From the IMG/VR virus record IMGVR_UViG_3300044949_001310, positions 1 through 26,918 of that record: DNA of 26,918 nt; one strand, 5' to 3'. The notes under the pieces are model-generated. The model was not told the DNA's origin. It saw nothing but the letters and a program-made list of their open reading frames with translations, and made no database searches. This DNA is from a virus. This document shows, piece by piece, positions 1-26,918 of this stretch; position 1 is the stretch's first letter; each line of letters opens with the position of its first letter. The position numbers and the translations under genes were made by a program.

Positions 1-1
1 C

Positions 2-121
2 GACAAGGCGGCGATGATTGCCGCCGTCCGGGCGCGCGGATTCTACCCGGCCGATGACAACGAGGCGGATGCCATAGCGATCCTGCTCTGGGCGATTGAC
101 ACCAAGGGTGGGGTGCAATGA
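2..121 (+). CDS. RuvC-like Holliday-junction resolvase, C-terminal end (partial)
   Basis: The window opens inside a plus-strand frame, and the last 39 codons run to a TGA at 119-121. The peptide contains a lysine/alanine helix followed by FYPADDNEADAIAILLWAI. The DDNEADA pattern matches the last acidic helix of phage RuvC-like, RNase-H-fold resolvases, where the final Asp completes the metal site. In the family these enzymes cut branched DNA during recombination and before packaging. The stop overlaps the next start as ATGA, so it belongs to the same transcript as the replication protein downstream. The catalytic N-terminus lies outside the window, so the assignment rests on a short tail only. 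Confidence 0.6.
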   Translation, partial: DKAAMIAAVRARGFYPADDNEADAIAILLWAIDTKGGVQ

Positions 122-978
122 GCCTGCCCTACTTCCCGCTCTACGCCGTTGACCATGAGGCCGAGACGGCGCACCTCAGCCTGGAGGAGGTCGGCGCCCA
201 CGACCGGCTCTGGCGCCTCTGCTGGATGACGCCCGGATGCAGCATTCCCGACGACCCGGCATGGATCGCCAGGCGCCTTCGGGTCGACGCCGAGACCTAT
301 GATCGAGTCGTCGCCGTGGTCATCGCCGAGTTCTTCAAGCGCCGCCGGAGACGCCTCTACAGCCCGCGATTGTTGGAGGAGTTTCAGAAAGCAGCTGCTG
401 CACGAAACGGTAGATCGAAAGCAGGCAAAGAAGGGGTGCTCGCTCGCAAGCGATTGAAAGACAAGCAAAAGAGTTTAAGCAATGCTAAAGCCGGGCTTTC
501 TGACACGCGCGCGTTACCAGAACCAGAACCAGAAAGAAAGAAAGAGAGTGCTATCGCACTCTCCAAAGAAAGCGCCGGCCCTGACCCGGAAGGCTTCGGC
601 GCGTTCTGGGAGACCTACCCCCACCGAGGCGGAGCGAAAAAGGGCAAGGTCCCTGCCCGGCGGTCCTACGCCAGCGCCCTGAGGGCCGGAGCCGCGCCAG
701 CGGACATTCTCGCCGGCGCCGAGCGATACCGATCCGATAGGCAGGCTCTCACCGGCTATGCCAAGGACCCGGCGACATGGCTCAACCAGAAAGGCTGGAC
801 CGATGACGTTGAGCCAACGCCAGCGCAGATCATCCCCATCACAGGAGGCAGGAATGGAACGTCGCAACATCGAGGCTCGGCCGCTTTCGACGTGGCCCAC
901 CGCGAATACGCCCGCCGTATTGCTGCGGGAGAGGTCGACCGAGGACCTGATCCAAGCGATCCATTCGCCGGGCGATGA
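118..978 (+). CDS. DUF1376-family phage replication protein
   Basis: 286 aa. Residues 1-90 (start MSLPYFPLYAVDHEAET, then a run through LEEVGAHDRLWRLCW) match DUF1376, a winged-helix-like domain of phage replication initiators related in role to lambda O. Residues ~90-150 are a Lys/Glu-rich linker (ARKRLKDKQKS, then PEPEPERKK) encoded by visibly AT-richer DNA. Residues ~160-240 (FWETYPHRGG, YAKDPATWLNQKGW) resemble the C-terminal segment common to phage replication proteins that precedes helicase-loader contacts. The start overlaps the upstream stop as ATGA and is preceded by a G-rich Shine-Dalgarno-like stretch. Its 3' end overlaps the next gene by 125 bp. An initiator role is inferred from family and context; the DUF1376 call is firm. 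Confidence 0.82.
   Translation: MSLPYFPLYAVDHEAETAHLSLEEVGAHDRLWRLCWMTPGCSIPDDPAWIARRLRVDAETYDRVVAVVIAEFFKRRRRRLYSPRLLEEFQKAAAARNGRSKAGKEGVLARKRLKDKQKSLSNAKAGLSDTRALPEPEPERKKESAIALSKESAGPDPEGFGAFWETYPHRGGAKKGKVPARRSYASALRAGAAPADILAGAERYRSDRQALTGYAKDPATWLNQKGWTDDVEPTPAQIIPITGGRNGTSQHRGSAAFDVAHREYARRIAAGEVDRGPDPSDPFAGR
380..565 (+). other. AT-richer linker with repeats and hairpin; candidate internal replication origin
   Basis: Inside the replication gene, GC falls to about 50% (hand count 30/60 at 421-480, 31/60 at 481-540), against clearly higher values either side. The stretch holds CCAGAA in tandem near 517-534, GAAA in tandem near 532-543, and a perfect hairpin with arms GAGAGTGC (544-551) and GCACTCTC (556-563) around a TATC loop. 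Lambda-type phages place ori inside the linker of gene O, so this is a plausible analogue. No DnaA box or clear long iterons were seen. Confidence 0.35.
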
Positions 979-1546
979 GGCCTTTGTGCTTGACCGGGCG
1001 AGGGTGACGCTCAAGCTCTTCTTCGAGCGGGACATGAGCGATCTAGACAAGGCCGAAATGCTCGAGGAGTTCGGCCGCGCTCTGCGCGATCTTCCCCGCT
1101 GGGCCGTATCGCAGGCGTTCGACAGGTGGAACCGCGAGCAACGTCGAAGGCCGGCGCCGGGCGACATTGTCGAATTGGCCAAGCAGGCAATGCGCCGGGT
1201 CACTGACGAGCTCGCAGATCGCCGAAGGGAGGGTGACGGCTCGGCGCTGCCCGGGCCTGAGACGGACCCGCGGGAGCGCGCGGAAATGGCAGAGCGCGCC
1301 AAGCGCATCCTTGAGGAAGCGGGGTTCACTGCGCGTCGAATTGATCTGGTGAACAGGTTTCCGACCGCCCGCACGGTCGAGGAGGCCGAGGCCAGGCTTG
1401 AATCGCTGCCGCCGCATTGGTCCAAGGCGGTCGCGCCAGACGGCCGGGAAATGGCCGCGTTGAGGGCAGAGCGCGCAGCCAACCCGATCATGAGGGCGGC
1501 GATGGAGGACGCACGTGGGCGCGGCTTCACCGAGGCGCAAACATGA
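854..1546 (+). CDS. Phage protein of unknown function, replication-module neighbour
   Basis: 230 aa, starting at the ATG at 854 because a perfect AGGAGG (843-848) sits five bases upstream. In-frame codons further upstream lie inside the DUF1376 gene without such a site. The protein is charged and mostly helical. The centre (RALRDLPRWAVSQAFDRWN, then RRPAPGDIVELAKQA) resembles small phage proteins encoded directly after DUF1376/O-type initiators, which may act as helicase loaders or accessory factors. That role is inferred from position only, and no Walker motif is present. The first 125 bases are also coding for the DUF1376 C-terminus in another frame. It ends in an ATGA overlap with the next gene. 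Confidence 0.68.
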   Translation: MERRNIEARPLSTWPTANTPAVLLRERSTEDLIQAIHSPGDEAFVLDRARVTLKLFFERDMSDLDKAEMLEEFGRALRDLPRWAVSQAFDRWNREQRRRPAPGDIVELAKQAMRRVTDELADRRREGDGSALPGPETDPRERAEMAERAKRILEEAGFTARRIDLVNRFPTARTVEEAEARLESLPPHWSKAVAPDGREMAALRAERAANPIMRAAMEDARGRGFTEAQT

Positions 1547-1827
1547 TCGAAAAGGGCGATTTCTGGAAGGGCGAGCACTTGATCCGCGCGCCGAAGCGCC
1601 CCACGGGCGAAGCTGTCGAGGCGATGCCCGTTCCGAACATGCGCAGAAACCCGAAGACGAGGACGTTCTCCACCGGCACCGGGCGCACGACCTGCAGCGT
1701 CGACGGTTGCGACACCGCGATCATGGCCAGCAACAGCGCGCAGGTCTGCCGCAAGCACAAGCACCGCGTCGGGTATTGCAAATGCCGCACTTGCCGCGCC
1801 CGAGACAGGCTGAGAAGCGAGGTATGA
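1543..1827 (+). CDS. Small Cys/His-rich, probably zinc-binding protein
   Basis: 94 aa, starting at the ATG of an ATGA overlap with the preceding gene. The C-terminal half carries a cluster of potential metal ligands: TTCSVDGC, then VCRKHKH, then YCKCRTC, i.e. six Cys and two His within about 45 residues, consistent with one or two zinc-binding knuckles. The N-terminal half (basic, Pro-rich) shows no recognisable domain. Small zinc-binding proteins are common in phage early/replication blocks, where they often contact nucleic acid, but nothing here fixes a function. It is translationally coupled on both sides, because its stop overlaps the next ATG. Confidence 0.65.
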   Translation: MIEKGDFWKGEHLIRAPKRPTGEAVEAMPVPNMRRNPKTRTFSTGTGRTTCSVDGCDTAIMASNSAQVCRKHKHRVGYCKCRTCRARDRLRSEV

Positions 1828-2318
1828 GCATGACGCTGCCGTTGACGTTCTACCGCGAGTGCCAGCGCCGGGGCTGGCTGATCGAAAGCGCGACGGCCGA
1901 CGGCTGCGTGGCAAAATGCCCTGAGCCCGGGTGCTCGGTGCGGATGGTGATCCGTGAGGGCGGCGTCATCCCGGCGCGGGCGTCCGAGGACGATGACGGC
2001 TGGATTGTCCTGAAGGGCGCGTCCCATGCCGTCGAGGTCGGCCGGCAGCGTCGGCAGCAGTTGCGTCTGTCGATTGCGGAGACCGAGGAGTGCGCGGGCC
2101 TGACGGCAGATCACATCGCCAAGGCCGAGACCGGCCGACAGTTCAACCTGGACACGGCCTGCGCGTGGTTCCCGGCGATCGGATACGACCTCGTGCTGAT
2201 CCCGCGACCGCTGCCGGCGATCACGCTTCGGGTTCTGGCTGAGACCCGCTCAAAGGAAGATTCTCGCGCGCGACGGTTTTCGCGAGGCGCGCGAGAGCCT
2301 CAAGACGAGCGGCGGTAA
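1824..2318 (+). CDS. XRE-like helix-turn-helix protein with N-terminal Cys motif
   Basis: 164 aa, ATG at 1824 overlapping the previous TGA. The N-terminus contains CVAKCPEPGC, a possible zinc knuckle. Residues ~75-130 read QLRLSIAETEECAGLTADHI, then AKAETGRQFNLDT, then IGYDLVLIPRP. That is the usual course of an XRE HTH (recognition helix, then a partner-choice segment, then the GYDLVLIPR ending found in many XRE antitoxin or regulator proteins). It is the last plus-strand gene before a convergent operon. Its final ~33 residues, after the domain end, overlap the 3' end of the minus-strand HTH gene by 98 bp and look poorly conserved (Arg/Glu-rich). Function is probably DNA binding; the target is unknown. 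Confidence 0.65.
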   Translation: MSMTLPLTFYRECQRRGWLIESATADGCVAKCPEPGCSVRMVIREGGVIPARASEDDDGWIVLKGASHAVEVGRQRRQQLRLSIAETEECAGLTADHIAKAETGRQFNLDTACAWFPAIGYDLVLIPRPLPAITLRVLAETRSKEDSRARRFSRGAREPQDERR

Positions 2319-2610
2319 CGGCGAGGGCCTCCGCGGCGCGCTCGATCTCGTCGCACATGGCCTGCGCCAGTTGCGTCTGGCGAACCTCTTTCGACGTGGC
2401 AAGGGCTGACACGGCCAGAAGGGCCGACAGGGGCATTGATGCGGGCACCTGGCGCCACTTGTAAATGGTCTGGGGGTGTATCTCGAGAACCTCGGCCAGA
2501 GCCGATACGGAGCCATAGCCGGGCGTCCCATAGAGTTGCTTCTGGTAGTCGAACAGCGCCTCGACCCGCTCCTGCGGGGTCATGGCCTTGGCCTCATGGG
2601 GTTGCAGCAT
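2221..2610 (-). CDS. HTH DNA-binding regulator, last gene of the minus-strand operon
   Basis: 129 aa. The ATG at 2610 (minus) is preceded by AGGATCAGGAC, a usable ribosome site. Residues ~30-60 (GSVSALAEVLEIHPQTIYKWRQVPASMP) form a helix-turn-helix with the wording typical of YdaS/Cro-like or transposase-type HTHs: a helix, then HPQTIYKW as recognition helix. The remainder is Ala/Glu-rich helix, perhaps for dimerisation. It sits at the end of the RadC-containing operon that runs opposite to the replication block, a position often held by a Cro- or repressor-type regulator. A role in the lysis/lysogeny or early/late switch is inference. Its 3' end overlaps the convergent plus-strand gene by 98 bp. 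Confidence 0.68.
   Translation of the reverse strand: MLQPHEAKAMTPQERVEALFDYQKQLYGTPGYGSVSALAEVLEIHPQTIYKWRQVPASMPLSALLAVSALATSKEVRQTQLAQAMCDEIERAAEALAVTAARLEALARLAKTVARENLPLSGSQPEPEA
2262..2296. terminator. Perfect 10-bp hairpin in the convergent gene overlap
   Basis: Arms TCTCGCGCGC (2262-2271) and GCGCGCGAGA (2287-2296) with a 15-nt loop lie exactly where the plus-strand HTH gene and the minus-strand HTH gene run into each other. No T-tract follows on either strand. It could act as a bidirectional pause or barrier rather than a classical intrinsic terminator. Confidence 0.35.
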
Positions 2611-2662
2611 CTTGTCCTGATCCTCGGAGAGGGTTATGGGGGGGCTTGTCCGTTGCTGGACG

Positions 2663-2707
2663 GCCCCGCCCCTTGTTCAACGGCCTTCGGGCCGGTTGGG
2701 GCGGGGC
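2663..2707 (-). terminator. Large GC-rich hairpin between the 60-aa gene and the HTH gene
   Basis: An outer perfect 10-bp stem, GCCCCGCCCC (2663-2672) with GGGGCGGGGC (2698-2707), encloses an inner GGCC-TTCG-GGCC stem-loop on the plus strand. It fills the 113-bp gap between two minus-strand genes. There is no T-run on the minus-strand exit side, so transcript stabilisation, processing or attenuation is as likely as termination. Confidence 0.45.
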
Positions 2708-2723
2708 AATTCTCTCCCCCCCC

Positions 2724-2906
2724 TCATCGTTCAAACAAGTTCAGTTGGGCCGGCTTCCCGGCGGCGGGCTGGCGCTCACAGCCGGGGATGACGGTCTGTT
2801 CGCCCGCCGGGGTGAGCTCGGAAGGGTATGCGGTCGGCACATAAAGTCGATCGTCCAGCGTGGCACGGTTGGGCCCCTCTGTTTTGTTGCGGTAGTAGAT
2901 GCTCAT
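2724..2906 (-). CDS. Small protein of unknown function (60 aa)
   Basis: The start is set at the ATG at 2906 (MSIYYRNKTEGPN), preceded by GAGGGAGAAGAG. A longer in-frame start at 2993 would run back through the intergenic repeat and is rejected. The protein has no membrane segment and ends with PAQLNLFER, a short tail of a kind often seen at phage and plasmid protein ends. I do not recognise a family. It is the third gene of the minus-strand operon, flanked on its upstream side by one copy of the ~56-bp hairpin repeat and on its downstream side by a different, larger hairpin. Confidence 0.55.
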   Translation of the reverse strand: MSIYYRNKTEGPNRATLDDRLYVPTAYPSELTPAGEQTVIPGCERQPAAGKPAQLNLFER

Positions 2907-2923
2907 CTGATCTCTTCTCCCTC

Positions 2924-2980
2924 TCATGCTCTGGCGCAGGGTGACGGGGCCGGAGTGAACCGGCCCGCACAGATGCGTCA
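2924..2980 (-). repeat. Intergenic hairpin repeat, copy A
   Basis: Read on the minus strand, the repeat begins exactly with the TGA stop of the 55-aa gene and continues for 57 bp to a final GCATGA. Its core is GGGCCGG-TTCACT-CCGGCCC (2947-2966), a perfect 7-bp stem with a 6-nt loop. Copy B at 3165-3219 is nearly identical, differing by a few substitutions and two single-base indels. The ribosome site of the 60-aa gene follows directly. Confidence 0.85.
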
Positions 2981-3145
2981 GTATCCAAGCCACTGGAGGA
3001 CCGACTGGGCGTCGTAATCGTCGCGGTCGCCCATCTCGGCGAAAAACTCGGCTTCGCCATCGGGCGAGATACCATGGTTGCGCAATTCGCGCAGGGCGCG
3101 CTTCCGCGAGATCGTCACACCTTCCGCGCTTTCGTAGTAAGTCAT
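2978..3145 (-). CDS. Small acidic protein of unknown function (55 aa)
   Basis: The start is at the ATG at 3145 (MTYYESAEGVT), with GGAGGGAGAG upstream on the minus strand. The longer frame back to 3220 passes through repeat copy B and is not used. The body, with RALRELRNHGISPDG followed by acidic residues and an ending VLQWLGY, looks like a compact soluble helical protein. I do not recognise a family with certainty. It lies between two copies of the same intergenic hairpin repeat, second in the operon headed by the RadC-like gene. Confidence 0.6.
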   Translation of the reverse strand: MTYYESAEGVTISRKRALRELRNHGISPDGEAEFFAEMGDRDDYDAQSVLQWLGY

Positions 3146-3164
3146 CTCGTCTCTCCCTCCGTTG

Positions 3165-3219
3165 TCATGCCTGGCGCATGTGATGGGGCCGGAGTGAACC
3201 GGCCCGCACAGATGCGTCA
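3165..3219 (-). repeat. Intergenic hairpin repeat, copy B
   Basis: This is a 55-bp copy of the repeat at 2924-2980. Again it starts precisely at the stop codon (TGA, 3217-3219) of the upstream minus-strand gene, here the RadC-like one. The stem GGGCCGG/CCGGCCC is at 3186-3192 and 3199-3205. The only changes from copy A are outside the stem-loop. Confidence 0.85.
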
Positions 3220-3690
3220 CATGAGACCGGCGGCTCGCATGGAGATATCGCGACCCGCCCCGACAATCACGTGGTCGTGGACGGTGATACCAAGCAATGC
3301 CCCGACCTTCACAACCTGTTTGGTCATCGCAATGTCAGACTCCGATGGAGTCGGATCGCCGGAAGGGTGGTTGTGAATCAGTATCAGGGCGCTGGCGTCG
3401 CAGAGGATGGCCTGCCGCATGATCTCGCGCGGATAGGCAGGCACATGATCAACCGTGCCGACCCCCATAAGGTGGTCGTCAAGCAGGCAATTCTTCCGGT
3501 CAAGAAAGAGGACGCGAAATTCCTCGCGCCGGGGGTTGCCGTGCTTCAGATGGACGTAGGCCAGAAGCGCGTCCCATGATGACAGAACATCGCGCTGCGG
3601 GCGGGTGAGGTAGGCCCGCGCGGCCTCAAGCATGGCTATCGGGCTCATGGCGGTCGAGTGGTCGAGAAGGTCAAGCTGCGTGGCGGGCAT
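3217..3690 (-). CDS. RadC-like JAB/MPN-domain protein, short phage form
   Basis: 157 aa. The JAMM-type metal motif is complete: HNHPSGDPTPSESD gives His106-x-His108 and Ser116-x-x-Asp119, with a likely upstream Glu57/58 in REEFRV. This is the RadC (UPF0758) JAB domain. The usual N-terminal helix-hairpin-helix is missing, replaced by ~35 residues, so it is a domain-only version as found on plasmids and phages. RadC's biochemical role is unsettled; in mobile elements it is often near anti-restriction or recombination genes. AGGAGAG lies just ahead of the ATG at 3690. It is the first gene of a four-gene minus-strand operon and is likely driven by the TTGACA promoter candidate at 3738-3766. Confidence 0.85.
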   Translation of the reverse strand: MPATQLDLLDHSTAMSPIAMLEAARAYLTRPQRDVLSSWDALLAYVHLKHGNPRREEFRVLFLDRKNCLLDDHLMGVGTVDHVPAYPREIMRQAILCDASALILIHNHPSGDPTPSESDIAMTKQVVKVGALLGITVHDHVIVGAGRDISMRAAGLM

Positions 3691-3725
3691 CCGGGTCTCT
3701 CCTGTTGCTGGGGGGCGTGTTCAGC

Positions 3726-3740
3726 GCCTTGCGACAAGGC
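3726..3740. promoter_or_regulatory. 15-bp dyad, possible operator
   Basis: GCCTTG-CGA-CAAGGC is a perfect 6-bp inverted repeat with a 3-bp centre. It overlaps the expected -10/start region of the minus-strand promoter candidate. It would suit a dimeric HTH repressor, possibly the one encoded at the end of this operon (inference). Confidence 0.4.
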
Positions 3741-3766
3741 CTATCGCGCAATGCTTGGCGTGTCAA
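3738..3766 (-). promoter_or_regulatory. Candidate promoter of the minus-strand RadC operon
   Basis: A perfect TTGACA is present on the minus strand (3766 to 3761). The -10 region, 16-17 bp on, is poor (ATAGGC/TAGGCC), so a sigma-70-type call is tentative. It lies ~50 bp before the RadC-like ATG in the divergent gap. Confidence 0.4.
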
Positions 3767-3901
3767 TGGGGAAAAGCAAAAAAACCGACACCGCCGGAAA
3801 AGGGCAGAATGAAACCCCGACGGCCGGTGGCGCCTCGCGCCTGGCCGGCCCTCCCTATCGTGCATGGGACCACGCGACCCGCCACGCTATCGCTTCAAAC
3901 C

Positions 3902-4390
3902 ATGAGCCAAGAACCAATCCCCCATACGGCAACACAGCCAACCAAAACCCCCCCTCGGGGGGCGCGCATCGTCCCAAAGACCATGCAAGCCATCACTATC
4001 CTGGCGGAGCAGGCAACCACAGTCGCAGAAGCCGCCAGACGAGTCGGCATGGACAGAACCGCCCTCTCAAAAGCACTTTCCCGGCCGCACATCAAAGCCG
4101 TCCTCGAAGCGAAAAAAGAGGCCTTCGCTCAAGAGGTTGACAACCTGCGAGAGACAGCCAGAAAGCGCGCAATCATCGTCGGGATCGAGCTCATGGGCGA
4201 GAACCAGCCACCGACAGTGAGGGCTAGGATGGTCGAGTTCTTCGCAGGCGAGGCAAAGAAGGCCGCGCAAACGAACGTGACCGTCCAGACCATGATCCAG
4301 CCGGGCTATGCTTATGTGCGGCCCGGGGAGCACGTCTTCGCAGTGGCCACTGATGTCACATCGGTAGGACAAGGCGAGAAAGCCGATTAG
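3902..4390 (+). CDS. Putative terminase small subunit (HTH protein)
   Basis: 162 aa if started at the ATG at 3902. Residues ~35-65 (ATTVAEAARRVGMDRTALSKALSRP) form an HTH of the kind that opens many small terminases, followed by a helical stretch (EAKKEAFAQEVDNLRETARKR). The product would recognise phage DNA and recruit the large terminase. Position just upstream of the RHH and TerL genes supports this, but the sequence alone would also fit another HTH regulator. No strong ribosome site precedes 3902. An in-frame ATG at 3809 has GGAAAAGGG upstream and would add 31 Pro/Arg-rich residues. The coding DNA is unusually C/A-rich, the opposite of the next genes. Confidence 0.55.
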   Translation: MSQEPIPHTATQPTKTPPRGARIVPKTMQAITILAEQATTVAEAARRVGMDRTALSKALSRPHIKAVLEAKKEAFAQEVDNLRETARKRAIIVGIELMGENQPPTVRARMVEFFAGEAKKAAQTNVTVQTMIQPGYAYVRPGEHVFAVATDVTSVGQGEKAD

Positions 4391-4475
4391 CATCAAGGAC
4401 TTGCGGCAATCGGTGGATCGCCGAGGCAATCCAGCGCCCTCGATCATGAACCTCGACGGTCGGAGATCGACCCCC

Positions 4476-4516
4476 GGGGGGATTGGCAGGGGGGGGGGTG
4501 GGGGCAAAAACCGGGG
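4476..4516 (+). other. G-quadruplex-type G-tracts
   Basis: On the plus strand the runs are G6 (4476-4481), G10 (4489-4498), G5 (4500-4504) and G4 (4513-4516), with short spacers. This is an uncommonly strong quadruplex-forming pattern. The G10 run is also a slippage-prone tract where assembly length may be unreliable. Confidence 0.6.
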
Positions 4517-4564
4517 CGCGCGTGTTTCATACTGGACCCACGCGCGGGCTGCTGATTTTTTTTT
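4517..4564 (+). terminator. Hairpin followed by T9
   Basis: Arms CGCGCGTG (4517-4524) and CACGCGCG (4539-4546) with a 14-nt loop are followed, after nine bases, by nine T (4556-4564). The gap between stem and T-run is longer than in a standard intrinsic terminator. It may end the small-terminase-like transcript. Confidence 0.4.
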
Positions 4565-4580
4565 ATTATCAGTGGCTTGA

Positions 4581-4629
4581 GTTTTCCACTGCCTAACTCG
4601 GGGTTTTCCATGTTTTAACCTGACTAACT
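4581..4629 (+). repeat. Imperfect tandem repeat, iteron-like
   Basis: GTTTTCCA occurs at 4581-4588 and 4603-4610, followed each time by CTAACT (4593-4598 and 4624-4629). A related GTTTTAAC is at 4612-4619. Two half-conserved units of about 22-27 bp thus sit in the most AT-rich part of the gap. Confidence 0.45.
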
Positions 4630-4690
4630 GTGCATATGGGGAGTGGATGGGGTGTGGGATTGGTGAGTGGCTGGTGGTTTGGAGGTTTGG

Positions 4691-4918
4691 ATGGCTGGAG
4701 GCAGACCAGGTCGCGGGCTTCGTCAGGTGACGGTATCGTTGCCTGTTGAGGTGTTGAGTGCGGTTGATGCGGTTGGTGGGGAGGGTCAGCGGAGCCGTGT
4801 GATCCGTGGTGTTCTGGAGGATTGGGCTGGGGGGCGTGTGTCGCAAAATGCGATGTCGGGTGTGCGGACGGTGAGGGACGTTCTGTCTGCGGTTCCGATG
4901 AAGGGCGGGGGTGGGTGA
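4691..4918 (+). CDS. Ribbon-helix-helix DNA-binding protein
   Basis: 75 aa. The start is taken at the ATG at 4691 because GGAGG (4681-4685) is five bases upstream; a GTG at 4667 lacks such a site. Residues ~8-45 (GLRQVTVSLPVEVLSAVDAV, then SRVIRGVLEDW) match a CopG/Arc-type RHH fold: beta strand, two helices, dimeric DNA binding. The stop overlaps the large-terminase ATG by one base, so translation is coupled. It could be an autoregulator of the late operon or act as the DNA-recognition subunit of the terminase; the sequence does not decide. The DNA is strikingly G/T-rich. Confidence 0.7.
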   Translation: MAGGRPGRGLRQVTVSLPVEVLSAVDAVGGEGQRSRVIRGVLEDWAGGRVSQNAMSGVRTVRDVLSAVPMKGGGG

Positions 4919-6429
4919 TGGCTCTTTTGCGGACGGCGCAGGGTGACCGGATATATGAGCCTGACGGGGAGGTGCTGACGCGGTTTTTCTGGTCGCGTGG
5001 TCGGCTGGACGTGATTCAGGGGCCGATTGGTTCTGGCACGTCGTCGGCGTGTGCGCAGCGGATATGGGCGACGGCGAATGAGCAGGGGCCTGATTATGAC
5101 GGCGTGAGGCGGACGCGGTGGATTGTGACGCGGGCGACCTACAAGGAGCTCGACACGACGTTTCTGGCGACGACATGGCCGCAGTGGTTTCCCGAGCATG
5201 ACTGGGGGACGATGGTTCGATCCGAGCCGCGGACGCATACGCTGAAGCGTCGGCATTGGTCGGGGGACGGGACGACGGTTGAGTGCGAGGTGGTGTTTGT
5301 GGCGCTGCCTGATGAGCAGACGGCCGAGCGCGTTCTGGCGTCGTTCGAGATCACCGGGTTCTTTGTGAACGAGGGGCAGTTCATTCCTCTGGGGGTCATC
5401 ACGGAGCTTCTGTCGCGGTGTGCGCGCTTTCCGTCGAAGATGAACGGGCCGGGGGCGACGTGGCATGGTGGGTTCATTGACCTGAACGCTCCGAAGGAGG
5501 GGCACTGGATACCCTACATGCGCGGCGACATACCGCTGCCGGCGAACTGGCCCGACGATATGCGTCGCCAATTCCAGAAGCCGTCGACATGGAACTTCTT
5601 CGTGCAGCCGCCCGGCCTGATCGAGCGCGTGGTGAACGGCTCGATCATCTATGAGCCGAACCCGAAGGCCGAGAATCAGAAATGGCTCAAGGAACCCTAC
5701 ATCGAAAAGATCGGCGCATGGGACAAGGAAAAGATCGACCAGCGGATTCTGAACAAGGTCACCCTGTCGCGCCACGGCAAGCCGGTCTATCCGACGTTCC
5801 TGCCGGACGATCACATTGCGAAGACGGAGCCTGAGCCGACGCCGGGAGCGCCGATCATCGTGGGGATGGACTTCGGGCGGGAACCGGCGGCGGTGTTCTG
5901 TCAGTGCCGCAGCGACCGCTGGACGGTCTTTTCCGAACTGATCGGCAGCAACGAGAGCGCCATGACCTTTGCGCCCCGCGTGGCCCGGCATCTGGCGCAG
6001 CGGTATCCGGGCTTCGCCTTCGAGCTTTGGGGCGACCCCCGCGGCGGGGATCGGCGCGACAACACGGAGACGACGGCGTTCGACATCTTTCTGGCGGAAG
6101 GGATGCGCGTGCTTCCGGCGTCGACCGACAACAACCCGGAAATCCGGCGTTCGACGGTCGAGCGCGTCCTGGCCCGCCGATACGGGCTCCACATCGCGCC
6201 GTCGTGCCTGACCCTCAAGAGCGGCATGGCCGGGGGCTATCACTACCGGTCGATCAAGGGGGTCGATGGCATGTTCACCGAGAAGCCCGTCAAGAACAAC
6301 TTCTCGCACGTCGTCGAAGCATTCGAGAACGCCCTGATGGGCGGCGGAGAGGCCATGAGCATGAAGCGCCAGAACATCGGCATCCCCCGGCCGTCGCCGG
6401 TCGTCGTCAGACGCCCGCATTTCCGATGA
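4918..6429 (+). CDS. terL: Terminase large subunit
   Basis: 503 aa, start overlapping the RHH stop. The N-terminal ATPase shows a P-loop-like GPIGSGTSS (Gly35-Ser42) in which Thr41 stands where Walker A lysine is usual, and a probable Walker B/arginine-coupling segment FFVNEGQFIPLG. The C-terminal RNase-H-like nuclease has IIVGMDFGREP (Asp318), ELWGDPRGGD (Asp373) and SHVVEAFENAL (Glu467) as the metal-site candidates. The enzyme translocates DNA into the prohead and cuts it to length. It is followed in an ATGA overlap by a small gene, and by the portal 560 bp later, the usual packaging order. The first ~550 bases are G/T-skewed, after which codon use returns to the phage norm. Confidence 0.9.
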   Translation: MALLRTAQGDRIYEPDGEVLTRFFWSRGRLDVIQGPIGSGTSSACAQRIWATANEQGPDYDGVRRTRWIVTRATYKELDTTFLATTWPQWFPEHDWGTMVRSEPRTHTLKRRHWSGDGTTVECEVVFVALPDEQTAERVLASFEITGFFVNEGQFIPLGVITELLSRCARFPSKMNGPGATWHGGFIDLNAPKEGHWIPYMRGDIPLPANWPDDMRRQFQKPSTWNFFVQPPGLIERVVNGSIIYEPNPKAENQKWLKEPYIEKIGAWDKEKIDQRILNKVTLSRHGKPVYPTFLPDDHIAKTEPEPTPGAPIIVGMDFGREPAAVFCQCRSDRWTVFSELIGSNESAMTFAPRVARHLAQRYPGFAFELWGDPRGGDRRDNTETTAFDIFLAEGMRVLPASTDNNPEIRRSTVERVLARRYGLHIAPSCLTLKSGMAGGYHYRSIKGVDGMFTEKPVKNNFSHVVEAFENALMGGGEAMSMKRQNIGIPRPSPVVVRRPHFR

Positions 6430-6821
6430 CGCCGGCGATCTTCTACTTCGGCTTCCACAAGCCGAAAGGCATCCGCGAAGCCTGGCGGCGGCGGGAATGG
6501 ACGATGTTCGGCCACGTCGAAGCCTGGGGCGTCATGCAGGACGGCGAGACATGGTTTTTCCTCGATCCCGTCGCAAGCCGGGCATGTCTCCACATCGAAT
6601 ACCGCTGCGATGAGGTCGAAAACCTCCTGACCAATCGCTTCCTTGCCTGCGACACGGTCTATCGCATCAAGCCGCCCGACCTGTCGATCGGCATTCCCCT
6701 GCACCTGACGATGAACTGCGTCAGCCAATGCGCGCACCTGATCGGCGCCCGTGCATACGGCATCGAGAGCTTCCGGCGCATTCTGATCGAACACGGAGCA
6801 CAGGTCGTCAAATGCGGATGA
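6426..6821 (+). CDS. Conserved phage protein between terminase and portal; possible papain-fold peptidase
   Basis: 131 aa, ATG of an ATGA overlap with TerL. The centre has HIEYRCDE and the C-terminal third reads LTMNCVSQCAHLIGARAYGIESFRRILIEHG. In permuted NlpC/P60-like proteins a catalytic Cys follows an Asn at the head of such a helix (NCxxxxxxLLG), ahead of a short GI-x-S/T segment, and a His sits in an upstream strand. That resemblance is suggestive only. Small proteins of this kind occur next to terminases in marine and rhizobial podoviruses, where function is unknown. No signal peptide or membrane segment. Confidence 0.65.
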   Translation: MTPAIFYFGFHKPKGIREAWRRREWTMFGHVEAWGVMQDGETWFFLDPVASRACLHIEYRCDEVENLLTNRFLACDTVYRIKPPDLSIGIPLHLTMNCVSQCAHLIGARAYGIESFRRILIEHGAQVVKCG

Positions 6822-6988
6822 AGCAGCCCAAGGAAGACCCCAAGATTGCGCAGGAACGGGAGCGCGAACGCAAGATCGCCGAACAGGAACGTGCCGCCGC
6901 GACACAGCAGCTTGCCGGCGACATGACCGCGGACTTCCGCAACAACGTCCTCTCCGGCCGCCGGTCACTGTTCAGCGTGTTCCGATGA
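6818..6988 (+). CDS. Small charged helical protein (56 aa)
   Basis: The ATG at 6818 forms the ATGA overlap used throughout this cluster; an in-frame ATG at 6812 would add two residues. Residues 5-35 are almost all charged (QERERERKIAEQERAAAT), predicting one long helix or coiled coil, followed by a basic tail ending in FSVFR. The stop overlaps the portal ATG. Small coiled-coil proteins ahead of the portal are common in podoviruses of this layout. No function is assigned; a portal-assembly helper is only a guess. Confidence 0.65.
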   Translation: MKQPKEDPKIAQERERERKIAEQERAAATQQLAGDMTADFRNNVLSGRRSLFSVFR

Positions 6989-8505
6989 AGCCGACAAAGG
7001 ACTTCCAGTCGCGCTACGACGACGCGCGGCAGTTCCGGGATCAGGTGCGCCCCGAGATCGAGGACACCTATCGGTTCTGCGCGCCGTCGCGGCGCAACGA
7101 GTTCACCAGCAGCTACAACGCGCGCATCCCGAAAAAACCCGCCGACACGCTGGTCTACCACTCGCTCGGGGAAACCTCGGCCGCCGATCTTGCCGGCGAC
7201 ATCGTCACCTACTTCACGCCGTCGGAGGCGCACTGGTTCGAAATCTCCGTCCTGACGCCCGTGCCGGAAGAGATGCAGAATCAGGTTCTGGATTTCGCAA
7301 CACGGCGGGAACAGGACATCCGCGACCTCATCGCCGCGTCGAACTACAACGACATCGCGCCGCAATGGGCCTTTGAAGCCGCATCCCAGGGGACGCCGGC
7401 CCTGTGGGTGCAACTGGCCCACCAGACCCAACCCATCTTCTGCGAAAGCGTGCCCCCCTCCGAACTGCTCATCACGCCGGGGCATCTCGGCTACCTCGAC
7501 CGCTTCCGGCAGCAGACCGTCCGGGCCAGCACGCTGCCGGCCCTGTTCGCGCCATACCCGCAGATCAACCTCGAGACGCTCGAAATCCGCAGGAAGATCG
7601 AAAAGCCCGGCGCCGTCTGCACATGCGTCTGGGGCTTCTGGCTCGACTGGGCAGACGCGGGCAATCCGCAATGGCGGATGGAAGTGACCGTCGACGGCAA
7701 GCGCGTGACGCCGGAAGAACCAATCGTCCTCGGCCCCATGTCCGGTGCCTGCCCGCTTCTCGTCGGCCGCTTCAATCCTCAGCCCGGCCAGCCATGGGGG
7801 CGCGGCCCGGGCATGAAAGGGCTGCCCGACCTGCGCGTCCTGGACAAGGTCGAGGAAAGCATCCTCCTCGGACTGGAAGACCAGCTCAAGACCACGCTGA
7901 TCTATTCCAGCGACGCCTATCTCGACCTCTCCAAAGGCATCCGGCCCGGCACGGCATACCCGGCCGGCCCGCGCTTTACCAAGGATCAGGTCTACGAACT
8001 GAACAAGCAGACGAACCTCGAAAACTCGTATTTCACGCGCGAAGGCATGAGCCAGCGCATCCTCGAAATCTTCTATCAGACCGGGCCGCGCCAGCGCGGA
8101 GATACCCCGCCGACCGCGACACAATGGCTGGACGAAGCCCGCCGCGTGCAGGAACGCCTCGGCAAGCCGTCAGCGCCGCTCTGGTCCGAACTGATATTCC
8201 CCTTTGTCCAGCGCGTCGAATGGATCGGCGTGCAAGCCGGCCTGCTCGAAAACGTCATGATGATCGACGGGCAGGCAATCACGCTCAAGCCGATCAGCCC
8301 GCTTCAGAAATCGCAGAACCGCGACGACGTGCTGACCACGCGCGCAAACCTCCAACTGGCCTTTGAAATCCTCCAGGATCAGGTGCCGACCTACGTCGAC
8401 ATCACCCAGACGCTGCGAAACGTGATCCAGGCGTCCGGTGACCGCCTGATCGTCATCAACAAGGAACCCCTGCAAAATGAACCTGCCCCTGTGCCTGCCG
8501 GATGA
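6985..8505 (+). CDS. Portal protein (head-tail connector, T7 gp8-like)
   Basis: 506 aa, within the usual size for this family. The opening (KDFQSRYDDARQFRDQVRPE, then DTYRFCAPSR) and the later TPSEAHWFEIS and GRGPGMKGLPDL segments match the head-tail connecting protein family that forms the dodecameric portal of T7-like phages, including the PQPGQPWGRGPG stretch near residue 265. It sits at a capsid vertex, is the docking point for the terminase, and later binds the tail adaptor. It is coupled to the small upstream gene by overlapping stop and start, and its last 29 bases overlap the next small gene. Confidence 0.88.
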   Translation: MKPTKDFQSRYDDARQFRDQVRPEIEDTYRFCAPSRRNEFTSSYNARIPKKPADTLVYHSLGETSAADLAGDIVTYFTPSEAHWFEISVLTPVPEEMQNQVLDFATRREQDIRDLIAASNYNDIAPQWAFEAASQGTPALWVQLAHQTQPIFCESVPPSELLITPGHLGYLDRFRQQTVRASTLPALFAPYPQINLETLEIRRKIEKPGAVCTCVWGFWLDWADAGNPQWRMEVTVDGKRVTPEEPIVLGPMSGACPLLVGRFNPQPGQPWGRGPGMKGLPDLRVLDKVEESILLGLEDQLKTTLIYSSDAYLDLSKGIRPGTAYPAGPRFTKDQVYELNKQTNLENSYFTREGMSQRILEIFYQTGPRQRGDTPPTATQWLDEARRVQERLGKPSAPLWSELIFPFVQRVEWIGVQAGLLENVMMIDGQAITLKPISPLQKSQNRDDVLTTRANLQLAFEILQDQVPTYVDITQTLRNVIQASGDRLIVINKEPLQNEPAPVPAG

Positions 8506-8800
8506 CGGTCCTGTCGTCAACTATCTGACCGGCCTTCTGGAAAGCCCGGACGAAGGACACAAGGCGGCAGCCCGCGCGGCCATGAGTGCCGTCAAGCGCG
8601 TTCTGGCCACGCCGGACGGAGCTATCCTTATGGAATTGCTGGAAAAATCAACGACTCAGTTTTTCTTTTCGCCGTTCGCGGACCCTCGTGCATGTGACGC
8701 TTTGAATGCGCAGCGTTTTATCGCGCTCGATCTTAGGAGGATCGAGAGCGATGATGGACGTCACCACCCCGAGCGCCGAAAGCCAACCTTCCACCGCTGA
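8477..8800 (+). CDS. Small protein between portal and scaffold; 3' end doubtful
   Basis: 107 aa as an open frame from the ATG at 8477 inside the portal 3' end. Residues 1-60 (DDGPVVNYLTGLLESPDEGH, then AVKRVLATPDGAILMELLEK) look like a real soluble helical protein. The last ~40 residues are encoded by DNA that also carries a GTGCATGTG word, the scaffold ribosome-site hairpin and the first 50 bases of the scaffold gene, and they read like translated control sequence (Arg/His/Pro-rich). The gene may be genuine with a non-conserved tail. A gene in this slot is frequent in related podoviruses, but I do not recognise the family. Confidence 0.55.
   Translation: MNLPLCLPDDGPVVNYLTGLLESPDEGHKAAARAAMSAVKRVLATPDGAILMELLEKSTTQFFFSPFADPRACDALNAQRFIALDLRRIESDDGRHHPERRKPTFHR
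8688..8696 (+). promoter_or_regulatory. GTGCATGTG word upstream of scaffold
   Basis: The 9-mer GTGCATGTG lies 63 bases before the scaffold ATG. The same word precedes tail tubular A (11372-11380) and the fibre (22932-22940). It may be part of a late promoter; the evidence is recurrence only. Confidence 0.3.
8721..8751 (+). promoter_or_regulatory. Hairpin presenting the scaffold ribosome-binding site in its loop
   Basis: TCGCGCTCGATC (8721-8732) pairs with GATCGAGAGCGA (8740-8751) through 11 of 12 positions. The 7-nt loop is TTAGGAG, so the Shine-Dalgarno sequence is the loop itself, and the A of the start codon closes the stem. This should strongly influence scaffold translation or mRNA processing. 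Confidence 0.65.
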
Positions 8801-9452
8801 AACGGCCCCCGCGCCGCAGGAAGCCGGCACTGACCTTTCGTGGATCGGGCAGGATTACCATACCGACGGACGCCCCGATCTCGGGCGGTTCCGCGAGCAT
8901 TACGAAAACCTGCTGGCCGAAGACGCGCGGCGCCGCGAATTGCCTGCCGCGCCGCAGGACGGCAAATATGACCTGAGCATCCCCGCCGGCCTTGATCTCG
9001 GTGACGTCAAGCTGCCCGAAGGGCAAGCCATCGAGCTGCGCGCCGACGATCCTGCATACGCCCCGGTGTTCGAGGAATTGCAGGCGTTCATGCATCGCAA
9101 CGGCATGACGCAGGAAACGGCGAGCGGCCTCATCGGGCTGCTTGCCAAGTATCAGGCCACGCAATCCGTGCAGGAAACGAACGCGCTTGCGGCCGAGCAC
9201 GAAAAACTCGGCCCGACACCCGCCGCGCGAGAGGCGCGCGTCAACACACTGCGCCGCAGCCTGCTGAATGTCCTGCCCGAACAGGAAGCCTCAGAATTGA
9301 TGGGAACGGTCCGTTCCTACTCCGCCTTGCGCGCAATCGAACGACTGATTGCCCGCAATACCGGCCCCATGGCCGCACCCCCACAGCCGCAGAAACAGGC
9401 CCTCGCCGGCCTCAGCGGCTACGAACTGCTCCGCGCTGCGCGGGGAATGTAG
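8751..9452 (+). CDS. Capsid scaffolding protein
   Basis: 233 aa from the ATG at 8751 (TTAGGAGG ten bases upstream); a second ATG follows directly. The protein is acidic, rich in Ala, Glu, Pro and Gln, with a disordered N-terminus, long helices in the middle (FEELQAFMHRNGMTQETASG, then GLLAKYQATQSVQE) and a C-terminal LSGYELLRAARGM. This is the profile of T7 gp9-type scaffolds, and it lies exactly between portal and major capsid. It would guide prohead assembly and leave before DNA filling. Its ribosome site sits in a hairpin loop, which could tune the high scaffold dose needed. The family call is mostly by position and composition. Confidence 0.75.
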   Translation: MMDVTTPSAESQPSTAETAPAPQEAGTDLSWIGQDYHTDGRPDLGRFREHYENLLAEDARRRELPAAPQDGKYDLSIPAGLDLGDVKLPEGQAIELRADDPAYAPVFEELQAFMHRNGMTQETASGLIGLLAKYQATQSVQETNALAAEHEKLGPTPAAREARVNTLRRSLLNVLPEQEASELMGTVRSYSALRAIERLIARNTGPMAAPPQPQKQALAGLSGYELLRAARGM

Positions 9453-9475
9453 AACCACAGGCAAAGAGGTAAGCC

Positions 9476-10438
9476 ATGCCGATCACTTATCCCGAATACG
9501 CGAAAGGCGTGGAGAATCCGGTCCAGCGCGCCATCATCGAACTCTTTCCGGATGCCGTCGACTTTCTGTCGGTCTTCCCCTTCGTGACCGCTCCGGGTGG
9601 CGTCTATCGCTACATGGAAGAGGGCGCGCTTGGCAGCAACGTGGCTTTCCGCGCCATCAACGGGACGGTTTCCGAAGGCTCCGGTCTGGTCCTCGACCGG
9701 ACGGAAGTCTGCTATCCCATGGCGGGCAACATCGACGTCGATCGCGTCCTGATCAACCGGCACGGCCCGGAGCATCGCGCCATCAAGGAAAGGATGCTGA
9801 TCAAGCAGAAAGCCGCGCTCTGGGCTCAGAGCTTCATTCGTGGCGACAATGCGACCAACTCGCTGGAAATGACCGGTCTGAAGACGCGCCTGCGTGCGGT
9901 CGGCGGGTCGGTGGACGGCAGCAACCAGGACAGCCGCATCATGGCCAACTCGACGGCGTCGGGCGGCGGTCCCCTGTCGTTGGGGCAACTCGACCGCGCC
10001 ATCGACCTTGTGGACGGCGCCAATGCCATCATCATGCCGAAAGCGGTGCGCGCGCGCTTTGCCGCCGCAGAGCGCGACACCAGCATCGGCGGCTTCGTCA
10101 CGCAGGACAAGGACGACATGGGCCGTGTCGTCACGCGCTACAACGGTCGGCCGATCTATGTCGGCTATGAGCTCAGCCGTCTCGGGGAGTTCCTCCCGTT
10201 CAACGAAGTCGCGCACGGCGGCGGATCGGCGGTCACCGCGTCGATCTACATCGTCCGCTTCGCCGAAGACGGGGTGTGCGGGCTTGAGACCTCTCCCATG
10301 CAGGTCACCGATATCGGCCTGACGGAAGGTGGCATCTACTACCGGACCAACATCGAACACGACGTGGGCATGGCAATCTTCAACCCCTACTCTGCCTTGC
10401 GCCTCTCCTCGATCACCAACGCCGCCATCGTGAAATAA
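9476..10438 (+). CDS. Major capsid protein
   Basis: 320 aa, ATG at 9476 with AGAGGTAAG upstream. Features of HK97-fold capsid proteins of podoviruses: an N-terminal arm (YPEYAKGVENPVQRAIIELF), a strand-rich P domain, TSIGGFVTQDKDDMGRVVT in the middle, and a C-terminal NIEHDVGMAIFNPYSALRLS. It follows the scaffold gene at 23 bp and is followed 13 bp later by the putative cement protein with its own AGGAGG. No protease gene is visible near it, so maturation probably occurs without proteolysis as in T7. The assignment rests on order, size and fold-like segments. Confidence 0.85.
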   Translation: MPITYPEYAKGVENPVQRAIIELFPDAVDFLSVFPFVTAPGGVYRYMEEGALGSNVAFRAINGTVSEGSGLVLDRTEVCYPMAGNIDVDRVLINRHGPEHRAIKERMLIKQKAALWAQSFIRGDNATNSLEMTGLKTRLRAVGGSVDGSNQDSRIMANSTASGGGPLSLGQLDRAIDLVDGANAIIMPKAVRARFAAAERDTSIGGFVTQDKDDMGRVVTRYNGRPIYVGYELSRLGEFLPFNEVAHGGGSAVTASIYIVRFAEDGVCGLETSPMQVTDIGLTEGGIYYRTNIEHDVGMAIFNPYSALRLSSITNAAIVK

Positions 10439-10451
10439 GGAGGGCACAGAC

Positions 10452-10895
10452 ATGACCTACAGCACTGGCAAAGCACCCGGCACGGTCGACGCCGCAACCG
10501 GCCTCGTCAAGCGCGCCGCAGGGCTGGCCGCAGTCACCGCGACCGGCTACATCGGCACGTATCACGACCAGGGTGCCGCGGTGGCAACCGACATGGCCTG
10601 CGTCATCAACGTCGAGGCCATCGACCTCACGTCGGGCAACGAGACCTATACCTTCCGGATCGTCGGATCGAACGTCGCTGACCGGTCGGATGGGCAAGTC
10701 CTCGACATGATGCAGCTTGGCCATGCGGCCACCATCACCATCGAGACCCGCAACACGGCAGTCGGGGATCAGGTGATCATGCAGTTCAGGACGATGCGAA
10801 ACTTCACGATGTTCCGGTATCTCGACCTGCACCAGACGGTCGGCGGGACCACCCCGTCGATCACCTTCAATGCCTTCTTCACGAGGAGCACCTGA
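10452..10895 (+). CDS. Putative capsid cement/decoration protein
   Basis: 147 aa, preceded by AGGAGG at the end of the capsid gene. It is almost all beta-type sequence (ATGYIGTYHDQGAAVATDM, ETYTFRIVGSNVADRSDGQ, QVIMQFRTMRNFTMFRYLD), with no membrane segment and no repeats. This resembles Bbp16-type cement proteins, which in Bordetella phage BPP-1 bind the capsid surface next to the major capsid protein. The location straight after the capsid gene agrees. The family match is by general pattern rather than a diagnostic motif. Confidence 0.6.
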   Translation: MTYSTGKAPGTVDAATGLVKRAAGLAAVTATGYIGTYHDQGAAVATDMACVINVEAIDLTSGNETYTFRIVGSNVADRSDGQVLDMMQLGHAATITIETRNTAVGDQVIMQFRTMRNFTMFRYLDLHQTVGGTTPSITFNAFFTRST

Positions 10896-10897
10896 TC

Positions 10898-11311
10898 TTG
10901 CCCATTGAAGCGTTTCTGGAGCCAAACCCGGCCTACAAGCCCGAGACGGACAACGACAAGGCGGCCTATGCCAGCATCGTTGACCTGCACAAGAAGAACG
11001 GGGCGATCAGGACCGACCTTGCCGGCATCGTCGAGGCCATCCGCAACTCGAAAGGCATGTATCGGCAGCGCGTGGAAGCGCCCGCGCCGGTGGATGCGAC
11101 GATCAAGGTGCCGTCCATGGCCGAGCGCAGCATCGAGGAACTCAAGGCCATGGCCTTGACGATGGGCATCGACATCACGCGCAAGCAGCGGATGACCAAG
11201 GCCGATCTCGTCAAGCTGGTCGAAACCAAGCTGCGCAATGTCCAGATCGTCGATGAGACGAATGTGCCGATTGGCGATCAGGCGGAAGAGGCCCCCGACT
11301 CCGCAGAATAA
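10898..11311 (+). CDS. Structural-module protein with C-terminal HeH/SAP-like domain
   Basis: 137 aa. The start is the TTG at 10898, because GAGGAG lies nine bases upstream and no in-frame ATG precedes the conserved-looking N-terminus (PIEAFLEPNPAYKPETDND). Residues ~75-110 (RSIEELKAMALTMGIDITRK, then TKADLVKLVETK) have the helix-extension-helix pattern of HeH/SAP/Rho-N-type nucleic-acid-binding domains, often found at the ends of small phage head-completion proteins. Role unknown: perhaps a minor capsid or head-closure protein contacting DNA. It ends 25 bp before a terminator-like hairpin that closes the capsid block. Confidence 0.68.
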   Translation: MPIEAFLEPNPAYKPETDNDKAAYASIVDLHKKNGAIRTDLAGIVEAIRNSKGMYRQRVEAPAPVDATIKVPSMAERSIEELKAMALTMGIDITRKQRMTKADLVKLVETKLRNVQIVDETNVPIGDQAEEAPDSAE

Positions 11312-11336
11312 CGGCTGAAAACATCCGCTTGCGAAT

Positions 11337-11370
11337 GGAAGAGGCGGGCTGCGGCTCGCCTCTTCCCGTT
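11337..11370 (+). terminator. Strong terminator-like hairpin between capsid and tail genes
   Basis: GGAAGAGGCG (11337-11346) pairs perfectly with CGCCTCTTCC (11357-11366). The inner bases can add three more pairs (one G-T) around a TGCG loop. The exit sequence is CGTTTG, a weak T-run. T7 places its T-phi terminator at the same point, straight after the capsid gene block. Confidence 0.6.
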
Positions 11371-11371
11371 T

Positions 11372-11395
11372 GTGCATGTGAGGCCATTGCGCAAT
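11372..11395 (+). promoter_or_regulatory. GTGCATGTG word and dyad upstream of tail tubular A
   Basis: GTGCATGTG (11372-11380) follows the terminator-like hairpin by five bases and lies 41 bases before the ATG. It is followed by the perfect palindrome ATTGCGCAAT (11386-11395). A promoter restarting transcription after the terminator is a reasonable guess. Confidence 0.35.
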
Positions 11396-11412
11396 GACGC
11401 ATCGTGGCGGCC

Positions 11413-12000
11413 ATGCGTACCCAATTCTCCATGCTCTCGATCATCAACGCCGCCCTTGCTGCCCAGGGGCTTGATGAGGTCACCTCGCTTGAGGACGGCT
11501 CGCCCGAGTTCCGCATTCTCTCGCGGCACTGGTCGCTTGTCGTCGAAGCCGCCCTTGAGACAGGCCGATTCCCGTTCGCGCGGCAGGAGGTCTTCACGCA
11601 ATCGCGCGTCGAGGGCAAGTTCGGCTTTGCGGATGGCTATGCCTTTCCGGAAACCGCCCTGCACATCCGCGACGTGTGGACGACCGCAGGCAGCCGGATC
11701 ATCAACCACATCTGGGTGCAGGACGGAAGCCACGTCTATCTGGACGAGCCGGGCGGCGTCTGGATGGAATATGCAACGGCGCCAGACCCGTCCTTCTGGG
11801 GCGCCAACTTCTCGCAGGGCGTTCAACTGCGCCTTCAGGCGGTCATTGCGCGCGCCACGCAAACGGGGGACGCCAGAGAACTCGACGCGCAAGCCGAAAT
11901 GGCCTTCGATCGCGCCAACACTGCCGCGGCAAAGGGGCGGTCCGACGAAATCAGACCGCGCCAATCGTCGTTCGCGCTGGCGAGGTTCGGCCGTGGCTAG
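11413..12000 (+). CDS. Tail tubular protein A (adaptor, T7 gp11-like)
   Basis: 195 aa from the ATG at 11413; a GTG at 11404 is possible, but neither has a strong ribosome site. The N-terminus (QFSMLSIINAALAAQGLDEV, then LSRHWSLVVEAALETGRFPF) is characteristic of T7 gp11-type adaptors: an opening helix plus strand, then a W...AL..G.FPFA segment. The later WMEYATAPDPSFWG and helical end complete the family pattern. It forms the ring between portal and nozzle. Its stop overlaps the GTG start of the next gene by eight bases, so the two tail proteins are coupled. Confidence 0.78.
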   Translation: MRTQFSMLSIINAALAAQGLDEVTSLEDGSPEFRILSRHWSLVVEAALETGRFPFARQEVFTQSRVEGKFGFADGYAFPETALHIRDVWTTAGSRIINHIWVQDGSHVYLDEPGGVWMEYATAPDPSFWGANFSQGVQLRLQAVIARATQTGDARELDAQAEMAFDRANTAAAKGRSDEIRPRQSSFALARFGRG

Positions 12001-14116
12001 GCCAAAGCGCGTCATCACCCAGCGGAACTTCTCGGCCGGTGAACTCCGCGATGCGTTTCTCGAACGCGATGACGTCGAGATGCGGCAGTTTTCGCTGCAG
12101 CGCGCGACGAATACGTTCATCGGTCCAACCCAGACCATCGCAGCACGGCCGGGGACTCGATATCTGCGCACCATCAACGGAGCGCGGCAGATCGTCGAGA
12201 TCAGACCGGCAGCGGGCCGAACCTACGCGCTTGTGATCGGCAATGAGAGGTTCGACGTCCTGAACGCCGACGGCACGACGGAATACAGCAGGGCGAGCGT
12301 CGCATGGTCTGATGCCGGCGCGTGCTGGGTGCTGCCGCTTGGCGCAGAAACCATCATCGGGCATCCGGATCACGGCATGTTCGTGCTGAGCTACAGCAAC
12401 GACGAATGGTCCTACGGCGCGTTCGAGTTCGCCGAAGGCGCCGGGAACACGACCTTGCAGCCCTACTTCAAGTTTCCGACGAAGGCCAAGATCAAGCCCT
12501 CGGCGACGACGGGCACGATCACTGTCGATGCAAGCCAATCTGCTTTTGCGGCAAGCCAGGTCGGGTCGAAAATTCGCTACGGCGAGCGCGAAATCCTCAT
12601 CACCGGCTTCACCAGCGCGACGAGGGTGACAGGAACTGTCGTGTCCGCTCTGCCGCCAAGCTATCGGCTGACCGTCTCGTCGACGGCCGAACTGAACGTC
12701 AACGATGTGGTGATCGGGCAGGACAGCGGGTTCACCGGGGTCATCACCTACATAGCCTCCGGCGGCACGACGTTCCGGGTCCTGACGCTTGAGAACTGGG
12801 ATGGGCCCCTTGCCAACGAGAAGATTTCAGCGCCGCAGGTGACACTCACCGTCACGGCCAAGACGCTGCTCGAACCCGAAGAGACGCAATACTGGGACGA
12901 GCCGCTGTTCTCGAACCGGCGCAAATGGCCGTCTGTTGCGGAGTGGGCGGCGGGGCGGCTGTGGCTGGCGGGCAGCGCCTCGAAGCGCAATGTGGTTGCG
13001 GCCTCGTCAGTCCGCGCCGCCAATGACTTCGAGATCGGCGCAGAAGACGACGACGCAATCCTGCGCACAGTCGGGCAGGATGGAACGCGCATCCGCCACA
13101 TCGTCGATGCAGGCGACATCCTGTTCTTCGCAGATCGCGGGATGCACTATCAGGAGCGGCGGCAGAACGGAAACCTCACCCCCAGCAACTTTGCCCCGAT
13201 CCTGTTTGACGAGCGCGGCTGTTCGACTGTCAGGCCAGCCATTGTCGAGCGCGGAGTGGTATTCGTCGAGGAAGGCGGGACCAGCATCTGCGCGGCGCTG
13301 CTCGACGGGAACGTCTATCTGACATGGACGGTTCGGTCGCTCACGACGTTCTGCTCGCACCTGATCAATGCGCCAGTGGCACTCTGCGGCCCGCCTCTGG
13401 CGCCCAATCGGCCAGACCGCCTGCTCCTTGTTGTCAACGGCAACGGCACCATCGCGGCCATGTCCTATACGACGATCCTGGGGCAGGAAAGCGTGGGCTT
13501 TGTGCCATGGACAACGGACGGCAACTGGGTCGGCGCAGCTCCGGTGTTTGGCGGGTATTGGGTGATGGTGGACCGCCAAACCGACACGGCTCGGCGGATG
13601 ATCGAGCGGCTCGACTTCGCGCAATACCTCGACAGCACGGTGATTGCCGATCCGCAATCGTCGCGCGCCGCGCCGCACCTTGAGAGCAAGACAGTGCATG
13701 TGCTGGACGGCGGCAACTATGCCGGAATGAGCGAGGTCGGGCCGAACGGCAACCTGATCGAGACGTTCCAGGACGTCGACCGCGAATGCAGCATCGGCCT
13801 GAACTTCACCGTCGAGGCGCGCGTCTGGCCCGCGGAAGTGATGGAGTCGTTTTCGGCCGGAATGCGGCGTCAGCGCGTTCTCAATTTCATCGTTTCGGTC
13901 CTGCGGACCCGGCATCTCGAAGTGCAATGCAATGACCATGCGAGGCAACTCGGCGGCTATCGCGTCGGCGACGATCTTTCCGACCCGGCGGCAGCGCGCA
14001 CGAGGGTCTACCGCGTGCCGGTATTCGGGCGGCGCGATCATGCGACACTGGCAGTCCGCCGCAGAATCCCCGGCCCATGGCATGTTCTGTCAATAGGACA
14101 GGAGGTTGAGGCGTAA
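11993..14116 (+). CDS. Tail tubular protein B / nozzle-like protein
   Basis: 707 aa, started at the GTG at 11993 (CGAGG seven bases upstream), overlapping the adaptor gene. The N-terminus (VITQRNFSAGELRDAFLERD, then RPGTRYLRTI) matches the nozzle-type proteins of podoviruses, in which a QxNFSxGE opening is followed by an arginine-rich P-G-TR strand. The middle has WPSVAEWAAGRLWLAGSASK, the W.s...F..GRL.LAGS stretch of gp12-like tail tubes. Further beta-rich repeats run to the end. It forms the tail tube together with the adaptor. The family call is good; the C-terminal third is divergent. Confidence 0.75.
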   Translation: MARPKRVITQRNFSAGELRDAFLERDDVEMRQFSLQRATNTFIGPTQTIAARPGTRYLRTINGARQIVEIRPAAGRTYALVIGNERFDVLNADGTTEYSRASVAWSDAGACWVLPLGAETIIGHPDHGMFVLSYSNDEWSYGAFEFAEGAGNTTLQPYFKFPTKAKIKPSATTGTITVDASQSAFAASQVGSKIRYGEREILITGFTSATRVTGTVVSALPPSYRLTVSSTAELNVNDVVIGQDSGFTGVITYIASGGTTFRVLTLENWDGPLANEKISAPQVTLTVTAKTLLEPEETQYWDEPLFSNRRKWPSVAEWAAGRLWLAGSASKRNVVAASSVRAANDFEIGAEDDDAILRTVGQDGTRIRHIVDAGDILFFADRGMHYQERRQNGNLTPSNFAPILFDERGCSTVRPAIVERGVVFVEEGGTSICAALLDGNVYLTWTVRSLTTFCSHLINAPVALCGPPLAPNRPDRLLLVVNGNGTIAAMSYTTILGQESVGFVPWTTDGNWVGAAPVFGGYWVMVDRQTDTARRMIERLDFAQYLDSTVIADPQSSRAAPHLESKTVHVLDGGNYAGMSEVGPNGNLIETFQDVDRECSIGLNFTVEARVWPAEVMESFSAGMRRQRVLNFIVSVLRTRHLEVQCNDHARQLGGYRVGDDLSDPAAARTRVYRVPVFGRRDHATLAVRRRIPGPWHVLSIGQEVEA

Positions 14117-14547
14117 TGCAGGCTGCACCGTTCATCGCACTCGGGTCACAGGCGCTCGGGTCATATGCGGAAGGTCGCGCCGCCATGGGGCAGGCCCGCG
14201 CGGAACAGCAGATGGCCCGGGCAAATGCCTATGTCGGCGAGACGCGGGCAATCCAGACGGGCACGGCGGCGGCGCAGGACCTGGCCGCGCAGATGGCCGA
14301 GATGCGCGCGGCGTTCGCGGCCAACGGGCAAGGAACGCCCGGGACGGGCGTGTTCTTTCAGGAACTGCGCAAGGCTCGCCAGCGGGACGCACGCATTGCG
14401 ATGGCCAACGAACGGCTGGGCGCGGCGGATTGGAGAATGCGCGGAGAGAACGCCATGGCGCAGGGGCGCGGCGCATATGCCGCCTCTCTGTTCCGCGCGG
14501 GCAAGTCGCTTTTCGAGATGGGCAATCTCTGGAACGGGCCGACATAG
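14116..14547 (+). CDS. Small internal virion protein (T7 gp14-like)
   Basis: 143 aa, start overlapping the previous stop by one base with AGGAGG just upstream. The N-terminus is a short hydrophobic segment (AAPFIALGSQALGSYAEGRAA), then long Ala/Arg/Met-rich helices (ARAEQQMARANAYVGETRA). An AFAANGQGTPGTGVFF turn sits in the middle, a sequence typical of gp14-type proteins. In T7 the counterpart is ejected first and forms the outer-membrane part of the DNA channel. It leads a block of four ejection-type genes here. Confidence 0.7.
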   Translation: MQAAPFIALGSQALGSYAEGRAAMGQARAEQQMARANAYVGETRAIQTGTAAAQDLAAQMAEMRAAFAANGQGTPGTGVFFQELRKARQRDARIAMANERLGAADWRMRGENAMAQGRGAYAASLFRAGKSLFEMGNLWNGPT

Positions 14548-17346
14548 ATGGCAGAAATCCGCAAGATCGTCAGGTCCAACCCGCTTTCGGCGTTCACGCA
14601 GGTGGCGCCGGCTGCGGGAACGGCGTTTGCGGTCCTCGCGGATACCGCCAACCTTGCCTATCAGACGCTGGAACCTCTGGCCGACGTCGAGATGGCGCGG
14701 CGCGGCGAAGAGGACAACCGCGAGCTTGTGCGGCAGCAGGTCGGGGCCAACTCGATCCCCGTTGCGCCGCTTGCGCCAGCCGGTCCTGACCTCTCGACCA
14801 TTGCGCCCGTGCCGCAGGGGTTTTCGGTCGAAGGCGCACGAGCGGCGATTGACCGGGCCGATGCGCAGATGGCCGGCGGTGGCCAGACGGCAATGCCGAC
14901 AGGCGGCGCGGGCGGCGACAGGCTGGCGGGCGACAACTGGCTGTCCTACGCCAACCAAAGCGCCACGCGAAACCAGCCGCTGTCGCCGCAACTGATCGAT
15001 GCCATGTCGTTTCTGCAAGGCATGGGAATTCGGATGGAGGTGTTCTCCGGTGGTCAGCCGGCCGAGGGGCCTAACCGTGTCGGGTCGACGCGCCATGACC
15101 ACGGCAATGCAGCGGACGTGTTCTTCTACGACAGCGCCAGCGGCCGGCGGCTTGACTGGCGCAATTCGCAAGACGTGCCGTTGTTCCAGGAAATCGTCAG
15201 GCAGGCGCAGGCCCGGGGTGTCACCGGCTTTGGCGCAGGCGACGGCTACATGCAGCCCGGGTCGATGCACATCGGCTTTGGCGATCCGGCCGTTTGGGGC
15301 GCGGAAGGCAAAGGCAGCAACGCCCCGGCTTGGCTCCGTGAGGCAGTCGGCGGCGCCACCATGACCGGATCGGCCGGCACGCCCGTCATGGCCGGCGGTG
15401 CGGGGTCCGACACGCTGGCGCCGACCGGCACGCCGCCGCCGACGATGGTGCGGACATCGCAAGGCAAGCTGGAGCCGCGCCTCTACAACCCGGCCGGTGG
15501 GCGCTTTGCGCAAATCTACAACGCCGCCGCAAAGATGACGGCCCTCTCGGAGTCGATGCTGGCCGGGCAGGCCGACATGATGAACCTGTCGGCGCAAATG
15601 CCGATGGACCCGGACGGCTTCATGCAGCAGGCCCGCGCCTACATCGACCAGACCGTCGCCAATGCCGATCCGATGCTGCGCCCCGATCTCAGGGCCAATC
15701 TCGAGACCGAAATGCAGCGCCGCTATCTCGGGATGGTGGACGAGCGTAACGATGACATTCGCCGCCGGGCGGAGAATGCGTCAGGTGCGCTGATCGACCG
15801 GTGGTCAGGCAACTACGTTGACGCGCTGGCGGCCGGCAACATCCCCGAGGCGCAATCGGCAAGGGCGCAGCTTGAGGACGCCCTGTATGCCCATGAGAGC
15901 CTCCCAGGGGCGTCGTGGACGCGGGAACAGTCGGTCAATGTCATCCTGCAAGCCGAGAGGCAGTCGCGGCGCGTGCAGGTTGATCGGGCGGCAGCACAGA
16001 CCGCCGAGTGGGAAAACGGCTTCGAGACCTCGATTGCGGCGCGCAAGGACGGCATGATCGGCGCGGCCGAATACCTGCTCGACAACCCCGCTGCCGTGGC
16101 CGCGCACCCCGATCTCGCCGAGGAACTGGCCGCGTGGACCGAGTTTCAGACGGCAATGCCGGGTTTCCGCGCAATGCCGCCGGGGCAGCAACGTGCGGTC
16201 GTCTCCGAGATGCGCAACGTGCCCGTCAGCGACAGATACCAGATCGCGATGGCGGACAAGGCCGAGGAAGTGGCGGCCGCATCAGAGAAGGCGTGGTCAG
16301 ATGACGCGATGGCCTACGCCAGCCACCTTGCGACGGTGTCCGATTTCCCGCCGCCGCCCTCTGTCCCGGCGTTTGACCCTGCAAACCCGGTCGCCTTCAC
16401 CGCGGCCCTTCAAGCCCGGCGGGACTATGCGCTGACGCTGCGCGATCAGGGCTACACGCGCGGCCCTGTCATTCTGTCGAACGAAGAGGCCGGCATGATC
16501 GGCTCGCAGATTGACGGCATGAACTCGGACGGCAAGCTGATCATCGCGGAAACGGTAGCGACGGTTCTGGGGCCGCAAGGGGCCGGGCCGGTGTTCGACC
16601 AGATCGCGCAGGATGACCCGGCGTTCCGGTTCGGTGGCCTGATGATGGCCGCAAGCCCGGCATTGAAGGGCACGGCCGCAAAGATCATCCGGGGGCAGGA
16701 CCTGCTTGACGCCAATCTTGCGACGGCGCCGGACCGGATTGCCGTCCCGGAGAACGTGACGGCGGCGCTGAATGGCGTGAACCTTGCCGACATGGGCGAC
16801 ATGCCGGCTGTCGTGCGCGCCTATCTTGCGGCAACCAAGAACTCCAAGAACGCCACACAGGGCGAAATCATGAGCGCGTGGCAAGCCGTTCTTGGCCAGT
16901 CCGAAGTCGATGGCGTCACTCGCGGCGGCGTCCAGAATGTCGGGCGTCATCAGGTGCTGTTGCCCCCGGCCGTGTCGGCCGACGATGTGGAGCGCGCGCT
17001 GGCGTCGGCGTTCTCCGGGCCTGCGGCGGAAACAGGCATGGCGCCGGTTCCTCTTGGCGGCGGCTGGATGCCGTCGTTCCTGCGCGCGACCCCGCCGACG
17101 ACGGCGCGACCCGAGGCATGGATGGCCGCTGCGGGGTCGATCCCCTACGCGCGCGGCGAACCGATGTCGTCGCTGCCCCTCAATGACAGGATATTGCGCC
17201 TGATCCCCGTCGGGCAGAACGAGCGGGGCGAATACATCTACAACATGACCGTCGATTACGGCGACGGCGCCGTGGTCACCGTCAACGATGAGCGCGGAAT
17301 GCTGCTCCGCGTCAACCTTGATGCCCTGATCGAGGCCGCGCGGTGA
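14548..17346 (+). CDS. Large internal virion protein with M15-like peptidase domain
   Basis: 932 aa, start directly after the previous stop. Residues ~140-255 carry STRHDHGNAADVFFYD (His182, Asp183, His184 region) and GYMQPGSMHIGFG (His near 241). Together these are the zinc and catalytic pattern of the VanY/M15 D,D-peptidase or Hedgehog fold. The domain probably opens peptidoglycan during DNA entry, as T7 gp16 does with a lysozyme-type domain. The remaining ~650 residues are long Ala/Glu-rich helices (e.g. EMQRRYLGMVDERNDDIRRR) without an assigned domain, as in ejection proteins. Ala/Gly/Pro-rich linkers border the peptidase. It ends in a GTGA overlap with the next gene. Confidence 0.75.
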   Translation: MAEIRKIVRSNPLSAFTQVAPAAGTAFAVLADTANLAYQTLEPLADVEMARRGEEDNRELVRQQVGANSIPVAPLAPAGPDLSTIAPVPQGFSVEGARAAIDRADAQMAGGGQTAMPTGGAGGDRLAGDNWLSYANQSATRNQPLSPQLIDAMSFLQGMGIRMEVFSGGQPAEGPNRVGSTRHDHGNAADVFFYDSASGRRLDWRNSQDVPLFQEIVRQAQARGVTGFGAGDGYMQPGSMHIGFGDPAVWGAEGKGSNAPAWLREAVGGATMTGSAGTPVMAGGAGSDTLAPTGTPPPTMVRTSQGKLEPRLYNPAGGRFAQIYNAAAKMTALSESMLAGQADMMNLSAQMPMDPDGFMQQARAYIDQTVANADPMLRPDLRANLETEMQRRYLGMVDERNDDIRRRAENASGALIDRWSGNYVDALAAGNIPEAQSARAQLEDALYAHESLPGASWTREQSVNVILQAERQSRRVQVDRAAAQTAEWENGFETSIAARKDGMIGAAEYLLDNPAAVAAHPDLAEELAAWTEFQTAMPGFRAMPPGQQRAVVSEMRNVPVSDRYQIAMADKAEEVAAASEKAWSDDAMAYASHLATVSDFPPPPSVPAFDPANPVAFTAALQARRDYALTLRDQGYTRGPVILSNEEAGMIGSQIDGMNSDGKLIIAETVATVLGPQGAGPVFDQIAQDDPAFRFGGLMMAASPALKGTAAKIIRGQDLLDANLATAPDRIAVPENVTAALNGVNLADMGDMPAVVRAYLAATKNSKNATQGEIMSAWQAVLGQSEVDGVTRGGVQNVGRHQVLLPPAVSADDVERALASAFSGPAAETGMAPVPLGGGWMPSFLRATPPTTARPEAWMAAAGSIPYARGEPMSSLPLNDRILRLIPVGQNERGEYIYNMTVDYGDGAVVTVNDERGMLLRVNLDALIEAAR

Positions 17347-20345
17347 CGTTCTTCCTGCGCGACGATGGGGCCGACCGGGTCGGCGACGGGCTGACCGGCG
17401 GACTTGCCACGGCGGCAGATGGTTTTGGCGCAGTTTGGCGGTCCACCTCAATGAGCGAGGGGTTCCTGAACTTCGAGCTCGGCCGCAAGAACGGCGTGGT
17501 CAGGCGCGAAATTGCGGACAGCATCAGATCGCGCGTCGGGCTGGACGCGCTGAATGACTACCTCGAAGCGACCAATGCCTATCAGGTGAACTTCGGGACA
17601 ATGGCTGGAGCCATGCCCCGCCCGCAAAGCGTCGAGGAGGCGGTCGGCACCTACGGCGTGGATGCGCTGCTCGGGGCGGCGCGACAGCTTGCAGAGCAGG
17701 ACCCTGCTGCATGGAGCGACGTCGACCTCAGCGACGAAGGCATTGACGCCGAGGCCCGTCGCCGCATCCGCGTCGAGTATGAGCAACTGGCGCTCGATGC
17801 GGCCCTGTCGCCGACGTCGACGTTCGGCCGACTGGCAGCCTCGTTCGGGTCGAGCATCTTCAACATCAAGACCCTGCCATGGCTTGTCGGCGGGCTCGGG
17901 GGTGCCGGGGTGAAAACCATTCTCGGCGTGGCCACTCGCGAGGCGGCGATCAACACGGCAATCGAAGGGACGCTTCTTCCAAGTCAGTATGACGCCGCGG
18001 AAACGCTCGGGATAGCGGCGCCAGGCGTCGTCAACGAGTTGACGCAGGCCGCGGTCATCGGCGCCGCTTTCGGGGCAACCGCCGAGGCGCTGGTGCGAGG
18101 GCTGAGCTACATCGGGACGCGCGGCGCCACGGTGCCCGGCGTCGACCCCGTGCGGCAGGAGGCGTTCACCAACGGCGCTGCGGACATCCTGATGACCTCC
18201 GACAACCCGGGGCAGGAAGCGGCCGTTCTCGCGCGACGCATGATGGCCGTGGAAGCCGAGGAGGCGGCAACGCGAGGGCTTGAGGTTCTCGACAACGACG
18301 CGATCATGGCCGTTCGCACAAACGCGGACCTGTTCCAATACAAGGACGGCGGTGATGCGCAGGGCGTTACCGACCGGTTGCAGCAAATTGAGGCTTGGGA
18401 CAACAACCGCACCGGCATTGCGCTGATCTACGAATATCGCGACGGGCGCCGCGAGATCGTCGATGGTCATCAGCGGCTGGGGCTGGCCAACCGCATGATT
18501 GCCAAGGGCCAGCAGGTCGAACTCCCGGCCCGCATTCTGCGCGAAGTGGACGGCATCACGCCTGCAATGGCGCGTCAGATCGGCGCGGAGAAGAACATAG
18601 CGGAAGGCACCGGCACGGCGCTGGACGCGGCCAAGGTGATCCGCGAAAGCGGTGCGACAGCGGCACAACTCAACCTTCCCGCCGCCAGTCAGCTTGTGCG
18701 TGACGCGGATGGGCTTGCGCGCCTGTCAGATGACGGTTTCCGCATGGTCATCAACGGGGTCGTCCCCGAGAGGACGGCCGCGGTTGTCGGGCGCCTTGTG
18801 GGCGATCAGGCGAGGCACGTTGACATTCTCGGCCTTCTGGCCCGCCTGAAACCGACGAACGCGGTTCAGACGGAATCCATCGTGCGGCAGGCCGCGGCGG
18901 CGGAAGTCCGGGAAACGCAGGCGACGCTGTTCGGCGACGAAGACGTGTCGGTCAACCTCTACATGGAGCGGGCGAAGGTTCTCGATCAGGCGCTTAAGGA
19001 CCTCGGCCGCGACATCACGACGTTCCGCACGCTCGACACGCGCGGCGAAACCATCACTTCGGCCGGGAACGTGCTCAACCCGGAGGCCAATGCAAGCCGA
19101 CTGACGGCGGACGAGCGGGCGCGGGCGTCGCTCATGCGGCAGGCCAACACAAAAGGACCAGTCAGCGATGCGCTCACAGCAGCCGCCCGATCCGTCAAAG
19201 ACGGCGGAAAAGTCACCGACGCTGCCCGCCAGTTCGTCAGCAATTTCCGTGCGCGAGATGGCGCTGAGGGAAGCGGGCCGATCACTGGCGGTTCTGGGGA
19301 TGGCGCTCGACCTGCGCAAGCAGCGCGCCAGTCAGAGCAAACCGCCATCGGAGAGCAATTCCTTGTCGACCAACCCGGCATCCGTCCCGACCCCGACAGA
19401 CCCGGCCTGATAAACACGCGCGGCCAAGGCATCCGTTTTCACGGCAGTCGCGGAAAAAAGCTGAACCAGAATCTGGACGAAGGCGCTTACTCGTCGCTGA
19501 ACTACTACGGGCAAGGCTTCTACACGACCGACGCGGTGGCGATAGCCGAAGGCTACGACAAGGGCGGCGGTATCTATGTCGTAAATGAAATACGGCCAGT
19601 CAATGCCTTTGACATGGAGCAGCCAATCCCAGACTTTCTGCGGGCTGCTGCTAATTCGATAGAGGGCGATGCAGAGGGCGTGGTTCAAGCGGCGCTTGAT
19701 GAAACCCGGCCTACGGTGCGTGAGTTCTATGACGAAATCCGTGAATACTCGCGCAGCTACCAAGTGCCCGCCGACGATGTTCAAGGCGTCTTTGAGGTGT
19801 TTGAGTATGTCTTTAAGGAAAACGGATTCAACGCATTGGATCACCGCGGCGGCGTGCTGAGCAAGAAGGCGGAACACTCGGTTCGCATTTACTTCGACCC
19901 ACACAATACGGTGGAAGTTCGGCCAATAGACAAGTCAGAGTTTTCTATGCCGGTTGCCACGGAGCGCACCGCAGCAGGAGAACAAACCCTCGTCGTCGGA
20001 GTAGCGCCAATCCGGCCTGTGGACAGGCTTGAAACGATGCAGAATGCGCCGATGACCGGACGGGCATTGCCGGCGGACGGAGGCCTGTTCGATCTTGCCG
20101 CCAGAGAGCAACTCGATTGGGTGAGCCAGCCCGGCGCTGCCGAGCGCGAGGCTCTTTTCGACAATCCGGCCAGCCCGCAGGCCGATGCGCTCTATTCGCA
20201 GATGGCGTCCGACGTGCGCGCGCAAATCGAAGCCGACACGACCCTGACGCCCGAGGAGCGCGCCAGCATCCAGTCCGACCTTGACGAACTCGATCTGGAA
20301 GAAGCCAATCTGGCGCTGGCCAAAATGTGCGGGATGGGATCATGA
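17343..20345 (+). CDS. Large polyvalent virion protein: ParB/DdrB-like plus ADP-ribosyltransferase-like domains
   Basis: 1000 aa, GTG start overlapping the previous stop (GTGA). Residues ~160-260 are hydrophobic helices (LPWLVGGLGGAGVKTILGVA), fitting a membrane-passing ejection protein. Residues ~340-440 contain EIVDGHQRLGLANRM (Asp374) and ARQIGAEKNIAEGTGTALDA, the ParB-like DdrB domain of phage polyvalent proteins. A low-complexity linker (~620-690) leads to residues ~697-860, with FHGSRGKK (His700), YYGQGFYTTD (Tyr727) and KKAEHSVRIYFDP (Glu844). That is an H-Y-E ADP-ribosyltransferase layout like the ART-PolyVal family, which would modify a host target with NAD. The DNA of this domain is near 50% GC (30/60 in two hand-counted lines), against 63-67% in flanking parts of the gene. 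Domain calls are by motif; target and injection are inferred. Confidence 0.75.
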   Translation: MTFFLRDDGADRVGDGLTGGLATAADGFGAVWRSTSMSEGFLNFELGRKNGVVRREIADSIRSRVGLDALNDYLEATNAYQVNFGTMAGAMPRPQSVEEAVGTYGVDALLGAARQLAEQDPAAWSDVDLSDEGIDAEARRRIRVEYEQLALDAALSPTSTFGRLAASFGSSIFNIKTLPWLVGGLGGAGVKTILGVATREAAINTAIEGTLLPSQYDAAETLGIAAPGVVNELTQAAVIGAAFGATAEALVRGLSYIGTRGATVPGVDPVRQEAFTNGAADILMTSDNPGQEAAVLARRMMAVEAEEAATRGLEVLDNDAIMAVRTNADLFQYKDGGDAQGVTDRLQQIEAWDNNRTGIALIYEYRDGRREIVDGHQRLGLANRMIAKGQQVELPARILREVDGITPAMARQIGAEKNIAEGTGTALDAAKVIRESGATAAQLNLPAASQLVRDADGLARLSDDGFRMVINGVVPERTAAVVGRLVGDQARHVDILGLLARLKPTNAVQTESIVRQAAAAEVRETQATLFGDEDVSVNLYMERAKVLDQALKDLGRDITTFRTLDTRGETITSAGNVLNPEANASRLTADERARASLMRQANTKGPVSDALTAAARSVKDGGKVTDAARQFVSNFRARDGAEGSGPITGGSGDGARPAQAARQSEQTAIGEQFLVDQPGIRPDPDRPGLINTRGQGIRFHGSRGKKLNQNLDEGAYSSLNYYGQGFYTTDAVAIAEGYDKGGGIYVVNEIRPVNAFDMEQPIPDFLRAAANSIEGDAEGVVQAALDETRPTVREFYDEIREYSRSYQVPADDVQGVFEVFEYVFKENGFNALDHRGGVLSKKAEHSVRIYFDPHNTVEVRPIDKSEFSMPVATERTAAGEQTLVVGVAPIRPVDRLETMQNAPMTGRALPADGGLFDLAAREQLDWVSQPGAAEREALFDNPASPQADALYSQMASDVRAQIEADTTLTPEERASIQSDLDELDLEEANLALAKMCGMGS

Positions 20346-22927
20346 GCTTTGAAGACTGCATTCAGGAGCACATCGACGCCGGCAAGATGGCCGAAACGTA
20401 TGGCCAGGAGGCGCAGAAGAAATGGAGGCGCGCGGCGCAGGCGCTGCAAGGCGAAGGCGTGCCGTGGCACGCTGCATCGCAGATGGCGCGCGACCGCGTC
20501 CTGACGCAACTGCAAGAGCAGGCGGCGCGCAAGAAGCACACCACCGCGATCCGGGCGCAACGAAACCTCGTGCGCCTCATGGAGATCAGGAACGCCGGCA
20601 GGGTGCCGGACCTGATGGACAAGATGACGCGCGCAGACTTCAAGGCGCGGGGAATCAAGACCGCTGCACTCGGGCGCATGTCCGCATTCCTTGAAAAAGC
20701 CAAGACCGATCCGGTGTTCTCAAGGAGCAGGGACCCGGCGCTGATTGAGGACGTGGTGCGAACAGGCGGGTTTGGCGAGGCCGTCGAGAATGGCGCGGCA
20801 AAGGCCTATGGCGGCGCGGTGGCCGAGGCTTTGGAGTGGCTGCGCCTGATGGCCAATATGCGGGGCGCCAACATCGGCAAGCTCGACAGCTACTGGCCCG
20901 TCACGCATTCGCGGCGCAGCATTCTCGATGCAGGTTACGAGGCTCTCCATGCGCGAACGGCGTCTTCCGGATCAAGGACGAAAGCACTGGTGGACATGCG
21001 CTTCAGCGCAGATGCGCGAGATGAGGCGCTTCAACTGGCATGGCCGATCTGGCGTGACGACATTCGTGCCCGTCTCGATTGGACGAAGATCGAGAATCCG
21101 GCCACGCTTCAACCATTCCAGGCAGAAGGGGCGCCAGTCCCGCCTGTCGAGGTTCAGGAGGCCTTCCTGAAAGAGGTGTTCGACAACATCGCTTTCGGCC
21201 GCGAGGCGCGCACCGTCGAATACGGCGCCGTGACCGGCACCATGACGGCAAACCGCCTCAGCCGGGAGCGTGTCCTGCACTGGGTGTCGGCCGACGCCTA
21301 TATGGAATACAACGCCCGGTTCGGAGAAGGCGCCCCGATGGACGCACTCATGAACCACATCCACACCATGTCGCGCGATATCGCCCTGATGGACGAATTC
21401 GGCCCGGACCCGAAGATGGGCCTCGATTTCGACCGGCAGGCCTGGGAGAACAAGGCAATGCAGGCCAACTCTGTGGCGCTGTCCGACAAGACGCGGCGGC
21501 AATACACCAGTGCGACGGCCATGATGCGCGTGCTGAACGGACCGGAGCCGCCGCAGACGGCGTGGCAGGAGTGGAACGCAACGTTCTTCGCGACGACGCG
21601 GCAAGTCATCTCGGCCGCGCAGCTTGAGCGCGCCGTCGTGATGGCGATTTCCGACACGGCCAGCATGAGGACGGCAGCCAAAGCCGTCGGGATGCAGCCC
21701 CGCAACATCCTGTCGACATGGGTGTCGATGATGAAGGGGTTGCCGAAAGACGAACTGGCGCGGATGCAATACATCTATCAGACGTGGTCTGATCCGGGTG
21801 TCACGCAGTCGCGCTTCATCAACGATGTCGGGGCGAAGCCATGGGCGCAGAAGCTCAACAACGCCTCGATGCGGCTGGGCGGTCTCGCCGGATGGACCGA
21901 TCGCGCCAAGGGTGAGGCCTACCAGTATTTCACCGGCAAGCTGGCCAGTCTCGCACGGAGCGAGTGGGAAGCCCTTGACCCGCGGCTGCGCGCGATGTTC
22001 GAGGCGCATCGGATCAATGCGCGCGATTGGGACGACTTCCGCGCGACCGAAGGCATGTTCAAGGGCGACAACGGCGCCACCTTCCTCATGCCGCCGTATT
22101 GGCGCGCGATGACGTCTCTGCCGGAGCCGCGCGCCGACGAAGTCTTCATGAAATTCGGCGCGGCGGTCGAGCAATACGTCGAGATGTCGGTGCCGACGCA
22201 ATCATTGATCGCACAAGCTGCACTGGACCCGGCGTCCTACGGGATGACGCGCGGCAGCATTTCCTACGAACTGGTCAAGTCTGTCGGGCAGTATAAGGGG
22301 TTCGTCGGCGCGATGACCGAGAACATGATCCGCATGGCGGCACGGCAGCCCGCCAAGGTCACGGCGTTCATGCTCGTTGCGCAGCATGTCGCCACGGCCG
22401 GGCTGCTGGCGGCGGTCAGCATTCAGGCGAAGGAAATTCTTGCCGGCCGGGACCCTCTGGACATGACGACGCCCGAATTCATGGTGCGCGCAATCATCGC
22501 AGGTGGCGGTCTTTCGATTGTCGGCGATCTGGCTCTGCTGAATGAGACCTCATCGGGCGGCGGCTGGCCGGCCTATCTTGCGGGGCCGCAGAACGCGGTC
22601 CTTGGCGAGGCCGCGTCGCTGACCGTTGGCAACCTCATCGAGGTCTTCAAGGACCTTCGCAACGAGGGGCAGATCGACACGAATTTCGTCCCCGAAGCGC
22701 GCAAGTTCATCGACCGGAACATCGTCCCTGAGCCGTGGTGGATCGGGCCTTTCTTTGACCGCATACTGGCCGACCAGTTCCAGATGCTTCTCGATCCCGA
22801 GAGCGTCGATGCGCTGGCGGAGGCGGAACAGCGGCGCCAGAACATGCGGGGCAATGCTTCATGGTGGCAGCCGGGGTCGGCCTTGCCGGCGCGGGCGCCT
22901 GATTGGCGGGCGGCGATGGGCCGATAG
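20342..22927 (+). CDS. Large internal virion/ejection protein with C-terminal membrane segments
   Basis: 861 aa, ATG at 20342 overlapping the previous stop (ATGA). A GTG at 20327 would extend it by five residues into the preceding gene and is less likely. The protein is helical and charged throughout (e.g. EAQKKWRRAAQALQGEGVPW), with Trp- and Met-rich stretches. Near residues 670-740 it has two hydrophobic segments (FMLVAQHVATAGLLAAVSI and MVRAIIAGGGLSIVGDLALL), and it ends with MRGNASWWQPGSAL. This architecture fits the last and largest ejection proteins of podoviruses and the polyvalent-protein-associated family. No enzyme motif was found. A 48-bp gap to the fibre gene follows. Confidence 0.65.
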   Translation: MSFEDCIQEHIDAGKMAETYGQEAQKKWRRAAQALQGEGVPWHAASQMARDRVLTQLQEQAARKKHTTAIRAQRNLVRLMEIRNAGRVPDLMDKMTRADFKARGIKTAALGRMSAFLEKAKTDPVFSRSRDPALIEDVVRTGGFGEAVENGAAKAYGGAVAEALEWLRLMANMRGANIGKLDSYWPVTHSRRSILDAGYEALHARTASSGSRTKALVDMRFSADARDEALQLAWPIWRDDIRARLDWTKIENPATLQPFQAEGAPVPPVEVQEAFLKEVFDNIAFGREARTVEYGAVTGTMTANRLSRERVLHWVSADAYMEYNARFGEGAPMDALMNHIHTMSRDIALMDEFGPDPKMGLDFDRQAWENKAMQANSVALSDKTRRQYTSATAMMRVLNGPEPPQTAWQEWNATFFATTRQVISAAQLERAVVMAISDTASMRTAAKAVGMQPRNILSTWVSMMKGLPKDELARMQYIYQTWSDPGVTQSRFINDVGAKPWAQKLNNASMRLGGLAGWTDRAKGEAYQYFTGKLASLARSEWEALDPRLRAMFEAHRINARDWDDFRATEGMFKGDNGATFLMPPYWRAMTSLPEPRADEVFMKFGAAVEQYVEMSVPTQSLIAQAALDPASYGMTRGSISYELVKSVGQYKGFVGAMTENMIRMAARQPAKVTAFMLVAQHVATAGLLAAVSIQAKEILAGRDPLDMTTPEFMVRAIIAGGGLSIVGDLALLNETSSGGGWPAYLAGPQNAVLGEAASLTVGNLIEVFKDLRNEGQIDTNFVPEARKFIDRNIVPEPWWIGPFFDRILADQFQMLLDPESVDALAEAEQRRQNMRGNASWWQPGSALPARAPDWRAAMGR

Positions 22928-22931
22928 TGCC

Positions 22932-22971
22932 GTGCATGTGGCGCGATCGGCAGGTGGGGCATTCTCGCGCC
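22932..22971 (+). promoter_or_regulatory. GTGCATGTG word and hairpin upstream of the fibre gene
   Basis: GTGCATGTG (22932-22940) is followed by arms GGCGCGA (22940-22946) and TCGCGCC (22965-22971). The 18-nt loop carries AGGTGGGG, the only ribosome-site candidate. The stem ends four bases before the fibre ATG, an arrangement like the one ahead of the scaffold gene. Confidence 0.4.
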
Positions 22972-22975
22972 CATC

Positions 22976-25282
22976 ATGGCGACAGTATCCAGCAAGACCT
23001 CATCGACGACCTACACGCTTGGCACCGCGACACGCGGCCCGTTCCTTGTGGGGTTCCGAATCTTCGACGCCGCGAAATCGGCGTTGCGCGTGTGGATCAA
23101 CGGCGTTGAGACGTCGGGCTACACCGTCTCGGCCACGTTCGCGAACGGCTACTCCGACGGGGCCGAGATCACGCTGAACACCAGCCGCCCGGCAGGGACG
23201 AAGGTGACAATCGAGAGCGTCACGCCTTTTGCGAGGCAGGACAACTTCGTCAACGACTCGCCCTCGCTGACCCGCCTTCTGAATATCGAGCAGGGTCGGC
23301 AGGCGGCAGTTGCCCGTGATCTGCGGCGCGATGTGGACCGCGCGATCAAGGCCGCTCCGGGCGCCGAGCCGCTCCTGTTCCCGCTTCCAGAGGCCGACCG
23401 TGTCCTGATGTGGGACGATGAGGGCGTCAAGCTCACCAACGGCCCATCGGCCGACGAAATCGCCAATGCGGCAACCTATGCCGCGCAGGCGCAAGCCGCC
23501 GCCGCCGCCGCGCAGGCCGTGTCTCCGAATGCACTGACAGTCGACAGCCTTGCCGCACTGATCGCCAACACGACGTTCACCTACACCGCGGGCCAGCCCC
23601 TGACGGTCGTGTCCGGGAATACCATCACGACGCGGCAGGAAGGCTTTTCCTACGAGGTGCGCCCGTCGAACGCGACCAACCAGCACATCACGACGGCCGG
23701 CGGCGTCAAGCTGCGCGTCCGCGTCCAGTCGAGCGTGGTCGACCTCAAGGCGTTCAACCCGAACGATACGGGCGCGGCCGATACGTCGACCCAGTTCCAG
23801 GCGGCAATCGACCTGCTTGCCGCCCAGGGTGGGGGCACCGTCTTTGTCCCGCAGGGGACGTTCAGGATCAACGCGCAGATCGCGCTCAAGACCAACGTGT
23901 CGGTCGTCAGCCTCGGGGCCGCGCTGGAAACGGGCGTGAACGACAGCGAGATCGTGACCATGTTCAGAGGCTCGGGCATCGCCTTTGCCAAGGTCATCGG
24001 GTTCGAGGTGCGCAACACGCTCGCGCTGTCCACCGGCCAGTTCGTGAACCTCGCGGACTGCATGAATTGCGAGGTCGCGGAGAATCGACTGGTGAACTTC
24101 CCGGCGTCCGACCGGGGGAGCATCCGGATCGGCGGCACTGTCGCGTCGAGCGAGAACCTGATCCGCGAGAACGAAATCACGGGGTCGCTCGGCAATGCGA
24201 TTGCGCTGGTCGGTGTTGCAAGCCGCAACCGTGTGGAGGGGAACTACATCAAGGACTGTCAGGGGAACGGCATCCTCCTGCAGGACGACGCGCGGCGCAA
24301 CACGCTCTCGCGCAACCGCACGGACAGCAACACCGGCGCCCTCATCGCGATAGACACGGGCTGCAATCACAACATCGTCGAGGCCAACCATGCCGAGGGA
24401 TGCGGGGTTTCGGGGATCATCGTGATCGGCGCGTTCAACGCAGTGACCGGCAACCACTGCCTGCGCAACGTGAACAACGGCATCCGGGTGTCAGGTTCGA
24501 GCAATGCGGTCACGGGCAACGTCTGCATCGCCAATGCCGCGCTCGGCGGTCAGCATATGGGCATTCGCGTCGTGCCGGCCGACGGCGGGTGCGGTCAGAA
24601 CAACCTGATCGTCGGCAATGTCTGCGACGACAACACCACCGCCGGCCCGACGCAATACGAGGCCATCGCCGTCGAGGAAGGCGCCTATGACGCATGGGCG
24701 GCTGGCGTCGCCGTCACGACCGGCGAATACCGGGTCAACGGTCTGCGGCTGTTTCGGGCGGCGACGACGGGCACCACGGGCGCAACCGCCCCGACCCATG
24801 GTTCGGGAGAGGCTTCGGACGGCGGCGTCACATGGCAGCGGATCGAGACATTCGAGCAGGTCGCGAACGTCTATGGCAACGTCGTCATGGCCAACCGGCT
24901 GGGCAGATCGGTGAACGGCGCGGGCCTGATCAGCCAGCAGGACCCCGAATACGATCCGGTCGAGAAATCGCATGGCACATTCAAGTTCGGCCGCGGCATC
25001 GTGCTGGCACGGCGGGAAGTCACTGCCAGCGCCACGGTGAGCGATGACGACTACATCATCGCCGTCCGCTCGACCTCTGCCTGCACGATCACGCTGCCTC
25101 TGACGACGCGACTGGCGCCGGGGCGGGCGCTCATCATCAAGAACGAGCTCGGCGCCACGAGCGGCACGATCACGATCAGCGGCAACGGCAACCTGATCAA
25201 TGGCTCTGCGACCGCGCTGATCACGCAATCCTATGGTGAGGCGCGGCTTTACTGGGCATCCGATCGCTGGATCGCAAGCTGA
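22976..25282 (+). CDS. Tail fibre/spike with T7 gp17-like N-terminus and beta-helix body
   Basis: 768 aa. Residues 1-130 match the virion-binding N-terminal domain of T7 gp17-type fibres (FRIFDAAKSALRVWINGVE, then TPFARQDNFVNDSPSLTRLL). An Ala-rich helix (~160-180) follows. Residues ~250-540 read as a pectate-lyase-type right-handed beta-helix: AFNPNDTGAADTSTQFQAAI at the start, then many short NxI/V repeats such as NRVEGNYIKDCQGNGI. Residues ~568-615 (YDAWAAGVAVTTGEYRVNG, then GGVTWQRI) resemble a small carbohydrate-binding module found in fibres. The last ~85 residues form a beta-sandwich-like tip. It binds, and may degrade, host surface polysaccharide; no catalytic pair could be assigned. 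Confidence 0.85.
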   Translation: MATVSSKTSSTTYTLGTATRGPFLVGFRIFDAAKSALRVWINGVETSGYTVSATFANGYSDGAEITLNTSRPAGTKVTIESVTPFARQDNFVNDSPSLTRLLNIEQGRQAAVARDLRRDVDRAIKAAPGAEPLLFPLPEADRVLMWDDEGVKLTNGPSADEIANAATYAAQAQAAAAAAQAVSPNALTVDSLAALIANTTFTYTAGQPLTVVSGNTITTRQEGFSYEVRPSNATNQHITTAGGVKLRVRVQSSVVDLKAFNPNDTGAADTSTQFQAAIDLLAAQGGGTVFVPQGTFRINAQIALKTNVSVVSLGAALETGVNDSEIVTMFRGSGIAFAKVIGFEVRNTLALSTGQFVNLADCMNCEVAENRLVNFPASDRGSIRIGGTVASSENLIRENEITGSLGNAIALVGVASRNRVEGNYIKDCQGNGILLQDDARRNTLSRNRTDSNTGALIAIDTGCNHNIVEANHAEGCGVSGIIVIGAFNAVTGNHCLRNVNNGIRVSGSSNAVTGNVCIANAALGGQHMGIRVVPADGGCGQNNLIVGNVCDDNTTAGPTQYEAIAVEEGAYDAWAAGVAVTTGEYRVNGLRLFRAATTGTTGATAPTHGSGEASDGGVTWQRIETFEQVANVYGNVVMANRLGRSVNGAGLISQQDPEYDPVEKSHGTFKFGRGIVLARREVTASATVSDDDYIIAVRSTSACTITLPLTTRLAPGRALIIKNELGATSGTITISGNGNLINGSATALITQSYGEARLYWASDRWIAS

Positions 25283-25299
25283 CGGAAGAGGGGACAGAC

Positions 25300-25629
25300 A
25301 TGGCACATCAAGACCCCAGCAGTTGGAAGGAAATCTTCACCCCGCTTGCGGCGTCCATGGCGTTTTTCGGCGGTCTCGGCGGACTGGTGCGGGCTCTGGT
25401 CGTGAAGGCGACGTGGCGTGAGACGCTGCGCGTCATTGCGGTGGGCGCCGGGACGAGCTTCGGCCTTGGCGCGATGACGCCTGGCATCGTCGGCATGTTC
25501 AACATCCCGCTGCCGGAAGACCCCGCGCTCGCGCTTGGCTTCACCACATCCTTCCATTTCATCATCGGCCTGATCGCGGTGGCGGTGGTCGAATGGCTGA
25601 TTGAACGCTCGGAAGGCCGAGATGACTGA
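25300..25629 (+). CDS. Putative holin
   Basis: 109 aa, ATG at 25300 after GGAAGAGGGGACAG. Three hydrophobic stretches are visible: FTPLAASMAFFGGLGGLVRAL, the weak VIAVGAGTSFGLGAMTPGIV, and SFHFIIGLIAVAVVEWLI. The N-terminus is polar and the C-terminus charged (ERSEGRDD), the usual make-up of a class I or II holin that opens the inner membrane for the endolysin. Placement between the fibre and the amidase supports a lysis role, as does an 8-bp overlap with another small membrane gene. No family-specific motif was recognised. Confidence 0.7.
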   Translation: MAHQDPSSWKEIFTPLAASMAFFGGLGGLVRALVVKATWRETLRVIAVGAGTSFGLGAMTPGIVGMFNIPLPEDPALALGFTTSFHFIIGLIAVAVVEWLIERSEGRDD

Positions 25630-25759
25630 ACCGACGGAGTGTGCGGCCGTGAAGACACTGAAAGCGAAGGCGCATTTCTGGGCGACGATCCGGCTTGGAT
25701 TGCTCCTTGCCGGCGTTGTCCTTGTCGCCGTCACCATTCTGGCACGGGCGATCCTCTGA
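25622..25759 (+). CDS. Small single-span membrane protein of the lysis cassette (45 aa)
   Basis: The frame starts at the ATG at 25622 (MTEPTECAAVKTLKAKAHFW), eight bases inside the holin 3' end, and stops at 25757-25759. The N-terminal 20 residues are polar, followed by a clear membrane span, LGLLLAGVVLVAVTILA, and a short RAIL end. It could be a second holin, an antiholin or a spanin fragment. Its position between holin and endolysin is the main support. No lipobox was seen, so an outer-membrane spanin is unlikely. Confidence 0.6.
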   Translation: MTEPTECAAVKTLKAKAHFWATIRLGLLLAGVVLVAVTILARAIL

Positions 25760-25788
25760 TCGCAGGTCAGACGGCCGTCTGATCGCAG
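25756..25788. repeat. 16-bp perfect palindrome flanked by CTGATCGCAG direct repeats
   Basis: TCAGACGGCCGTCTGA (25767-25782) is an exact palindrome. CTGATCGCAG occurs at 25756-25765 and again at 25779-25788, overlapping its right arm. It lies in the 67-bp gap before the endolysin and may be an operator or a short hairpin that separates its translation from the upstream genes. Confidence 0.6.
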
Positions 25789-25826
25789 ACGCGCTTGCCC
25801 TGACTGCACAACCGTAAGGAGATTCC

Positions 25827-26468
25827 ATGAGCGCCGCGACACGGTTCACCACGAAGATGCTGCAAGCGCGCTGTGCGGCTCTCGGGTTCTGGCCGGGGCC
25901 GATTGACGGGGACATGGGCCGGCGCACGAGGGATGCGATGGCTGCGGCCGAGCGGTCGCAGGAGGCAAGGGGCCGGCCGTTCATTCATCCGTCCGGGCTT
26001 ACGCGCATTCACTGGCACTGGACGGGCGGGGCCTACCAGCCAAACGCCATTGACTGCGCGCACTACCATTTCATCGTCGACGGGGACGCGAACGTCATTG
26101 CCTGCCACGATCCGGTCAAGCACCTCTCCCACACGCTCAACGCCAACACCGGAGCGATTGGCGTTGCCGTAGCGGCGATGGGCAAGGCCGTGGAGCGGCC
26201 GTTCAGCCGCGGGCCATATCCTCTCCTGTCGCGCCAGTTGGCGGCGCTGACGGCCCTTTCCGCGCGCCTCTGCGCCGACTACGACATTCCGGTTTCGCGG
26301 TGGTCGACGATGTCGCACTCCGAGGTGCAGCCGACGCTCGGCATCCGCCAGAGGATGAAGTGGGACATCAACTGGCTTCCCGATCTGGCAGGCCCGAGCG
26401 ATCCGCACACGGTCAATGACCGCATCCGCAAGATGGTAGCCCGAGACCTGCGCGCCATTGTGCATTAG
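25827..26468 (+). CDS. Endolysin: N-acetylmuramoyl-L-alanine amidase with peptidoglycan-binding N-terminus
   Basis: 213 aa, ATG at 25827 with an excellent AAGGAG six bases upstream. Residues ~9-45 (MLQARCAALGFWPGPIDGDM) form a peptidoglycan-binding-1-like repeat. Residues ~55-185 are an amidase-2/PGRP-fold domain: IHWHWTGG (His62/His64), HYHFIVDGD, a NTGAIGVAV strand, SHSEVQPT (His164) and KWDINWLPD (Asp180), giving the zinc ligand set His/His/Asp. It cleaves the sugar-peptide amide bond of peptidoglycan once the holin opens the membrane. There is no signal peptide, so export depends on the holin. The SHSEVQPTLGIRQRMKWDI wording is typical of alphaproteobacterial phage endolysins, from memory only. 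Confidence 0.88.
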   Translation: MSAATRFTTKMLQARCAALGFWPGPIDGDMGRRTRDAMAAAERSQEARGRPFIHPSGLTRIHWHWTGGAYQPNAIDCAHYHFIVDGDANVIACHDPVKHLSHTLNANTGAIGVAVAAMGKAVERPFSRGPYPLLSRQLAALTALSARLCADYDIPVSRWSTMSHSEVQPTLGIRQRMKWDINWLPDLAGPSDPHTVNDRIRKMVARDLRAIVH

Positions 26469-26521
26469 GAGGGCGTCCAGCCTGACCTACGGTGCGCCAG
26501 AGCAGGGCTAGGGCGTGATCC

Positions 26522-26918
26522 GTGGCGAACCAGACAATCAGTTCGGGGACCGTCAATTACGACGACGGTGCGATCAGCGGGCTTCTGAATGGCGAGACGA
26601 TCACCATTCAGGGCGGCGCCGTGCTGGTGATCAATTCCGACGTGCGATGGGGCCAGCAGGCGGCGGTTCTGGGGAACGTCTCGGTCACCGAAGGCGAGAT
26701 GAAGATCGACGCCACGGAGACGTGGTGGGTGCCCTTCAGCGCGTCGAGCGGCAACGTGCCGGCTCTGGGCACGGTCGGGACGCAGGACGTGACGCGGGGC
26801 GGCACGAATGTGGGCGAGTTCCTGGGCGTCTTCACGGCGCTTGGCACGGCGCCTGTGGCGGCCGGCAGCGCGATGCCGGGGACGGGCTTCGTGAAGCTCA
26901 GGCGCAAGACGGCGACCT
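26522..26918 (+). CDS. Unrecognised gene, 5' part, probably structural (partial)
   Basis: A GTG at 26522 opens a frame (VANQTISSGTVNYDDGAISG) that runs to the end of the window for 132 codons without a stop; an in-frame TGA at 26516 blocks any earlier start. The peptide is beta-rich (ETITIQGGAVLVINSDVRWG, then TNVGEFLGVFTALGTAPVA), with no membrane segment. This fits a virion surface or tail protein encoded after the lysis cassette. I do not recognise the family from this part. No clear ribosome site precedes it. Confidence 0.6.
   Translation, partial: MANQTISSGTVNYDDGAISGLLNGETITIQGGAVLVINSDVRWGQQAAVLGNVSVTEGEMKIDATETWWVPFSASSGNVPALGTVGTQDVTRGGTNVGEFLGVFTALGTAPVAAGSAMPGTGFVKLRRKTAT

What the first reader, a model, noticed from the sequence alone, without database searches (positions are those of the whole stretch)
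17343..20345. Ejection-type virion protein carrying an ADP-ribosyltransferase-like domain next to a ParB/DdrB-like domain
Seen: His700, Tyr727 and Glu844 lie in the order and local wording of an ART H-Y-E site (FHGS, GQGFYTTD, AEHSVRIYF), and a ParB-like DGHQR lies at 374. Known: T4 injects Alt, an ART, and phage polyvalent proteins join such domains. Inference: the protein sits in the internal-virion block of a T7-like podovirus, so it may enter the host with the DNA and modify a host factor or silence defence at the earliest moment. ART plus ParB in this virion slot is the best candidate here for an undescribed system.
Basis: partly seen in the sequence, partly recalled or inferred. Interest (0 to 1): 0.85.

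Follow-up and report, generated by a model that had tools for sequence, protein, structure and literature searches.

The report
Swappable enzyme module in phage ejection-protein
This phage gene encodes a protein that probably rides inside the virus particle and enters the bacterium with the viral DNA; it carries an enzyme-like ADP-ribosyltransferase-fold module at a spot where sister phages carry quite different toxin-like enzymes or none, so phages seem to exchange injected weapons on a fixed carrier.

Summary
The ORF and motifs are real, but the interpretation needs correcting and is larger than stated. Residues 689-865 are an ADP-ribosyltransferase (ART) fold: AlphaFold pLDDT 92, pTM 0.88; its profile hits curated ART-PolyVal members at 1e-17; the best solved match is an ejection protein resolved in the cyanophage A-4L pre-ejectosome. 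Across 31 non-redundant relatives H700 and Y727 are invariant, but E844 is not (E in 6); the neighbouring H845 is invariant, so the site reads H-Y-H, not H-Y-E or the H-Y-D of polyvalent ARTs. The DGHQR core (about 323-637) belongs to a large podovirus family, but is not DdrB-ParB by any test; ParB kinship rests on motifs. The gene sits in a conserved slot: in 52 of 54 loci the next virion gene abuts or overlaps it. In that slot the backbone is fixed and the C-terminal module is exchanged: 38 Tas1/RelA-like, 33 zeta-kinase-like, ART in the window and one relative, 10 with none. One contig pair is 96-98% identical in DNA on both sides of completely different modules. I read it as a virion-delivered carrier with a swappable effector, here an ART. 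Injection, activity and target are inferred. New variant of polyvalent/MuF-type effectors.

The parts
17343..20345 (+). Carrier gene, 1000 aa (P0001); GTG start overlaps the stop of the upstream gene by 4 bases (GTGA)
17364..18341 (+). N-terminal backbone (residues 8-333), shared with sibling phages
   Evidence: family profile hits it at E 2.8e-40
18309..19253 (+). ParB-like core (residues 323-637); phrog_10691 E 2.5e-83
18462..18476 (+). DGHQR motif (residues 374-378)
   Evidence: D 38/39, G 39/39, H 39/39, Q 38/39, R 39/39
19407..19937 (+). Exchangeable module of this phage: ART-fold domain (residues 689-865)
19440..19442 (+). H700, first strand, invariant 31/31
19521..19523 (+). Y727, second strand, invariant 31/31
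19875..19877 (+). H845, invariant 31/31, first residue of the predicted strand 845-850; the adjacent E844 (19872-19874) is not conserved
19938..20342 (+). C-terminal tail with wording shared with sibling phages (GEQTLV.GV.P..., GGLFD..., Cys near the end)
   Evidence: read by eye; weak profile hit (18.8 bits, position not checked)
14548..17346 (+). Upstream virion gene P0002 (932 aa); several sibling loci have a relative in the upstream position
20327..22927 (+). Downstream virion gene P0003 (phrog_684, virion structural protein); ATG at 20342 also overlaps by 4 bases
14116..14547 (+). Internal virion protein-like gene (phrog_418, E 0.0023)

Best explanation
The gene encodes an internal virion (ejection) protein of a short-tailed phage, built as a fixed carrier plus an exchangeable effector. 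The carrier is an N-terminal backbone, a ParB-like core and a short tail. The effector is inserted between core and tail. In this phage it is an ART-fold domain of the ART-PolyVal kin with an H-Y-H site. Packed in the particle, it probably leaves with the DNA and acts in the host in the first minutes, most likely by using NAD+ to modify a host factor. Sister phages fill the same place with Tas1/RelA-like (alarmone synthetase-type) modules, zeta-toxin-like kinases, or nothing, so the module is an optional, arms-race-driven accessory and not a part needed for ejection. Shown here: ART fold (predicted with high confidence), conserved slot, module exchange. Inferred: virion location and injection of this protein, NAD+ use, target.
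For: ART fold: model pLDDT 92.4, pTM 0.88; best PDB match 9k3a_B, prob 1.00, then RES toxin and diphtheria toxin catalytic domain at weak E-values; many ART-PolyVal-named viral matches; 28 of 33 relatives match DUF3990 (best 1.9e-8), 18 of 33 ART-PolyVal (best 1.7e-5); the profile hits curated PF18760 members L191 and L192 at 2.2e-17 and 7.5e-17. Slot: the next ORF is a P0003 homologue spaced -14 to +1 bases in 52 of 54 loci. Virion: 9k3a_B is Anabaena phage A-4L gp27, solved in the pre-ejectosome, and A-4L has the same late gene order. Exchange: L069 (RelA-like) and L070 (zeta) are 97.9% identical over 7140 bp before and 96.2% over 3393 bp after unrelated modules; L052 versus L059 shows absence or presence; counts. 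Module identities: Zeta_toxin above cut-off, 1.7e-12 to 6.6e-35; Tas1 (6ox6) E 6.7e-22. Same whole architecture in L129.
Against: The acidic third residue of H-Y-[EDQ] ARTs is missing, so activity is uncertain. The window domain itself does not pass any Pfam cut-off. No virion proteomics exists for this phage; it is a metagenomic record. P0003 and A-4L gp26 show no detectable sequence kinship, so the equivalence with A-4L is by position and fold only. Only two carriers with an ART module in this exact architecture were found (window, L129).
Confidence: 0.68

Rival explanations
1. The ART-fold domain is enzymatically dead and serves as a structural or ligand-binding part of the ejection machine, as the related domain in the A-4L pre-ejectosome might.
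For: No conserved acidic third residue; a related fold is an ordered part of the A-4L pre-ejectosome.
Against: Likely pocket residues (H700, N720, Y722, G723, Y727, Y738, H845) are invariant at only about 28-46% sequence identity to the window. The same place is taken by unrelated enzyme-like modules or by nothing in sister phages, which a needed structural part would not allow. A-4L keeps an acidic residue in its strand (DTTLVINPD).
Confidence: 0.22
2. The modules are aimed at competing phages or bacteria (superinfection exclusion or killing of rivals), as polymorphic toxins are, and not at the newly infected host.
For: Module repertoire (zeta, Tas1-like, ART) resembles that of bacterial toxin systems; MuF toxins of prophages are a precedent (PMC5576092, PMC12226406); a weak Cro/YdaS-like regulator match in the window hints at a temperate phage.
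Against: No room for an immunity gene next to the carrier in 52 of 54 loci, whereas MuF apk2 genes are followed by immunity genes (PMC12226406). The carrier is in the ejection block, so the cell it reaches is the one infected.
Confidence: 0.15
3. The module is a counter-defence enzyme that consumes or diverts NAD+ or nucleotides to blunt NAD- or nucleotide-based host immunity, and does not modify a host protein.
For: All three enzyme classes in the slot are kin of NAD+- or nucleotide-using enzymes; Iyer and colleagues argue that phage NAD-ADPr domains often counter such immunity (PMC9503650).
Confidence: 0.25
4. The motif resemblance is chance and there is no ART domain.
For: Single-sequence Pfam scan finds nothing.
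Against: High-confidence model with ART-fold matches and profile links at 1e-17.
Confidence: 0.02

Closest known systems
Polyvalent proteins of phages (Iyer et al. 2017, PMC5512222)
   Same: Several enzyme-like domains in one virion-associated protein encoded among late genes; ART, ParB-like, RelA/SpoT and zeta-like domains are all listed there
   Different: Here a fixed ejection-protein backbone with one exchanged module per protein, in one conserved slot, mostly 1000-1300 aa; ParB-like core is not DdrB-ParB; ART site is H-Y-H, not H-Y-D
MuF polymorphic toxins of temperate phages (PMC5576092, PMC12226406)
   Same: Conserved virion-linked N-terminal part and variable C-terminal toxin-like domain, including (p)ppApp synthetases
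   Different: No MuF domain; exchanged module is internal, followed by a conserved tail; no adjacent immunity gene; podovirus ejection block
Cyanophage A-4L gp27 in the pre-ejectosome (PDB 9k3a chain B)
   Same: Same position in the gene order, ART-like fold in the C-terminal part, next gene also in the entry (9k3a chain A)
   Different: No detectable sequence kinship of backbone or neighbour; 1717 aa; third motif keeps D
T4 Alt
   Same: Virion ART injected with DNA (from literature, PMC5512222)
   Different: R-S-E site; different carrier

Membership tests
ART-PolyVal / Tox-ART-HYD2 (PF18760) | ART fold | tested here: met
   model mb0132493ed87, Foldseek
ART-PolyVal / Tox-ART-HYD2 (PF18760) | His in strand 1 and Tyr in strand 2 | tested here: met
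   H700 and Y727 invariant 31/31, in predicted strands 22-25 and 50-53 of the model
ART-PolyVal / Tox-ART-HYD2 (PF18760) | Asp in strand 5 | tested here: not met
   no conserved acid; E844 in 6/31; H845 invariant
ART-PolyVal / Tox-ART-HYD2 (PF18760) | Pfam cut-off | tested here: not met
   window alone: no hit; 18 of 33 relatives hit at E <= 1, best 1.7e-5; reverse profile link 2.2e-17
ART-PolyVal / Tox-ART-HYD2 (PF18760) | NAD+-dependent transferase activity | not testable with these tools
   needs biochemistry
DdrB-ParB (PF18763) | Pfam or profile-profile match | tested here: not met
   0 of 39 relatives in the list shown; hhalign probability 0.1%; DdrB profile finds P1 DdrB and L089 kin but no carrier
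ParB/Srx superfamily | ordered ParB motifs including conserved Arg | tested here: inconclusive
   colinear 133-column alignment with ParB_N, but hhalign probability 0.3%; DGHxR invariant or nearly so; a 1022-aa viral protein annotated ParB/Sulfiredoxin matches the ART model
Polyvalent phage proteins | two or more effector-like domains in one late-gene protein | tested here: met
   ParB-like core plus ART, between tail and virion genes
Polyvalent phage proteins | delivered with DNA | not testable with these tools
   inferred from slot and A-4L structure
MuF-type polymorphic toxin | conserved N-terminal part, variable C-terminal effector | tested here: met
MuF-type polymorphic toxin | MuF domain | tested here: not met
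   no Pfam match
MuF-type polymorphic toxin | adjacent immunity gene | tested here: not met
   carrier and next virion gene overlap or abut in 52 of 54 loci
T4 Alt | R-S-E active site | tested here: not met
   H and Y invariant at sites 1 and 2

The most novel reading that the evidence does not exclude
A family of podovirus ejection proteins works as a general injection carrier for exchangeable toxin-like enzymes without immunity genes, and its ART version uses an H-Y-H site outside the described H-Y-[EDQ], H-H-h and R-S-E classes, possibly with altered chemistry or substrate.
Probability: 0.35. Interest if true: 0.82.

Novelty: new variant of a known kind. Interest (0 to 1): 0.66.

Why it matters
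If true, one protein slot in many environmental podoviruses tells, by which module it holds, how a phage subdues its host in the first minutes: ART, alarmone-synthetase-like enzyme or zeta-like kinase. Near-identical phages differing only in the module are natural experiments. It also gives a testable non-MuF carrier by which phages deliver enzymes into bacteria, and a catalytically odd ART subfamily.

Tried and rejected
H-Y-E triad: rejected by conservation. DdrB-ParB membership: rejected. Canonical ParB_N: direct search hit only an unrelated minus-strand place in the window, profile-profile not significant. Tandem duplication of the linker flanking the ART module as a recombination site: DNA alignment score within the shuffled range. 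First ART model from 4 sequences was poor (pLDDT 64) and was replaced. Sequence search of PDB with ART and ParB profiles found nothing meaningful. DUF3990 survey in 200 relatives of the Delftia genome gave one weak hit, so the third residue in DUF3990 was not examined. Homology of P0003 with A-4L gp26: none detected. The match of zeta and RelA-like C-termini by hhalign (99.7%) I ascribe to shared flanking linker and tail, not to the catalytic parts; not tested separately.

Full report
Observation. The window is a 26,918-base IMG/VR virus record. Its GTG start overlaps the preceding stop and its stop overlaps the next start. Neighbours are a terminase large subunit, a portal-position gene (PHROG head-tail adaptor), a gene in the capsid position, two tail proteins, a phrog_418 internal virion protein, P0002, then after the target P0003 (phrog_684, virion structural), a beta-helix tail spike and an endolysin. 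That is a short-tailed phage late block; no RNA polymerase gene was searched for, so 'T7-like' is fair only for the head-tail layout.

Family of the carrier. Residues 302-689 match phrog_10691 (E 2.5e-83). A scan of viral contigs found at least 533 relatives of the ParB-like core, of which 80 were fetched; a second scan with another centre gave 80, partly overlapping. A profile of the N-terminal parts of the smaller relatives hits window residues 8-333 at 2.8e-40 (the window was itself in that profile's input, so this value is inflated, but single BLAST alignments already reach back to residues 119-199 in several siblings). In 54 loci where both genes could be placed, the next ORF is a P0003 homologue, spaced -14 to +1 bases in 52. 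So the protein occupies a fixed slot.

ParB-like core. DGHxR is kept in 38-39 of 39 non-redundant cores. No member shows PF18763 in the list returned, the DdrB profile does not find the carriers although it finds P1 DdrB, and profile-profile comparison is negative. Against ParB_N the alignment runs colinearly through the motifs for 133 columns but is not significant. I call it ParB-like by motif only.

ART module. Relatives of residues 682-859 turned up first in L001 and L002, then in a Delftia prophage giant protein, L089, that also carries a true DdrB-ParB domain (2.4e-18) and LPD37/38. Two further scans gave several dozen more loci. Thirty-one non-redundant domains (window included) show H700, G701, N720, Y722, G723, Y727, Y738, Y745, D797, G828, G836, G837, H845 and V847 invariant; E844 is E in 6, P in 14, A in 6. 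With 33 sequences AlphaFold gives pLDDT 92.4, pTM 0.88. H700 lies in the first strand, Y727 in the second, and H845 is the first residue of the strand 845-850 (model residues 169-174; window residue = model residue + 676). Foldseek's best PDB match is 9k3a_B (E 9.6e-6, prob 1.00, TM 0.56 on the query), followed at weak E-values by the RES toxin and the catalytic domain of diphtheria toxin, both ART-fold by established knowledge. In the viral library several matches are named ART-PolyVal, and one 1022-aa match is named ParB/Sulfiredoxin. Twenty-eight of 33 relatives match DUF3990 and 18 match ART-PolyVal. The profile hits two proteins that pass the PF18760 cut-off at 2.2e-17 and 7.5e-17; these two also have a His at what reads as the corresponding place (VKHRVYIAFDP, VRHRVYIAFDP), so the His variant exists inside that family. 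Published ART classes are H-H-h, H-Y-[EDQ] and R-S-E (PMC9503650), and polyvalent ARTs are H-Y-D (PMC5512222).

Virion evidence. 9k3a_B is Anabaena phage A-4L gp27 and 9k3a_A is gp26, described by the entry as the pre-ejectosome. A-4L's late genes run terminase, portal, scaffold, capsid, tail tubular A and B, two small genes, internal protein gp28, gp27, gp26, essentially the order of the window. gp27 reads LYHGT...WGSGTYFS...DTTLVINPD near its C-terminal part. Backbone and neighbour show no sequence kinship, so this is positional and fold-level support that ART-like domains sit in such particles. The A-4L paper itself is not held.

Module exchange. Between core and tail the sibling proteins differ completely. 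Zeta_toxin passes its cut-off in L022, L040, L074, L080 and L083. The RelA-like module profile hits Tas1 (6ox6) at 6.7e-22; single sequences give at best RelA_SpoT 0.012. L069 (RelA-like) and L070 (zeta) are 97.9% identical in DNA over 7140 bp upstream and 96.2% over 3393 bp downstream with no match in between, and 90-100% identical per 40-column block in protein before the module and 97% in the last block. L040 and L058 repeat the pattern at lower identity; L052 lacks the module that L059 has. These contigs carry different data-set numbers. Among 85 distinct complete proteins up to 1700 aa: 36 RelA-like by score plus 2 below my score threshold that read as the same by eye (L240, L260), 33 with a P-loop taken as zeta-like, 10 short without module, 1 ART (L129; the window makes two), 1 with a second ParB-like motif (L216, by eye), 2 without a recognisable module. 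Classes by P-loop and score are my assignment; Pfam was run on representatives only. These counts are of sequences, not independent events.

L129 repeats the whole architecture of the window: ParB-like core 345-657, ART 720-903, then a P0003 homologue. L118 joins the core and the ART directly.

Mechanism. Shown: fold by prediction, slot, exchange. From the literature: P1 Dar proteins and T4 Alt enter with DNA (PMC12810830; PMC5512222). Inferred: this protein is packaged and ejected, and its module uses NAD+ on a host factor early. The missing acid leaves room for a dead or altered enzyme. Lack of space for an immunity gene next to the carrier argues that the target is the infected host.

Comparison and novelty. 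Every domain type has been listed in polyvalent or MuF proteins. What I did not find in the searches made is a podovirus ejection protein with exchanged modules in one slot. The library holds only open-licence papers, so absence there is weak evidence. I rate it a new variant of a known kind.

Noticed in passing
L069 and L070, about 7141-8081: Nearly identical phage contigs differ in the effector module (RelA/Tas1-like versus zeta-like), a clean allelic replacement.
   Followed up: yes
L075, L019, L059 and kin: The RelA-like module resembles Tas1, a (p)ppApp synthetase, at profile level (6ox6, E 6.7e-22).
   Followed up: partly
L216:5068-7695: Carrier whose C-terminal part holds a second, ParB-like motif (VDGHHR) instead of an enzyme module.
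   Followed up: no
L205:20116-25269 (Anabaena phage A-4L gp27): ART-like domain in a protein annotated only as tail protein and solved in the pre-ejectosome.
   Followed up: partly
L089:3921-12659: Delftia prophage giant protein joins DdrB-ParB, the H-Y-H ART, LPD37 and LPD38.
   Followed up: partly
L003:9832-21570 (Ruegeria phage 45A6): 3912-aa polyvalent protein with the same ParB-like core plus helicase, methylase and acetyltransferase domains, annotated hypothetical.
   Followed up: no
L004 (Dunaliella viridis virus SI2): Listed host is an alga, but the record is classed as Caudoviricetes and carries this podovirus gene pair; the true host is probably a bacterium.
   Followed up: no
window 3217-3690 (-): RadC-like JAB protein gene (E 3.4e-40).
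   Followed up: no
window 2221-2610 (-): Weak match to Cro and YdaS-like regulators, a hint of a temperate phage.
   Followed up: no
window 14548-17346: P0002 has a STRHDHGNAADVFF stretch resembling M15-type peptidoglycan peptidase wording, but no Pfam hit.
   Followed up: partly
phrog_21 versus window residues 331-620: The family named portal protein matches the ParB-like core at its far C-terminal end, probably a label from a fused member.
   Followed up: no
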